Below, piece after piece: positions 1 through 46,542 of a DNA stretch of 46,542 nucleotides; positions within the stretch are counted from its first letter, which is position 1; every line of letters starts with the position of its first letter. Both the position numbers and the translations under genes were made by a program. The notes beneath the pieces are model-generated. The model searched no databases and had not been told where the DNA came from. It was given only the letters and a program-made list of their open reading frames with translations. Source of the DNA: Candidatus Saccharimonadota bacterium (lineage in GTDB: Bacteria; Patescibacteriota; Saccharimonadia; Saccharimonadales; Saccharimonadaceae); assembly GCA_016286785.1 (NCBI GenBank), contig JAEEUB010000005.1:1-46542 (forward strand), written 5' to 3'.

Positions 1-2103
1 GCCTTCAATAGTTTTAGCTGCGATGCTTGTGTTTATTCCTCCGCTAGAGTAGATATTGCCGCCCCATACTTGGAGTGATGGTCTTTTGGCTACTACAAAA
101 CATGTTTCTCCCGAAAAAGCCCAGTTATCCAGATTGCTCTCGTCGTAGTATTTTGAGTTTAAATTAGTATCGTTACCACTGTCTTTTGGATACACTAATG
201 ACTGGAAGCAAATTTTAGACCCCGCAGGAACATCTGGAATCGTAACAGTAGCGTTGGGCTTGACAGAATCGTCTCCTGGATTTTCGGTTTCGTTCATGGT
301 GGCGTATTCTCTCTCTGAGCCGTCTACATCAGTCCATTCACCTCCATTGTATATTTGAATTTTAGACTTTGCGTTTTTAACGATTGTTGAATAAGTCTCA
401 TTTCTAACGACTTCATTTCTTCTAGGATTAACCGTGACTGTATAATTTATGTCCATATTTTCGCCAGCGTAAACGATTTTCTTCTCATCATTGTTTTGGT
501 CTTCGTTACCGATTGTTGTGGATAGTTCGAAATTGTAAGGGACAATTATAGAAAATGTGTTTGAAGATATGGGACTTGGGTCGACAGTAGCAGTAAATCC
601 AACGTTGTTCTCGTATGTGAGTTTTGACTCTTTAGGGGATACTCTTTCCGAATTGACATTGGTTTTAGCGACGGCGGTAAGACTCTCGCCAACGTGACTG
701 CTGTTTATTTGGCAATTTAGTGGTGTGCCGTTGTTTTTTTGCGTAGAAGTATATGTCGTAGTGGAGCCGACGTCGTCGCCGGAGAACGAGGCGGAATAAT
801 TGCAGAATTGCACCGTAAATTCATTTGCCCATGTTGTATTGGTGAGAGTTTCGAATCTGTCGCTATTGGCCTTAGTGGTGTCTGTGTCGGTTTTATTACC
901 CACTGTTAGTTTTTTCGATTTCATTTTGGCTACGTGTTGTGCTGCTGGTGTGTATGAAGCTAAGAGCTCAAAATTATCGCCTGGCTTGGCGTAGAATTGA
1001 CCTTCATCTCTAAAATTGCCGGAGTTTTGTTTAACTTTTAGATTAATACTGGAAGTAAATGTGCCGTTTGCGTATGCGCATGCCGTAACATTTTTAGCGG
1101 TATCTGCGGAATAACTACCGTACGGATAATATGTGATTCTATAGCAAAAACCTTGATTTGGTTTAATGGTTTCTTTATAAGTCGCGACTGTTTGTCCTTT
1201 ATCATTATTAGGGCTAAAGGTTTGATTAGTTAGTACGCTTTCGTAGTTAGTGGTCGATGTGGGCCGCTTTGAAATGCTGTAAGTGGTGCTGCCAGTCCCC
1301 GTAGGTTTTTTCATGTTGAGTGTAAAAGTTACCTCACATCCAGTGCTGATATTGTTGCACGTGATAACTTTTTTTGCAGTTCCTTCATCGACGTAGCCAG
1401 TTCCAACGTCAGAAGCTTTGGCTTCGGCCTTGAATGATTTGTATTCGTATACTGCATATACGGTTTGATCCGATGTCAATTCGCTCACGCTGTAATTTGT
1501 ACTACCAGATGGATTGCCACTAGTTTTGTTGGTTCGCCAACCAAGAAAAGTCCATCCGTCTTTTGTTCTGCGCGTGATTGTCGCAGCGCTGCCATACGAG
1601 ACGGTAGTGCTGACGTTGGCTATTCCAGAGATATCGTTGCCAGATTTGTCTACGGCAACGCCAGTTAATGTGCGGTTTATTGGTTTTCTGATCCAACCAA
1701 ATACTGGTTGCCAATTTGAATTGGGGGGAGTAATATAGACTTCTCTCCATTCATAGCCATCTTGTATCCCCCAATATTTAGTTTCGATGTTTGTGGAGGT
1801 GCCGCCACCAGTCGTGTTATCTGCGCTATCTCCGCCCCATTCATCTAGGTCTGCGCCGCCATCATTGCAATGAAAATAGTCCCAACCTGCGTCCCATCCG
1901 CTACAAGAGCTTCCATAGGTTAGAGTAACGCTAAAATTAACATGCCAATAATTCGCATTGTCATCCCACCATGTCATTCCTGGCGCCCAGTAAACACTGG
2001 CTTTTTCTACACAAGTGTCCGCATGGGTGTCGTGTGGTTGCATTATGGCACAGCTCACCATAATGGAGATAATTAAGCCAATTATGAAAAGACTTTTTTT
2101 CAT
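1..2103 (-). CDS. Secreted repeat-containing surface protein (C-terminus beyond window)
   Basis: An open frame runs from ATG at 2103 to the window edge without a stop (701 codons seen). The N-terminus is a signal peptide (MKKSLFIIGLIISIMVSCA, then a polar region ending THA). Further in is a segment with GWTFLGW followed by TVYAVY. This is the signature of InlB B / Flg_new (Listeria-Bacteroides) repeats, extracellular beta-grasp-like modules of surface proteins. The rest is Thr/Asn/Ser-rich and beta-like, with several cysteines. The start codon overlaps the stop of the upstream gene as ATGA (2103-2100), so the two are probably translationally coupled; no separate promoter is visible. Likely an adhesin or wall protein; the anchor cannot be seen because the end is missing. 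Ligand unknown. Confidence 0.8.
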   Translation of the reverse strand, partial: MKKSLFIIGLIISIMVSCAIMQPHDTHADTCVEKASVYWAPGMTWWDDNANYWHVNFSVTLTYGSSCSGWDAGWDYFHCNDGGADLDEWGGDSADNTTGGGTSTNIETKYWGIQDGYEWREVYITPPNSNWQPVFGWIRKPINRTLTGVAVDKSGNDISGIANVSTTVSYGSAATITRRTKDGWTFLGWRTNKTSGNPSGSTNYSVSELTSDQTVYAVYEYKSFKAEAKASDVGTGYVDEGTAKKVITCNNISTGCEVTFTLNMKKPTGTGSTTYSISKRPTSTTNYESVLTNQTFSPNNDKGQTVATYKETIKPNQGFCYRITYYPYGSYSADTAKNVTACAYANGTFTSSINLKVKQNSGNFRDEGQFYAKPGDNFELLASYTPAAQHVAKMKSKKLTVGNKTDTDTTKANSDRFETLTNTTWANEFTVQFCNYSASFSGDDVGSTTTYTSTQKNNGTPLNCQINSSHVGESLTAVAKTNVNSERVSPKESKLTYENNVGFTATVDPSPISSNTFSIIVPYNFELSTTIGNEDQNNDEKKIVYAGENMDINYTVTVNPRRNEVVRNETYSTIVKNAKSKIQIYNGGEWTDVDGSEREYATMNETENPGDDSVKPNATVTIPDVPAGSKICFQSLVYPKDSGNDTNLNSKYYDESNLDNWAFSGETCFVVAKRPSLQVWGGNIYSSGGINTSIAAKTIEG

Positions 2104-2732
2104 TCACCCCCTAATGCTGTTGGATTTGATCGCATTTTTTCCATTCTTTCAGCTGCTGCTTTTTTCTGTTCGTCCGTCATTCCGGGAGTACTGGCTACGA
2201 GGGCTTCATATTCTGCTACTGTTTCGTTGTCTCCAATTTCTTTTGCTAAGTCTACGATTTTTTGGTAATGTCGATGTTTTAAATTATCAGGGAAAATAGA
2301 CCAATCTACCGATTTTAATGCATCTAGCGCTTCTTTTTTGAAGCCTTTAGAAAGCAGATTGTCGTTTCTCCATAGTATATAGATTTGTGCATCGGAGTAG
2401 TCGCCTTCGTTAAGATATTGATTTATGACTGGGTTATATATTTCTAGGATATCTGATGCGACTACGTCTTCTTTGGATAGGATTGCATTGGCGGCTTCTG
2501 TTATTTCTTTATACTGATTTTGAAAATGATTAAATTTTGCTTGTTCTTCTTCGGTCATTGGGGTGGTGCTTGTGGTGACATCTGATTGGGCATTGTCTTG
2601 GCTAGGGGTGTTGGGGTTGCTGTGATTTACTAGAATAATATTTCCGATAGCTAACCCTACTCCTACTAGGAGTAGGATTGAAAGAATAAGAATTAGTACT
2701 TGATTGACTCGGTCTTTCCTGGTTTTCCCCAT
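2100..2732 (-). CDS. Small membrane-anchored extracytoplasmic protein, unknown function
   Basis: 210 residues. One N-terminal membrane segment (about residues 12-35, rich in L/I/V/G) follows a basic start (MGKTRKDR), so the C-terminal part should lie outside. A Ser/Thr/Asn/Gln linker leads into a helical domain (about residues 58-200) with the look of TPR-like helical pairs (for example YNPVINQYLNEGDYSDAQIY, then AKEIGDNETVAEYEALV). I do not recognise a named family. The start has a TGC-TATAAT box at 2739-2744, six bases before ATG, and no Shine-Dalgarno, so the mRNA is probably leaderless. The stop overlaps the start of the following surface-protein gene, suggesting the two proteins act together. 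Confidence 0.75.
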   Translation of the reverse strand: MGKTRKDRVNQVLILILSILLLVGVGLAIGNIILVNHSNPNTPSQDNAQSDVTTSTTPMTEEEQAKFNHFQNQYKEITEAANAILSKEDVVASDILEIYNPVINQYLNEGDYSDAQIYILWRNDNLLSKGFKKEALDALKSVDWSIFPDNLKHRHYQKIVDLAKEIGDNETVAEYEALVASTPGMTDEQKKAAAERMEKMRSNPTALGGE

Positions 2733-2771
2733 GTTTTTATTATAGCATAACCAGATTAATAGACAAAGCTT

Positions 2772-5072
2772 TTATTTTTTAGTCTTTTTGGTGGTTTTTC
2801 GGTGCCCGCGAGTACCGCGACGGGTGGTTTTGGGTTTGTTACTTAGCATCTCTTCTGCTTCGGCTTTAGTAATGGTTTTTGCGTTCTTTTCTTTAGGGAT
2901 TTTAACATTGTTGCGCCGCCCGGGGCCTTTTACGTATGGACCATATGCACCATTAATGATCATGATGTCTCCCCAATCGGCGATAATAGAATCTATTTTA
3001 GCCTGATATAGCGGTAAGGCATCTTCTAGTGAGATTGTGTAAGGATCAAAATCTTTAATTGGAATGTTGTATTTACCACCTTTTAAGTATGGACCAAATG
3101 GGCCGCTAGCCGCGACTAATTCTGCGCCGTCCTTCGCCTTTCCTAAAATGCGTGGCAGAGTCGGTAAGGCTAACTGTTTTAATGCCTGTTCTAATGTGAC
3201 GGTTTTTACGGATTTTCTTTTTGGTAGTGGCACAAAACGAGGTTTTTCGTCGTTTTCGGCCTTATTATCTTTTTTACTGTTGTCTCCTAATTGAATGAAC
3301 CCACCGTTTTTGCCAACTTTGGCGTAAATTGGTTTGCCGGTTTCTGGGTCGTGGCCTAAGAGTCTAGCATTATTAAAACGCTCTACTCCTTCAGCAATTA
3401 ATACAGTATCTCTAAATGGGCCGTAAAAATCTCGGAGCATTTTTACGCGCTCCAATTTAGCGTCGGCTACAAGGTCTAGATCTTTTTCGATATTGGCGGT
3501 GAACTTATAATCTACGATGTTTTTAAAATGATTGGTTAAAAATTCTGAGACCAATTCGCCGATTGGGGTGGGGATAAGCTTGCCCTTATTGGCACCATAT
3601 TTTTCGGAGATTACTGTGCGGTTGATTTTTGATGGGCCACTAGTTTTAAGTTCGATTATTTCTCGTTCTTCACCCTCGGATTCTCCCTTTATTACATATC
3701 CACGTGCTTGAATAGCTGTCATGATGGATGCGTAGGTGGAAGGACGCCCGATGCCAAGTTCTTCGAGCTTCTTAACTAGTGAACCTTCTGTATAACGAGC
3801 TGGTGGTTTAGCGAAGTTTTGTTTTGCGGTTAGTTCTAGGTAATCGATACTGTCGCCTTTTTTAAGTTTTGGTAATTCTAGGTCTTTGCTTTTGCCGTAA
3901 ATCTTTAAAAATCCGTCAAATATAACGATTTCGCCTTTGGCGGTAAAATCGTGAGATAATTTGATTGTGGTTTTGGCGACCTTGGCATTTGCCATTTGGG
4001 TGGCTACGGTTCTTGCCCATATTAGTTGGTAAAGTCGTTTTTCGTAGTTATTTTTGCCGGCACTAGTAACGGTAAAGTTGGTTGGGCGGATGGCTTCATG
4101 CGCTTCTTGGGCCGAAGCATCTTTAGTTTTGAAATGGCGAGTTTTTAAATAATTCACGCCAAAATTGGTTTTGATGTATCCTGCAATAGCGTTCGTGGCT
4201 TGGCTCGATAGATTTAGAGAGTCAGTACGGTGATAAGTGATGAGGCCGGCTTGATAAAGACCCTGCGCTGCGTTCATGGTGGTACGCGATGAATACCCAA
4301 GTTTGCTGTTCGCTTCAATTTGTAAAGCCGCCGTAGTAAGTGGCGTGGGACTGGCTTTTGTTCCCTCGGTTTCTTCGATATCTACAACTTTAAAGTCGGA
4401 TTCGGAAAGTTTTAGGAGCAAAGCTTTTGCTTCTTCTTCGCTTTTGGGGGCTTCTTTGTCGTAGTTTGCGACAAAAGAGGATTTTGAATCAGATTTTTTA
4501 AAATTCCCCGTGATTTTAAAGCTAAATTTAGAATCAAATTTTTCGATTTGCTTTTCGCGCTCTACGATTAGTCTTAGCGCCGGAGATTGCACACGGCCGG
4601 CACTAATGGCGCCCGGAACTTTTTTTCGTACGACATCTGATAAATCGTATCCTACGAGCATGTCTAGGGTTTGACGGGCTTGCTGACTAGCGACCATATC
4701 CATATCTACGGTGCGAGGATTTTTGATAGCTATTTCTAGAGCTGGCTTAGTAATTTCGTGAAAAGTGATGCGGGCGGTGTTTTTTGGTAACTTAAGAACT
4801 TCGCATAGATGCCAAGAAATAGACTCTCCTTCGCGGTCTTCATCAGTTGCTAGCCATATTTTGTCGGCTGCTCCTACGGCTTTTTTTAGCTCAGCGATGA
4901 TTTTTTTGTGCTCCGGATCGATCTCGTAAGTAACATCAAAAGTGCTTTTATCTACTTTTGTATCTTTACGAATGTGCCCTACGCTAGCTAAAACCTTAAA
5001 ATCGGACCCCAGATACTTTTCAATCGTGTGAGCCTTAGCCGGGCTCTCTACTATTACCAGATTTTTTGCCAT
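2772..5072 (-). CDS. topA: DNA topoisomerase I (type IA)
   Basis: 766 residues. It relaxes negative supercoils by transient single-strand cleavage through a 5'-phosphotyrosine. The TOPRIM domain starts at residue 1 (MAKNLVIVESPAKAHTIEKY) and holds the acidic motif DEDREGE at about 77-83. The catalytic tyrosine is Y280 in ITYHRTDS. GRVQSPAL and GIGRPSTYA are further family signatures. The C-terminus has Topo C-terminal repeats (GPFGPYLKGGKY, NGAYGPYVKGPGRR) and a Lys/Arg-rich tail; no tetracysteine zinc fingers are visible. I chose ATG at 5072 over the longer frame because TOPRIM domains begin there and the preceding 18 codons are unlike the family. A TACTAT box seven bases upstream and no Shine-Dalgarno suggest a leaderless start. 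Divergent from the small membrane gene at 5148. Confidence 0.97.
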   Translation of the reverse strand: MAKNLVIVESPAKAHTIEKYLGSDFKVLASVGHIRKDTKVDKSTFDVTYEIDPEHKKIIAELKKAVGAADKIWLATDEDREGESISWHLCEVLKLPKNTARITFHEITKPALEIAIKNPRTVDMDMVASQQARQTLDMLVGYDLSDVVRKKVPGAISAGRVQSPALRLIVEREKQIEKFDSKFSFKITGNFKKSDSKSSFVANYDKEAPKSEEEAKALLLKLSESDFKVVDIEETEGTKASPTPLTTAALQIEANSKLGYSSRTTMNAAQGLYQAGLITYHRTDSLNLSSQATNAIAGYIKTNFGVNYLKTRHFKTKDASAQEAHEAIRPTNFTVTSAGKNNYEKRLYQLIWARTVATQMANAKVAKTTIKLSHDFTAKGEIVIFDGFLKIYGKSKDLELPKLKKGDSIDYLELTAKQNFAKPPARYTEGSLVKKLEELGIGRPSTYASIMTAIQARGYVIKGESEGEEREIIELKTSGPSKINRTVISEKYGANKGKLIPTPIGELVSEFLTNHFKNIVDYKFTANIEKDLDLVADAKLERVKMLRDFYGPFRDTVLIAEGVERFNNARLLGHDPETGKPIYAKVGKNGGFIQLGDNSKKDNKAENDEKPRFVPLPKRKSVKTVTLEQALKQLALPTLPRILGKAKDGAELVAASGPFGPYLKGGKYNIPIKDFDPYTISLEDALPLYQAKIDSIIADWGDIMIINGAYGPYVKGPGRRNNVKIPKEKNAKTITKAEAEEMLSNKPKTTRRGTRGHRKTTKKTKK

Positions 5073-5147
5073 ATATATAATAGTAACACACTGCGTCAAG
5101 CATAAGAGCTGTTGTTTATTGGCCAAAGTTACGATAATATATAAGAT

Positions 5148-5486
5148 ATGGGTAGAAAAAAGACAATTAACAATCCGCTAATCTTGTCGCTTGCGTCAAT
5201 TGGCATCTCTTTCGTATTCATTATTAGTTTAATAGTAGCTAAAGCGAATAAAATATTAACGTATTCGTATTGCGTAAACAATGGATTCCGAGAAGATGAA
5301 TGTTTTACGGAAGTTTTTCTTATGCCATTAATGGCTTTTGCTTTAAGCATTTCTATCCTGCTTACTTGTAAGGCAGTAAAATATAGAAAGTTACACGTCG
5401 ATGCAATTCCAGTGATTTCTATTTCGGCCTTACTGGTTTTGATTGATTTGATTGTTCTTGCTTGTATGTTCGTTAGTTATGAATAA
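5148..5486 (+). CDS. Small three-helix membrane protein, unknown
   Basis: 112 residues with three predicted membrane segments (about 12-31, 62-80 and 88-108) and a short loop holding two cysteines (YCVNNGFREDECF) between the first two. The basic N-terminus MGRKK suggests the first helix starts inside. No family recognised. A GATAAT box (5133-5138) lies nine bases before ATG with no Shine-Dalgarno, similar to other probable leaderless starts here. A weaker open frame on the opposite strand (5129-5350) is taken to be a shadow. The existence of this gene is supported by its coherent membrane topology, not by homology. Confidence 0.6.
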   Translation: MGRKKTINNPLILSLASIGISFVFIISLIVAKANKILTYSYCVNNGFREDECFTEVFLMPLMAFALSISILLTCKAVKYRKLHVDAIPVISISALLVLIDLIVLACMFVSYE

Positions 5487-5643
5487 TGTATCACTTGGCT
5501 TATTGTCGTTGTTCAATTGATTGTACATATATTGAAAAACATCAAAGGATTAGTTAACTTAAGTATATGATACTGCACCCTTGTGGTTTTTGCATTGATA
5601 GCGTTGGTTTATAAGATAGTATTGGCACGAATTGGCTAAACAT

Positions 5644-5952
5644 CAAAAAACCCTCAGGTAAGGGTGGGCATCACCTGAGGGTATTTTGGCCCTCTAACGC
5701 TTCTCTGTTTTATACCGGGGAGACCCCGGAGCGTAACCCACCTCACACAAATTGGGGCCCGCCGGTTAGAGGGATTGCTAAGCCTTCGAAATGGTCCTTT
5801 CTAAGTGGAGGTAATACTTATAACTTAAAACCATGAAGAAATTTTAAGCTCGAAAGGGTTTCAAAAGCTCGCAATTTCTGCTACACTGGAAGCAGTATAG
5901 CTGAAATTATAACTTATTTAGGTGCGGTGTGGGGTGTTTTTGTGCCCCAACT
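5644..5952 (-). ncRNA. Structured ncRNA of about 309 nt with own promoter and terminator, family not assigned
   Basis: No open frame fits here, but the minus strand has a consensus promoter (TTGACA, 17-base spacer, TGA-TATAAT) and an intrinsic terminator about 300 bases on. Visible helices: AGTTGGGGC at the 5' end (5952-5944) with GCCCCAATT (5758-5750); CCCTCTAAC (5773-5765) with GTTAGAGGG (5698-5690); a hairpin at 5873-5908 with a 9-bp inner stem and CTTC loop; a CCGGGG/CCCCGG hairpin at 5715-5729; and CTTAAAA/TTTTAAG near 5850-5825. The first two helices interleave, so together they form a large pseudoknot. RNase P, tmRNA, SRP and 6S signatures were looked for and not seen. The raiA-type RNA, which is pseudoknotted and often sits near DNA-uptake genes, is one candidate, suggested only by the dprA neighbour. 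Confidence 0.75.
5645..5682 (-). terminator. Intrinsic terminator of the ncRNA
   Basis: Ten-base-pair stem ACCCTCAGGT / ACCTGAGGGT (5682-5673 and 5659-5650 on the minus strand) followed by a run of Ts. The T-run is much better on the minus strand than on the plus strand, which fixes the direction of the ncRNA. Confidence 0.85.
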
Positions 5953-5958
5953 GAGTTA

Positions 5959-5987
5959 ATTATATCACACGGGAGAATTTATGTCAA
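5959..5987 (-). promoter_or_regulatory. Consensus promoter of the ncRNA
   Basis: Minus strand: TTGACA at 5987-5982, spacer of exactly 17 bases, TATAAT at 5964-5959 preceded by TGA (extended -10). Predicted transcription start near 5952. The -35 box overlaps the start codon of the divergent dprA gene, so dprA and the ncRNA share control DNA. Confidence 0.85.
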
Positions 5988-6907
5988 CACTTTTTACACA
6001 CTTTTTTACAAAATTCAATCAAATTGTACCCCTGGAGAGTAATTTTACAGAGGTGTTAGAATCTATTGCGCTTAAGCCTAAAATATTGTATTTTCATGGT
6101 AAATTGCCAGAAAATGTGTCAAAAAATGGTGTGACAAAGCGACCAAAGGTTGTAGCTATTGTGGGGTCTCGCCGCAATACACGTTACGGCGAGGAAATAG
6201 CCTACGAGATGGCCTACGAACTGGCAAAGAGAGGAGTAATAGTTGTTTCTGGGCTTGCGTATGGGATTGATTCAATCGCGCATAAGGGGGCGTTAGATGC
6301 GGATGGGTGCACTGTAGCGGTACTAGGTACTCCTATAGATCAGATTTATCCCAGAGCTCATGAAAAATTAGCAAAAGACATCATAGCCCAGGGCGGCGCA
6401 ATTATTAGTGAGCTAGAACCCGGGGCTAAGTTTTATCCTAAAACTAGTTTTTTAAAAAGAAATCGTATTATTGCGGGATTGTCTGATGCTGTAGTAATAG
6501 TTGAGGCGGCGGTTCGCTCTGGGTCTTTAAATACTGCGGCGCATGCCTTAGAGCAAGGAAAAGATGTGTTTGCGGTGCCTGGGAATATTACAAGTCCATA
6601 CTCTATGGGTTGCAATAAGCTAATTCGGCAGGGGGCTAGTCCGTATACCTGCTTAGATGATCTTCTTAGTGTTTTGTTCCCTGAAGAATTTGTTCGGCGA
6701 CATAACGAAGCTGCTTTAAAAGTGCTCGCGGCAGACACTAAAGAAGAAGCCGCAATTTTGCAGGCCCTATCGCGAGGGCTCAGGACGGGTGAAGAGATAA
6801 TAGAATTTACTCAGCTAAGTGCGCAAATTTTTAGTCAGTTTATTACTCTACTTGAAATTAAAGGGCAGGTGCGTGCTCTTGGTGGCAACCACTGGAGTTT
6901 AATGTGA
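5981..6907 (+). CDS. dprA: DNA-processing protein DprA
   Basis: 308 residues. DprA binds incoming single-stranded DNA during natural transformation and loads RecA. The Rossmann-like core is clear: VGSRRNTRYGEE (about 61-72), SGLAYGIDSIAHKGAL (about 90-105), FLKRNRIIAGLSDAVVIVEA (about 157-176) and SGSLNTAAHA. The C-terminal part (about 255-308) looks like the winged-helix domain found in many DprA proteins. A GGGAG site five bases before ATG marks the start. The start region overlaps the -35 box of the divergent ncRNA. The stop is TGA, which argues against TGA recoding in this genome. recA, its usual partner, is elsewhere in this window at 33584. Confidence 0.95.
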   Translation: MSTLFTHFFTKFNQIVPLESNFTEVLESIALKPKILYFHGKLPENVSKNGVTKRPKVVAIVGSRRNTRYGEEIAYEMAYELAKRGVIVVSGLAYGIDSIAHKGALDADGCTVAVLGTPIDQIYPRAHEKLAKDIIAQGGAIISELEPGAKFYPKTSFLKRNRIIAGLSDAVVIVEAAVRSGSLNTAAHALEQGKDVFAVPGNITSPYSMGCNKLIRQGASPYTCLDDLLSVLFPEEFVRRHNEAALKVLAADTKEEAAILQALSRGLRTGEEIIEFTQLSAQIFSQFITLLEIKGQVRALGGNHWSLM

Positions 6908-6919
6908 AAATAAAATAAC

Positions 6920-6949
6920 TTGCTTATTTGTTTTAGCTTATGCTATAAT
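6920..6949 (+). promoter_or_regulatory. Promoter of the surface-protein gene at 6957
   Basis: TTGCTT at 6920-6925, 18-base spacer, TGC-TATAAT at 6944-6949. The start codon follows seven bases later, so transcript and coding sequence probably begin together. Confidence 0.65.
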
Positions 6950-6956
6950 TAAAACC

Positions 6957-8183
6957 ATGAAAAGCCATACAAAAACTCTTATTCTAATACTATCTTTTAT
7001 TATGTCTTGTTTTCTTGGTATTAATTCAGCTTCTGCTCTAACCTACCGAGATAATCTAGATGTATCATTTACTTTTGATTCTTCTATTTCTGTATCATTA
7101 TCTTCAGATAATCTAACTATCTCTTCATTGTCTCCAGATACTTATGCAGATAGTAATATCGTTACAGTTACTACTTCAACCAATAATCCTAGCGGTTATA
7201 CTCTAACTGCTACAACTGGTAATAGTGAAACCTATACTAATACTAATCTAATTGATAGTACTAATATTTTTACTAGTCTAAGTACTAGTGATAGTATTAG
7301 CTCTATGTCTTCTGCTAATGCCTCTCAAAATGGTAGATGGGGATATTCATTCTCAACCAATGGTACTTCCTGGAAGAATGCTACTGGTGGTACTGGTTAT
7401 TCTGGTTTGCCATATTACACTGCATCAGGAGCAGAAATAGCAAAATCTACTACTAATGGTACTAGTAACGTACAATTTAAGATCGGTGCTAAAGCTAGCA
7501 CAACTCAATCTGCTGGCACTTATAAGAACGTCATTAACTTTATGGCTACTGCTAACCCTCCAGTAACTAGGCATTATACGGTGAATTATATTGATACGAG
7601 TGGAGAATCTGTTGAGAATATGCCAACTCAGCAGACCGGAATCGTGGATAATGATTATGTCGCTATATCCGATAATGTTCCGTATGTGGTCGACGTGTAT
7701 GACAAAGCTTATAATTTTACTGCATGGTGTACGGAATATGTATATCCAAATGAGCCAGAATGTTCTGGCGAATTCTACGATCCGGGCAATAATGTGCCGA
7801 TTCCTGATGGTACTAGCGACGTGGTAATCAATTTGTATACTTGGTGGGAGATATTATATGATTCTTTTAGTGTTGATGTATTAAATGACAGTGATGCCAG
7901 TGTATTGGCGGAAAGTGACATGACGAGCATAAACGTTGATCCAAATACTAGTGAAAGTGTTTCATTTAGCAGGACGGATTGGTGGGATGAATTTGACCCT
8001 AGAAGCGTAAGGATTACAGTTGAGCCACCATTATCGTGTTTGTCAACCTGGGAATGGAGTGCAGATATATTTGATAGTACGTATCAGCAAATAGGGACCG
8101 AGTCTGGATCGGGTTGGGGGCAATTCTACGTTGGTGCATCTCTCGATAACTACGAGGTTACAATTACTGGTAATTGTGTTTAG
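6957..8183 (+). CDS. Secreted surface protein with the shared N-terminal beta domain
   Basis: 408 residues. Signal peptide (MKSHTKTLILILSFIMSCFLG, cleavage probably after ASA). Residues of about 28-205 are Ser/Thr/Asn-rich and contain the motif series shared with three other proteins in this window: GYTLTA, WGYSF, FKIGAKA, then AGTYKNVINFMA. A second region (about 207-290) resembles an InlB/MucBP-like module (HYTVNYIDTSGE, then YNFTAWCTEY). The last about 110 residues are Trp- and Asp-rich with two cysteines. No LPxTG motif or C-terminal membrane helix is visible, so attachment is unknown. The 5' half uses AT-rich codons while the last third shifts toward GAT/GTG-type codons, which might mark a domain of different origin. 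Probably leaderless. Extracellular role inferred from the signal peptide. Confidence 0.8.
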   Translation: MKSHTKTLILILSFIMSCFLGINSASALTYRDNLDVSFTFDSSISVSLSSDNLTISSLSPDTYADSNIVTVTTSTNNPSGYTLTATTGNSETYTNTNLIDSTNIFTSLSTSDSISSMSSANASQNGRWGYSFSTNGTSWKNATGGTGYSGLPYYTASGAEIAKSTTNGTSNVQFKIGAKASTTQSAGTYKNVINFMATANPPVTRHYTVNYIDTSGESVENMPTQQTGIVDNDYVAISDNVPYVVDVYDKAYNFTAWCTEYVYPNEPECSGEFYDPGNNVPIPDGTSDVVINLYTWWEILYDSFSVDVLNDSDASVLAESDMTSINVDPNTSESVSFSRTDWWDEFDPRSVRITVEPPLSCLSTWEWSADIFDSTYQQIGTESGSGWGQFYVGASLDNYEVTITGNCV

Positions 8184-8236
8184 CTTACTTATTAAGTTTG
8201 GAATTGGCAAAAACTTGCCTGATTGTAATTGGGTAC

Positions 8237-8761
8237 TTATTTAGATAGTTTTTCTTCAATTGTCCTTGTGATATTATTGAGTATCATTGGAAGCTCTTCT
8301 TTCTCTTTAGTCGTAAACTTAGAAAGCACAAAATCAATGTCGCCCATCTTTTTGCGGAGTTCATCATTCCCGGTGCCGATGCGAATGCGTGGATAGTTTG
8401 AAGTACCGAGGGCCTTATCGATTGATTTTAGGCCATTGTTTCCTCCTGCTGCTCCGGCCGAACGATAGCGTACTTTGCCAAATTCTAGGTCAAAATTGTC
8501 GCAAATTACTAGAATATCGGAGGTTGGTATTTTATAAAAATGCATGTATTTTTGAACTACGGGGCCAGTTTCATTGTAGAATTCTTGGGGCTTAATAAAG
8601 ATAGTATCATCTTTGCGGCCAAAAATTGCTCCGAGGCGTGGTTTTTCACTCCAACTAAGGTGGTTAAGCTTAAAATAATAATCGAGCGCCAAAAAGCCAA
8701 TATTGTGCCTCGTGAAGTTGTATTGATTTCCTGGATTTCCGAGTCCTACAATTAGTTTCAT
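8237..8761 (-). CDS. pth: Peptidyl-tRNA hydrolase
   Basis: 174 residues. It cleaves peptidyl-tRNA released by drop-off during translation. Family signatures: MKLIVGLGNPGNQYNFTRHN with N10 and the catalytic H19, FIKPQEFYNETG, the aspartate in VICDNFDLEFGK, and GGNNGLKS. Length is slightly shorter than the usual 185-195 residues. TGC-TATAAT at 8773-8768 lies six bases before ATG with no Shine-Dalgarno, so it is probably leaderless with its own promoter although it directly follows der on the same strand. Confidence 0.95.
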   Translation of the reverse strand: MKLIVGLGNPGNQYNFTRHNIGFLALDYYFKLNHLSWSEKPRLGAIFGRKDDTIFIKPQEFYNETGPVVQKYMHFYKIPTSDILVICDNFDLEFGKVRYRSAGAAGGNNGLKSIDKALGTSNYPRIRIGTGNDELRKKMGDIDFVLSKFTTKEKEELPMILNNITRTIEEKLSK

Positions 8762-8790
8762 AAGGGTATTATAGCATGTGTCTGGGTAGG

Positions 8791-10182
8791 TTATCTATCT
8801 TTTGACGAGACATCTCTAAAGGAAAAAGCAATAGGCGTACCAATTAGGGGGTATTTTTCGCGGATTTTACGTTCTAAGAATCTCTTCCACGACCAGTGCA
8901 GTAGCCCCAAATCATGGCCATACACGACGAACCAGGGTGGGCAGGTGTCGGTTTGTACCATGTATTTTGGCTTTGGTTTGGTGTTTTTGAGGCCGGCCGG
9001 AATATGAGAAGCGATGGCATCGTTTAAAATTTTATTGAGCTCCGAAGTTTTAATTTCTTGGTGGCGATTTTGATCGATTTCGCAGGCGAGCTCAAAGAGT
9101 TTTGTGACGTTTTTGCCGGTTTTAGAGCTAGTAATTAAGACTGGTGCGTAAGGCAAAAAGTCATAGTCGCGCTCCAAATCATTTAGAATTTCATCGATTT
9201 TTTCTGAGTCTTCTATGAGGTCTGATTTGGTAAGCACGATAATTATCCCTTTACCAGCGTCTACGATTTGTCCGGCCAAGGATTGATCTAATTTAGAATG
9301 TGGCTCTGTGGCATCAATTAAAAGTGCGCAAACATCAGACTCTTCAATGGCGGCGAGGCTTCTAATGGCGGAGAATTTTTCGATTCCTACTTCGCGTTTG
9401 CCGGGTTTTCTAAGGCCGGCAGTGTCTAGTATTTCTAAGTCTTGCCCGTTAAACTTAACGTTTACTCTGTTAATATCGCGCGTGGTTCCTTGCCTTGAGC
9501 TAACGATGGCTTGTTGCTTTTTTCCTAAGGAATTAAAAAGGCTACTTTTGCCTACGTTTGGCCTACCGATTAATGCGATTTTAAGATTCGTTTTGGAACT
9601 TACATCCGACTCGGGGGCGCGTCGCTCGCTCCCGTCGCCACGGGGCTCGCGCGCTAATCCTCGCCTTGCCAGGCTCCGGACCCCCCTTTGTTCGGACGTA
9701 AGTTTCAAAACCAAGTTTTTAAGTTCTTTAATTCCCTGCCCGGTAGTAGCGGAAGTGCGAAAAGTCTCACTTGGCTTAATGCCTAGTGATAAAAATTCTT
9801 CTGATTGAAGCGCCTCGCCTAAGTCCGATTTATTTAACACTAGCAGTACTGGTTTTTTAGATTTCAGGGCTTTTTTAGTGATTTCTTTATCGCGATAATC
9901 TGGATATTTGCTAGAATCTAGGGTGACCAAAATAATATCTGCAGTTTCAATGGCGTCTTCGATTTGTTCTTGGATGGAGGCCTCAAAATCGTCCGAAGGG
10001 TCCTTTAGGCCAGCGGTATCGATCAAAATAAAAGAATTGTCAATTGTGGCTACTACGTTGTCTCTAGTGGTGCCTTCTTCGCGAGCTACGATGGCGATGT
10101 TTTTTCGCGCTATACGATTAAGAAGGCTAGATTTTCCAGCATTGGTTTGTCCGATTAGTGCTACAATTGGCAAAGTTTTCAT
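8791..10182 (-). CDS. der: Ribosome-assembly GTPase Der (EngA) with an inserted linker
   Basis: 463 residues. Two tandem GTPase domains and a C-terminal KH-like domain, essential for 50S subunit maturation. First P-loop GQTNAGKSS (about 11-19) with DTAG and NKSD; second P-loop GRPNVGKSS (about 206-214) with DTAG and TKSD; KH-like end includes PPWFVVYGHD. Start at 10182 (MKTLPIVALIG) because the domain begins there; the longer frame adds 30 unrelated residues. A TATGAT box lies seven bases upstream and there is no Shine-Dalgarno. The linker between the GTPase domains (about residues 160-195, rich in R/E/G/S/A) is encoded by a GC-rich palindromic insert described separately. The protein is otherwise normal, so the insert seems tolerated. 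Confidence 0.95.
   Translation of the reverse strand: MKTLPIVALIGQTNAGKSSLLNRIARKNIAIVAREEGTTRDNVVATIDNSFILIDTAGLKDPSDDFEASIQEQIEDAIETADIILVTLDSSKYPDYRDKEITKKALKSKKPVLLVLNKSDLGEALQSEEFLSLGIKPSETFRTSATTGQGIKELKNLVLKLTSEQRGVRSLARRGLAREPRGDGSERRAPESDVSSKTNLKIALIGRPNVGKSSLFNSLGKKQQAIVSSRQGTTRDINRVNVKFNGQDLEILDTAGLRKPGKREVGIEKFSAIRSLAAIEESDVCALLIDATEPHSKLDQSLAGQIVDAGKGIIIVLTKSDLIEDSEKIDEILNDLERDYDFLPYAPVLITSSKTGKNVTKLFELACEIDQNRHQEIKTSELNKILNDAIASHIPAGLKNTKPKPKYMVQTDTCPPWFVVYGHDLGLLHWSWKRFLERKIREKYPLIGTPIAFSFRDVSSKDR
9597..9704. repeat. GC-rich palindromic element inserted in frame in der
   Basis: The ends are inverted repeats of 13 bases with one mismatch: AACTTACATCCGA at 9597-9609 and TCGGACGTAAGTT at 9692-9704. 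Between them the DNA is far more GC-rich than the flanks and includes G- and C-runs that extend the pairing. Length is 108 bases, exactly 36 codons, so the der frame is kept. It falls between the two GTPase domains, where extra residues can be tolerated. The layout resembles palindromic elements known to insert in coding genes (Rickettsia RPE type), but no second copy is visible in this window. Confidence 0.6.
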
Positions 10183-10258
10183 AAGTAATATCATAACATA
10201 TTTTTGCTTAATATGCCAGAGTCGGGAAACCTCGCTCTTCTTTGTTTTTCTAAAATAC

Positions 10259-10287
10259 TTTACAATCCACATCTAATTATATACAAT
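10259..10287 (+). promoter_or_regulatory. Promoter for the phase-variable FISUMP gene
   Basis: TTTACA at 10259-10264, 17-base spacer, TACAAT at 10282-10287. ATG at 10294 follows six bases later, the same geometry as the other probable leaderless genes here. This places translation initiation upstream of the (AT)11 tract. Confidence 0.7.
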
Positions 10288-10293
10288 AGGCTT

Positions 10294-12197
10294 ATGTTAA
10301 GGGTCACACATCAAAATATGCACGCTTCATATATATATATATATATATATCAGTAATCTTATCTAGCCTCACCCTTCTTTCTGCCTCATTTCTTTCCTCT
10401 AGTACTACTTTTGCAGATGATTCTGTTGTAGACCAAGTCAATATCACCGTATCAGAATCCTGCTCTATGACGGGTGTTGGTATGGACTCCCATACTGCTA
10501 CTATTACCAACGGTGCTTATCAAGGAGATATCGGTACTACTACCATTAATGTTTTCTGCAACGATAACAGTGGTTTTGCAATCTATGCCATTGGCTTTAC
10601 AGGAGATCAATATACAGGAGAAGACCATACTAAGCTAATTGGCGCATCAAACGGAGGAAAGATTACTTCTGGCACAGCTACGTCAGGGAGCACATCTAAC
10701 TGGGCCATGAAACTAAATACGGTATCTAGCCCTACTCCAGCCTACCCTATTACTCTAGATAATGGCTTCGGGGGCTACAGTACTGTACCAGATACATACA
10801 CTAAAGTAGCTCATAGAGACGCTGGTACGGATGTAGGCACCAATGCGGAGGGCTCAACTCTAACAACGACTTATGCTGCCTTTATGTCCGGCACTCAGGC
10901 TGCAGATACTTATACTGGTAAGGTGAAGTATACATTAGTGCATCCATCAGCTGAAACCCCATTAGCTCCTCAACCCACGACAGCAGGATACATTAATTAT
11001 TATGCTAATGCATCTACAGCAGAAGGTACTATGGGTAGACAATCAGCCAGTGACGGTAATACCGTAACCTTATTTGCTTCTAACTTCTCTAGGGATGGCT
11101 ATGGTTTTGCTGGCTGGTCTGATGCATTTGACTATACCACTAATCCCAACGCTAACTTCTATGGCCCAAATGAAGACATAGTAGTACCAGAAGGCACTTC
11201 AGCTAATGGTTTAGCCTTATATGCTGTCTGGATTAAATCTGAAGGTAACTTCCAAGATTCTACTAAGGTAGCCCAACTCTGTGGTATTGGTGGTACTGGA
11301 GGAAGCCTAATTGCTGCTACCTATAATAATGAGGATGACGTCGATGAATCTACTTGGTCTATCACTGCGAGACTCTCTAGTATTTCCGCTCTAACTGATG
11401 CAAGAGATAACCAAACCTATGCTATCGCCAGATTAACTGATGGTAAATGTTGGATGATAGAAAACTTGAGACTCGCTGATACCCATAAGGAGGGGAATAA
11501 TACCGTAGCTACAATTCTAACTACAAGCAATACCAATAACCCATTAAACGATGGCACAAACGTCACATTGAAGTATAATTATGTAGATGCTACAACTTAT
11601 CCGACTCTTTCTGCTACTAGTTCTGATGCTACTAGCTGGTGCACTACTAACTCAGCAGCATGCGATGATCAGTCTAGACTTAGAACTGATAATGCAGCTA
11701 ATCGCGCATCATACCAAACAACTGACAGCATGTCCACTAGCGCCAATCTATATTCCTATGGCAACTACTACAACTGGTATTCTGCTACAGCGGGTAATGG
11801 GACATATAGTGGATCTAGCGGTAATACAGCAGGTGACTTATGCCCAGCTGGTTGGCATCTACCTACCGGTACTGGTTATGGGGAATTTGGACTACTTAGT
11901 AATAGTTTGGGCGGATACCAGAATAATGGTGTGGCTCAAACCATGAATAGCTCTACTAACCCAACAGGAGCCATCATGTCTAAAAGAGAGAGGCATTTTC
12001 CAAATAACATTCTTTACTCGGGCAACGTGAATGGTGCTTCTCTTAACGATCGAGGTAGCTACGGCTACTACTGGTCCTCCACGGCGTTCTATAGCAACAA
12101 CGCCTACTACCTGAGCCTCAACTCCTCGTACGTCTACCCAAGTACGCTCAACTACAAGTACAACGGAAGGACACTGCGTTGCTTAGCTAGCACTTAG
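10294..12197 (+). CDS. FISUMP-domain surface protein, out of frame at an (AT)11 tract (phase-variable candidate)
   Basis: From the promoter-matched ATG at 10294 the frame enters an (AT)11 tract and stops at 10354-10356. The long frame begins right behind the tract. Without a start codon it reads a hydrophobic stretch (SVILSSLTLLSASFL, then SSSTTFADD), which is the rest of a signal peptide. One AT unit fewer joins both parts. In this assembly only an internal ATG at 10467 opens the body (576 residues), which would lack a signal peptide. The body has the shared beta domain (NWAMK, AADTYTGKVKYT), a Flg_new-like repeat (about 173-250 from 10467; YGFAGWSDAFD, ALYAVW), and a C-terminal Fibrobacter-succinogenes-type (FISUMP) domain (YAIARLTDGKCWMIENL, GNYYNWYSATAG, CPAGWHLPTG, YWSS, ending LRC). 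FISUMP domains are known retroelement targets. Confidence 0.75.
10329..10350. repeat. (AT)11 dinucleotide tract in the signal-peptide codons
   Basis: Eleven perfect AT units lie between the likely start codon at 10294 and the long open frame. Dinucleotide tracts change length by slipped-strand mispairing; loss of one unit or gain of two would restore the frame, and other changes keep it closed. Read in frame it codes alternating Tyr-Ile, which is compatible with a signal-peptide core. Confidence 0.85.
12063..12182 (+). other. Candidate DGR variable region at the 3' end of the FISUMP gene
   Basis: Starting at the codons for GYYWSSTAFYSNNAYY, codon choice changes sharply. All five Asn codons are AAC and eight of nine Tyr codons are TAC, with TCC, CTC, GTC and ACG common, whereas the upstream body prefers T- or A-ending codons. 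The stretch is dense in Asn, Tyr and Ser and ends in a conserved RTLRC. This is the expected look of a diversity-generating-retroelement target, where adenines of a template repeat (AAC/TAC codons) are mutagenised. No template repeat or reverse transcriptase is in this window. Confidence 0.5.
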
Positions 12198-12483
12198 GCA
12201 TAGTCTAGTTCGTTTTTCCCGAATCCCGGAATGCTCAGGGGCAATAAAATTATAAAAGCATAGGCTTTTCTAAATAGTTGCAAAACATTTTAACTCGTGA
12301 TAATAGTTTCCTCGGGTTGACTTCGGGGTTTAGTGGTCCAGCTGCAAGAGTAGTAATATTCGTGCTGTGTGAGGTAGCCATTAAACGGTATTCTAGGTAT
12401 CTAGGTTATCAGGAAGGAGTGATGAAATGACCATACAGATTAATCTGCTATGCATCATAGTTCCAAAGCGTAATCGCCGAATA

Positions 12484-12511
12484 AAAAAATCTAGCCGGTA
12501 AGCCCGACTAG
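12484..12511 (-). terminator. Intrinsic terminator, minus strand
   Basis: Nine-base-pair stem (TCTAGTCGG / CCGGCTAGA with one G-T wobble, best on the minus strand) followed by seven Ts. It would end a minus-strand transcript that begins downstream of the tRNA-Glu region. Confidence 0.65.
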
Positions 12512-12521
12512 AAACAACCCA

Positions 12522-12551
12522 GAAAAGCGTTTCCTAGAGGCGCTTTTCTCA
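12522..12551 (+). terminator. Hairpin, possible plus-strand terminator
   Basis: AGAAAAGCG and CGCTTTTCT pair across an 11-base loop and are followed by a moderate T-rich run. It may instead be the first hairpin of a minus-strand small RNA. Confidence 0.4.
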
Positions 12552-12583
12552 TATTTTAAGTATAACATATATTATAAAAAATA

Positions 12584-12599
12584 AGACCTAAAGGTCTAT
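12584..12599 (-). terminator. Terminator behind the duplicated tRNA end
   Basis: Minus strand AGACC-TTTA-GGTCT followed by TATTTTTT. It lies directly behind the second copy of the tRNA-Glu 3' end, so the tRNA-end-plus-terminator unit occurs twice. Confidence 0.55.
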
Positions 12600-12607
12600 T
12601 TTTATAT

Positions 12608-12625
12608 TGGTGATTCCGGCGGGAG
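12608..12625 (-). repeat. Perfect 18-bp duplicate of the tRNA-Glu 3' end
   Basis: The 18 bases at 12608-12625 repeat 12687-12704 (acceptor stem end, CCA and part of the T arm of tRNA-Glu) exactly, and the AT-rich bases just beyond the CCA are similar too. Beyond that the sequence does not fold as a tRNA. A duplicated tRNA 3' end is the usual footprint of a tRNA-targeted integrase (att site), but a simple local duplication is possible. Confidence 0.65.
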
Positions 12626-12659
12626 GAGATCTCCCAGGCGTCATCTTAAAAATAAAAAT

Positions 12660-12680
12660 AAGACGCAAGCGTCTTCTTTT
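12660..12680 (-). terminator. Terminator of tRNA-Glu
   Basis: AAGACG-CTTG-CGTCTT on the minus strand, followed by ATTTTTATTTTT, shortly after the tRNA CCA end. Confidence 0.6.
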
Positions 12681-12686
12681 TATTTT

Positions 12687-12763
12687 TGGTGATTCCGGCG
12701 GGAGTCGAACCCGCGATTTTCTGGATGAGAACCAGACGTCCTAGACCACTAGACGACGGAACC
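12687..12763 (-). tRNA. tRNA-Glu (anticodon CTC)
   Basis: Cloverleaf visible on the minus strand: acceptor GGTTCCG with CGGAATC, D arm with TAGTGGTCTAGGA, anticodon stem TCTGG/CCAGA with loop TTCTCAT (anticodon CTC, reading GAG), T arm GCGGG-TTCGACT-CCCGC, and an encoded CCA at 12689-12687. A TGT-TATAAT box at 12785-12780 lies 16 bases upstream. A copy of its 3' end sits at 12608-12625. Confidence 0.95.
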
Positions 12764-12796
12764 GTTTTGCTGTTTTATCATTATAACACACTTTTT

Positions 12797-14032
12797 CTAA
12801 TAATCAACGCTTCCATATTCTGGGATGGCGGAGACTATGGTTTGTCCTGGGGCTAATTTTATTTCATTCCCTTCTGAGTCGGTAAATTTGATTTGATCTT
12901 CACGCGTGGACTTTGTCCACTTACCGGGTATGGCTATGCCATTTTGAAAAATATAGGCATCGCCAGAACCAATCGTGGTAATATCTTCGTGATAATTATC
13001 CGAAGCTCTATGCTCTTTTACGATTATCGCAATCACTGTGGATGGCGACATGGTGGTTAGTTCGCAGATATCCTCTGGATTGCGTTCGCCAAGATCTTCT
13101 CCTGGGCAGGTATATATTTGATGCGCGCCAATACCGTAATTGCGACGGTAAGTATTGTTTTCTTGGTTATATTCATAGTTGACATTAAATATGGCTGAAG
13201 AACCAAAGTTAAAACTAATATTTGTTACTTTGGGAGTTAGCTCAGAGGTATTTTTGTTTGTGGGGGTGGTAATATTTAATATTTCCGTCGCTTGGCTTTC
13301 GATCCTGTTTTTGTTTGACTCTGTTGGCGTCATGCGGGAGAATCCTTTAGCATTTGAGGACGTTTTACCGGAATCATTGCTAAATCGTTTAAGATCTGAC
13401 GGGGTGGTAAATAGATTATTCCAAAGTCTAGTGCCATAAGTTCCTCGGTACATATAATTATAGTTTTCTGACAAATCAGAATAGCCACCGCTGGCTACTT
13501 CTCTCAATGCGTCATCGGCGCCACCGGCATGAACGATGGTGCAGTCGAACGGTGTGTCCCATTCTAGATAATATAATCTAAGTGAGCGGATTGGGCCAAT
13601 AACGGCTGATGATGGATTTTGAAAAATAGCAGCAAAGCGCGTAATACCGGCCTCGGCGATTGCTTCAAAGATAACACCGGCTTCGGTTAGGCCAGCTTGG
13701 GGCCTAGCCCCATCGGTGCCATTTGGTACCTGAATGCAGTAAATGGGAGAGTTTTTGAGTGAGGCCTCAGAAAGAACCTGTCCGGTTAAATCGCTATAAG
13801 TTTCACTAGAGTCTTTAGAGGAAGGAAGTATCGGATAGCTAAGGGCTTCGCTTTTAATCTGGGGTTTTAGGAGTGCATATGTGATGCAACCCATTCCCGC
13901 CGCAAAAGATACGATTCCGATAATTAAAAACACTAGCCAATCCTTTTTAGTTTTGGATGGTTTTTTTGTGGCGGCGTCTTTTTTTTCGTTTTTAGACTTT
14001 TCCACAAGTTCGATTGGTTTTTCTGGTGCCAT
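12797..14032 (-). CDS. DUF3048 (YerB-like) membrane-anchored protein
   Basis: 411 residues. Lys-rich cytoplasmic start, one membrane helix (about 32-53, WLVFLIIGIVSFAAGMG), then an extracellular part. Residues of about 95-240 match the DUF3048 / YerB pattern: SPIYCIQVPNGTDGARPQAG, GVIFEAIAEAGITRFAAIF, IGPIRSLRLYYLEW and VHAGGADDAL. The C-terminal half carries the second YerB domain (GAHQIYTCPG, GSGDAYIFQNG, PGKWTKS, TIVSAIPEYGSVDY). YerB proteins are secreted or lipid-linked in Gram-positives, function unknown. A GGAG site lies eight bases before ATG, so this gene has a leader unlike its divergent neighbour at 14144. Confidence 0.88.
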   Translation of the reverse strand: MAPEKPIELVEKSKNEKKDAATKKPSKTKKDWLVFLIIGIVSFAAGMGCITYALLKPQIKSEALSYPILPSSKDSSETYSDLTGQVLSEASLKNSPIYCIQVPNGTDGARPQAGLTEAGVIFEAIAEAGITRFAAIFQNPSSAVIGPIRSLRLYYLEWDTPFDCTIVHAGGADDALREVASGGYSDLSENYNYMYRGTYGTRLWNNLFTTPSDLKRFSNDSGKTSSNAKGFSRMTPTESNKNRIESQATEILNITTPTNKNTSELTPKVTNISFNFGSSAIFNVNYEYNQENNTYRRNYGIGAHQIYTCPGEDLGERNPEDICELTTMSPSTVIAIIVKEHRASDNYHEDITTIGSGDAYIFQNGIAIPGKWTKSTREDQIKFTDSEGNEIKLAPGQTIVSAIPEYGSVDY

Positions 14033-14128
14033 TTTTACTCCATTCCCCCTGTTAACGTATGATTGCTTTATAGCTTAATAAAACTATGTTCATTTTTTAT
14101 AATTCTAGCACAAAATTTAAAATGTTTG

Positions 14129-14137
14129 TGCTATAAT
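14129..14137 (+). promoter_or_regulatory. Extended -10 promoter of the LPITG protein gene
   Basis: TGC-TATAAT ending at 14137, six bases before ATG at 14144. It decides the start: the longer frame from 14063 would place the promoter inside the gene. Confidence 0.65.
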
Positions 14138-14143
14138 CTAGTT

Positions 14144-15187
14144 ATGGTTAAACAAACACCGAAGGTCATATTTAAGAGCGTTTTGCTTTTTGCTTCAACA
14201 CTGCTGTCAGTGTCTGATGCGAGTTCGGTGTTTGCTGTTACTCCTCAAGAATATGATGCTGATTTTCAGGTAAATGTTAAAGAAACTATTTCGGTGTCTA
14301 TCACTCGGCCAAGTTCGGGTGCTGCTGGTGATATTAATGAATTTTTGCGCAATGATTTTGCGATTAATGTTAATACTAATAATACGGAAGGTTTTACTGC
14401 TTCTATGTATGCAGATATTATTGGCAGTACCGTTCCTTTAACTAATACAACTCACAGTTCATCCACTTTGCCAACTTTGACTGCAAGCGCAGGTGTTACA
14501 AGATCTTCCTTTCCGGCTAATTATTGGGGGTATTCTCTAGGGCAATATACGTTAGACGGCGTGACGCAAAGTTCTTATACGCTTAATGGTAAGACTTATA
14601 GCGAGACTGCGGCTGGTAACAATAACAGCTTGTATTATCCTATGATACCGTATTCTAGCAGATCGAATCCGATTGTGATTATGGATGGAGCAACAACACC
14701 AAAAAGTAGTGGTACCCAAAATATTTACTTTGGCGCAAAGGGTGATGCCAGTTTGCGTGCTGGTACATATACTGGTACCGTAGTTGTTAGTGTTGTTTCT
14801 GGTGGAATCGCTTCGAATAATCCAGTTACGCCAACTAACCCAGCTAGGCCCTCTGACGATAATATTCCTAATGGTGCTGCTTACCGTTCAGGTACAAGAG
14901 GCGTTGGTTCTAGTGGCACAAGTGGAACTACGATATATACTACGACTTCTGGTAATACTACTAAAACCGAGATTAGTGGTGGAGACAATAGAGGGGCTTA
15001 TGCTCACCCGCAGGGCGAGCGTTACGAAACATTTACCGATGTAAACGAGGGTCTTCCGATAACTGGTCTAGTCATGGCTTCTACTGTAGCTGCTTTTACG
15101 GGATTCACTTTCTTCATTCTTGCCTATCGTGACGACGACGATGATGAAGATGAAGAGCAAGAGAATATGGCCGGTGGCCAACAATAG
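14144..15187 (+). CDS. LPITG-anchored surface protein with the shared beta domain
   Basis: 347 residues. Signal peptide (MVKQTPKVIFKSVLLFAST, cleavage near VFA). Residues of about 30-235 carry the shared motif series: NTEGFTASM, YWGYSL, IYFGAKG and RAGTYTGTVVVSVVS. A Gly/Ser/Thr/Asn-rich stalk follows. The C-terminus has a sortase motif LPITG at 304-308, a membrane helix (about 309-328) and a tail that is strongly acidic (DDDDDEDEEQE) after a single arginine, whereas classical sorting signals end in a basic tail. The sortase at 19260 is the likely processing enzyme. Start set at 14144 from the TGCTATAAT box; it is probably leaderless. Wall or surface attachment is inferred from the motif. Confidence 0.85.
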   Translation: MVKQTPKVIFKSVLLFASTLLSVSDASSVFAVTPQEYDADFQVNVKETISVSITRPSSGAAGDINEFLRNDFAINVNTNNTEGFTASMYADIIGSTVPLTNTTHSSSTLPTLTASAGVTRSSFPANYWGYSLGQYTLDGVTQSSYTLNGKTYSETAAGNNNSLYYPMIPYSSRSNPIVIMDGATTPKSSGTQNIYFGAKGDASLRAGTYTGTVVVSVVSGGIASNNPVTPTNPARPSDDNIPNGAAYRSGTRGVGSSGTSGTTIYTTTSGNTTKTEISGGDNRGAYAHPQGERYETFTDVNEGLPITGLVMASTVAAFTGFTFFILAYRDDDDDEDEEQENMAGGQQ

Positions 15188-15232
15188 CTAGAATTGATTT
15201 GATATAACTCTTTATTATGGTATAATTTTGGT

Positions 15233-16669
15233 ATGATTGTTACAAGATTTGCGCCTAGTCCAACAGGCTATATTCACATTGGAAACGTCCGTTCGGCAAT
15301 TTATCCATATTTGTTAGCACGTCAGAACGATGGTAAAATGATTTTAAGAATTGAGGATACTGACCGTGTTCGTTATGTTGAAGGTGCAACCGAGTTAATT
15401 GAGGATGTTTTAAAGTGGCTTGGTCTTGATTGGGACGAGGGCCCGATTGTTGGCGGAAATCATGGTCCATATTTTCAAAGTGAACGCATGGAGATTTATC
15501 ATGAATGGGCTCGTAAGCTAATAGAGAGTGGCCGGGCTTATGCCGACCCAACTTCTCCAGAGCAGATAGAAGAATATCGCAAGAAATGTAATACTAATAA
15601 AACTCCTTTTTTGTATCGGAATTTTCGCCCTAAAGAGATTCCTGAGTGGCAACCAGGTATTCCTCTTAGATTTAAAGCTGAACCTAAAAATTACGAGTGG
15701 CATGACGAAGTAATGGGCGATATGCATGCTGGACCAGAGGTGCAGGATGATATTATTCTAATTAAAAAAGATGGTTACCCAACTTATAATTTTGCGCATA
15801 TTGTTGACGATGCGGAAATGGGTGTTACTCATGTGATGCGTGGAGTTGAATATCTTTCTAGTACTCCTAATTATTTAGCTATCTATGAGGCTTTGGGATT
15901 AAACCGGCCAAAACTAGTGTCTTTGCCACATATTTTGGCTCCTAGTGGCAACAAAAAGCTGGGCAAGCGCGATGGCGCTAAATCTGTAACGGAATATCGC
16001 AGTGATGGCATTTTAGCGGAGGCTATGCTTAATTATCTAGCGTGCCTTGGTTGGAATGATGGAACCGAAAAAGAAATATATTCTAAGGATGAACTAATAG
16101 AAAAATTTTCACTTGATCGGATCCAAACGTCTGGGGCCAGATATGACGAAACGAAGCTGCTTTGGATGAATGGTCAATGGATAAGAAAAATATTTGATGA
16201 GCAAGGGCCGGAATCTTTGCTTGCTAGAACCGAAGGTTTTTGGCCTGATGTAGCTAAAGAACATAGCCCAAAATATAAGCTTAAAGTATTATCTATTATT
16301 TATGATCGCTTAAAAACTCTTGCCGATCTTCGTGAAATGAGTACCTATTTCTTTTCTGATCCAGAGATAGACTTAGATTTTTTGATCAATAATAAGTTTA
16401 TTAAAAAAATGTCTGAGGCCGAAATTGAAGATTTAATTAAATCTGCAGTTCAAAAATTATCCAAAGTTGATTCTTGGGATGCTGATTCTTTGCAACAGGC
16501 CTTAAATGAGCTTTTGGTGGAAACTGGGAAAAAGCCAGCAGAACTCTTTAGTTTAATTAGGATTGCAATTAGTTTTGCGCCTTTTAGCCCCGCACTTAAT
16601 TTGACCATGGAAGTGATGGGCAGAGAAACTACTCTTGCTAGGCTTAATGCAGTAGCGAGCGCGATTTAG
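15233..16669 (+). CDS. gltX: Glutamyl-tRNA synthetase
   Basis: 478 residues, normal length. Class I aminoacyl-tRNA synthetase charging tRNA-Glu (and, in bacteria lacking GlnRS, also tRNA-Gln). HIGH-type motif is GYIHIGNVR (about 12-20); LRIEDTDRVRY follows; the KMSKS-type motif is KKLGKRDGAKS. The C-terminal helical anticodon-binding domain spans about 320-478. TGG-TATAAT at 15221-15226, with TTTGAT 17 bases before it, sits six bases upstream of ATG and there is no Shine-Dalgarno, so it is probably leaderless. The tRNA-Glu gene is 2.5 kb away. Confidence 0.97.
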   Translation: MIVTRFAPSPTGYIHIGNVRSAIYPYLLARQNDGKMILRIEDTDRVRYVEGATELIEDVLKWLGLDWDEGPIVGGNHGPYFQSERMEIYHEWARKLIESGRAYADPTSPEQIEEYRKKCNTNKTPFLYRNFRPKEIPEWQPGIPLRFKAEPKNYEWHDEVMGDMHAGPEVQDDIILIKKDGYPTYNFAHIVDDAEMGVTHVMRGVEYLSSTPNYLAIYEALGLNRPKLVSLPHILAPSGNKKLGKRDGAKSVTEYRSDGILAEAMLNYLACLGWNDGTEKEIYSKDELIEKFSLDRIQTSGARYDETKLLWMNGQWIRKIFDEQGPESLLARTEGFWPDVAKEHSPKYKLKVLSIIYDRLKTLADLREMSTYFFSDPEIDLDFLINNKFIKKMSEAEIEDLIKSAVQKLSKVDSWDADSLQQALNELLVETGKKPAELFSLIRIAISFAPFSPALNLTMEVMGRETTLARLNAVASAI

Positions 16670-16719
16670 TCGGCTAAAAATAAAAACTAAGAATATACCC
16701 TTTTTTGATTATGAGTTTA

Positions 16720-17610
16720 TTATAATGAAACTGCAATTGACCGAATTTGTTTATTGGTTAGGGCGCCGAGAGTGGTATTAATTTTATATACGATGCCGCC
16801 ATTTACCCATGCGGCATTGTTGCCACTAATATAAATAGTGATTCCCTGTTCGCGTACGACGGTGTAGTTTTCCTTCCATTCTGGTTGGACGTAATTAGAA
16901 AGAAGTGCGCTTGAATCCCATGATGATTTTTCTTCAATCAGGGTAAACGCCCCGGCCGGGTCGCCGCTTGTAAAATCTAGAATTATTTTTTTCTCTTCTG
17001 ATGTAATGCTGGAAATATTATAGCCGCGTGGCACGTATCCTGGATAGGAGGCATTGATGCCCGTTTGCATGGCGGCTACTCTTAGCGATATATCTGGCAT
17101 ATTAAGATTTACAAAATAGACAATGGCGAAAACTGCTGCCGTAGTGCAAGCTAGAGCTAGCATTACGCGCCCAAAACCAAAATGCATTTTGTCCATGCGT
17201 TTGTTTTTTGCATGAGTAGGCTTTTGCTGAAAATCGCTAGTTTCGGCTGCGGCCAGGGCTTTTTTGATGGCTCGATCCTTAAGCTCTTTGGCAGATGGTT
17301 GAGTGGCTGTTGCGGCTGCTTTATTTCTTGCTTGCATTTTGGCATTTGCGGAAGCCTGAAGCGGATGTTGCATTGGCGCTTGATCTATTTGCTGGGCCAT
17401 AGTAGTGATGGATTGAGCCATACTGGCTTTGTTAGTAGTAGTAGCTTTGGTAGCGGGATAATGAAAATGGGTAATCCTCGGTGTCATTTTTACTGGTACA
17501 GTCATATCGTTAACCCTTGTGGGGCGTTTAACGTATCTCCTATTTAGGGTAGTCGAAGCCTGCACTTTTCGGTGTGCATTCGGGGCTTGTTGACTATCGG
17601 ATTTTTGCAT
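16720..17610 (-). CDS. Single-pass membrane protein with DUF4367-like extracellular domain
   Basis: 296 residues. The first about 145 residues are low-complexity, rich in Ala/Gln/Lys/Thr and positively charged, likely disordered and cytoplasmic. One membrane helix (about 150-170, GRVMLALACTTAAVFAIVYFV). The outer part (about 180-296) has the DUF4367-type pattern: YPGYVPRGYNISSI, KKIILDFTSG, a central ITIYISGNNAAWVNGGIVYKI strand pair, and a short end after LTNKQI. DUF4367 domains are extracytoplasmic and poorly understood. AGAGG six bases before ATG marks the start. The gene converges with gltX with a 50-base gap and no clear terminator. Confidence 0.7.
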   Translation of the reverse strand: MQKSDSQQAPNAHRKVQASTTLNRRYVKRPTRVNDMTVPVKMTPRITHFHYPATKATTTNKASMAQSITTMAQQIDQAPMQHPLQASANAKMQARNKAAATATQPSAKELKDRAIKKALAAAETSDFQQKPTHAKNKRMDKMHFGFGRVMLALACTTAAVFAIVYFVNLNMPDISLRVAAMQTGINASYPGYVPRGYNISSITSEEKKIILDFTSGDPAGAFTLIEEKSSWDSSALLSNYVQPEWKENYTVVREQGITIYISGNNAAWVNGGIVYKINTTLGALTNKQIRSIAVSL

Positions 17611-17739
17611 ATTGTACCTCTTTTATATCTTATTCCATCATAACCTTTTTATGCTAAAAATGCAAGAGCTAATTTTTACAATTATTATGGTATAATAATT
17701 GTAAAATAATCTGCAAGTATTTATTTGCGGGTTTGAAGA

Positions 17740-19239
17740 ATGGCTACTATGGATCAAGAAAAAACTAAACGTGTTCAACACCTCAAAATAATAGCATCAG
17801 AGATAGTTATGGTAATCGCGGTTATTTTTACTGTGTTAATACTTGTTTTGATTGTGTCTGGCTATTGGCTAGGTGCAGATTTTAAAGTGGAGCGCCAGGG
17901 ACTACTTCAGGTTTCTTCGATTCCAACCGGTGCCGATGTATATATAGATGGCGATTCTGCTTGGTTTCAGCGTACTAATACCTCTAAAACCTTGTCAAGT
18001 GGCGAACATTCAGTGACATTATCTAAGGACGGTTACGATACGTGGTCAAAGAAAATCATGGTACGCGAAGGGTTACTTTATCGCCTGCATTATCCGCGCC
18101 TATTTTTGAACGAGCGCGAGGTGGAGGCTGTGTCTGAGGTTGGTAGCGCCTCTTTTGCTACAATTTCTCCGGATAGAAATATATTGCTTCTCGCCAATTC
18201 AACTCTGGAATGGGAAATTTTGCCGCTAAATAACGAAAAAATTAAACCACGCAAGATTGACGTTGGTAAGGTGTTTGAGAATATGAATTCTGATAATGAC
18301 GATAGTGTAGCTTGGCAAATATTGTCTGCTGATTGGGCGAAAGACAATGCTCATGTGCTGTTTAAGATAAAAAACTTGGAAAAGATTGAATGGGTAATGC
18401 TTGATATTGACAATGTAAAAGATAGCATTAATCTATCAAAAAAATTTGATATGGTTTTTGATGACATTCAGATTATGAATAATTCTGCTAATATCTTGAT
18501 TGGCCTGCAGGGGCAGAATTTACGAAAGATAGATATTTCTAGCGAACAAGTCTCCGCAATACTAGCAGAAGGTGTTATGTCCTTAGACCATTTTGAAAAT
18601 GAAGTAATTTTTGTAGCTGAGCGAAAAAACGATGAAGCGGAAACATCTGAGGAATTAAAGGAAAATGATGATTTGGAAGCGAATGAACACGCTATGAACG
18701 GCGAGGGTGAGAGGGGGGTTCAAAGCCAAAAAAGATATGCGCTCTATCTTTTAGATATGGGCAACGGCAAAACTAAAGAATTGGAATCACTAGATAATCC
18801 GGCTAAGGTAACACTCAGTAAGTTTTATGATGATAGATACATTACTACTGTTTGGGAAAATGATGTTGCGTTATATAGTGAAAATGATTTTGTTAAGATG
18901 AATGAGTTTGCTCTTGGATTTAACCCTGTTAATGTTAAGGTTGGCCATAACGGGGAGTTTATAGTTTTAACTAATGGCTCTAAAATAGCTACCCTTGATA
19001 TGGAGGCTTTAGCTGTAAAAGAATGGGACACGGAGAGCTTAGATTTTGGATGGATAGATGATGATATGATTTATTCGATAACTAGTGGTAATCTATTAGT
19101 ATACGATTTTGATGGGCTAAACAAGCGAGAGCTCGCCAAAAATGTAACGGGAAGCTTCCCTATTACTATTACCGAAAACAAGTGGATGTATTATCTTCGC
19201 GACGGAAAACTAATTCGTGAGTGGTTGATTAAAAAATAA
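17740..19239 (+). CDS. Membrane-anchored PEGA-domain protein with propeller-like repeats
   Basis: 499 residues. One membrane helix near the N-terminus (about 22-46, IVMVIAVIFTVLILVLIVSGYWL), so the rest is outside. Residues of about 58-110 form a PEGA domain (LLQVSSIPTGADVYIDGD, then LSSGEHSVTLSKDGYDTW), a module common in surface-layer proteins. Residues of about 125-499 look like a beta-propeller or WD-like repeat region with an acidic, poorly conserved loop (about 295-330). A TGG-TATAAT box at 17691-17696 is 43 bases upstream, so it has a leader, but only a weak GAAG precedes ATG. ATG three codons further in is an alternative start. Convergent with the sortase gene. Confidence 0.8.
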   Translation: MATMDQEKTKRVQHLKIIASEIVMVIAVIFTVLILVLIVSGYWLGADFKVERQGLLQVSSIPTGADVYIDGDSAWFQRTNTSKTLSSGEHSVTLSKDGYDTWSKKIMVREGLLYRLHYPRLFLNEREVEAVSEVGSASFATISPDRNILLLANSTLEWEILPLNNEKIKPRKIDVGKVFENMNSDNDDSVAWQILSADWAKDNAHVLFKIKNLEKIEWVMLDIDNVKDSINLSKKFDMVFDDIQIMNNSANILIGLQGQNLRKIDISSEQVSAILAEGVMSLDHFENEVIFVAERKNDEAETSEELKENDDLEANEHAMNGEGERGVQSQKRYALYLLDMGNGKTKELESLDNPAKVTLSKFYDDRYITTVWENDVALYSENDFVKMNEFALGFNPVNVKVGHNGEFIVLTNGSKIATLDMEALAVKEWDTESLDFGWIDDDMIYSITSGNLLVYDFDGLNKRELAKNVTGSFPITITENKWMYYLRDGKLIREWLIKK

Positions 19240-19259
19240 TACTAATTAGCAGTAAGTCA

Positions 19260-20450
19260 TTAATTGCCGGTGAGCCAGTTCCAGATTCCTTCGAAGAATG
19301 ATGGTTCATTGGATGGCATTTCTTGGTCTAGGTTTTGATCTACTGTAACTGGATTTTTGGAGGATTCGGCAGTATCGGGATTTGGCGAGATCTGCTCGGC
19401 AGTAACTAGTAAGCGGTAGCGGGATGTGCCAAGAGGCGTACAGGTAACTAAGGTTAGTATTGGCTTGTCGGTATTTACGACTAAGGCCGCTACGTTAGTG
19501 GGCTCAACTACTTCTTTCTTTGTAACTCTGTAGGTGTAGCGCACCGAGTTGTAATTAATATAGATTAGGTCACCATCGTTTAGTCTTTCTAACCCAGAAA
19601 AAATATATTTATAGGGATTAGAACTGTAAATGTCTCCTGCGGAATGGCCGGTTATTACCAGGTTGCCTATTTCGCCTGGATAGGCACTGGCGCCAGCAAT
19701 GCGATAATGCGCTACTCCATTATTCATGCTAGCCATAACATCAGAAAGCTGGACTCCAAAATGAACGGGGACATCAATATTAAGTTTTGGGATGATGAGG
19801 CGTGGTTCTGGTGAAATGGTCTGAGTGATGGTTGGATCGATGGCTTCAATCTCGGAAGCTGGCGAATTACCAGGAGAGACGTAAGCCATGATGGGGGCAA
19901 AAATTAATCGGTTATATTGCAAGAATAGAATTATCAAAACTACTACTATTCCGGCTATAATCGGAATGAGATGTCTGTGACGATGGGAAAACTTGGCGTT
20001 TTCGGTTGCTTTTTTACGTATTTTTTGACGCAAATTATCCTTAATCGTAGAATCCTGACTCGTTATGTCATTGTCTGTTCCAAGAGTTAAGCCGTTGGTT
20101 TTATTTGTCTTAATGCTGGACTTAGCGATTTTAGTAAGTATTTCTTCTTCTTCGGCCCTTTCCCTTTCATCCTTTAGGCGTTCTCTTGCAATGTAGTTTT
20201 GTGCAGCTCTAGAATAATAATCATTGTAGTATTTTTGGTAATAATTTTGCCAGGCCGAATGGTATTTTTTCCAGGATTCAGAATTAAGCCTGCTAAGCTC
20301 GTTTTTAAGATGAGCTTTATTTTTGCTGGCTTCTTTTCTAGCCTCATTAGCGGACTTGGCATAGGCTGCCAAAACTCTTTTTCTGGCGATTGCTGCTGCG
20401 GTTTGTCGCTGAAGGTCACTTGAAGACCGCCCACCGTTTTTAGAATCCAT
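19260..20450 (-). CDS. Sortase with a long cytoplasmic N-terminus
   Basis: 396 residues. Sortases are membrane cysteine transpeptidases that cut LPxTG-type motifs and link proteins to the envelope. Catalytic residues visible: H269 in VITGHSAGD, C337 in LTLVTCTPLGTSRYRL and an arginine at 344 or 346. The TLVTC-TPxGTxRYRL pattern resembles class D/E-type housekeeping sortases. A membrane helix (about 161-180) is preceded by an unusually long charged, Tyr/Ala/Lys-rich cytoplasmic part (1-155) likely forming coiled coil. A substrate with LPITG lies at 14144. TGG-TATAAT at 20462-20457 is six bases before ATG, so it is probably leaderless. Confidence 0.93.
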   Translation of the reverse strand: MDSKNGGRSSSDLQRQTAAAIARKRVLAAYAKSANEARKEASKNKAHLKNELSRLNSESWKKYHSAWQNYYQKYYNDYYSRAAQNYIARERLKDERERAEEEEILTKIAKSSIKTNKTNGLTLGTDNDITSQDSTIKDNLRQKIRKKATENAKFSHRHRHLIPIIAGIVVVLIILFLQYNRLIFAPIMAYVSPGNSPASEIEAIDPTITQTISPEPRLIIPKLNIDVPVHFGVQLSDVMASMNNGVAHYRIAGASAYPGEIGNLVITGHSAGDIYSSNPYKYIFSGLERLNDGDLIYINYNSVRYTYRVTKKEVVEPTNVAALVVNTDKPILTLVTCTPLGTSRYRLLVTAEQISPNPDTAESSKNPVTVDQNLDQEMPSNEPSFFEGIWNWLTGN

Positions 20451-20495
20451 AGATTAATTATACCATATTATGATGTGGCTTTAAATGTAAAGAAA

Positions 20496-20517
20496 AAGCG
20501 CCCGTTAACGGACGCTT
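20496..20517 (-). terminator. Intrinsic hairpin upstream of the sortase gene
   Basis: AAGCGTCCG-TTAA-CGGGCGCTT followed by TTTCTTT on the minus strand; on the plus strand the stem has a mismatch, so the minus strand is favoured. It would stop minus-strand readthrough before the sortase promoter. Confidence 0.6.
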
Positions 20518-20569
20518 CAGGCCTAATAATTCTAGATAGACCGCGGAGTTAAACATTTTTTATCTGACC

Positions 20570-20598
20570 TTGCAAAAAGGTTATCTTGATGGTAAAAT
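20570..20598 (+). promoter_or_regulatory. Promoter of tRNA-Leu
   Basis: TTGCAA at 20570-20575, 17-base spacer, TAAAAT at 20593-20598, ten bases before the tRNA. Confidence 0.7.
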
Positions 20599-20607
20599 GG
20601 TAGCGTT

Positions 20608-20694
20608 GGGCGAATGGCGGAATTGGTAGACGCGGTAGACTCAAAATCTGCTGGCCGTAAGGTCGTGAGGGTTCAAGTCCCTCTTTGCCCACCA
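20608..20694 (+). tRNA. tRNA-Leu (anticodon CAA)
   Basis: Class II tRNA of 87 nt including encoded CCA. Acceptor GGGCGAA with TTTGCCC, D arm GGCGGAATTGGTAGACGC, anticodon loop CTCAAAA (anticodon CAA, reading TTG), a variable arm, and T arm GAGGG-TTCAAGT-CCCTC. Own promoter and terminator. Confidence 0.96.
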
Positions 20695-20695
20695 A

Positions 20696-20716
20696 AAGGC
20701 CGAGGGGCCTTATTTT
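20696..20716 (+). terminator. Terminator of tRNA-Leu
   Basis: AAGGCC-GAGG-GGCCTT followed by ATTTT directly after the CCA end. Confidence 0.7.
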
Positions 20717-20918
20717 GTTGCTTTTTTAAAGATTTATGTTGGACGCGAAGTTGAGGAGGTGTGGCTTTTAAAGAGTGGGTTTCCTAGCCTTCTGTGCTGC
20801 GCACATGATTGCCCGGAGAGTTTTAGGCAGGAGATTGAGGCTGCGCTCAGTCAAGAGAGGGCGGAGACGAATCTTCTCTCTGGTCTGTGGCTCGTGCTGC
20901 CAACTAGGCCATTAGGCC
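20717..20918. other. Unexplained GC-rich stretch between tRNA-Leu and lepA
   Basis: About 200 bases, visibly richer in G and C than the coding DNA around it. An open frame on the plus strand runs through the downstream terminator and looks unlike a protein gene. Possible pairings include GGCAG near 20830 with CTGCC near 20900, and AGAGAG with CTCTCT inside. A plus-strand transcript would end at the terminator at 20919-20944. No known RNA family signature (SRP, RNase P, 6S, tmRNA) was recognised. Confidence 0.4.
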
Positions 20919-20944
20919 AAAAGCGCCCAGCGATGGGCGCTTTT
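20919..20944. terminator. Bidirectional terminator at the lepA 3' end
   Basis: AAAAGCGCCCA and TGGGCGCTTTT pair across a GCGA tetraloop with T-runs on both strands. The lepA stop codon touches the stem. Confidence 0.8.
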
Positions 20945-22767
20945 TAATCTCTTTTTAGCATTACGGTAAAAGCTTCTGATGGTATATCTATCTTTCCAAA
21001 ACGTTTCATACGCGCTTTGCCACGCTTTTGTTTTTCGAGTAGTTTAGCTTTTCTGTCTCTGTCTCCGGTGTGAATCTTGACGGTTACGTCTTTGCGGTAT
21101 GCGCCGATAGTTTCTCTTGCGATAATACGTGCTCCAATTGCGGCCTGCAAGGCAACTTCGTAATTTTGACGCGGAATTACAGACTTTAATTTTTTTGTGA
21201 CTTCTCGGCCAATTTCGTCAGCTTCGGTTCTATGCGCCATAACAGACAAAGCGTCGATTTTGTGGCCACCTACCAAAAAATCAATTCTAACTAAATCTTC
21301 TGCCTTGTAGCCATTAAGTTCGTAGTTAAAAGATGCGTAACCACTAGTAACCGATTTTAGTTGATCGTAAAAATCAGTAAGAAGATTAGCCATCGGTGCT
21401 TCAAAATCTATAATTGCTCTGGATTCGATATAACTTAGATTTGTTTGGTGGCCGCGTTTTTCATTAATTAGATTTAAGACATTACCAATCATCTCTTTTG
21501 GTAAAATAATCTCGCCCTTTACCCATGGTTCTCGGATTTCTTGAACTTCGCTAATATCGGGCAGGTCGGCGGCTGATTTGATTTCTAGTAATTCCCCGCT
21601 ACTAATCAGTACTTCGTAATTTGTGCTAGGGTTAGTGACGATTAAATCAAGATTAAATTCTCGTTCTAGTCTTTCGCGGATAATGTCCATATGGAGTAGC
21701 CCCAAAAAGCCAATTCTAAGCCCGAATCCCAAAACTGGTGAATTTTCCGGTTCAAATCTTAGCGCCGAATCGGACAAACTAAGCTTTTCTACGGCTTCCT
21801 TTAAATCTTTGTATTGATCATTTGAGACTGGAAAAAACCCGGCATAAACGAACGGAAGGACGTTTTTGTAGCCTGGTAGAGGTGTTACTTCTTTGCCATT
21901 TACGTCTATAATTTGATGAGTTTTTCCGTCGATAGAGATGTCTTTGGCTAAGGTTACGGTATCACCAACTTTTGCTTCGCGGGTGGTTTTAAGATTAGTG
22001 ACGATGTATCCAATTTCGCCGGTTTTTAGAGCGTTACTTGGTGACATTTTTGGGGTCAAAATGCCAACCTCTAGTGCTAGGCCTTTAGTTTCTGCTGCCA
22101 TCATTAAGATTTCGGAATTCTTTGGTATCTCACCTTCAAAAATCCTGACGTATAAAACTACTCCACGGTAGTCGTCGAAATATGAATCAAAAATCAGGGC
22201 TTTGGTTTGACTGGGCTTTGGAGTGACATTAACTGGGCTTGGACCATTTTCCACTACGGCGTCTAGGATTTTGTCAACTCCGAGCCCGGTTTTACCTGAT
22301 GCTAGGATGATTTCTTCGCGTTTACATCCGAGTAGATTTATGATTTGCGCCGAAACTTTGTCTACGTCAGCTGCTGGTAGATCGACTTTATTGATGACTG
22401 GTATGATTGTAAGATCCTGTTCTAGGGCTAGATATACGTTAGCTAAAGTCTGAGCCTGAATTCCTTGAGTGGCATCAACTACCAACACTGCTGATTCTAC
22501 GGCCTGCAAAGATCTTGAAACTTCGTATGAGAAATCTACGTGGCCTGGGGTATCAATAAGATTTAAAGTGTGGTTTTTCCAATGCATCGTTACGGGTGTT
22601 AACTTGATTGTAATTCCCTTTTCTCGTTCTAATTCCATAGAATCAAGAAGTTGCGATTTCATTTCGCGTTTAGAAACTGTCCCTGTTAACTCCATCATGC
22701 GATCTGCAATTGTGGATTTGCCGTGATCGATATGAGCAATAATACAAAAATTCCGAATCTTCTCCAT
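20944..22767 (-). CDS. lepA: Elongation factor 4 (LepA)
   Basis: 607 residues, normal length. Ribosome-bound translational GTPase affecting translocation and initiation. G1 is HIDHGKSTIADRMME (about 12-26), followed by DTPGHVDFSYEVSRSL and NKVDLP. The lepA-specific C-terminal domain is present (GGHKIDALSVMAHR, IGARIIARETIGAYRKDVTVK, and RDRKAKLLEKQKRGKARMK near the end). A TATAAT box at 22781-22776 lies eight bases before ATG without a Shine-Dalgarno, so it is probably leaderless. Confidence 0.97.
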   Translation of the reverse strand: MEKIRNFCIIAHIDHGKSTIADRMMELTGTVSKREMKSQLLDSMELEREKGITIKLTPVTMHWKNHTLNLIDTPGHVDFSYEVSRSLQAVESAVLVVDATQGIQAQTLANVYLALEQDLTIIPVINKVDLPAADVDKVSAQIINLLGCKREEIILASGKTGLGVDKILDAVVENGPSPVNVTPKPSQTKALIFDSYFDDYRGVVLYVRIFEGEIPKNSEILMMAAETKGLALEVGILTPKMSPSNALKTGEIGYIVTNLKTTREAKVGDTVTLAKDISIDGKTHQIIDVNGKEVTPLPGYKNVLPFVYAGFFPVSNDQYKDLKEAVEKLSLSDSALRFEPENSPVLGFGLRIGFLGLLHMDIIRERLEREFNLDLIVTNPSTNYEVLISSGELLEIKSAADLPDISEVQEIREPWVKGEIILPKEMIGNVLNLINEKRGHQTNLSYIESRAIIDFEAPMANLLTDFYDQLKSVTSGYASFNYELNGYKAEDLVRIDFLVGGHKIDALSVMAHRTEADEIGREVTKKLKSVIPRQNYEVALQAAIGARIIARETIGAYRKDVTVKIHTGDRDRKAKLLEKQKRGKARMKRFGKIDIPSEAFTVMLKRD

Positions 22768-22821
22768 ATTCTTATATTATACAATATTTTTTATTTTATT
22801 CTAGCTAAGAAAACAGTCTAT

Positions 22822-24393
22822 TTACCAGTATTTTACGATAACGCTAAGGTAATAAACTATGACGAATAGTCCGATTGCGACAGATAGAGTGACGATGATA
22901 TTGTTAATGAATGACTTATTGTCTTCTGATTCGGATTTGGCCAGCTTAGTTGATTGGCTATTTGTATTTGTTACTATAGAATCTTGATTGTCGTTAAATG
23001 CAATTATCCTGTCATCACCCTTACTGGTTTCTACTATTGTGACCGGGAGCGAGCTGTTTGGTTGTGCAGGTGTGGCCGATTCTACTGATGCTGAAGAGTT
23101 TGGGGTTGTTGAAACTTTTTGTTGCTCAGTTGACTTAGTGGTGGTTTTGACATTTGTCTTGGCTTTAGCTTCTGCTTCGGCCTTAGCCTTGGCTTCTGCT
23201 TCGGCCTTAGCCTTGGCCTCTGCTTCGGCCTTAGCCTTGGCCTCTGCTTCGGCTTTAGCCTTGGCCTCGGCGGCAGCTTTAGCTTTAGTCTTAGCTTCTG
23301 CTTCGGCCTTAGCCTTGGCCTCGGCGGCAGCTTTAGCTTTAGCCTCGGCGGCAGCCTTAGCTTTGGCCTCGGCGGCGGCCTTGGCCTTAGCTTCGGCTTT
23401 GGCTTTAGCTTCTGCTTCGGCCTTAGCTTTGGCTTTAGCTTCTGCTTCGGCCTTAGCCTTGGCCTCGGCGGCAGCTTTAGCTTTGGCACGATTGTTTGCA
23501 TCGGTTTTAGCATTATAATTAGTTACTTTATAAACGGAATAATGTTTCCCATCTGGTGCGCTATTAAACAATATGTATGGAGTACCATTTGCATCGAAAT
23601 CCATGCCCTCTATTTCGCTATATCCGGGTTTAATGTAAAAAGCATTTATAAAATTGCCGCTTAGATCGAATTGATAAATGACATTTGCTTTGTTGCCGAT
23701 GTTTTTGTTACAGAAATCGATGTTTTCTTGGGAACTTAGACTGTTGCATGGCGCCCAGGCAAGCCTGTAAAGATAGCCGTTCGAAAATGCGACATCTTGA
23801 TTTATTAGTCTGTGTCCAGCATCGAATGATTTTAATAGTTTAAAGTTACTGTTTAAAATTCTGCCTGAGGATTTGCCGCTACCGCTAGTTTGAATATACC
23901 AATCATCTTTGGCATCATAGGCGATGCCTGTCGCAGACTGGCCTTCCGTTATTTTGCCAACATATTTACCATTATCAGCATTAAATAGATGTTTAGTGGC
24001 TCCGTCTACAACAACAATTTGATTTTTTTTGCTGTTCCAAGCGGTTCCGTTGCCGTGGCCAATATTGTGCTTTGTTTTCCAGGCCGGGGTGGAACTAGGA
24101 TTCTTGCGGCTTGTAGCTACAATCCAGCCCGTATTATTGTTTTTGGAATGCGCTTGTGTTACGACGAAGTATTTATCCGTTACTGCAAGGCTCTGAGATG
24201 AGTCGATCGTGTTGTCTATTTCTGTGCCAACATATACTAGGGACAGATTAAGGCTTGTCATTTTTGAAGACGGAAGGTTAGCAATTTTGCTGTTTAAGGC
24301 TTTTGACGGTTGGTTACAGAACAGTGGCAGTACGCCAGGGGTGATTAATCCTAGAATCAATAAAAGATTTATTATAAGTTTCCTGATTTTCAT
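22822..24393 (-). CDS. Secreted propeller-like protein with Ala/Lys/Glu-rich stalk and C-terminal membrane helix
   Basis: About 523 residues from ATG at 24393; a TTG two codons earlier (24399) sits at better spacing from AGAAAGG and may be used instead. Signal peptide (MKIRKLIINLLLILGLITPG). Residues of about 40-290 look like a beta-propeller of NHL or six-bladed type (VYVGTEIDNTIDSSQSLAVTD, GHGNGTAWNSKKNQIVVVDG, GYSEIEGMDFDANGTPYILF). A region of about 115 residues is built from AKAKAEAE-type units, likely a long helical or coiled stalk. A Ser/Thr/Asn linker and a C-terminal membrane helix (FINNIIVTLSVAIGLFVIVYYL) follow. The design is a propeller head held away from the cell by a rod. No LPxTG motif was seen. 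Confidence 0.8.
   Translation of the reverse strand: MKIRKLIINLLLILGLITPGVLPLFCNQPSKALNSKIANLPSSKMTSLNLSLVYVGTEIDNTIDSSQSLAVTDKYFVVTQAHSKNNNTGWIVATSRKNPSSTPAWKTKHNIGHGNGTAWNSKKNQIVVVDGATKHLFNADNGKYVGKITEGQSATGIAYDAKDDWYIQTSGSGKSSGRILNSNFKLLKSFDAGHRLINQDVAFSNGYLYRLAWAPCNSLSSQENIDFCNKNIGNKANVIYQFDLSGNFINAFYIKPGYSEIEGMDFDANGTPYILFNSAPDGKHYSVYKVTNYNAKTDANNRAKAKAAAEAKAKAEAEAKAKAKAEAEAKAKAEAKAKAAAEAKAKAAAEAKAKAAAEAKAKAEAEAKTKAKAAAEAKAKAEAEAKAKAEAEAKAKAEAEAKAKAEAEAKAKTNVKTTTKSTEQQKVSTTPNSSASVESATPAQPNSSLPVTIVETSKGDDRIIAFNDNQDSIVTNTNSQSTKLAKSESEDNKSFINNIIVTLSVAIGLFVIVYYLSVIVKYW
23155..23495. repeat. In-frame tandem repeat coding the Ala/Lys/Glu stalk
   Basis: Degenerate repetition of short units coding AKA, AEA and AAEAK blocks. 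Units are multiples of three, so unit gain or loss keeps the frame and would change stalk length. Long open frames on the other strand and in other frames here are by-products of the repeat. Confidence 0.8.
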
Positions 24394-24481
24394 AGCCAAT
24401 AAAACCTTTCTCTATATTATGACATGATGAACTTACATCTATATTATATCATACTAATGGTAAAAATGCAATAATTAGACA

Positions 24482-24517
24482 AAAAAATACTCCAATTTGC
24501 AAATTGGAGTATTTTTT
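24482..24517. terminator. Bidirectional terminator behind pnp
   Basis: A perfectly palindromic 36-base hairpin (AAAAAATACTCCAATTT with its complement around GC) carrying T-runs on both strands, 12 bases behind the pnp stop. Confidence 0.85.
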
Positions 24518-24529
24518 GTAAACTTTAGT

Positions 24530-26701
24530 TTAATCTAGGCCCTTCATTGTGAGGGATAGTTTTCCATGATCGATAGCAATAAGGCGAACTCTCACTTTGT
24601 CTCCCATATGAAGAACTTCTTCGACCTTTTTTAGTCTTTTATCACTAATTTGCGAGATATGAAGCATGCCGTCAATTCCTGGGAGGATATTAACAAAGGC
24701 TCCAAAGTCCTTGATTGATACTACGGTTCCCTCGTAGATTTTGCCTACTTCCGGTTCTTCGGTTAAGGACTTTACCCATTCTAGGGCTTTTGCGATTTTT
24801 TCTGGGTCGTTCCCTGAGATTGTAACTAGGCCAGAATCTTCGATGTCAACTTCTGCCCCTGTTTCCGTGGTGATTTTATTAATCATTTCGCCACCTTTAC
24901 CAATCACGGCGCCAATTTTATCTGGATTGATGATGATTTTTTCAATTTGTGGAGCATATTTTGAGATGCTCTTTCTGGGTTCTGGGATTACTTCTAAAAT
25001 GTGACTCAAAATAAACATTCTACCTTCATGGCTTTGTTTCAGAGCCTTTTCCATGATTTCTACGGGCAAACCATGGACTTTCATGTCCATCTGTAAGGCT
25101 GTTACGCCTTCGGTGGTGCCGGTTACCTTAAAGTCCATATCACCAGCGAAATCTTCGGCGTCCATGAGGTCGGTTAATACGTAGGCTTTATCGATGTCGG
25201 AAGTTTCGATTGGTTGGCCTTTTGGTACGTCTACGATTAGCCCCATTGCGACTCCTGAAACTGGGCGTTTTAATGGTACGCCGGCGTCCATTAGGGCCAT
25301 GCAGCTAGAACAGGTTGCAGCCATGGATGTAGAGCCATTTTGAGACATAATTTCGGTGACAGAACGAATTGCATATGGGAAATCTTCTTCGCTTGGCAAA
25401 ACTGGGATCAAAGCGCGTTCGGCTAGATATCCGTGGCCGATTTCGCGTCTACCTGGAGAACCCATGCGGCCAGGTTCGCCAACGGTGTAAGATGGGGCGT
25501 TGTAATGATGCATATAGCGCCTTTTACCCTCGGAAACTTCCATTGTATCTACTTCCTGTGAATAGCTAAGAGGGGCTAGTGTCACAATGTTCATTGCCTG
25601 AGTTACGCCTCTGGTAAAGAGTGATGAGCCGTGGGTGCGTGGTAAAATACCTACCTGAGAGCTAAGTGGTCTGACTTCGTTTAGTTTGCGGCCGTCTGGA
25701 CGTTCTTTGTCTTCTACGATTCCCCTCCGTACTTCTTTAAAAAGCGCCATTTCAAAGGCTTGATCGTAAACGTCGCGGAGGTTTTCGTCGTACCATTCGA
25801 CTTTTTCGTTGTCGGTTTCGCCTTGGCCTTTTTCTAAGGCAAATTCGTCGTGCATGGCGTACTTAATTTCGTCCAGGATTTGCGCGCGTTCCATGACGTT
25901 ACCGCGAACCTTAGAACCAAATTTGCCATTAGTCCAGTTTTCTACTTCCTTTAGAATTTCTTCATCTGGTAAGACTAGTTCATATTCTTGTTTTGGTGCT
26001 GCTACTTGTTTAGATAATTCCCTTTGCAAGTCGAGAACTGGTTGGACTTTTTCTACGGCCCAATGCATGGCTTCAATGATTGTTTCTTCTGGTACTTCTT
26101 TCATGCCAGCTTCTACCATCATGATTTTGCCGTCTTTGCAGGCTACAACTAGATCCATTGGCGAAGCTTCTCTTTCTTCGGGACTAAGGAAGCCTTTAAA
26201 TTCTCCACCAATCCTGCCGATGCGGATTCCAGCCACTGGCCCATCAAAAGGTACTCCTGCATTCATGAGAGCACTGGAGGCCGCAATCATTGCGACACAA
26301 TCTGGGCGGAAGTTAGGATCCATTGAGAGGACAGTACAGACTACTTGCACTTCTTGGCGGTATCCTTTAGGAAAAAGTGGACGAATCGGCCGATCGATTA
26401 AGCGACCTACGAGTACTGCCTCGTCGGATGGTTTGCCTTCTCTTTTAATGAATCTTGAGCCACTGATTTTGCCTGCGGCATACCATTTTTCTTCGTAGTC
26501 AATGGAGAGTGGAAAAAAATCTTGGACCACGGGTTTGGTTCCAACAACTACAGAACCTAATACTACGGTATCTCCGTAGGTAACAAGAACTGAGGATGTT
26601 GAGCGAAACCCTACCCTATTGACTTCTAGAGTTAATTCTCGCCCTAACCACTTTGTTGACAGTTTGATGGTCTTTTTCCCATTAGGGTTTATTATTTCCA
26701 T
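24530..26701 (-). CDS. pnp: Polyribonucleotide nucleotidyltransferase (PNPase)
   Basis: 723 residues, normal length. Phosphorolytic 3'-5' exoribonuclease. Two RNase PH domains (about 10-235 and 320-555; motifs DFFPLSIDYEEKWYAAGKI, RPLFPKGYRQ, APSYTVGEPGRMGSPGRREIGHG, QNGSTSMAATC), a KH domain (about 580-640; IGAVIGKGGEMINKITTETG) and an S1 domain (about 650-720; GKIYEGTVVSIKDFGAFVNI). AGAAAGGA sits six bases before ATG. The promoter at 26846-26818 gives a leader of about 110 nt, unusually long for this window. PNPase is often autoregulated through such a leader, so the same is possible here. Confidence 0.97.
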   Translation of the reverse strand: MEIINPNGKKTIKLSTKWLGRELTLEVNRVGFRSTSSVLVTYGDTVVLGSVVVGTKPVVQDFFPLSIDYEEKWYAAGKISGSRFIKREGKPSDEAVLVGRLIDRPIRPLFPKGYRQEVQVVCTVLSMDPNFRPDCVAMIAASSALMNAGVPFDGPVAGIRIGRIGGEFKGFLSPEEREASPMDLVVACKDGKIMMVEAGMKEVPEETIIEAMHWAVEKVQPVLDLQRELSKQVAAPKQEYELVLPDEEILKEVENWTNGKFGSKVRGNVMERAQILDEIKYAMHDEFALEKGQGETDNEKVEWYDENLRDVYDQAFEMALFKEVRRGIVEDKERPDGRKLNEVRPLSSQVGILPRTHGSSLFTRGVTQAMNIVTLAPLSYSQEVDTMEVSEGKRRYMHHYNAPSYTVGEPGRMGSPGRREIGHGYLAERALIPVLPSEEDFPYAIRSVTEIMSQNGSTSMAATCSSCMALMDAGVPLKRPVSGVAMGLIVDVPKGQPIETSDIDKAYVLTDLMDAEDFAGDMDFKVTGTTEGVTALQMDMKVHGLPVEIMEKALKQSHEGRMFILSHILEVIPEPRKSISKYAPQIEKIIINPDKIGAVIGKGGEMINKITTETGAEVDIEDSGLVTISGNDPEKIAKALEWVKSLTEEPEVGKIYEGTVVSIKDFGAFVNILPGIDGMLHISQISDKRLKKVEEVLHMGDKVRVRLIAIDHGKLSLTMKGLD

Positions 26702-26817
26702 GAAAAATCCTTTCTTGGGAAAACTTCAGGTGTCGTAGACTAAAACTATTAAAATGTTTTTACGCTTTTAGGCTAACAGCATCTGCCGTCTTCCCAGGTG
26801 TTAATTTGCTGTATTTG

Positions 26818-26846
26818 ATTATATCTTAAATTGACATAAATTGCAA
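26818..26846 (-). promoter_or_regulatory. pnp promoter
   Basis: Minus strand TTGCAA at 26846-26841, 17-base spacer, TATAAT at 26823-26818. It overlaps the divergent plus-strand promoter at 26831-26859 by 16 bases, so the two should compete for RNA polymerase. Confidence 0.8.
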
Positions 26847-26859
26847 TCCGTGATATAAT
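26831..26859 (+). promoter_or_regulatory. Consensus promoter of the small gene at 26897
   Basis: TTGACA at 26831-26836, 17-base spacer, TGA-TATAAT at 26854-26859. The spacer begins TAAATT and ends GTGA, like that of the ncRNA promoter at 5959-5987. Confidence 0.85.
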
Positions 26860-26896
26860 ATAGTCGTAAGCTTAGGCCTCGGGAAAAGGATGGATA

Positions 26897-27235
26897 ATGA
26901 TAAAGGCCGAGAGAAATAGATCAAGATGGGACCTTTGTCCCATTCTTGACATGAATGATGAAGAGAAAGAGAGAGTAGTGCTCTCAATTCCGCTGAAGCT
27001 TACCGGAGACGATCGAAAGCGATCGAATCCTGAACTGTCCTTTAAGTTTGGTGAGGGAGGTGAGGTTCTTCGTGGTTACATTGGTTGGGAGATAACCTTC
27101 ACGGCGTCGCCTAGTCCCAGCGTTACGTTCTCGATTCCATTCGAGGAGTACGCTGAGCTTGTGGGGGATGGCGAAGAATTCTCCATCTGCGAGATGGAGG
27201 AGAAGTGTGACTCTGTGGAGCAAGTTCTTAACTAG
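26897..27235 (+). CDS. Small soluble protein, unknown
   Basis: 112 residues, no signal peptide or membrane helix. Acidic overall, with beta-like alternation (VVLSIPLKL, GYIGWEITFTASP, VTFSIPFEEY). No family recognised. It has a perfect-consensus promoter, a leader of about 30 bases, and an AAAGGATGG site before ATG, plus a strong terminator 20 bases after the stop. It therefore looks like a well-expressed single gene. Codon choice (GAG, CTC, CGA, TCC) is more GC-rich than that of its neighbours and resembles the two genes at 43605-44832. Confidence 0.65.
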   Translation: MIKAERNRSRWDLCPILDMNDEEKERVVLSIPLKLTGDDRKRSNPELSFKFGEGGEVLRGYIGWEITFTASPSPSVTFSIPFEEYAELVGDGEEFSICEMEEKCDSVEQVLN

Positions 27236-27253
27236 TCCTCACCCCCACCACGA

Positions 27254-27285
27254 AAAGGCCCGCTCAGTGAGCGGGCCTTTCTTTT
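27254..27285. terminator. Bidirectional terminator between 26897 gene and rpsO
   Basis: AAAGGCCCGCTC and GAGCGGGCCTTT form a 12-bp stem with a three-base loop and T-runs on both sides; shared by the two converging genes. Confidence 0.9.
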
Positions 27286-27290
27286 GTATG

Positions 27291-27557
27291 CTATTTTCTG
27301 AGTCCGAGTTTGCTGATGGTTTTCTTATATAGCGCAAAATCAGTATCTTTTAGGTATTTGAGCAAACGCTTGCGTTTGCCTACCATTTGATTTAAACCTC
27401 TTTTGGCCATAAAGTCATGTTTGTTATTCTTGACGTGCTCGGTAACTTCTTTGATCCGTTCAGTCAAGATTGAAACTTGTACTTCAGGAGAACCAACATC
27501 TGCCTTACTGCGGGCAACCTTGGCAATAGCCTTATCTTTATTCTCTTTTGTTATCAT
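27291..27557 (-). CDS. rpsO: 30S ribosomal protein S15
   Basis: 88 residues, normal length. Binds the central domain of 16S rRNA. Signatures: DVGSPEVQVSILTERIKEVTEH, KHDFMAKRGLNQMVGKRKRLLKYL. TGA-TATAAT at 27570-27565 is seven bases before ATG; probably leaderless, so the usual S15 translational feedback site in a leader is absent. pnp lies next door in the same direction, as in many bacteria, but is separated here by the 26897 gene and terminators. Confidence 0.96.
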   Translation of the reverse strand: MITKENKDKAIAKVARSKADVGSPEVQVSILTERIKEVTEHVKNNKHDFMAKRGLNQMVGKRKRLLKYLKDTDFALYKKTISKLGLRK

Positions 27558-27603
27558 GCACTACATTATATCATGCTTCCCCATTGGGGTCAATGCTTCT
27601 AGA

Positions 27604-28131
27604 TTATTCCTCGATTTCGGAAGCAGTTTCAATCATTTCAACGTAGCCTGGCGCAGTCTTGATTACAAAATAGAGAGGTTCTTTCTCGACGACTTCACCT
27701 GTTATTACTACATGATCGCCATCTTGTGGGTAGCTGTCTTCTTCGACGCCTTCGATAATAAATTCGGTGCCAATGCTCGAACCGTTCTCGTCTTTTTCAA
27801 CGATAGAATATTTGCTCATAGGGTGGGAGACAATGCCGTCAATGCTAATAATCTTTCCTAACATTTCGCCATTTTGGATAGCTTTTGCTTGAGCGTACAT
27901 AGTGTCGTAATCCCCATATGCGACTGATACGTCGATATTTGAGAAATCTGCGTTTTCTGTATTCTCTTCAACTTGTGAAGTCTCTACTTCTTCTTCTAGT
28001 TCGGCATCGCTGAATGAATTTTTATTGGCGTTAGTCATCGCAATTACCACGCCAATTATGATTGCGATTACTGCTATCGCGGCTACGGTGATTCCGATAA
28101 TCATGTTTTTATTGGTTGATTTGCTTTGCAT
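27604..28131 (-). CDS. Membrane-anchored extracytoplasmic protein, OB-like domain
   Basis: 175 residues. Short polar start, one membrane helix (about 9-32, MIIGITVAAIAVIAIIIGVVIAM), an acidic linker (SDAELEEEVETSQVEEN), then a domain (about 70-165) with alternating strands: GKIISIDGIVSH, GTEFIIEGVEE, GDHVVITGEVVEKEPLYFVI. The strand order suggests an OB-fold such as those of tRNA-binding-like or DUF-type lipoproteins, but I cannot name the family. AAGGAGA three bases before ATG marks the start. Function unknown. Confidence 0.7.
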   Translation of the reverse strand: MQSKSTNKNMIIGITVAAIAVIAIIIGVVIAMTNANKNSFSDAELEEEVETSQVEENTENADFSNIDVSVAYGDYDTMYAQAKAIQNGEMLGKIISIDGIVSHPMSKYSIVEKDENGSSIGTEFIIEGVEEDSYPQDGDHVVITGEVVEKEPLYFVIKTAPGYVEMIETASEIEE

Positions 28132-28253
28132 AAATCTCCTTACATTATTGTTAATATTTTTTTGTGCGTTTTGAAGTAACTCTCCATCACGCTCGTACTT
28201 ATTTATTTTAGCATATTACGAGTGACTAGGTGAAGCTATGTTATAATAGGAAT

Positions 28254-28853
28254 ATGTTAGTGTATAACTCGCGTCTTATTGGTACTTCTGTGCTTAGCGT
28301 TCAGGCGAGTGGTCCGATTGGCCGGATTATATCTTCGATTATCGACCCCGATAATCTGCAGATCATCGCCTTTAGACTTGAGGGGCCCGGGGTAGACCGA
28401 CGTCAAAATATTTTGGATACCCGGTCTATTCGCGAGTATTCTAAATACGGAATGGTCATTGATACGGCTGATGAGTTGATGGCCGACGGCGAGGTTGTTA
28501 GAATTTCGGAAGTTTTAGGGTTGAATTTTAATTTGATTGGATTAAAAGTTGAGACAAAAAAAGGCTCAAACCTTGGTAAGGTGATTGATTTTACGTTAAC
28601 GCCCGATGATTTTGTCACTCAACAGTTAATCGTAAAACGTCCAGCGATAAAAAGTTTTATCGATCCCGAGCTCACAATTCCACGACAAGAAATAATTGAA
28701 GTCACTGATTACAAAATAATTGTAAAAAATGAGGAAAAAGTTATAAAGAAGTTGGCTGCTAAAGAGGAGTTTGTGCCGAATTTTGTAAATCCATTTAGGA
28801 ACCAGGATTTTGCTCCGATGGATAGTGATAAATCAATGGATTCTGATAAATAG
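28254..28853 (+). CDS. PRC-barrel domain protein
   Basis: 199 residues. Two PRC-barrel-like units: about 1-85 (MLVYNSRLIGTSVLSVQASG, PIGRIISSIIDPDNLQIIAF) and about 90-170 (LGLNFNLIGLKVETKKGSNL, GKVIDFTLTPDDFVTQQLIV). PRC barrels are small beta-barrels seen in RimM and in photosynthetic and archaeal proteins; the role here is unknown. The C-terminus is short and Asp/Ser/Lys-rich. I start at ATG 28254 because TGT-TATAAT ends six bases before it; a longer frame from 28230 would lie across that box. Confidence 0.8.
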   Translation: MLVYNSRLIGTSVLSVQASGPIGRIISSIIDPDNLQIIAFRLEGPGVDRRQNILDTRSIREYSKYGMVIDTADELMADGEVVRISEVLGLNFNLIGLKVETKKGSNLGKVIDFTLTPDDFVTQQLIVKRPAIKSFIDPELTIPRQEIIEVTDYKIIVKNEEKVIKKLAAKEEFVPNFVNPFRNQDFAPMDSDKSMDSDK

Positions 28854-28892
28854 TTTTTTTGGTGGTTTTGAATATACTGTGGCGTTTTTCTG

Positions 28893-28930
28893 TTGACAAG
28901 CTTTTTTATATGGTTTATTATTAAACCATA
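28893..28930 (+). promoter_or_regulatory. Promoter with perfect inverted repeat over the -10 box
   Basis: TTGACA at 28893-28898, 17-base spacer, TATTAT at 28916-28921. A 9-bp perfect inverted repeat TATGGTTTA-TTAT-TAAACCATA (28909-28930) is centred on the -10 box, which is the expected place for a repressor operator. It is the only such palindrome seen at a promoter in this window. Confidence 0.6.
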
Positions 28931-28958
28931 AAGGTTATACAAAATAAAAAGGAAAAAC

Positions 28959-31900
28959 ATGGGTTTAATAAACATAACTCTTAGAACTACTGGTGAAGAT
29001 CCTGACGTCCCTGTAGTTCCCGACGATCCGGTAGTTCCCGATGTGCCTGTGGTTCCCGATGATCCGGTAGTTCCGGGCGAACCTTCTGGTGAACCTCAGG
29101 CCAATAACGAAACCAGCCTTCCGGTGCCAAATACGGGAGAATATTCACGAGAAAAATCCCTTCAACTTACCCCGCTATTTATAGGCAGCATTATCATTGT
29201 ATTGATAATCGTGCTAACGATAATTGCTAGAAAGCTAAAAAATAATCACAAGGTTTTTGCTAGGAATAAAAGTTTTAGCATTGGCGCAAAAAAACAAAAG
29301 ATTTTTGCTGGTTTTTTTGTGCTTATAGCTGCATTTTTGACTCATGGGATACTAAATAGCGATGTTTCTAGAACCGAACCTACAAATGCGTTGCCGGGCT
29401 CTATTGCTATTAGCGCGGGCAATGTTGATCTTAATATTACTCGTACGGGAGACGAAGCGGTTTTTGGTTTTGTTAAAGATGAGGTTACGGTTATCGATGG
29501 AACAGACAACGGCTATACTATGGGTGTTTATGCGACAAGTGTTGATGTGATTTCGGAAGAAAGTGAAGAGAATAAAATAACTAATATTACTTCTAGTAAT
29601 TCGGCCCTAGAGCCGAACACTTGGGGAATTTCTGTTAATTCTCCAGAAAATCAAAATTCCGAAGTGTGGAATGCTATGCCAAAAAATCAGGACGATGCTT
29701 TAATTCTAAAGTCTATAGACTCAAGGACCGAAGCTTATGATACTACAGATGTTTATTATGGTGCGTATGTTGGTGCTGATTTACCTGATGGTGTGTATTC
29801 TGGAGTTACCGTAAACTATTTTGCAGTGGCTAACGTGGTGATTCCTGATGTATTCACATTATCATTTAACTCTAATAATGGTTCTGGGGCTTTAAGGGCG
29901 CAAGAATGCACGGTAACTGAATCTGCTGAATCGTGTTCGGTTACGGTTCCTTCTACTATGCCAACCAGAAGCGGCCACACGTTTAAAGGCTGGGCGGATA
30001 CCAGTACCGCTACCACTCCTAAGTATCAGCCTGGTGGTACAGTTGAGCTAAGAGCCAATAAGACAATTTATGCGGTTTGGAGTCAGAACACGGTTACTCG
30101 TACGCTGTCCTTTGATGCAAATGGTGGTACTGGAGCTCCTAGTGCACAGTCTTGCGTTGCAAAAGGGACCGTAACAACTTGCTCTATTGTGAGTACTTCC
30201 ACCGTCCCAAGTCGCTCTGGATATACGTTCCTAGGATGGGGAGATGCGGCGGACGCTACCACAAGTGAATATGAGGCAGGTGAAACGATAGTGTTAAATA
30301 GTGATAAGACCATTTATGCCGTCTGGAAAAAAGAACAAACCGTTAGTACGTTTAAGCTTTCCTTTAATGCAAATGGTGGTACTGGAGCTCCTAGTGCACA
30401 GTCTTGCACTACTACGGCTTCGTCGTGTTCTGTTACGGTTCCATCTACTAAACCGACTCGTACAAATTATACCTTTAAGGGCTGGGCGACCACGACCAGT
30501 GCTAGTGCCGCCAAATATAATCCTGGCGATAGTGTTGCTTTGTCTAAAAATACAACCATATATGCAGTCTGGAAGAATAATTACACGATAAAGTTTAATG
30601 GTAATGGTAGCACTAGTGGTTCTATGTCTAATCTTGCCATGGTTTATGGAACGGCTAAGAATCTTACAGCGAATACTTTTGTAAAAACTGGTTATACTTT
30701 TTCTGGTTGGAATACTAAAGCCGATGGTAGTGGTACGGCTTATGCCAACAAGCAATCCGTAAATAACCTTACCAATACGGCTGGCGGAATCATTAACTTG
30801 TACGCTCAATGGAAGGGTCAGAGTGGAAAGATTCATTTTATTAGTACTGGTAATAGTAATGCTTTTCTGATTGAAAGTAATGGCCACTATGGCTTGGTCG
30901 ATGCTGCAAATCCACTCTATCCGGCAAATTCTTCTGATGTGACGACCTGTATGAGTGATGCGACTTGTGTTAGCAATTCTGCCGATACTGTATCGCACGT
31001 GGTAACCTACCTTAAAAAAGTAGGCGTTACGACGCTAGATTTTATCGTTGCGTCACATTCTCACTCTGATCATATTGGCGGTATGGCTAAGATTGCTAAA
31101 GAGGGATTTGTTAATTCAAAAACACAGTATTACTATCGTCCTTATGTTGGCGCCAAAGAAGATACATATACTGGACAAAACAGTTGGCATAATCGCGACT
31201 TTTATAATCGGGCCATCAACGCAATGCGTAGTGCGGGAGCTAAGCTTATCAATGTAACTAATAAAGTGACTGAACTTAGTTTAGGTGATTTTAGCCTTAC
31301 AATACTCAATGCCGAAGAAGCGACTGCTTCAGAAAAAGTGAATGGTGTTTGCGAGGATGAGAATGTAAATTCTCTCGTAGTCCTTGCCAAGGTTGGAAGT
31401 AAAAAAACATTACTTGCCGGTGATATGGAAAAGCTCGATGAAGACAAGGTGGCAAAGAAAGTTGGAGTAGTTGACATTTTGCAAATGGGGCATCACGGAC
31501 TACCGACTTCTACATCAGTTGATTTCTTGAAGGTAATAAAGCCAAAAACGGCTATAATTCCGTCTAGGGATTTTTCGTCGAGCAATAGGCAGTGGGGTGG
31601 CATGGCTTATGCGCATAAGAATTTGGGGACGAAGTTTTATATGACTGGTCATACGAGCGATGCTATTATCGTAACGTTTAATAATAATACTTATTCTTTG
31701 AGTGATTATGGTAAGACCTCGACTAGTACGAAAATAAGTATAACCACTGAAAGTTCGGGTAAGGGTGAATGGGTGAAGTTTGACTTTAAGAATAATAATA
31801 TTTTCTGGTCTCATTTGGACTCGAATGGGGCGGTAAGCGAAGGCTGGAGGCAATTGGATTACCATGGTCGCACCGATTGGTACTATTTTGACGGTGACGG

Positions 31901-32072
31901 TAGAATGATGAAAGACGAATGGAGAGAGATAGAGTATCAAGGAAAAATAGAGTGGTTCTACTTTGATTCTAGCGGTAGGATGGTGACGGGTTCGCGAACG
32001 ATTAATGGCGAGTCATTTGGATTTAGATCTGATGGAGTATGTAACAGTGGACGAGGATGTCCGCATCCATAA
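28959..32072 (+). CDS. Surface metallo-beta-lactamase-fold protein with InlB-type repeats and cell-wall-binding repeats
   Basis: 1037 residues. The N-terminus is odd: PDVPVVPDDP repeats, VPNTG (56-60), a membrane helix (about 72-90) and a basic stretch, which is the usual look of a protein's C-terminal sorting region. A second hydrophobic segment (115-132) then acts like a signal. Next come the shared beta domain (145-300), four Flg_new/InlB-type repeats (about 299-376, 380-457, 463-539, 542-620), a metallo-beta-lactamase domain (about 624-910) with H700-x-H702-x-D704-H705, D822 in LLAGD and H845/H846, and choline-/glucan-binding-like repeats (about 936-1022; WYYFDGDGRM, WFYFDSSGRM). The MBL type is like the ComEC C-terminal nuclease. 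AAAAAGGA precedes ATG. Probably an extracellular hydrolase held at a wall or host surface. Confidence 0.85.
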   Translation: MGLINITLRTTGEDPDVPVVPDDPVVPDVPVVPDDPVVPGEPSGEPQANNETSLPVPNTGEYSREKSLQLTPLFIGSIIIVLIIVLTIIARKLKNNHKVFARNKSFSIGAKKQKIFAGFFVLIAAFLTHGILNSDVSRTEPTNALPGSIAISAGNVDLNITRTGDEAVFGFVKDEVTVIDGTDNGYTMGVYATSVDVISEESEENKITNITSSNSALEPNTWGISVNSPENQNSEVWNAMPKNQDDALILKSIDSRTEAYDTTDVYYGAYVGADLPDGVYSGVTVNYFAVANVVIPDVFTLSFNSNNGSGALRAQECTVTESAESCSVTVPSTMPTRSGHTFKGWADTSTATTPKYQPGGTVELRANKTIYAVWSQNTVTRTLSFDANGGTGAPSAQSCVAKGTVTTCSIVSTSTVPSRSGYTFLGWGDAADATTSEYEAGETIVLNSDKTIYAVWKKEQTVSTFKLSFNANGGTGAPSAQSCTTTASSCSVTVPSTKPTRTNYTFKGWATTTSASAAKYNPGDSVALSKNTTIYAVWKNNYTIKFNGNGSTSGSMSNLAMVYGTAKNLTANTFVKTGYTFSGWNTKADGSGTAYANKQSVNNLTNTAGGIINLYAQWKGQSGKIHFISTGNSNAFLIESNGHYGLVDAANPLYPANSSDVTTCMSDATCVSNSADTVSHVVTYLKKVGVTTLDFIVASHSHSDHIGGMAKIAKEGFVNSKTQYYYRPYVGAKEDTYTGQNSWHNRDFYNRAINAMRSAGAKLINVTNKVTELSLGDFSLTILNAEEATASEKVNGVCEDENVNSLVVLAKVGSKKTLLAGDMEKLDEDKVAKKVGVVDILQMGHHGLPTSTSVDFLKVIKPKTAIIPSRDFSSSNRQWGGMAYAHKNLGTKFYMTGHTSDAIIVTFNNNTYSLSDYGKTSTSTKISITTESSGKGEWVKFDFKNNNIFWSHLDSNGAVSEGWRQLDYHGRTDWYYFDGDGRMMKDEWREIEYQGKIEWFYFDSSGRMVTGSRTINGESFGFRSDGVCNSGRGCPHP

Positions 32073-32146
32073 TTGTAGAGTGCGTGAATTGTGGGTATAG
32101 GATATAAATCAAGTAACCTCGGCTATCGTTTGTTATAATATAGTAT

Positions 32147-32839
32147 ATGTGTCTTGAGGAGCAAATTATACTAATTGATAAACCGGCGGGAATTTCAAGT
32201 TTTGGGGTAGTTGCAAAGGTGCGTGGTGGTTTAAAAGCAAGGTGTGGTCATAAGATTAAAGTTGGCCACACTGGCACTTTGGATCCATTTGCGACCGGAC
32301 TCTTAATTTTGCTTTCTGGGTGGGCTACTAAAAGATCTAACGAGTTTTTAAAACTAGATAAAATTTACGAGGCTACTTTAGAACTTGGCTTCACATCTAC
32401 TACTGGGGATCTGGAGGGTGAGATAATAGAGTATTTGGCGGATAATTCCGAGCCACTACAGCCTCCCAAAATAGAGCATATTAAAACCGTTCTCGATTCC
32501 TTTAACGGTATTATAAAACAGACTCCGCCTAGATATTCGGCTATCAAGATTAATGGCGAAAGAGCCTACAAGCTAGCAAGAAAAGGTGCGGATTTTAAAA
32601 TACCTGCTCGTCAGGTAGAAATATATAGTATAGAAATCCTGGAATACAATTATCCGCTTCTTAAAATTCGTACACATGTTAGTTCTGGTACTTATATTAG
32701 AACCTTAGCTGAGGATATTGGGAAGAAGCTTGGTACTGGTGCCTATTTAACTGAACTTCGGCGCATTAAAATAGGAGATTATTCTGTAGATGATGCATCT
32801 TCCCTTGATGAATGGTTAATTCGTTGTGCCGCTGACTAG
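32147..32839 (+). CDS. truB: tRNA pseudouridine-55 synthase
   Basis: 230 residues. Makes pseudouridine 55 in the tRNA T-loop. Signatures: IILIDKPAGISSFGVV, the catalytic-loop GHTGTLDPFATGLL (aspartate in TLD), PPRYSAIKINGERAYKLARKG, and VSSGTYIRTLAEDIG. It is short and lacks a C-terminal PUA-type extension. TGT-TATAAT at 32134-32139 is seven bases before ATG, so it is probably leaderless. The last 24 bases overlap the 3' end of recX on the other strand. Confidence 0.95.
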   Translation: MCLEEQIILIDKPAGISSFGVVAKVRGGLKARCGHKIKVGHTGTLDPFATGLLILLSGWATKRSNEFLKLDKIYEATLELGFTSTTGDLEGEIIEYLADNSEPLQPPKIEHIKTVLDSFNGIIKQTPPRYSAIKINGERAYKLARKGADFKIPARQVEIYSIEILEYNYPLLKIRTHVSSGTYIRTLAEDIGKKLGTGAYLTELRRIKIGDYSVDDASSLDEWLIRCAAD

Positions 32840-33580
32840 GTCTTTAACTAGTTGATAGTCAAATCCTTGACGGCAAAGATAGGCAATTAGTTTTTCATCA
32901 TCGTACTTTGTACGTTTCTTCTGGATTATCTTTTGGATTTCTTCTTCATCGTTTCGGCTGTTTATAACTTGATTTATAATGTCGCTTTTAATTCCCTTTT
33001 TTGTTAGTTCTAACTTTAGGCGTTTTTTTGAAATACCTTTTTTAATAAACCGGTTCTCTACGAAGTAGCTCGCAAATTTAAAATCATCTAGATATTTTTT
33101 GGAGATTAAGCGATTGATTATTTCTTCGGTGATACTTGGAAGATCTTCTTCCTCTAAATTTGATATTTTTTTAAATTCGTGCCCACTTTTAGTTTTTACG
33201 GCTTTCTTTTGTCGTAGTTTACGATATAAATAGTCGCGTGTTTCTTTAATCGAATGGGGCCTCATAAGCACCCATTCTAAGGTTCTTTGATAAAGCTTGC
33301 CAAGTTCTGATGCTTTTTTATAATAGGAAAGTTGTTCGGGCGTAATAATGTTTCCGATTTTGATTTTAAAGTCTACGATTTGCGAAATATCAAGCGAGAA
33401 AGTATATTTATTATTGATAAAAATATTGGCGCGATTAGGATTTTTGGACCCCTGTTTGATATTAGTGATTTTCAAAGAATTAGTATTATCAGGACTAGAT
33501 GCTTTAATTATACCACGCTTTTTAGTTTTTGTCAAATTATCATCTGGTATTTGGTCTTTTAGGCTGTAGATTTCCATCAC
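32816..33580 (-). CDS. recX: RecA regulator RecX
   Basis: 254 residues. RecX binds RecA filaments and limits recombinase activity. Three-helix repeats typical of the family: LEWVLMRPHSIKETRDYLYRKL, INRLISKKYLDDFKFASYFVENR, ISKKRLKLELTKKGI and IAYLCRQGFDYQLVKDLV. The first about 60 residues are a family-variable beta-rich N-terminus. It starts three bases after recA (GTG at 33580, or ATG at 33577), so it is co-transcribed with recA. Its 3' end overlaps truB. Confidence 0.9.
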   Translation of the reverse strand: MMEIYSLKDQIPDDNLTKTKKRGIIKASSPDNTNSLKITNIKQGSKNPNRANIFINNKYTFSLDISQIVDFKIKIGNIITPEQLSYYKKASELGKLYQRTLEWVLMRPHSIKETRDYLYRKLRQKKAVKTKSGHEFKKISNLEEEDLPSITEEIINRLISKKYLDDFKFASYFVENRFIKKGISKKRLKLELTKKGIKSDIINQVINSRNDEEEIQKIIQKKRTKYDDEKLIAYLCRQGFDYQLVKDLVSGTTN

Positions 33581-33583
33581 TAA

Positions 33584-34609
33584 TTATTCTTCGGCGGCGG
33601 CTTTTTCGCGAACTTTTTCTTCTATTTCGGACATTAATTCTGGCTTTTCGCGGAAGAGCTTTTTAACGGCTTCACGGCCTTGGCCGAGTGTTTCGCCGTT
33701 ATATTTGATAAAGGCTCCAGATTTTTCCAGAATACCATATTGTACGCCGAGGTCTAATACGTCACCTGGTTTTGAGACGCCTTCGTTATACATGATGTCA
33801 AACTCTGCGGTACGGAATGGAGCTGCAATCTTATTCTTAACGACTTTGACTTTTGTGCGGTTACCGGAGATGTTGTCGCCGTCTTTGATTTGCCCGATTC
33901 TTCTAATATCTACGCGTACGGATGCATAGAATTTAAGAGCGTTGCCGCCGGTTGTGGTTTCGGGGTTGCCGAACATGACTCCGATTTTCATTCTAATCTG
34001 ATTAATAAAGATGACTGTGGCTCTTGATTTTGAGATGATGCCGGTGAGTTTTCTCATGGCTTGGCTCATTAGTCTTGCTTGCAAACCCATTTGAGCATCG
34101 CCCATGTCGCCGTCTATTTCGGCTTGAGGTACTAAGGCTGCTACGGAGTCAACCACGATAAGGTCTACGGCATTTGAGCGAACTAGGGTTTCGCAGATTT
34201 CTAGGGCTTGTTCGCCATTATCTGGTTGGCTTATTAGAAGATCTGCCGTGTTTACGCCGATTTTTTTAGCATAGGCTGGGTCTAGGGCATGTTCTGCGTC
34301 GATAAAGGCTGCTTGGCCACCTTGCTTTTGGATTTCGGCAATTGCGTGTAGAGCTAAAGTGGTTTTACCAGAAGATTCTGGGCCGTAGATTTCGATTATT
34401 CTTCCCTTTGGCCAGCCGCCTCCTAACGCTAAATCTAGCGATAATGAGCCAGAAGGAAGTAGGGCAATATCCATTTTGGGCGTATCGCCTAGCTTCATGA
34501 TTGAGCCATCGCCAAATTGCTTGGTAATTTGTGCGATTGCGAGTTTTAACGCCTCGCTTTTTCCGTCGTTTGCATTTTTCTTTTCTGCCACCGCATCCTT
34601 TTTTGCCAT
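33584..34609 (-). CDS. recA: Recombinase RecA
   Basis: 341 residues, normal length. ATP-dependent strand exchange and SOS coprotease. Walker [10 protein letters not shown] (76-84), [34 protein letters not shown] (Walker B region), the QALRKLTG-like segment as [10 protein letters not shown], and the L2 region [26 protein letters not shown] ten bases before ATG; a TTATAAT box lies upstream at about 34637-34642. No clear LexA box was seen. In an operon with recX. Confidence 0.98.
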
Positions 34610-34874
34610 AATAGTATTACCTTTCTGGGTTTATTATAATATATTTAGATTGATAGAAATAGAGTTGATTTTTAAACTCGTGTATGGTAGTTGATTTGGG
34701 CGTAGTGTTCATTAAACCTATTTCTGCATTTTAAGTAGCATGGTTCCAACCAATATGCAACTTTGTGATTGTGATTGTGGTATTATTTGTCTCAGGAATG
34801 GCGATTAATGCTCTTTGGTGCGAACTTTGTTTTAAGATGAAGTAAAAAGGTTTGCCGGCGGAGGTTATGCGCCT

Positions 34875-35840
34875 TTATCTATCCCAGTCAAAGCCTTCGC
34901 CGTAATGGCCGTATCTTGCCGTTTGCTCGTAGATTGGGCGTTTTAGGTCTAAAAACTTAATAATGCCGCGTGGCGTTAAGTCGTAGCCTTCGATTTCTTC
35001 TGGTTTGCCGTCTACGATGACGGTTTTTTCTAGTGGCTCAGCTTTGCCGATGGCGTAGGCCAGGCGCACTAATACTTCGTGAGCTTTGCGCTTTCTTAAA
35101 TAGTCTACTGCGATTTTTCTTGCCATGTAGGCAGCGGAGCGGTCTACTTTGGACGGATCTTTACCAGAATAACAGCCACCGCCAATCGCAACACGCGGGC
35201 CGTAGTTATCTACGATTAACTTGCGTCCGGTAAGGCCCGTATCGGCATCAAAGCCGCCTTGGTTCCAGTCTCCAGCTGGGTTCATATGAAGTTCTAGGCG
35301 GCCAGTAGGCCCTTCTTTTTCTATGTATTCGCGAACTAGCTTTTCTAGTTCTTCTTTTGGAACATTTTGGAAACTTGCCACAATTGAGTCTATTGTACCG
35401 TCTGGTGCGATGGTGACTTGGGTTTTACCATCATATGGGTATTTGTTATAAATATATTGATTTAGGCGGCGCGATAAAACTACTTCGCGAGGCAAGAGCT
35501 CGTTCGTTTCGTCACAAGCGTAACCAATCATGATTCCCTGATCGCCGGCTCCTCCGGTATCTACGCCCTGAGCGATTTCTGGGGATTGTTTAACGATTTT
35601 AGTGTGGACTTCGGTGTTTTCTCCGGCTAGCCTTTTAACGATTTCTTCGATATTGATGTCGTTTGCGGTGGATGTGATTTCTCCGGTTACAAAAACTACG
35701 CCGTGGCCGCCGCAAGTTTCGGCAGCTACTCTAGCATTCGGGTCTTTAGCTAGATACGCATCCAAAATAGCATCGCTAATTTGGTCACATAGTTTGTCTG
35801 GGTGTTTTGGAGAAACGCTCTCCGCGGTTCGATAGAACAT
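34875..35840 (-). CDS. metK: S-adenosylmethionine synthetase, compact form
   Basis: 321 residues; typical MetK proteins have about 380-400. It makes S-adenosylmethionine from methionine and ATP. Key motifs are kept: K12-HPDK (H13), GEITST, the GAGDQGIMIGYACDET loop, GLTGRKLIVDNYG, GGGCYSGKDPSKVDRSAAYMAR, and YAIGKAEPL near the end; it ends ETARYGHYGEGFDW-like (QTARYGHYG). Missing stretches are in N-terminal and central loops, not in active-site motifs, so it should be active. AGAAAGGA lies within the upstream SAM riboswitch, so translation is probably turned off by SAM. Confidence 0.95.
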   Translation of the reverse strand: MFYRTAESVSPKHPDKLCDQISDAILDAYLAKDPNARVAAETCGGHGVVFVTGEITSTANDINIEEIVKRLAGENTEVHTKIVKQSPEIAQGVDTGGAGDQGIMIGYACDETNELLPREVVLSRRLNQYIYNKYPYDGKTQVTIAPDGTIDSIVASFQNVPKEELEKLVREYIEKEGPTGRLELHMNPAGDWNQGGFDADTGLTGRKLIVDNYGPRVAIGGGCYSGKDPSKVDRSAAYMARKIAVDYLRKRKAHEVLVRLAYAIGKAEPLEKTVIVDGKPEEIEGYDLTPRGIIKFLDLKRPIYEQTARYGHYGEGFDWDR

Positions 35841-35935
35841 ATCTTTCCTTTCTGGTCGGATTTACCACCTTGCATGAGTAGGTTGGCAGGAAGTCGTAGG
35901 GCCGTTCCCTCGTTCCTTCTTGATATTAATATTGC
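35839..35935 (-). promoter_or_regulatory. SAM-I-type riboswitch overlapping the metK ribosome binding site and start codon
   Basis: Conserved SAM-I clan elements read in order on the minus strand: ATATCAAGA, GAGGGAACGGCCC, a P2 return strand CTTCCT, GCCAACC, a short P3, AAGGTGGTAAATCC and AAAGATAT. P1 pairs ATATC (35926-35922) with GATAT (35843-35839); that strand holds the AT of the start codon. The Shine-Dalgarno AGAAAGGA lies in the P4 position. The transcript should start near 35935 (TATAAT at 35947-35942), so the whole 95-base leader is aptamer with no separate expression platform. Control at translation is inferred. Confidence 0.8.
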
Positions 35936-35943
35936 ATAAAAAT

Positions 35944-35970
35944 TATACCACGACTTTTTGCCGTGGTATA
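35944..35970 (-). terminator. Terminator of the DUF308 gene, overlapping the metK promoter
   Basis: TATACCACG and CGTGGTATA form a 9-bp stem followed by ATTTTT on the minus strand. The 3' arm itself contains TGG-TATAAT, the -10 box for metK. Confidence 0.7.
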
Positions 35971-35975
35971 AATAA

Positions 35976-36593
35976 TTATTTTTTGGATTTTTTAGCTCGT
36001 TTTTTAGCTGCTAGCTTGCGGGCTTCGCTTCTTGCGATTTTGTCTTCTTTTTCTTGAGAATAGTTGTGGGTTCCGTAGATTAGGCTAGTGATACCAACTA
36101 CCAGTATGTAAGCACCAAAGAATCTAATAAACGTAGTAATTTCGAAGTCGCCAGCATTAAGAATTACAGCGCCTATTACGCATCCGCTAATACCGGCTAA
36201 AATACGGATAAAACGGTCGGTAGGGTCGACGGTAGATAAAAATCCGTGGAAAATATCAATAATGCCGGAAATAATAGTGTAGGAGGAAATGATAATTACG
36301 GCATTAGCAAGTGAACCCTTAGTAAAGAATAATAGCGATACAGCCGCTATTACGTCTACTAGCGCATCAATGATTGAGTTAATCCAGCCATGTTTTTTGG
36401 TTGAGCCGTATAACGCGCCGACTGCGTCAACGATGCCCATTAAGAGTAATAATACACTAATAATTGCAATGGTGTTTTCGATGCTGCCTAGGCCGCCAAA
36501 GAGCGTAAAGCAGCCAAAAATTGCGGCAAGCATGCCTCTGATTAAAAATATCATCCAGTGTTTGTCGATAAATTTGCGATTAAATTTTGCCAT
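35976..36593 (-). CDS. DUF308 / HdeD-family membrane protein
   Basis: 205 residues. About six membrane segments with the HdeD-type repeat pattern (FLIRGMLAAIFGCFTLFG, IAIISVLLLLMGIVDAVGALYG, IIISSYTIISGIIDIFHGF, ILAGISGCVIGAVIL, FFGAYILVVGITSLIYG). The tail is strongly basic (EARKLAAKKRAKKSKK), so the C-terminus should be inside. HdeD proteins are linked to acid stress in enterobacteria, but the family is wide and the role here is unknown. AAAAGGA lies five bases before ATG and TGT-TATAAT is just upstream. Confidence 0.85.
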   Translation of the reverse strand: MAKFNRKFIDKHWMIFLIRGMLAAIFGCFTLFGGLGSIENTIAIISVLLLLMGIVDAVGALYGSTKKHGWINSIIDALVDVIAAVSLLFFTKGSLANAVIIISSYTIISGIIDIFHGFLSTVDPTDRFIRILAGISGCVIGAVILNAGDFEITTFIRFFGAYILVVGITSLIYGTHNYSQEKEDKIARSEARKLAAKKRAKKSKK

Positions 36594-36652
36594 AAAAATC
36601 CTTTTATTACTTACGCTTATTATAACATAAAAAACTGCACGGAATGCCTATT

Positions 36653-37672
36653 TTAAACGTGGCGAATTCTTTTTCGCGCTGATTCGATTATTTTAGTAAT
36701 TTTGTATCTAGTTGGACTTAAGACCATGTCGTGCGCCGGCACGTATTTAAATTCTTCGCAGCCGAACGAGCGCTTAAATTCCGAAACTCCATAAAAACGG
36801 TGCGCCTTATCGTCCGTATCTACGATTCCCCAAAGGTTATACCGGACGCAGCCACGTTTTCTGGCTTCTTCCATCGCTTTTAGGTGAAGAAGAGGCGCAG
36901 CCGAATATTTGGTGCCTAGTTCTGAGGAGACGCCGTAGTGATAGCTGGCTTCGGGACCGTAGAAAATCATAAAGTTTTGCGCTAATGTTTTGCCGTCCTT
37001 TTTTGCGGTATAAATTAAAACTTCGTTCCCCTCTCGGAATGCCTCGAATTGTTTGGTTAAAAATGATGAAGAAAAGGCGACATATTTTTGTCTTTTGGCG
37101 TGCAGTTCTTCTAGTCGGCAAAACTCTTTAATGGATTTATCGCTGGCATCTACAGTAATCTCTATATCATTTTTTAAGGCTTTTCTAAGTTTACGGCGAA
37201 ACCCTTGCGAGGCTCCAGCTAGAATTTCCTCTTCGGACTTTTTAAGATCTAGTATTCCGGCATATTCTACGGATAAGTACATTGGTGCTGGTTTTAGCCC
37301 GTATTTTTTAAAGAGACTCATGGTTTTTGATGATAGCTTTTCTTGTGGTCTTATGCGGACAAAGACGCAGTTTAAGGCTTTCCCTTGAGCCTTAATGTCG
37401 TCGAATACTCTAGAAACAACTTTGGAATTACTAAAATCTATTAAGGGGCCTCCCGCAATGGCGAGATAAGTGCCGCGTTTTGCCGTTTCCACTACGCCGG
37501 CATAAACACCGATGATTTTTTTGGAATCGTTTATAATAGCTCTTCTTATAACTTTTTTGCCGCGAGCTTTATGAAATTCGTAAAAATCCCAGGATTGTAA
37601 AAAATTTGAATCCTGGCGCGAGGTAACATATTCGTCCCAGATTTCTTTTTCTTGTATATCTACGATTTTCAT
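36653..37672 (-). CDS. FemAB-type aminoacyltransferase (second of a tandem pair)
   Basis: 339 residues. FemAB/FemX enzymes move amino acids from aminoacyl-tRNA to the peptide of lipid II to make cross-bridges. Signatures of the double GNAT fold: SNFLQSWDFYEFHKARGKKVI, GTYLAIAGGPLIDF, VFVRIRPQE, GFRRKLRKALKNDIEI, FMIFYGPEASYHYGVSS, and the family-typical LHLKAMEEARKRGCVRYNLWGIVDTDDKA-like block (LWGI then HRFYGVSEFKRSFGCE). It shares block order with the gene upstream (37669-38643), so the two are paralogues. The start overlaps the previous stop as ATGA. It is the last gene of the five-gene operon. Amino acid used is unknown. Confidence 0.88.
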   Translation of the reverse strand: MKIVDIQEKEIWDEYVTSRQDSNFLQSWDFYEFHKARGKKVIRRAIINDSKKIIGVYAGVVETAKRGTYLAIAGGPLIDFSNSKVVSRVFDDIKAQGKALNCVFVRIRPQEKLSSKTMSLFKKYGLKPAPMYLSVEYAGILDLKKSEEEILAGASQGFRRKLRKALKNDIEITVDASDKSIKEFCRLEELHAKRQKYVAFSSSFLTKQFEAFREGNEVLIYTAKKDGKTLAQNFMIFYGPEASYHYGVSSELGTKYSAAPLLHLKAMEEARKRGCVRYNLWGIVDTDDKAHRFYGVSEFKRSFGCEEFKYVPAHDMVLSPTRYKITKIIESARKRIRHV

Positions 37673-38643
37673 AGGTGTCTCCGTTTTTTTCGTGTTGTTT
37701 CTATGATCAAGTCTTTTAGATAGCAGATTTTCGATATTACTAAGTCGTGCGCCGGTACATATTCGATGATTTCTCCGCCAAAACCAGTTTTAAAGGTAGT
37801 TACTCCAGCATAACGATGATTGGGCTGGCCGGCTGGCGCAATTCCCCAAAGGTTAAATCGTTCGTAGCCTTGGCCTTTCAAGTCTTTCATGGCTTGCCAA
37901 AGCAAGGCGTAGGCTCCTGGCAATTTGCGGTTAAGCGGAGTAGAGGCAGCTTCGTAGTAATCGGCTTCTTTGCCGCCTTTAATGATTAGCCCATAAGCAA
38001 TACTTTCTCCTTCGGCGGTTTTTGCCACATAAATTGTGGCATCGTCTTTAAAGGCTTCTCTTTCGGCTAGTAAAGTTTTAAGATTGGGTGGCACGAAGTT
38101 TTGTCTTTTGGCGGTTTCGGTCTGCACTTTATGAAATTCTTTAAAGATTTCTTCAGAACTGCTAGTCGTTACTTTGATACCTAGTTTGTCGGCACGTCTT
38201 ACTTCATATCGAGTTTGGCGTCTCATTTCGGATAGTAATGACTCTTCGGGTTTTTTTAAATCAATCATGACGGTATGTTCGGCGGCTAGATGCATGGGTG
38301 AAGGTTTTAGTCCTAGATTACTGAGTAAAGTGAGGTTGGCTTGACTTGCGATTAATTGAGGACGAATCCTAACAAAGACACATTTTTCTTGGGTTGCGAT
38401 TTGGCGGATGGTATTAACTATTTTTTTTATGTCTTCTTTATTATTCCAATTAGCTAGCGGGCCGCACGGTATTTCTAGATATTTACCTCTTTTAGCTTTT
38501 CTTATCACCATAAGAGTGTACCCTTTTTTATCAAAGTCTTCTATGATGACTTTGTTCTTTAGTAGTTCATTCATTTTGGCGTAGGATGGGGATTGGAGGA
38601 AATTAGCTTCGGGATATTTTTTTATTACTTCGGTCCAATTCAT
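37669..38643 (-). CDS. FemAB-type aminoacyltransferase (first of a tandem pair)
   Basis: 324 residues. Same fold and block order as its neighbour: ANFLQSPSYAKMNELL, GKYLEIPCGPLANW, VFVRIRPQL, MRRQTRYEVRRADKLGIKV, GLIIKGGKEADYYEAAST, LLWQAMKDLKGQGYERFNLWG and HRYAGVTTFKTGFGGE. Two such enzymes acting in turn, each adding one residue, would be like FemA/FemB or MurM/MurN. ATGA overlaps link it to both neighbours, so the whole set is translated from one mRNA. Related ligases also build bridges in Actinobacteria, the usual hosts of Saccharibacteria. Confidence 0.88.
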   Translation of the reverse strand: MNWTEVIKKYPEANFLQSPSYAKMNELLKNKVIIEDFDKKGYTLMVIRKAKRGKYLEIPCGPLANWNNKEDIKKIVNTIRQIATQEKCVFVRIRPQLIASQANLTLLSNLGLKPSPMHLAAEHTVMIDLKKPEESLLSEMRRQTRYEVRRADKLGIKVTTSSSEEIFKEFHKVQTETAKRQNFVPPNLKTLLAEREAFKDDATIYVAKTAEGESIAYGLIIKGGKEADYYEAASTPLNRKLPGAYALLWQAMKDLKGQGYERFNLWGIAPAGQPNHRYAGVTTFKTGFGGEIIEYVPAHDLVISKICYLKDLIIETTRKKRRHL

Positions 38644-39749
38644 TTTGTGCCCTCCTGGTATTTTTCGATGATTTTACGTGCGGGTGCCAGTTGTCTTCTG
38701 GTGTAGTATTTGGGCAAATTTACAATATGGCTAGAGGCATATACCGCATTTTGACATTTTTCTTCTGGAAAATGGACTTTTTTATAGTATCTTTCGGGAG
38801 AGACTGGTTTTTCGTACCAAAAACCGCCAAAATAAAAACCGGCGGCAGCTAATTCTTTTAAAACTTTGTCGCGATTATTTACAAAGTAAAAATCTCGTAA
38901 CGGCTTTTCTCCTACACGGCTTAAACCTTTTAATTGCATGAGGGCAAGTTTAGCCTCAAACTTGCTGAGTCTGCGAGTGAGATCTAGCTTGTTGTCTGCG
39001 GATTTTTCTACCCAATGGATTTTTACAAGGAGACGCATAATGACACCGCTAAGATGTATATAAGATAGTGCACGACAGATGGCTCCAAATGTTGGATAGA
39101 ATCTGGCCCTTAAATGGTCTGATGCTTTCGGGTGACGCTTAGGCGCTTCAATTATGTTTTTATAGGGATAGCGGAGGACGGCGGCGCCTCCAGAAATGGT
39201 ATCGATTGATTTATCTTTGCCAAAAGATAGGACAGTGGCAGCGCCGACTGTACCTGCCTCGCGTCCGTCGGGATATTTTATTCCGGCGCAGTGAGCTAAA
39301 TCTTCGATAATTACGAGATGATGTTCTTTTGCGAGCTGCTCGATTGTGGCAATATCTACAGGGTGGCCCAAGGTGTTTTGGATAATGATCCCCTTTGGGC
39401 TAGAGTTTGTTATTTCTTTTTCTAGGTTGGTATTTTCAAAGTTTAAATCTTCTAAAGATATATCAACAAAAACTGGTGTTAGGCCTGCGGCCTTTATGGC
39501 TTCATAAACCGCATAGCACGTAAAGCCATTTACGAGAATTTTGTCGCCTTTATCAAAATAGGCTTTTAGGGCGAGTGTTAGTGCGGAACGACCATTTTTA
39601 GTAAGTATCGCTTTTTCTCCACCATATCTTCTGAGTAAATAGCGTTTTAGATCTTTTAAATCTTCGGTATGTCCAATTTTGAAGGTGTGTGCAATTCTTT
39701 CGTCACGTTGGTAATTGGCGGCCAGGCCGAGAAAAAAATGCTTTCTCAT
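38640..39749 (-). CDS. DegT/DnrJ/EryC1-type PLP aminotransferase-like protein
   Basis: 369 residues. Fold-type I PLP enzyme of the sugar aminotransferase class. Visible features: KNGRSALTLALKAYFDKGDKILVNGFTCYAVYEAIKAAG-type N-terminal block (split as GRSALTLAL and NGFTCYAVYEAI), IIQNTLGHPVDI, VIIEDLAHCAG, and the PLP-lysine region VLSFGKDKSIDTISGGA. It may aminate a sugar precursor or a wall component. It stands between a hydrolase and two FemAB genes with four-base overlaps, so a role in making a modified wall or surface polymer is more likely than in antibiotic sugar synthesis. Substrate unknown. Confidence 0.85.
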   Translation of the reverse strand: MRKHFFLGLAANYQRDERIAHTFKIGHTEDLKDLKRYLLRRYGGEKAILTKNGRSALTLALKAYFDKGDKILVNGFTCYAVYEAIKAAGLTPVFVDISLEDLNFENTNLEKEITNSSPKGIIIQNTLGHPVDIATIEQLAKEHHLVIIEDLAHCAGIKYPDGREAGTVGAATVLSFGKDKSIDTISGGAAVLRYPYKNIIEAPKRHPKASDHLRARFYPTFGAICRALSYIHLSGVIMRLLVKIHWVEKSADNKLDLTRRLSKFEAKLALMQLKGLSRVGEKPLRDFYFVNNRDKVLKELAAAGFYFGGFWYEKPVSPERYYKKVHFPEEKCQNAVYASSHIVNLPKYYTRRQLAPARKIIEKYQEGTK

Positions 39750-40426
39750 GCCTTCAGTCTCCTAATTAAAACAGTGAGAGCACGAGCTAGTTCGTCGGGA
39801 TTAGAGATGTATGGGGCATGGGTCCAGTTGGCGTAGAATTTTAGTTCGGCATTTGGTAACCTTTCATACATCGCAGTAGCTTGGCGTGGTGGAGTGGTGG
39901 TGTCTTTTTTACCCCAAAGGATAAATGTTCTAGTCTCAACTTTTGATAAATCTAGGAGTTTATCAGACTCTAGCATGTTGCTTAGTGTAACTTTCATGTT
40001 GGCTGGGGCTTTGGAATAATCGGTGGAACCGGTAATTTTATGAAAGACCTTATCGACTATCGGAATATTTTTGAGAGGTTTTCCGATTTTTGCGAGGTTA
40101 GTAACGATTTTTTTCTTGATGGTTGGTTCGTAGATTCCGGCAGCATCTAGCAAAATCAAATATTTTAGCTTTTCGGGCTTTTTAGAACAGAGATTTAGTA
40201 GGATGCGCCCACCGTTAGAATGACCTAGGGCGATTGCGCCGTCCGGAATTTGTTGGTCTGCCCATTTAACGTAATCATCGATTGTAAATTCTTTGTTTGA
40301 TGCCTCGGTGAGTCCAGGAACATTAAGCATCTTTACGCTAATGCCGTTTTTGCGTAGCTCGGCAATGGTTTTTTCCCATGGGTCTACGGTGTATGTCCAG
40401 CCGTGAATGATGTAGAGGTCTGCCAT
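39746..40426 (-). CDS. Alpha/beta hydrolase
   Basis: 226 residues. Serine-hydrolase fold: LYIIHGWTYTVDPWEKTI (oxyanion strand), nucleophile elbow ALGHSNGGRI, IPDKVF-like lid region replaced by a short IVDKVFHKITG segment, TRTFILWGKKDTTTPP (acid), and the catalytic histidine in NWTHAPYI. No signal peptide, so cytoplasmic. Substrate unknown; inside this operon it may act on an activated wall precursor or an ester-linked side group. The start shares one base with the upstream stop (TAATG). Confidence 0.88.
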   Translation of the reverse strand: MADLYIIHGWTYTVDPWEKTIAELRKNGISVKMLNVPGLTEASNKEFTIDDYVKWADQQIPDGAIALGHSNGGRILLNLCSKKPEKLKYLILLDAAGIYEPTIKKKIVTNLAKIGKPLKNIPIVDKVFHKITGSTDYSKAPANMKVTLSNMLESDKLLDLSKVETRTFILWGKKDTTTPPRQATAMYERLPNAELKFYANWTHAPYISNPDELARALTVLIRRLKA

Positions 40427-41694
40427 TATTCTAGCCCCCAGTTTTTGCGACGATTAACGGCGGCTTTTTCGCGGCGACAGAGTTTTTTTGCGTCATTTGG
40501 ATTATCTAGAAGTTTTTCGATAATCCATTCAAGATATTGGCTGCCCTTAAAGGTTAGAGTTTCTTTACCTTTAATGTGGCTCTCAATGTATTGCAGGGCT
40601 TTACGAGTATCTAGCGTAGCTATGGCTGAAACTCCGAGTTTTTTTAGCTCTGGGGCGGTATATTTTTTGGTTCTACGGCCAATTAGTATAATTTTTTCTG
40701 GCTTTGCGTCGGCAATCAAATGAGCAAGTTTTGTGTGTTCTTCTTCAGTGATGGAGCCTTGTTCTACCATGTCGCCAATAATTAGCCATTTATGCTCTGC
40801 GTGCATGCGTTTTACCATATCGAGAATGGAAGCCATAGAAATAAGATGAGCATTATAGCTACTGTCGATAATGTTGATGCCCTTTTTACCTTTAAAATAT
40901 GAGCATCTTCCTGGGGCGAGCCTGACATTTGTAAAATCCGATTTAAATGGTATTTTTAAATATTTCATTAGGTCTTGCAAAACTAAAAGATTAAATGCGA
41001 TATCTTTGGGCTCTGGGTGGTCAAAATGGAAGGTAGTGTCTCCATAGGTAAAATCTGTTGAATCTGGGTAGACTATGTATTTTTTTAGAGCAGTTTTTTT
41101 AATGCTTATGACTTTTGCTTTTATGCCTTTGACCGCGGTTTTCATGATTTTTGAATCTTCATCGATGTAAACAAGTTTTTTGGTATTTTGGGGGAGATTG
41201 GCGAATTCGGCGGAAATTGCTTCTTCTAGGTTCTTGAATTTGCCATTTTCTACGACATTTTCAAATTGTACGGCATGAGATCTGCCGATAGAGACCCAGA
41301 TTGTGACTTCTGGCTTAAGCCACTCAGCTAAAAACTCTGCCTCGTGCGGCCTTTCGCCATCAATTTCTACAACGTAAAATTTTTCTTTATGTCTTTTAAA
41401 TAATCCTTTAAAAGGGGTGGCCATAAATAGCCAAATCCAGCGTAGTTTAGAGCCCCTTATTCCTTTTAGCCCTAGCAAATCAAAGGAAATACCAAAGGCC
41501 GAATTGGCATCGTGCGAGTAGTGAGCTCGATCGCCCATTTCGTGCTCAACTAAATTTAGCATTGTGGTTTTGCCAGCGGAGCCGGTTATTGCGATAATTC
41601 TAGGGTTCCACCTTTTTAGAACCATGTTTGCAAAATGTCTAAAATACTTTGCCCCTACGAAATAAAAACGCTTTTTAAATTTAGCGACTATCAT
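40426..41694 (-). CDS. Mur ligase-family protein (MurF-like), first gene of the envelope operon
   Basis: 422 residues. ATP-dependent amide ligase fold. P-loop IIAITGSAGKTTML (about 33-46), SAFGISFDLLG, a lysine carbamylation-type region is less clear, VEIDGERPHEAEFLAEWLKPEVTIW, IDSSYNAHLISMASIL (the MurF-typical DxYNANP block is changed to DSSYNAH), and LIIGDMVEQGS. It lacks the full N-terminal UDP-sugar domain of classical MurF, so the substrate may not be the usual UDP-MurNAc-tripeptide. TGA-TATAAT at 41706-41701 is six bases before ATG, so the operon mRNA is probably leaderless. Confidence 0.8.
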   Translation of the reverse strand: MIVAKFKKRFYFVGAKYFRHFANMVLKRWNPRIIAITGSAGKTTMLNLVEHEMGDRAHYSHDANSAFGISFDLLGLKGIRGSKLRWIWLFMATPFKGLFKRHKEKFYVVEIDGERPHEAEFLAEWLKPEVTIWVSIGRSHAVQFENVVENGKFKNLEEAISAEFANLPQNTKKLVYIDEDSKIMKTAVKGIKAKVISIKKTALKKYIVYPDSTDFTYGDTTFHFDHPEPKDIAFNLLVLQDLMKYLKIPFKSDFTNVRLAPGRCSYFKGKKGINIIDSSYNAHLISMASILDMVKRMHAEHKWLIIGDMVEQGSITEEEHTKLAHLIADAKPEKIILIGRRTKKYTAPELKKLGVSAIATLDTRKALQYIESHIKGKETLTFKGSQYLEWIIEKLLDNPNDAKKLCRREKAAVNRRKNWGLE

Positions 41695-41700
41695 GGAGTT

Positions 41701-41734
41701 ATTATATCAAAAAATCTCCCATATGGGAGATTTT
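41701..41734 (-). terminator. rpsJ terminator fused to the envelope-operon promoter
   Basis: AAAATCTCCC-ATAT-GGGAGATTTT (41711-41734) is a 10-bp hairpin with T-runs on both strands. On the minus strand the T-run continues into TTTGATATAAT, the extended -10 box for the operon starting at 41694. Confidence 0.8.
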
Positions 41735-41748
41735 CGAGATGATAATAG

Positions 41749-42075
41749 TTACATCTTGATTTCGGCATCTACTCCGGCCGGCAAAGAGAGGTTTTGTAGA
41801 CTCTCGATGGTTTTAGAAGTGGCATTTAAAATGTCGATTAGGCGCTTATGGACCTTCATTTCGAAAGCTTCACCACCGGTTTTGTAAACATGTGGAGATT
41901 TAACTACGGTAAAGGTTGATCTCTTGGTTGGTAAAGGAATTGGGCCGCTGATTGTAGCGCCGGTACGGATGGCTGTATCTACAATTTGTTTTGCGCTTTG
42001 ATCGATTACTCTATGATCGTAAGCTTTTAGGCGAATGCGGATTTTTAATCCTTCGTTTTTCTTGGCTTCTGCCAT
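41749..42075 (-). CDS. rpsJ: 30S ribosomal protein S10
   Basis: 108 residues, normal length. Component of the small-subunit head and of Nus antitermination complexes. Signatures: [47 protein letters not shown] and [20 protein letters not shown] four bases before ATG. It has its own TGC-TATAAT about 75 bases upstream and a terminator behind it, so it is a single-gene unit; the S10-operon genes (rplC, rplD and so on) are not next to it. Confidence 0.97.
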
Positions 42076-42208
42076 TTTGTCCTTTCCTGCTCGATAACCT
42101 CTAAAGACATGAGTTTTTCGGGCTTGATGATTATTGATATTGTGTGTGATATTATAGCATACTTTCTAGATTTATGAAAGGCTTATAAAATGATTAATGT
42201 GGCACAAC

Positions 42209-42238
42209 AAAAACTCCCCTATTAATGGGGGAGTTTTT
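42209..42238. terminator. Bidirectional terminator between tuf and rpsJ
   Basis: AAAAACTCCCC and GGGGAGTTTTT (with one bulged G) flank a seven-base loop; directly behind the tuf stop. Confidence 0.8.
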
Positions 42239-42258
42239 GCGTTATTTAGTAGTAGGAA

Positions 42259-43440
42259 CTACTTGATAACTTTGGTGATAACACCAGAACCGACGGTCTT
42301 GCCGCCTTCGCGGATAGCAAAGCGGTCTTGGTCGTTCATAGCAACTGGGGCCAATAGCTTTACCTTGAAGGTAACTTGGTCGCCAGGCATGACGATTTCT
42401 TTGTCGGCTGGAAGTTCGACTTCGCCAGTTACATCGGTAGTACGGAAGTAGAACTGAGGCTTGTAACCCTTGGAGAATGGAGTATGGCGTCCGCCTTCTT
42501 CTTTCTTCAAGATATAAACTTCTGCTTCAAATTCGGTATGTGGAGTAATGGTGCCAGGGGCAGCGATTACTTGGCCACGTTCGATTTGGTCGCGCTCGAT
42601 ACCGCGGAGCAACAAACCAGCGTTATCGCCAGCTTGGCCTTGATCGAGAGTCTTGTGGAAGGCCTCGATACCGGTTACGACGGATTTTTGGGTATCTTTT
42701 AGACCGACAATTTCGACTTCGTCGTTAATCTTAATTACGCCTTGTTCGATACGGCCAGTAGCGACAGTACCACGTCCTTTGATTGAGAAGACGTCCTCAA
42801 TTGGCATTAGGAATGGTTTGTCTAGGTCGTGCTTTGGAATTTCAAAGTATTCATCCATAGCTTCGATAAGATCCATGACGGCCTTTTCGTTATCTGGATC
42901 ACCTTCGAGGGCCTTGGTTGCAGAACCTTTAATGATTGGACAATCGCGATCGAAGCCATTCTTTTCTAGAATGTCACGAATTTCTTCCTCGACTAGTTCA
43001 ACCATTTCTGGGTCAGCTAGGTCCATTTTATTAAGGAAGACGATGATTTTAGGTACGTTTACTTGGCGAGCCAAGAGGATGTGCTCTTTGGTTTGTGGTA
43101 AAGCGCCATCGTTAGCGGCGACTACGAGGATTGCGCCATCGATTTGGGCGGCACCCGTAATCATGTTTTTAATGTAATCTGCGTGGCCTGGCATATCTAC
43201 GTGCGCATAGTGGCGCTTAGCAGATTCGTACTCCTGGTGAGAAGTTGCGATAGTGATACCGCGAGCCTTTTCTTCGGGTGCGTTATCGATTTGATCATAA
43301 GCGACTGGCTTGTTAACGTCCGAAGGGAAATACTTCGCTAGGACGCTTGTAATAGCAGCAGTCAAAGTGGTTTTACCATGGTCTACGTGACCCATGGTGC
43401 CAACATTAATGTGTGGCTTGGAACGGTCAAAATTTGCCAT
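42259..43440 (-). CDS. tuf: Elongation factor Tu
   Basis: 393 residues, normal length. Delivers aminoacyl-tRNA to the ribosome. G1 [19 protein letters not shown] (about 13-31), [28 protein letters not shown] (switch II; MPGHAD in place of the usual CPGHAD), FLNKMDLAD, domains 2 and 3 with [32 protein letters not shown] and [13 protein letters not shown]. Start at 43440 after AAAAGGAGAAAGA; the longer frame adds 18 unrelated residues. A TTTACA-17-TAAAAT promoter lies 70-95 bases upstream. The leader holds a TTTGGAGC/GCTCCAAA hairpin. Confidence 0.98.
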
Positions 43441-43508
43441 TCTTTCTCCTTTTATATTATTAATGTTTGGAGCGCTAATAAAAACCAGCTCCAAAACTCT
43501 ACCATATT

Positions 43509-43537
43509 ATTTTAGACTATTTTATTAATCTTGTAAA
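43509..43537 (-). promoter_or_regulatory. tuf promoter
   Basis: Minus strand TTTACA at 43537-43532, 17-base spacer, TAAAAT at 43514-43509. Confidence 0.7.
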
Positions 43538-43552
43538 GAGATATTTTTCACA

Positions 43553-43588
43553 AAAAAACACCGCCCATTGTTTATGCTCCCGGGCGGT
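43553..43588 (-). terminator. Terminator behind the 43605 gene
   Basis: ACCGCCC and GGGCGGT pair and are followed by GTTTTTTTG on the minus strand, just upstream of the tuf promoter. Confidence 0.8.
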
Positions 43589-43604
43589 AAGGAGTGTAGA
43601 GGTT

Positions 43605-44474
43605 TTACGAATGCTGCGTGGTTTCGGGTCCTGCAACAAATACTTGGATATTGCTGTACGGGTCTCTGATGTCGGATAGAAACATAGGGTCGGCTTCTGA
43701 GTCTCGGAGCATACTCTGAGCCTTGTGAGCTGCCTTGATTGCGGCTAGACGTTCGCTCGGACTGAGACTCTGAAATTCTGCATCACTTACGAGACTTTCA
43801 ACTATTCCGTTGGGGCTAGTATCGGCTAAAAAAAAGCCAACGGTGACGCCTGTTTTGGTCTCTCTGATGCGGTGAGCACGGGCTTCAGTTGAAACACTTA
43901 GGGCTTTTTGCCATTCCTGAATGCCTTCGCATAGCCCCCTTTTTTCTTGAAGTAACCTGTCGATGTCTGACAACTTTTTTCTTGCTTCGTCCACATCCTT
44001 GATGATGTGTTTGTAGCGTTCGATCCAGGATCGGAAGGACTGGATGATTCCCTTGAGTTCCTCTGCTAGCTTTTGGAACTCTAAGGCGTGCAGATGAAGA
44101 CGATTCACGAGTTGACTGCGTTCATTTTGCAATGTTGCTATCTCCCCGAGCACTTCGTTGTCGTATCTCTTTAGTTCCTCGAGCTGTTCTGCTGGGTTGG
44201 GGGCTGCCTTAATCGGTCGGCTGGACGATGTTGGGTTCGCGACTCTTGAGTTGCCGACACTGGCATCTGTGCTCCGGCGGCGACTTTGCTTTTCTTGGGC
44301 GTTAGTGTTGCCACTGATTTGCCTTATTATATTGTCGCCTCCTCCCTTGAAAAGATCTTTGATTCGTGCCTTGATTTCGTCTTGGGTGCAGTCATATTCT
44401 TGCTCCAGTTGTGACCAGGTCTTTTTTGCCTTAATTGCTCTTTGTATATTGCCGGCCGTGATTTTCTTTTTCAT
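43605..44474 (-). CDS. HTH-like plus coiled-coil protein, unknown
   Basis: 289 residues from ATG at 44474 (AGGAAGCGAGAGAG upstream). N-terminus (about 1-45: KKKITAGNIQRAIKAKKTWSQLEQEYDC) looks like a small helix-turn-helix unit that resembles the one in the next gene upstream. A Ser/Arg/Asn-rich linker and a long predicted coiled coil (about 95-200: EQLEELKRYDNEVLGEIATL, LVNRLHLHALEFQKLAEELKG, ARKKLSDIDRLLQEKRG) follow. No membrane helix. No family recognised; DNA-binding structural or regulatory role possible. Codon use is more GC-rich than in neighbours, like the 26897 gene. It follows 44497-44832 by 22 bases and is probably co-transcribed with it. Confidence 0.65.
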   Translation of the reverse strand: MKKKITAGNIQRAIKAKKTWSQLEQEYDCTQDEIKARIKDLFKGGGDNIIRQISGNTNAQEKQSRRRSTDASVGNSRVANPTSSSRPIKAAPNPAEQLEELKRYDNEVLGEIATLQNERSQLVNRLHLHALEFQKLAEELKGIIQSFRSWIERYKHIIKDVDEARKKLSDIDRLLQEKRGLCEGIQEWQKALSVSTEARAHRIRETKTGVTVGFFLADTSPNGIVESLVSDAEFQSLSPSERLAAIKAAHKAQSMLRDSEADPMFLSDIRDPYSNIQVFVAGPETTQHS

Positions 44475-44496
44475 ACTCTCTCGCTTCCTGGGCTTT

Positions 44497-44832
44497 CTAG
44501 ACCGTTTCTGATAGTATACTGGCAAATTGAGTGATGCCATCATACAGACCTTTCATGGTCTTGTTGGTGCTTTCGCAAAGACCATAGAGGCGATCGTTAG
44601 CCGCTTTTGAGGTTGCCCTTTTGGCGCTGTCTGAGCTCGCGCTTTGGTTGCTGCCTGTTCTGAACATGAAATCTCGAGGAATTCCAGACTCATCGGCCTC
44701 TTGAGCCAGTGCTTGATACAGCTCTGGCGCTGTTGGATAGCCAAGGATCCAGGCGATTTCTTGTATCGTTATCCCCTCCCTACGCTGCCTCGTAAAACGC
44801 TCTTTTAATGTGCGTTCGTTTTGATTACCCAT
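44497..44832 (-). CDS. Small HTH-like protein, unknown
   Basis: 111 residues. N-terminal half (about 8-45: LKERFTRQRREGITIQEIAWILGY, then PELYQALAQEA) looks like a helix-turn-helix with a conserved Trp/Gly turn. The C-terminal half is Ser/Ala-rich and then helical. No signal or membrane helix. AGGTGGGAT precedes ATG. A perfect-spaced promoter (TTGACA-17-CATAAT) drives it and the next gene. It could be a transcription regulator of the divergent adhesin gene at 45013, inferred only from the shared intergenic region. Confidence 0.6.
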   Translation of the reverse strand: MGNQNERTLKERFTRQRREGITIQEIAWILGYPTAPELYQALAQEADESGIPRDFMFRTGSNQSASSDSAKRATSKAANDRLYGLCESTNKTMKGLYDGITQFASILSETV

Positions 44833-44869
44833 TTATCCCACCTTTCGGATATAAACGACAGTATTTCGT

Positions 44870-44898
44870 ATTATGCCACACGATTGTAAGTATGTCAA
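44870..44898 (-). promoter_or_regulatory. Promoter of the 44832-43605 pair
   Basis: Minus strand TTGACA at 44898-44893, 17-base spacer, CATAAT at 44875-44870. Divergent to the adhesin promoter; the two -35 boxes are 44 bases apart. Confidence 0.8.
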
Positions 44899-44942
44899 GT
44901 AAAATCTTTCTGCGAAAAACACAGAAAAATGCAGAAAAAGTC

Positions 44943-44971
44943 TTGACAAAAATAAAACTTGTGCTTATAAT
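44943..44971 (+). promoter_or_regulatory. Perfect-consensus promoter of the adhesin gene
   Basis: TTGACA at 44943-44948, exactly 17 bases, TATAAT at 44966-44971. The leader of about 35 bases has AAGGA before ATG at 45013. Confidence 0.88.
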
Positions 44972-45012
44972 TGGGGTACAAAAGGTCATCAAAATAAAAA
45001 AGGAACAGTAAA

Positions 45013-46542
45013 ATGTTTAAGAAAATGATACATAGAAAGGCTTTGCTTAGATGCTTGGTTTTTGGCGTCTTAAGTACTGCGCTTCTAGTAGCACTGGGTG
45101 TTACGATAACAAAAAATAATGAAAATGAAACTTCGGCGGCGAGTGGGCTAACTCTCAATGTTGGCAATTATGTTTATGTTTATGATGTCCATTACAAGGA
45201 TGGTGGAACAACATACACAATATCCGATTATACGCATAAATATTCGGCTAGCGGTTCTACTTTTGGGACTCATGGGGTTTTTTGTGTGGAACCTTTAGAT
45301 GATATGCCGGCTGACGGCACACAACTTAATTACTCTGCGGTTAATACTTCGGATGGTCATAAAGATGAGTACGAAAAAGATTTACAACTATTATTGTTCA
45401 TTTACAGATACTACGATAAGTTTGATTTTGTAGAAAAAGCCAGAAAAAGCGTTATGGCGAGTTCCAAAACGGAAGAAAACTATAACTATTTTTGGGTGCA
45501 TATGCTTGCGTCATGGTTGATGAGCGATAATGGCTATACTGATGTTTGGCCAAATCGCTATCCATGGCAAAATGTTGCCGACTATTATGGAAATAGAAAT
45601 AATGGCTGGTTTTGGAAGGCAGAAAATAAACTGAGAACCTATATAAATAACAATGATATTCTTTGGAGACTTGCTAAGAAACATACTCTTTATAAAACAA
45701 CGAATACCAGTCAGACATTAATGTTTATAGGTGCGTCTGCCTTTGATTATGGCACAATTAAAATTCAAAAAGCTTGTGATAACTCTACGGAAGGCTGCGA
45801 TGCTATTGCTGGTGATGCTAGTTTGGAAGGTATGAAATTTAGGATAAGCAATGCTTCTGGGGAAACTATATATAATTTTAGGAATGGAAGATCTTATGCT
45901 GATGGTGCTAGGATGGCTCCTGATTGTATAACTAATGCTGAAGGAATATGTATTTTTGAAGAACTTCCTGCTGATGGCTATAAGTATAAAATTGAGGAGA
46001 TTGACACAAATGATAGTTACGAATTAACGGCACCCGATCAGGAAGTAACCTTGGATGCAGGTCACTTAACTTATAATTTAACGTTTAAGGATTTGCCTCA
46101 AGTGAATGGTAGAATTAAAGTACGAAAATGCGATAAGATGATATGGGAAGCGACTTCACCGCATCAATGTGTGGCCCAAGGTAATGCTAGTCGTAAATAT
46201 ATACAATTCACACTGTATAAAGTAGAGAATGGAAACGAAGTTGTAGTTGGAACTAAAAACACTAACGCATCGGGGTACGCAGAATTTGAAAAACTTGATA
46301 TCGATAGTGAAGGTACCACCTATAGAGTAAAAGAGACAGGAACGAATGTCTACTATGAACTTACCGACGATGAGACTAAAGAAACGACCCTAAAACATAA
46401 TGAGAGAACGAAGACTCTATATTTCTACGATAATCCAGTCCTTGGTAGTATTACGATTTACAAAACAGATAGCGAAACGGGTACTTGTGAAACTTCTAAG
46501 GGTGGTTCGTTTGCGGGTACTACCTTTGAGATAATCAATAAG
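45013..46542 (+). CDS. Cna-B/SpaA-type adhesin with thioester-domain-like N-terminus (C-terminus beyond window)
   Basis: 510 codons seen, no stop. Basic start and signal helix (about 14-33, CLVFGVLSTALLVALGVTI). Residues of about 50-245 resemble the thioester (TQxA) domain of Gram-positive adhesins: a cysteine in HGVFCVEP and a helix FWVHMLASWLMSDNG in the place of the TQxA helix, but with His where the thioester glutamine is expected. Then prealbumin-like Cna-B/SpaA domains: about 254-358 (GTIKIQKACD, GMKFRIS, GICIFEELPADGYKYKIEE), about 362-475 (GRIKVRKCD, IQFTLYKV, GYAEFEKLD, YRVKETG) and a third starting at LGSITIYKTD. These domains build rod-like stalks, often with isopeptide bonds. A sortase is present at 19260. 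Likely a host-contact adhesin. Confidence 0.85.
   Translation, partial: MFKKMIHRKALLRCLVFGVLSTALLVALGVTITKNNENETSAASGLTLNVGNYVYVYDVHYKDGGTTYTISDYTHKYSASGSTFGTHGVFCVEPLDDMPADGTQLNYSAVNTSDGHKDEYEKDLQLLLFIYRYYDKFDFVEKARKSVMASSKTEENYNYFWVHMLASWLMSDNGYTDVWPNRYPWQNVADYYGNRNNGWFWKAENKLRTYINNNDILWRLAKKHTLYKTTNTSQTLMFIGASAFDYGTIKIQKACDNSTEGCDAIAGDASLEGMKFRISNASGETIYNFRNGRSYADGARMAPDCITNAEGICIFEELPADGYKYKIEEIDTNDSYELTAPDQEVTLDAGHLTYNLTFKDLPQVNGRIKVRKCDKMIWEATSPHQCVAQGNASRKYIQFTLYKVENGNEVVVGTKNTNASGYAEFEKLDIDSEGTTYRVKETGTNVYYELTDDETKETTLKHNERTKTLYFYDNPVLGSITIYKTDSETGTCETSKGGSFAGTTFEIINK

Follow-up and report, generated by a model that had tools for sequence, protein, structure and literature searches.

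Structure of the locus

We have studied a stretch of 46,542 nucleotides from a contig of Candidatus Saccharimonadota, which will be called the window. In its minus strand, between the divergent gene dprA and a convergent ORF of 112 aa, there is a noncoding stretch of about 308 nt (Table 1). It is practically certain that it is a gene for a structured RNA. The relatives agree with the preliminary description of this DNA, which had presented it as an unassigned structured RNA with a promoter and a terminator of its own, in divergent orientation to dprA. The TTGACA-17-TATAAT promoter proposed there was verified, and its -10 box is preceded by TG. The overlap of the -35 box with the dprA start codon is confirmed by the coordinates, since the ATG is found in positions 5981–5983. 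The hairpin and U run of the terminator are also as described. The start of the gene, position 5952, is an estimate from the -10 box.

A promoter of the form TTGAC-17-TAnnnT, placed 130–260 nt upstream of the core, is found in 45 of 50 homologues, compared with 0.48% in shuffled sequences. This set of 50, also used below to count CCUCC, core partners, loop complementarity and downstream genes, consists of the 44 rows of alignment A6 and six further loci. Alignment A6 left out some long or hard-to-place loci (L024, L034, L086, L254, L261, L272 and L273), three loci for which automatic extraction failed (L080, L239 and L253), and also L265 and L269. Alignments A1 and A2 left out L016 and L020 (truncated; near-identical to L019), and A4 left out the truncated L111. 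The stretch itself has a folding energy of -107.9 kcal/mol, better than all of 100 shuffled sequences (z = -5.1).

Table 1. Positions of the features found in and around the RNA gene, numbered in the window
Feature	Position	Strand	Evidence or remarks
112-aa ORF, convergent, on the far side of the RNA gene	5148–5486	+	
Structured noncoding RNA gene, about 308 nt	5645–5952	-	Homologues, covariation, matches of models R1, R2 and R3
Intrinsic terminator, hairpin 5682–5650 and U run to 5645	5645–5682	-	Stem covaries
Terminator loop UGCCCACCC	5670–5662	-	CCCACC (5668–5663) complementary to GGUGGG (5742–5737)
Core helix CCCUCUAAC/GUUAGAGGG, 5773–5765 with 5698–5690	5690–5773	-	In the genus, 99.0% of the cells are paired and 4 of the 9 pairs have double changes
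CCGGG hairpin	5702–5729	-	Possible H-type pseudoknot of the loop with the adjoining downstream stretch
Internal hairpin GUGA-[GGUGGG]-UUAC, loop 5742–5737	5733–5746	-	Relatives
P2, long helix, 5875–5860 with 5790–5774	5774–5875	-	16 pairs, 100% of cells paired
C-rich hairpin AAGU-AUUACCUCC-ACUU, loop 5815–5807 ending in CCUCC	5803–5819	-	Homologues
P1, local 5' hairpin, 5948–5944 with 5935–5931	5931–5948	-	5 of 5 pairs double-changed, 83.1% of cells paired
Promoter, TTGACA 5987–5982, 17-nt spacer, TATAAT 5964–5959	5959–5987	-	12 of 12 positions match the consensus
dprA, divergent neighbour	5981–6907	+	PF02481 (234 bits), DprA_WH

Conservation of the fold

The fold that we have drawn has eight helices and 55 base pairs. 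In 32 full-length homologues 97.8% of its 1749 cells are paired and 22 of the 55 pairs show double changes; none of 500 shuffles equals this fold, and controls in which the strands were slid pair in 40–47%. Deeper sets of homologues gave 98.2% of paired cells with double changes in 11 of 19 pairs, and 97.0% with 15 of 20. Six pairs of P2 are double-changed among the 32 sequences, as are two of the four pairs of the internal hairpin in alignment A4. The core helix shows flips from C-G to G-C throughout the order.

Two long interleaved helices, which together would form a large pseudoknot, had been proposed for this RNA. One of them is the core helix, which covaries and belongs to the best-supported helices of the fold. 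The other one, 5952–5944 with 5758–5750, is present in the sequence of the window but is broken in the relatives: 78.5% of its cells are paired, pair 5 is broken in 24 of the 32 homologues and only one pair has double changes. Its 5' strand forms instead the local hairpin P1. The RNA appears to be pseudoknotted, as was claimed, but not through that interleaved pair; other pairings are better candidates.

The helix is probably replaced by a pseudoknot between the CCCACC of the terminator loop and a GGUGGG or GGGUGG in the core. The letters of this loop are constant in nearly all the loci which we have read. In the genus the kissing pairing of CCCACC with GGUGGG is found in 99% of the cells and never covaries. 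Throughout the order either GGUGGG or GGGUGG is present in 50 of 50 cores, while 14% per core would be expected by chance; this count was made without splitting by site, on related homologues which are not independent draws. The partner occupies the internal site, a second one next to the 3' strand of the core helix, or both. Its site moves while a partner stays available, which favours a real contact. The terminator loop also shows a complementarity above chance to the remainder of its own RNA (mean z -1.36, n = 50), in a test that omitted part of the 3' core and may understate the contact where GGGUGG lies there. The contact is not universal, since L262 and L266, two of the four members that were read from other orders, have no CCACCC terminator loop.

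A small H-type pseudoknot, 5723–5720 with 5705–5702, is supported in the genus: the mean longest Watson-Crick run is 3.76, compared with 2.97 ± 0.12 when partners are swapped between the 33 sequences, and 0 of 500 swaps reach the observed value. In two loci the region of the terminator hairpin has extra copies downstream of the RNA gene: L012 (genome G007, positions 1878–1927 and 2611–2650) and L015 (1057–1077).

Distribution in the class

DNA homologues were found in 33 of the 36 genomes of the genus examined, in 34 places, with E values of 2.3e-29 or better. The three genomes without them are G008 (59% complete), G022 (82% complete) and G027. In the 14 closest relatives the RNA is 84–91% identical, compared with 53–68% for the DprA protein; in one relative, for example, the DNA of the RNA gene has 91% identity and DprA 62%.

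We have used three covariance models. Model R1 detects the RNA in 146 of 392 genomes of the order. Model R2, prepared from 47 divergent members, finds it in 260 of the 392 genomes and in 87 of 156 genera; these counts understate the presence of the RNA, since R2 missed eight genomes of the order in which it is found by eye. Model R3 detects the RNA in 320 of the 352 genomes of the class, or in 304 of 328 if only those of good quality are considered, and in 120 of 143 genera, counts which include the training genomes of R3 and, with the threshold of E 0.01 per genome, about 3–4 expected chance matches. The class is drawn more narrowly in the NCBI taxonomy than in the grouping used here. The matches include some families of other orders within the class, and they are nearly always single: two are listed in 12 of the 320 positive genomes, and in one genome (G036, locus L265) the two look like a single RNA split in two. 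Manual reading of four genomes from other orders (L262, L263, L266 and L271; 18–30 bits, filters off) showed the same layout beside dprA.

Of 370 genomes from the whole phylum 335 lie outside the class, and no believable match was found in them. One match there (G546, 22.8 bits) was rejected: it is antisense inside an ORF of 393 aa and has neither promoter nor CCUCC. A pattern scan of contigs gave at least 119 stretches; among the 80 of them that are listed, the titles are Saccharibacteria, TM7, Nanosyncoccus or Saccharimonadia, except for two. A match in Nocardioides was rejected: it has 12 bits with R1 and was judged to be coding from its GC-rich context alone. A metagenome-assembled genome titled Candidatus Nomurabacteria carries the RNA (L184, 1629–1747, 57 bits), which may correspond to a mislabelled bin or to a true transfer. 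In viral contigs the RNA was not found.

As judged from genome sequences, these searches show that the RNA is present throughout the class in the Saccharibacteria/TM7 lineage, the class of Candidatus Nanosyncoccus, with about one copy per genome. Its distribution in the class equals that of a housekeeping RNA, and the genomes concerned are tiny and have lost much else. Neither this range nor the CCUCC loop treated below had been noticed in the preliminary description. Few RNA families are retained by an entire bacterial class, and those whose function is not understood, raiA and OLE, have become model problems.

The C-rich hairpin and a possible function

The most widely kept unpaired element of the RNA is the CCUCC loop of the C-rich hairpin. 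It has the unpaired C-rich loop complementary to Shine-Dalgarno (SD) sites that is typical of UCCC-motif RNAs: 49 of the 50 homologues have CCUCC, directly adjoining a stem that remains paired although its sequence changes, and the hairpin covaries in most of them. An automatic test finds a stem of at least 4 bp in 43 of the 50, with the outer pairs paired above shuffles; one of the seven homologues without such a stem also has no CCUCC. The members of other orders retain CCCUCC. We take CCUCC to be an anti-Shine-Dalgarno-like sequence, which resembles the 3' end of 16S rRNA in general. Docking of the loop on its own RNA is not above chance (mean z -0.45, n = 49), so that the loop would be free to act in trans. 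The cores of some deep-branching members (L246, L247, L249, L264 and L273) share a further conserved segment similar to UUAUGGAGUUUUGG; its UGGAG might base-pair with CUCCA in the C-rich loop.

A loose SD is present in 13 of the 35 ORFs of the window. Strong complementarity to the CCUCC loop (-6 kcal/mol or better) is found in 14% of them, compared with 5% of random sites, a weak enrichment which any SD would give. By eye, nine of the 35 ORFs have a TATAAT no more than 22 nt before the start codon and so resemble leaderless genes; examples are the starts at 6957, 8237, 15233, 19260 and 40426.

Similar loops are found in known regulators. LhrC of Listeria has a C-rich hairpin loop complementary to SD sites. 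UCCC-motif regulatory RNAs are generally narrow in range, whereas the RNA described here is found in a whole class and has a conserved pseudoknotted core. The Rsa RNAs and RNAIII of Staphylococcus aureus also carry a C-rich sequence complementary to SD sites in a hairpin loop, and in excerpts of PMC3861533 the binding of such loops to SD sites in Gram-positive RNAs is given as established.

The interpretation that we propose, with a chance approaching one half, is that of a trans-acting structured RNA with a core locked by the terminator loop and a CCUCC loop that pairs with SD sites. Docking of CCCACC onto GGUGGG would lock the core around its helix, and would therefore make the terminator a part of the fold. 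The separate hairpin would expose its ACC(C)UCC loop, which would base-pair with the GGAGG-type SD sites of mRNAs and modulate the initiation of translation, as C-rich loops of some Gram-positive regulatory RNAs do. In genomes where SD sites are sparse, the RNA would separate SD-led from leaderless messages. We suggest only tentatively that SD pairing is the main activity of the RNA. Such a regulator of translation is favoured because the CCUCC loop is widely kept and free, and because known C-rich loops bind SD sites. The loop could instead bind a protein or dock on an RNA. It is also conceivable, but rather unlikely, that we deal with a class-wide, housekeeping-like RNA that mimics the 3' tail of 16S rRNA, as a decoy or competitor of the ribosomal anti-Shine-Dalgarno. 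If this were true, it would tune the balance of SD-led and leaderless translation in ultra-small epibionts. Some Saccharibacteria can be mutated by natural transformation (excerpts of PMC10633639), which would allow a deletion of the RNA gene and a direct test of its part in growth, host attachment or translation. The same paper does not list dprA as a fitness gene in the transposon-insertion data of Southlakia epibionticum.

Comparison with known RNA families

At this locus no family of Rfam 15 reaches its cut-off in an Infernal search. With permissive thresholds the window and the divergent loci gave only scores at the level of chance; the best one in the window is atoC, with 19.2 bits and a cut-off of 50. 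Neither 20 divergent loci nor 20 loci mostly from deeper branches contain an Rfam match. Nothing on this RNA was found in a literature search that covered subscription papers and preprints very little, and excerpts from the main text of PMC8040213, with its thousands of candidate RNAs, do not name the lineage. We consider the family to be new, while its mechanism may prove to be of a known kind.

An alternative that deserves attention, although we find it somewhat doubtful, is an ornate RNA similar to raiA/ModT or OLE: a compact monomer, a scaffold for an RNP or a ribozyme, in which the fold and its protein partners act and not the pairing with mRNA. According to excerpts of PMC11706538 and PMC11751092, raiA/ModT is also a single-copy structured RNA, a few hundred nt long, which has pseudoknots, invariant unpaired letters and a strong promoter, and no molecular function has been assigned to it either. 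Its known three-dimensional fold has eight helices and two defined pseudoknots. It also has a competence gene as a neighbour: in 74% of cases raiA adjoins comFC (excerpts of PMC11706538). Conserved letters beyond the C-rich loop are also in favour of such an RNA. However raiA has a length of about 205–210 nt, shorter than the 308 nt found here, and occurs in Bacillota and Actinomycetota instead of Saccharibacteria. Its model (RF03072, gathering threshold 101.3 bits) has no match up to E 10 in the source genome, and it is absent among the matches up to E 10 in positions 5500–6150 of the window and in 20 divergent loci. Furthermore, no single-stranded element is kept as widely as the short C-rich loop, and such loops are typical of pairing seeds. 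OLE, ROOL and GOLLD are also ornate RNAs with complex folds and a function at most partly known (excerpts of PMC12286853), but they are larger, and none of them has an Rfam match here.

Genomic setting and other alternatives

All 34 loci of the genus have dprA as the adjacent, divergent gene, as do 33 of 40 divergent loci; the divergent arrangement is also present in the four members of other orders mentioned above. With a -35 box on the dprA start codon, this layout might correspond to a local regulator of dprA-topA, in which transcription from the promoter interferes with dprA. We find this improbable: the whole fold of the RNA is kept and not the promoter alone, the RNA is present in six genomes where dprA was not detected (G136, G364, G235 with one contig, G052, G053 and G065), and in five others which bear the RNA (G167, G173, G140, G338 and G334) dprA is found elsewhere. 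These cases indicate that the link with dprA is positional more than functional. Both RNA and dprA are absent from G027 and G319, which belong to the genus.

It is very improbable that we deal with a highly divergent SRP RNA or 6S RNA, a universal RNA which would otherwise be missing here. In the own genome (G000, 97% complete) the small SRP RNA RF00169 gives no match at E 10, and the best match of 6S RNA (RF00013) has just 8.9 bits, with a cut-off of 46.4 bits, and lies elsewhere. However neither family was matched in 41 sources scanned with all of Rfam, and the hairpin architecture of 6S and SRP RNA is presumably unlike the covarying fold found here. RNase P (235 bits) and tmRNA (86 bits), which are also single-copy structured RNA genes, are both located elsewhere in the genome, on contig C19. 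The absence of signatures of these four RNAs noticed earlier is thus borne out: none of them matches at this place.

A compact fold which ends in a terminator could also be a cis-acting leader of the downstream gene, such as a riboswitch, an idea that is hardly credible since the data already contradict it. Of the 50 homologues, 32 have a convergent next gene, 17 have a co-directional one and one has none. The downstream proteins fall into many unrelated clusters, so that there is no co-directional gene of a constant kind; the largest cluster, 17 of 49, is the convergent pth (peptidyl-tRNA hydrolase), two of the 17 having been checked against Pfam. With a downstream gene that differs between loci and is convergent in most of them, the RNA has the features of a free-standing gene, and it is very likely to act in trans.

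Finally, short ORFs occur by chance, but a small protein gene or a DNA element has practically no probability and is contradicted by the strand-specific compensatory changes and by the absence of any long ORF, already described; in 34 homologues the longest closed ORF in the RNA strand has variable lengths between 17 and 68 aa.

The window has two other features of interest. A SAM riboswitch (RF00162, 55.9 bits) is found in the minus strand at 35836–35929, just upstream of the ORF 34875–35840. The ORF 10467–12197 has Fib_succ_major and List_Bact_rpt (Flg_new) domains and is likely to code for a surface protein.

Follow-up and report, generated by a model that had tools for sequence, protein, structure and literature searches.

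A probable phase-variable, DGR-target-type surface gene with an AT-repeat tract in its signal peptide from a Saccharibacterium

The locus described here raises the question of whether a run of AT dinucleotides inside signal-peptide codons decides if a secreted protein is made. It lies in a stretch of 46,542 nucleotides (hereafter the window, to which positions refer unless a genome is named), i.e. positions 1 to 46,542 of contig JAEEUB010000005.1 in assembly GCA_016286785.1. An original prediction had described a surface gene of a Saccharibacterium that is switched by its dinucleotide repeat and stands OFF in this assembly. The assignment of the source is supported by the closest named relatives, which are Candidatus Saccharibacteria MAGs, many of them from sheep or goat gut. 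The features of the locus are collected in Table 1, together with one cassette from a related genome.

Table 1. Features of the window gene and of a DGR cassette in a relative
Feature	Position	Strand	Basis or remark
Sigma70-like promoter TTTACA-17-TACAAT	10259..10287	+	Consensus scan; leaderless layout, 6 nt between -10 box and ATG
Start codon and n-region of signal peptide (MLRVTHQNMHAS)	10294..10328	+	Aligned with MLKVTHQNTHVS in L050
(AT)11 switch tract (putative)	10329..10350	+	TRF, 100% match; YIYIYI when in frame
h-region and cleavage region of signal peptide (SVILSSLTLLSASFLSSSTTFA)	10350..10415	+	Out of frame with the window ATG
Premature TAA in the ATG frame, assembled allele	10354..10356	+	Translation
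Mature secreted protein	10416..12197	+	Open frame; stop codon 12195-12197
List_Bact_rpt (Flg_new)-like repeat, sub-threshold	10995..11183	+	2.2e-4, 21.7 bits against a cutoff of 27
FISUMP / Fib_succ_major domain, C-terminal	11391..12185	+	TIGR02145 1.1e-17; PF09603 6e-9
DGR variable-region-like segment	12024..12178	+	AAC/TAC-rich codons; homologous to relatives' VRs with adenine-specific TR differences
Stretch near-identical with L050, spanning the stop codon	12174..12221	+	Alignment
DGR cassette L226 (G047:C13:133500-143000)	RT 2732-3904; TR about 2522-2632; target FISUMP gene 4877-6580		Target with (AT)10 leader

Start codon, repeat tract and reading frames

In the assembled allele, the frame beginning at ATG 10294 encodes MLRVTHQNMHASYIYIYIYQ, 20 codons in all, and then meets a TAA, and the frame of the downstream body reads SVILSSLTLLSASFLSSSTTFADD... 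as far as the stop ending at 12197. The body frame opens just 3' of a stop at the -10 box and remains intact for 615 codons up to 12194, and it contains no ATG, GTG or TTG before or within the AT tract. The ATG joins the body frame when one AT unit is lost or two are gained. The original prediction had set out this arrangement, namely a leaderless ATG behind the promoter, a frame cut short after the (AT)11 tract, the second half of a signal peptide in another frame without a start codon, and a complete secreted protein on either change in unit number. Its coordinates for promoter and start were confirmed, the tract and the early stop were recovered by TRF and translation, and the rescue by -1 or +2 units holds by frame, with the form of 10 units matching the leader of the closest homologue described below. 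The window tract meets the membership tests of a perfect short tandem repeat beyond chance and of unit gain or loss that toggles the frame of an otherwise intact gene. It is the single tract of at least nine AT units (10329-10350) in the 766,527-bp genome. Judged by its letters, the putative promoter is a weak consensus match, and promoter-like matches in the window region are near chance level (8 found vs 6.5 expected); a TATAAT is found at a comparable distance from the start in the homologues L050, L009, L156 and L161.

The position of the start and the state of the assembled allele can be judged from the closest homologue, L050 (72% at the amino acid level; CAMYUU010000003.1, a Candidatus Saccharibacteria MAG). 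Its N-terminus, MLKVTHQNTHVSCIYVYISVILSS..., is collinear with the 10-unit reading of the window gene, it starts at the equivalent ATG, and its leader of 18 aa equals the window 10-unit form in length. This leader, MLKVTHQNTHVSCIYVYI-SVILSSLTLL..., is encoded in frame without a perfect repeat, and at 10 units the window leader would read MLRVTHQNMHASYIYIYI-SVILSSLTLL.... The homology between the two loci begins at the promoter, the gene upstream being different, and L050 has 2 nt less between the flanks. Because L050 is collinear with 10 units and correspondingly shorter, ATG 10294 is taken as the real start and the 11-unit allele, as read from the assembled bases, as OFF, which supports the predicted state; each individual allele call, this one included, may nevertheless err by one unit through assembly. 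A start at Met 10467 was rejected, since it would drop A22, V34 and C38 of the body, which lie N-terminal to this Met and are invariant in 21 homologues. The invariance of A22 likewise bears out the displaced second half of the signal peptide.

The window genome also contains a paralogue (C16, L009), whose homologous leader, MLKSYSKTNFSLYIFVV, lacks the repeat. In the species G165, a MLKSYSKTNFSLYIFVV-type leader carries (AT)11 in that very place and is out of frame, i.e. OFF. Because the tract occurs there in a C16-type leader, we infer that the AT repeat arose in two different leaders at an identical position.

Some other features of the window were recorded. A GC-rich stretch of roughly 100 bp (9600-9705) lies in frame within a Der/EngA-like GTPase gene and encodes an Arg-rich linker. 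A protein with a long KAEAEAKAKA-type repeat (22822-24399) derives from a degenerate 24/48-bp tandem array, which is not a frame switch because the array is in frame. Finally, a 1037-aa protein (28959-32072) combines List_Bact repeats, a ComEC-like metallo-beta-lactamase domain and choline-binding-like repeats.

AT tracts in leaders and promoter spacers of the genus

Tracts of at least nine AT units are present in 33/174 congeneric genomes. When their contexts were read and judged by eye, 24 tracts were found in or beside signal-peptide leaders that consist of an n-region, (IY)n, a hydrophobic stretch and a cleavage site. Such leaders belong to FISUMP genes in the window genome, G052, G047, G165 and G027, and to other secreted families in G122, G139, G142, G036, G114 and G068. 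A strict automatic signal-peptide rule, which demands an ATG within 60 nt, an N-terminal position, a tract followed by a hydrophobic stretch and a cleavage motif, and a body of at least 90 aa, was fulfilled by 15/45 evaluable tracts vs 4.0% of 30,000 random control positions sampled over 400 kb of these genomes (8.3-fold, p=1.2e-10). This ATG and cleavage-site rule replaced a first one that allowed GTG/TTG starts and had a background of 8%. Since it was tightened after a first pass, with the data already seen, and since related loci are not fully independent, the p value is indicative only; on the other hand the strict rule is conservative, because the window gene and several other clear examples fail it. 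Among the leaders with a clear ATG and body (n=21), 10 are in frame (ON) and 11 out of frame (OFF). A constant function would predict all of them in frame and a free-running repeat about one third.

Longer tracts of at least 10 units distinguish the genus from the remainder of its order (7/43 congeneric vs 2/252 other genomes, p=2.6e-5). Unit numbers differ at homologous loci, being 9, 9 and 11 in G068, 10 and 12 in G100, and 16 in G154 vs 11 in G041. A scan of viral contigs with the 5' flank for same-species variants gave 0 matches. Several single cases may be recorded separately. One of the cases outside the genus, L241 (G192:C9:23166-23188) from another family of the order, shows a window-like layout of TATAAT, ATG, (AT)11.5 and signal peptide. 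The genome G027 alone contains at least seven tracts of at least nine units, mostly in signal-peptide leaders, with several near contig ends and with mixed frames. The loci L151 (G154:C5:27690-27721) and L180 (G041:C1:97495-97516) are orthologous intergenic tracts of 16 and 11 units with flanks about 90% identical and no evident gene effect.

A second class of tracts lies in promoter spacers. FISUMP genes of G100 and G159 are preceded by TTGATA-(AT)n-TACAAT, in which the spacer measures 17 for n=10 (two cases) and 21 for n=12, and three homologous promoters in the one genome G068 read TTGACC-(AT)n-TACAAT with spacers of 18, 18 and 22, where (AT)9 goes with spacer 18 and (AT)11 with spacer 22. 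The membership test of a hifA-type spacer with unit-dependent -35/-10 spacing is met for L129, L153, L158 and L182-L184, not for the window.

Loss of mismatch repair increases slippage in dinucleotide tracts. In this regard, MutS (TIGR01070) was found in 0/60 genomes and MutL (TIGR00585) in 0/60 above cut-off, with controls matched in both searches; the sub-cut-off matches to TIGR00585 are short (~45 aa) and resemble generic ATPase domains. The missing MutS/MutL could also favour a reading without any selected switch, in which IYIYIY is merely a tolerated hydrophobic stretch and AT repeats result from mutation bias in AT-rich genomes without mismatch repair, and long intergenic tracts without evident gene effect, such as L151 and L180, are in line with it. 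However, bias alone predicts a scatter over the genome and not an eightfold concentration in leaders, tracts are also placed exactly between the -35 and -10 boxes of secreted-protein genes, and roughly half of the tracts in signal peptides break the reading frame, a costly condition unless it is tolerated or of use. We therefore regard mutation bias without selection as unlikely.

Somewhat less credit is given to an error of assembly or sequencing, by which the real tract would be constant and in frame and the gene always expressed. Both PCR and short-read assembly are prone to stutter at AT repeats, so that 11 units can be miscalled by one, and 26/54 genus tracts lie at most 400 bp from a contig end vs 1.7 expected, hence assemblers do struggle with them. 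An error at this single locus leaves aside, however, that 11/21 comparable leaders are out of frame in other assemblies, that long perfect tracts recur at this position in unrelated genes, and that a leader of constant function needs no perfect repeat, as L050 and C16 encode theirs without one. The contig ends themselves can only partly be accepted as a sign of length heterogeneity. In G047, a 97-bp leader is common to two contigs, and repeated leaders can therefore break assembly. In G118, two contigs (C1:10-27 and C3:1-18) both end inside one AT tract; since this tract is continuous in G155 (L152), the G118 flanks look unique, and length heterogeneity in the sample is possible.

The gene could also be an OFF pseudogene that lately became fixed through a single slippage event, without reversible switching. 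One frameshift would suffice for the assembled allele, many paralogues exist, and this reading cannot be excluded. Its chance appears small, because the remaining frame of 615 codons bears no other lesion and is similar to expressed-looking relatives, the lesion is a repeat change and as such reversible, and random decay would not be expected to enrich tracts at 5' coding and promoter positions across the genus. Least probable is transcriptional or ribosomal slippage that yields low protein from an out-of-frame allele without a switch in the DNA, since repeat tracts can indeed cause polymerase slippage but the promoter-spacer class would be left unexplained.

The FISUMP protein and its variable-region-like 3' end

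The membership test of a surface or secreted target is met by signal peptide and FISUMP domain, on sequence grounds only. The window genome contains several close paralogues, full or partial, and matches number at least a dozen in many congeneric genomes. Structural prediction added little, because the AF2 models (mean pLDDT 53.9 for the full-length protein and 57.5 for the domain) are too poor to show a fold, including the C-type-lectin-like one that would mark the variable domain of a DGR target, and Foldseek gave no significant match with these poor models. Neither a sequence relative in the PDB nor a phage homologue was found, and Rfam reported only tRNA near the gene.

The 3' end of the gene resembles the variable region (VR) of a diversity-generating retroelement (DGR). 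Between window and L050, 27/30 nucleotide differences within this region fall at codon positions 1-2 vs 157/371 elsewhere (p=3e-7), and across 50 relatives invariant framework residues take turns with hypervariable columns (N/Y/S/G/D). The membership test of a 3' variable region with AAY-type codon variation on a conserved framework is met at the family level. The near-identical stretch that follows could, by inference, mark where the VR homing target ends.

In relatives the machinery is present. RVT_1 reverse transcriptases occur in 95/170 congeneric genomes, often several in each, and 9/9 RT loci examined have adenine-specific TR/VR pairs; in the best pair of each locus, the best 70-nt windows show 6-15 changes, all at TR adenines and with no other mismatch. 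One locus, G047:C13, unites RT, TR, 3' VR and a FISUMP gene whose (AT)10 signal peptide is in frame (ON), and its RT matches RVT_1 (3e-11) and phrog_1423 (3e-68). A 318-aa ORF in this cassette (L226, 3865-4821) has no family match in Pfam, NCBIfam or PHROGs and is a candidate accessory protein. The window assembly (97% complete, 25 contigs) yielded no detectable DGR reverse transcriptase and no TR-like copy differing from the VR at adenines; a DGR of this genome may be absent, lost or unassembled. Since RT and TR are lacking, the window gene is called DGR-target-type and not a member of a demonstrated DGR. The status of its own 3' end as a DGR variable region is inferred, and shown for relatives. 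If this inference holds, the family would combine on/off switching with hypermutation of a C-terminal binding face.

Proposed switching and its place among known systems

Collectively, our data support the notion of a secreted FISUMP protein whose translation is switched ON and OFF by (AT)n slippage in signal-peptide codons, to which we assign a probability of about 0.8, although reversible switching has not been observed. The gene is thus best described as a probable phase-variable surface gene of DGR-target type, for which no length data from within a population or from a second strain of the species were at hand. To this extent the dinucleotide switch of the original prediction is upheld, as the placement of tracts recurs above background and alleles in mixed frames occur in the genus. 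Slippage would alter the AT number, so that 10, 13 and so on units yield a full-length precursor for export, and other numbers, by translation, a short peptide of about 14-20 aa. Frequent changes of tract length during replication may be inferred because mismatch repair is absent, and ON and OFF cells would then coexist in mixed populations. The exported protein would present a variable C-terminal face, which the DGR signatures show at the family level, in the absence of binding data.

Saccharibacteria live on other bacteria. Hence, the combined variation probably serves varied contact with the bacterial host or escape from phages or antibodies, where host-cell contact is our leading guess and escape the alternative; again, no binding data are at hand. 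A wider proposal has, in our judgement, only slightly better than even prospects, i.e. that this genus of gut Saccharibacteria without MutS/MutL runs two layers of surface variation, AT slippage in signal peptide or promoter spacer as an on/off layer for FISUMP and other secreted proteins and DGR hypermutation of the FISUMP C-terminal face, which together would supply host recognition or evasion with a combinatorial repertoire. Contingency-locus phase variation is known mainly from pathogens; if our reading is true, it extends to CPR bacteria, and a DGR target gene with its own SSR switch would be the first case known to us. The repeat-switched secreted proteins, which belong in part to a DGR-diversified family, would then be a candidate repertoire for host recognition and host change in Saccharibacteria. 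Genome databases probably misannotate or fragment such genes, because an OFF allele is annotated without its signal peptide and tracts tend to lie at contig ends.

Dinucleotide-repeat phase variation as such is already known from signal peptides (oipA) and promoters (hifA/B), but AT-repeat switching in Saccharibacteria has apparently been unreported until now. Full-text literature searches, with most subscription papers outside their coverage, returned no report of SSR phase variation in Saccharibacteria/Patescibacteria or of SSR switching of a DGR target, which for this reason is not proof of novelty. Cellular DGRs are abundant in CPR bacteria (PMC8144416), and Fib_succ_major is among the domains known from DGR targets (PMC4159848). 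Relatives of the window gene share with such targets the C-terminal FISUMP domain, the adenine-specific TR/VR differences and an RT beside the target, whereas the window's own genome lacks a detectable RT/TR, and no description was found of such a target with an on/off repeat upstream within the gene. The hypervariable repeat protein of Gracilibacterium BD1-5 (PMC6851277) is likewise a CPR protein with repeat-based variation and a predicted surface location, but its 9-mer repeats are in frame, vary synonymously and include no frame-switching tract. In the hifA/hifB promoter of H. influenzae, (TA)9-11 changes the -35/-10 spacing (PMC2651432), and the spacer loci of the relatives also set this distance by TA number; their targets, however, are FISUMP or undetermined genes and not pili, and the window locus is the coding version. 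In H. pylori oipA, a CT-repeat switch lies within the codons for the signal peptide of a surface protein (PMC10564699). The window gene too has a dinucleotide repeat in signal-peptide codons, the unit number of which decides the frame. It differs in that the repeat is AT instead of CT and encodes IYIYIY before the h-region, that it belongs to a CPR bacterium, and that AT tracts recur in several unrelated secreted families, of which the FISUMP proteins are also DGR targets.

Follow-up and report, generated by a model that had tools for sequence, protein, structure and literature searches.

The window, a stretch of 46,542 nucleotides, is contig C11 of a Candidatus Saccharimonadota assembly of 766,527 bases in 25 contigs (97.11% complete, 4.06% contamination). 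It carries a gene whose product has a predicted signal peptide and a C-terminal FISUMP domain (TIGR02145, E 1e-17), and the 3′ end of this gene is a candidate variable region (VR) of a diversity-generating retroelement (DGR); the coordinates are collected in Table 1. In an Rfam scan of positions 12150-12850, a tRNA alone scored above the gathering score. Upstream of the gene, a G+C-rich stretch of about 70 bases (9614-9690) is repeated at 83-90% identity at L069:3763-3834, L084:2815-2881 and G000:C23:21835-21903, the last in another contig of the window genome. This repeat looks like a short mobile element that has inserted into genes; it sits in the 8791-10272 ORF here and in a topoisomerase-like ORF (L069:2560-5046) of the sister species G165.

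Table 1. Features of the FISUMP gene and its 3′ flank (window coordinates).
Feature	Coordinates	Strand	Evidence
FISUMP surface-protein gene	10294..12197	+	Translation; TIGR02145 and PF09603 matches; orthologue L069:10051-11940:-; frame test
(AT)11 tract near the 5′ end of the coding sequence, likely ON/OFF switch by slippage (assembled state OFF)	10329..10350	+	Frame test
FISUMP domain, predicted C-type-lectin-like fold	11391..12185	+	TIGR02145 on residues 367-631 of P0001
Putative DGR variable region (VR), enclosing 12063-12182	12011..12226 (about)	+	Backbone almost the same as in G165, with differences at template-A positions; both ends agree with those of TR/VR pairs in the genus
VR 3′ end past the stop codon, site where the homing signal (IMH) would lie	12198..12226	+	23 bases identical with G165; IMH function inferred
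Post-VR hairpin position of active DGR targets, weak here	12227..12300	+	Fold z-scores

An AlphaFold2 model of the FISUMP domain (pTM 0.82) was aligned by VIA-align with C-type-lectin-like chains at middling Z values of 4.5-7. Foldseek of the model against PDB returned zero matches at E <= 0.001, and a sequence profile of the domain matched no PDB entry. A C-type-lectin-like fold of the FISUMP C-terminus is predicted with moderate confidence, and its partner may be guessed, from the lifestyle of these bacteria, to be the host cell surface or phage. FISUMP genes form a multigene family in the window genome, and the gene portions 5′ of the VR have a mosaic appearance between paralogues. One FISUMP gene of this genome is apparently broken over the ends of contigs C6 and C25 (L025 start, L027 1-300), where the overlap differs (NGNTPGGFYYLNYKINND and NGNTPGGCYYLNYKINNH), perhaps because strains vary at this point.

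The start codon at 10294 is out of frame with the gene body at the (AT)11 tract. Read from this ATG, the frame stops after 20 codons with 11 AT units, while it would stay open for 633 codons with 10 units and for 635 with 13. Judged from the sequence, the tract length would therefore switch the reading frame, as in a phase-variable contingency locus. Tracts of (AT)8-11 were also seen at the equivalent 5′ coding position in several FISUMP genes, including two of G165 (L206 at 1507 and L218 at 1510), and this common placement suggests that a phase-variation design may be shared in the genus.

The original prediction placed a DGR variable region at 12063-12182 because of a switch in codon usage, and the switch is real. 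All five Asn codons of this span are AAC, and Tyr is encoded by eight TAC and one TAT, compared with AAC 19/AAT 28 and TAC 8/TAT 27 upstream. The NNC:NNT ratio was 32:13 from codon 574 on vs. 124:242 upstream (Fisher p = 2e-6), and the NNC fraction of 45-codon windows was at most 0.50 everywhere outside the tail and reached 0.875 within it. The RTLRC end, described as fixed, is only partly so, since G165 has TCA in place of its Thr codon ACA. Besides AAC and TAC, the tail is enriched in TCC, CTC, CTG and ACG, as would fit a G+C-rich 3′ end that was acquired recently and never hypermutated; this explanation is scarcely credible, however, since it does not predict the adenine-limited differences to the orthologue described below, and a template copied from elsewhere explains both.

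The tail was then compared with its orthologue in G165, the closest species in the genus, with 97% identity in a 722-residue control protein. The two genes were aligned codon by codon and the last 61 codons were taken as the tail; the comparison is one orthologue pair, and both genomes are MAGs. The tail contained 20 amino-acid-changing codons, none of which had a third-base change, whereas third bases were changed in 75 of the 119 such codons upstream (p = 3e-8). Silent differences were found in 4/41 amino-acid-identical codons of the tail vs. 149/423 upstream and 368/700 in the control gene. The sparing of third bases would be accounted for by copying from one template with errors at adenines.

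DGRs are common in the genus. RTs were detected in 60/99 genus genomes with PF00078, and DGR-type RTs in 96/174 with a DGR RT profile built in this analysis (A1); those adjoining FISUMP tails carry GNLTSQ or GNLSSQ and YVDD motifs. At seven closely examined loci the RT adjoins the tail of a FISUMP gene together with another copy of it, about 210-235 bases long, the template repeat (TR). In detail, the TR/VR mismatches that fell on template A were 30/30 in G166, 20/21 in G075, 21/23 in G113, 21/22 and 19/23 in G053, 29/30 in G033, and 25/27 in G063, that is, at least 90% in 6/7 pairs. The template copies translate as Asn-rich FISUMP tails, such as SGNVNGASINNRGSNGNYWSSTVNNSNNAYNLNLNSSNVNPGTNNNNKYNGRAVRC in G166, which resembles the window tail but has Asn at most variable places. 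The TR lies just 3′ of the RT gene, inverted, at L073, L077, L087 and L088, and upstream of an accessory gene at L071. The gene upstream of the DGR RT in G053 (L077:6065-7084:+) encodes an N-terminal helix-turn-helix (HTH_3) with an RstR-like match below the cut-off, and this accessory protein may also regulate.

As the window genome's own template was not available, the columns at which at least 6/7 of these TRs, from six other species, agree were used as a stand-in template. Differences between the window and G165 occurred at 27/47 A columns but only at 3/80 others, so with the six-species stand-in the variation is limited to template adenines, as in a DGR target. The original prediction expected an adenine bias among strains or metagenomic reads; such a bias is seen here between the two species, and the 3′ end can be read as a DGR variable region on two grounds: adenine-specific, third-base-preserving differences to the orthologue, and likeness to the TR/VR pairs of the genus. 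A history without any DGR, in which ordinary diversifying selection acted on exposed residues, perhaps together with gene conversion among FISUMP paralogues, could draw on the multigene family and on the mosaic look upstream of the VR. It is very improbable, as third bases would not be left untouched by such selection (0/20 altered tail codons vs. 75/119 upstream), the differences fall at columns that are A in independent TRs, and the limits of the block are those of DGR VRs.

These limits are wider than first marked: 12063-12182 lies inside the VR, but the block as a whole is larger. Near-identity with G165 starts at about 12011 and continues beyond the stop codon (12195-12197), which is followed by 23 identical bases and a few more nearly so, while 3′ of about 12228 the two sequences are unrelated. 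The place of the VR at the 3′ end of the gene is clear. Given the 368/700 silent differences in the control gene, the non-A backbone of the VR is much younger than the species split, so that both species probably had one template after parting. The young backbone would also fit an exchange of the 3′ end between the species by ordinary recombination, after which a DGR rewrote one or both copies. Such an exchange, which we consider rather unlikely, would need to coincide with the VR limits, and the adenine-limited differences would still require a DGR; it is a variant of the preferred reading, namely a DGR-written VR, and not an alternative to DGR writing.

The original prediction further expected a template repeat and a DGR-type reverse transcriptase in the genome. 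Neither was found in the 97%-complete, 25-contig window assembly: searches with PF00078 and the A1 profile detected no DGR-type RT, and the VR as query returned itself and weaker paralogue tails but no TR. The sister assembly G165 (96% complete, about 20 contigs) is likewise without RT and TR. The prediction was to be abandoned for a genome lacking both in which the region was invariant or varied without adenine bias; the assembly does lack both, but the region varies, and with adenine bias. In short, the FISUMP gene shows the feature that defines DGR targets, but the genome lacks what a complete DGR would need. The idea of one surface protein under both ON/OFF control and targeted hypervariation therefore stands in part, in that the (AT)11 switch is supported by the sequence, OFF as assembled, whereas a working device was not found in the window genome.

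As the assembly is fragmented, the absence of RT and TR is not proof. A complete, still working DGR whose RT and TR fell into an assembly gap would agree with the 25 contigs, with the FISUMP gene split across the C6 and C25 ends, and with several VR and RT matches of relatives near contig ends. We nevertheless regard it as improbable, because completeness is 97%, the sister assembly also has neither component, and about half of the genus genomes have no RT, including the well assembled G003 (7 contigs), which yet has a VR-like tail; the weak post-VR hairpin and the OFF frame in the window also speak against it.

A donor template was not found in the 174 genus genomes, the 394 family genomes or, by DNA search, the phage records. 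The 23-mer of the VR end revealed no donor template in viral_contigs, and none in genome_contigs, where CAMYUU010000003 was the sole match. A phage origin of this DGR group was considered and found unsupported, the viral-contig RTs being distant (at most 43% identity). Compared with the nearest foreign TR (G166), the window VR showed a weak adenine bias, with differences at 17/62 A vs. 23/142 other positions (p = 0.05; repeat p = 0.09), because such foreign templates have diverged at synonymous sites and many adenines are still present in the window VR; the comparison with the orthologue was therefore required. Two other tails of the window genome, at the C25 start and on C16, showed adenine bias vs. 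foreign TRs. The paralogue tails on C8, C23 and C4 and the longer FISUMP gene of C25 were also considered as recent VRs, but showed little adenine bias and were not counted.

Tails without a resident RT also occur elsewhere in the genus. Tails of the RT-negative genomes G159, G100 and G071 align with the G113 template, and their differences from it are biased to adenines (p = 2e-5 to 1e-4), so orphan tails are not unique to the window genome. In G100, which is without DGR-type RT, 61 FISUMP-like matches were counted; the single VR looked at there (L046) fits the G113 template with adenine bias.

The sequence downstream of the VR was evaluated for the hairpin that accompanies active DGR targets. 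The fold z-scores were -1.35 in the window and -2.75 in G165, which retains a 9-bp hairpin after the VR, as compared with -5.08 in G166 and -5.38 in G053. In a survey with groups labelled by locus and shuffles that kept base composition only, the window scored -1.0 and G165 -2.5, and RT-linked VRs had a median z of -5.9 (a set of 16, with at least one row, L095 of 423 aa, being the RT itself and not a VR) vs. -0.3 for template copies. A strong hairpin or cruciform just downstream of the VR is therefore not seen in the window. In the BPP-1 DGR the hairpin affects homing efficiency (PMC3240598), so its loss does not undo past writing. As assembled, the locus bears signs of retirement: the gene is off, the homing signal is weak, and there is no RT or template.

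Taken together, the block at 12011-12226 is, with fairly high confidence, the VR of an orphan DGR target that encodes the C-terminus, predicted to be C-type-lectin-like, of a FISUMP surface protein that is probably phase-variable; it is called orphan because neither RT nor TR is in the assembled genome. In the proposed mechanism, a DGR reverse transcriptase would have made an error-prone cDNA of a template repeat, the errors falling on template adenines, and this cDNA would have replaced the 3′ end of the gene, changing side chains of the C-type-lectin-like domain, which may bind a variable partner; production of the protein would depend on the frame tract. Since the non-A backbone is almost unchanged while the rest of the gene drifted, the writing would date from after the split from G165, and a single unseen template common to the two species was probably the source of both orthologue tails. 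The data do not discriminate between a DGR that moved from one species to the other and was lost twice, one that resides on an unbinned element, and a tail that was exchanged before being rewritten. Most likely, the orphan VR is either frozen, perhaps since loss of its DGR, or written from elsewhere, in trans, by an element absent from the assembly. Only tentatively do we entertain the broader idea that phase-variable FISUMP genes of RT-less Saccharibacteria are written in trans by an interspecies DGR, which would travel by transfer or reside on a mobile element that escaped binning; if true, a symbiont lineage would keep hypermutated binding tails without keeping the machine.

Surveys of targets adjacent to an RT miss genes like this one, and comparing third bases and the non-A backbone with a sister species offers a simple test of DGR writing in cases where no template is at hand. 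Should VRs of lost or distant DGRs be widespread in Patescibacteria, targeted hypermutation would extend further in these host-dependent bacteria than is now estimated. Frame slippage for ON/OFF control and DGR writing for specificity on one predicted surface protein would, if true, be a compact means of varying host-cell or phage recognition. In the literature searched, mostly without subscription papers, no paper mentions 'diversity-generating retroelement' together with 'FISUMP', and none mentions 'Saccharibacteria' together with 'Fibrobacter succinogenes major'.

As in the BPP-1 DGR of Bordetella phage (Mtd; Guo et al., 2011, PMC3240598), the VR lies at the 3′ end of a gene, here one for a predicted C-type-lectin-like domain, the block would run to a homing signal, and the RT-linked VRs of the genus are followed by a hairpin like the hairpin/cruciform 3′ of the phage VR; the window VR differs in having no strong hairpin, RT or TR, and several relatives differ in carrying the TR inverted just downstream of the RT. 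The nanoarchaeal DGR fragments (Paul et al., 2015, PMC4372165) likewise lie apart from a full DGR, and these authors consider that several genes may be served by a single DGR, or that RT/TR elements may move from locus to locus; in contrast, the orphan VRs described here occur in genomes without any DGR-type RT, and the inferred template would be common to two species. DGRs of the Patescibacteria/CPR are known as clade 2 (Roux et al., 2021, PMC8144416). Unlike those systems, the window genome has neither RT nor TR, and its target matches FISUMP models whereas the clade 2 targets are without other recognizable domains. The shared features are cellular DGRs in CPR bacteria, VRs at the C-terminus of proteins with a C-type-lectin fold, which is predicted for the window protein, and TR/VR differences limited to adenines, as in this genus.

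Follow-up and report, generated by a model that had tools for sequence, protein, structure and literature searches.

A membrane-tethered protein with a Pce-type metallo-beta-lactamase domain in Candidatus Saccharimonadota may be a phosphorylcholine esterase

Streptococci decorate their own cell with many choline-binding proteins, and the structures of pneumococcal Pce from 2005 are said to have already revealed a catalytic module with choline repeats. Pce takes phosphorylcholine off teichoic acids (PMC4929436). ComEC likewise carries a metallo-beta-lactamase (MBL) domain, where Asp replaces one His of motif II (PMC8579336). Here we analyse a protein encoded at 28959-32072 (+) of the window, a stretch of 46,542 nucleotides (contig JAEEUB010000005.1) from a Candidatus Saccharimonadota genome of 0.77 Mb that is 97% complete. 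From its sequence and predicted fold, we regard it with some preference as a tethered phosphorylcholine esterase of the Pce/CbpE type, which would face outward and probably act on a foreign substrate.

The gene is an intact ATG-start frame of 1037 amino acids with AGGA 5 nt upstream of the ATG. A sigma-70-like promoter, TTGACA-17-TATTAT, lies on the same strand at 28893..28921 and agrees at 11 of 12 positions, as a consensus match only. The N-terminal tail (residues 1-71; 28959..29171) is acidic (net -10) and proline-rich, lacks a signal peptide and contains PNTG at residues 57-60 (29127-29138). A Kyte-Doolittle scan places two transmembrane helices, TM1 (72-90) and TM2 (115-133), around a basic loop (+9) within 29172..29357, a segment conserved in relatives. 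The beta domain that follows (residues 134-298; 29358..29852) is common to other surface proteins of the genus and, taken alone, yields a poor structure model (pLDDT 52), while the adjoining four Flg_new (InlB B-type) repeats (29856..30821; Pfam E 5.7e-45) would form a stalk, whose DNA includes two copies 95% identical over 55 nt. The MBL domain comes next (about residues 620-920; 30816..31718; Pfam Lactamase_B E 6.6e-10), with the metal motif HSHSDH (residues 700-705; 31056..31073), the insertion W743-H-N745 (31185..31193), D822 (31422..31424) and H845-H846 (31491..31496), and the chain ends in choline-binding-type hairpins (about residues 927-1025; 31737..32033).

The Pfam matches bear out the order of four Flg_new repeats, MBL domain and choline-binding-type repeats that a first-pass annotation had read, and H700/H702/D704/H705, D822 and H845/H846 are intact at exactly the positions it had given. 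In an AlphaFold2 model of residues 617-1037 (pTM 0.85, from 27 aligned sequences) the last ~100 residues form beta hairpins (pLDDT mostly 79-94), and the metal site is complete; neither of the two outcomes that the annotation had named as counting against it, repeats that do not model as hairpins and a broken metal site, was found. Its statement that no described protein has this domain order fails for the MBL-plus-repeats part, since Pce (2bib) is built that way, and stands for the whole PxTG-TM-TM-beta-4xFlg_new-MBL-repeats order, which as far as searched occurs otherwise only in the genome G350. The layout is far beyond chance, since this homologue from another species, 58% identical over the MBL domain and with all metal ligands intact, shares it in full.

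By sequence, predicted fold and tree position, the MBL domain is of the Pce/CbpE type, to which it is closer than to ComEC. A phmmer search of solved structures with the fragment 617-1037 returned 2bib at E 9.5e-34, CbpE (12qj) at 1.3e-30 and 1wra at 1.6e-28, and the 2bib alignment spans fragment residues 5-409, which comprise the MBL domain and the repeats, both modules in the same order. With the MBL domain alone, Pce scored 5e-29 against 1.6e-8 for ComEC, about 20 orders of magnitude weaker, at an identity to Pce of only about 27%. The closest fold to the model was 1wra (VIA-align Z 30.1, 2.8 A, 279 residues), ahead of ComEC 9ic4 at Z 25.8, after which the next row falls to 17.6; Foldseek aligned the model with 2bib at 3.6e-29. 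A viral fold library gave unnamed top rows and then phage lysin repeats, none of them usable. Assignment to the class B metallo-beta-lactamases was rejected (bla_class_B_core, 25.4 bits against a cut-off of 100).

A contig scan gave no matches with a single query sequence and 80 loci with an alignment query. In a tree of 84 domains, made up of six from this family of genomes, pneumococcal Pce and 77 scan loci, a long branch (100/98, with bootstrap not fully settled) parts 36 Pce-side rows from 48 ComEC-like rows and places the window MBL on the Pce side together with S. pneumoniae, S. oralis and Gemella, its nearest neighbours being other Bacillota rather than streptococcal Pce. The alignment columns tell the same two groups apart: the W743 column holds Trp in 86% of the 36 Pce-side rows and is gapped throughout the 48 ComEC-like rows, and the N745 column holds Asn in 83% of the Pce-side rows. 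The window MBL keeps the Pce-side signature residues, including Y724, Y729, W743, N745, N784 and N802, and lacks the HP and RTD that are kept in 94-100% of ComEC-like rows; at these GHP/RTD columns it has R877-Q878 and M895-T896-G897. Motif II reads HPDADH in ComEC 9ic4 and HSHSDH in the window MBL, although the third-position His of HxHxDH does not separate Pce from ComEC-like rows here, given that the scan pattern selected HxHSDH.

The first-pass annotation had taken the nuclease part of ComEC as the nearest type, and a rival explanation is a ComEC-type extracellular nuclease acting on extracellular or host DNA. Such an enzyme might even stand in, in trans, for the nuclease part of the cell's own ComEC, which seems to be without an MBL domain (a 485-aa frame whose match covers profile positions 124-349; G000:C25:18213-18860, L172). 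The NCBIfam model ComEC_Rec2 does match the C-terminal part of the protein (E 3.4e-19), as does the fold of 9ic4, and no Pce model was among the NCBIfam matches. Yet the ComEC_Rec2 score is 68.4 bits against a cut-off of 190.05, the match covers profile positions 432-632 only, and the 1037-aa protein contains no ComEC competence membrane domain. With the tree placement, a motif II that is not of the Asp type and the missing HP and RTD, and with just four of the 174 genus genomes carrying such a domain, too few for a general component of competence, we consider a nuclease distinctly improbable; for action in trans, moreover, almost half of all ComEC proteins are without an MBL domain (PMC8579336). 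Other elements of the annotation fared better. The predicted N-out/loop-in/C-out topology and the intact metal site agree with its surface-exposed hydrolase, probably an active one, and its suggestions of wall phosphodiesters and of choline-phosphate as substrate were good guesses; wall binding through the C-terminal repeats is plausible.

The repeats themselves are at the edge of their family models, with Choline_bind_1 just over its cut-off (20.7 bits against 20.5) and Choline_bind_3 just under (26.8 against 27). They also match the glucan-binding repeat model TIGR04035 at 4.8e-8, and about three hairpins are present. The glucan-type match would suit a protein that is an adhesin first, its repeats binding choline or glucan of the partner cell while the MBL domain has little activity or serves only as a spacer, and the copy in G226, with HNHSGH and a lost His, indicates that catalysis can be dispensable in relatives. 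All metal ligands are, however, intact in the window protein and in G350, and we hold this explanation to be improbable. The G226 copy (L017:2478-4745) is itself probably an inactive enzyme, kept with its choline repeats and a dockerin.

As for the topology, the acidic tail is predicted outside, followed by TM1, the loop of net charge +9 inside, TM2 and an outward ectodomain; the positive-inside rule thus puts the large C-terminal part outside the cell together with the tail. A PxTG outside, a membrane helix and positive charges inside follow one another as in a sorting signal, but PNTG lies at residues 57-60 of 1037 and not at the C-terminus. Among 119 relatives, 11 were found to carry the same N-terminal module, all of them of this genus and with 1-9 copies each. 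The C-terminal parts behind it differ widely, and in 19 of the 20 loci read PxTG lies at residue 17-57. The module loci are window 28959-29357, L126-L144 and L018:527-3046, with up to nine copies per genome (G266); in effect, their N-terminus holds a complete cell-wall sorting signal, behind which come a second transmembrane helix and variable ectodomains. Sortase cleavage of the module would transfer a mere 17-57-residue peptide, which canonical sorting does not explain.

Three sortases are encoded in the bearer genome. The one within the window (19260..20450, -; PF04203, E 7.6e-26) is a possible partner of the PNTG signal, and it has a long, highly charged N-terminal extension ahead of its membrane helix. 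Two further proteins of the window were noted: the surface protein at 14063-15187 (+) has LPITG near its C-terminus, a transmembrane helix and a strongly acidic tail, DDDDDEDEE, where positive charges would be expected, and the secreted protein at 22822-24399 (-) has a long alanine/lysine/glutamate repeat (AKAEAEAKAKAAAEA...) ahead of a C-terminal transmembrane helix.

Judged from its distribution, the MBL gene is a rare accessory gene, since few genomes of the genus and phylum carry it. MBL matches at E 1e-8 came from 5 of 174 genus genomes, the bearer included, and the four with Pce-like MBLs remain after setting aside G237, whose match (L026:883-2241) is a different, 452-aa membrane-anchored MBL protein with the motif SHIEEDH, located between small membrane proteins. 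At E 1e-20, the bearer genome was the sole match in a 379-genome sample of the phylum. G265 and G259 encode proteins with a signal peptide, PxTG, two transmembrane helices, the beta domain and an MBL domain, without Flg_new repeats, choline repeats or W-x-N, whereas G197 and G226 (genus g11) encode secreted proteins of MBL, choline repeats and dockerin, a layout shared by L035, which comes from a sheep-gut genome of the Bacilli. Three of the 174 genus genomes have choline-type repeats. As for the neighbourhood, truB, a PRC-barrel gene and recX adjoin in 9 of 25 sampled genus genomes, and the MBL gene adjoins truB in the window and, in another gene order, in G350. The Saccharibacterial copies do not form a clade by themselves; they group with gut Bacillota (98/96), and the sister of the window protein and G350 is, weakly, L035 (93/74). 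Exchange of the gene with gut Bacillota is likely on this tree, whereas direct transfer from oral streptococci is not supported, the Saccharibacterial rows not grouping with streptococcal Pce.

Substrate specificity in the MBL superfamily drifts easily. A Pce-like phosphodiesterase could scavenge nutrients from another head group or lipid, such as phosphoethanolamine, other teichoic-acid substituents, glycerophosphodiesters or choline lipids, given that identity to Pce is only moderate and that many Pce-side proteins come from gut bacteria which, as far as we are aware, are not known phosphorylcholine carriers. We think this unlikely, as the protein keeps W-x-N and the two Tyr found in the Pce/Gemella/S. 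oralis group and has choline-type repeats directly after the MBL domain, as in Pce. Several observations nonetheless speak against a phosphorylcholine esterase, namely the absence of W-x-N and repeats from G265 and G259, the incomplete metal ligands of G226, the glucan-repeat match, the low identity to Pce and the small number of hairpins.

For the tethered phosphorylcholine esterase, which we continue to prefer, we suggest that the two N-terminal helices would hold the protein in the epibiont membrane and that the beta domain and the four Flg_new repeats would serve as its stalk. The di-metal MBL domain may then cleave phosphorylcholine, or a head group much like it, off a wall polymer on which the C-terminal hairpins would keep the enzyme. 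LicD was not detected in the bearer genome (G000), where at 97% completeness absence is no proof, or in G350, nor was choline kinase detected in the bearer genome; as this genome also encodes just one choline-repeat protein, the substrate is probably foreign. G265 and G259, whose proteins lack choline repeats, do carry LicD-family genes, as does G197 (G259:C6, G265:C7, G197:C11; L108-L110), which suggests that some relatives may decorate their own surface polymers. The substrate could be borne by the host or a neighbouring bacterium, for example phosphorylcholine-bearing Actinomyces or streptococci. By analogy with oral Saccharibacteria, we assume the host of this genome to be an Actinomyces relative. 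Phosphorylcholine epitopes are displayed by Actinomyces viscosus and A. gerencseriae, both of which possess Lic-1 genes (PMC10434233), and in Actinomyces odontolyticus XH001, the host of TM7x, choline-binding protein genes go up on attachment of this epibiont (PMC6166536).

The analysis supports the gene, its topology and a Pce-type domain with intact metal site and hairpins, whereas specificity for phosphorylcholine, a substrate on another cell and a part in attachment or in editing the host wall are what we infer. In its fullest form, which is conceivable though doubtful, the epibiont would trim phosphorylcholine from the host wall and hold on by its choline repeats, so that host-wall decoration would govern attachment or host range, with the enzyme displayed via a reversed N-terminal sortase-type signal that would be a surface-display module of the genus. 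A named target, wall phosphorylcholine, would make host choice and handling by Saccharibacteria directly testable: does the host carry phosphorylcholine, does the epibiont remove it, and do free choline or loss of host licD block attachment? If true, phosphorylcholine editing would extend from streptococcal self-remodelling to action on another bacterium.

Among known systems, pneumococcal Pce/CbpE/LytD (2bib, 1wra, 12qj) shares the MBL fold, the di-metal ligands, the W-x-N insertion and choline-binding-type hairpins directly after the MBL domain, and acts outside the cell. Pce, however, has a signal peptide and is held by a long choline-repeat array, whereas the window protein, at 27% identity, starts with the PxTG/two-TM anchor, the beta domain and four Flg_new repeats and has few hairpins. 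Among gut and rumen Bacillota and Eggerthellaceae, Pce-like proteins (L029, L031, L035, L045, L051, L081, L087, L095) lie on the same side of the tree and carry choline-type repeats, but a motif search found neither a Flg_new stalk nor a PxTG/two-TM start in them. Likewise, the signal peptide-MBL-choline repeat-dockerin proteins (G197, G226, L035) fall in the same MBL clade (98/96) with choline-type repeats, yet represent a soluble secreted form without stalk or two-TM anchor. The C-terminal MBL of ComEC/Rec2 (9ic4) shares the fold and the equivalents of D822 and the two His, and differs in motif II, GHP/RTD, the competence membrane domain and tree position. The literature searched did not describe a Flg_new stalk and N-terminal PxTG two-helix anchor joined to a Pce module in this lineage, and neither "phosphorylcholine" nor "teichoic" appears in the text of a survey covering 3349 MBL-like genes of CPR bacteria (PMC10459063). 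What is new compared with these systems is the lineage that bears the enzyme and the frame in which it is displayed, with an N-terminal PxTG, two membrane helices, a beta domain and a four-repeat stalk.
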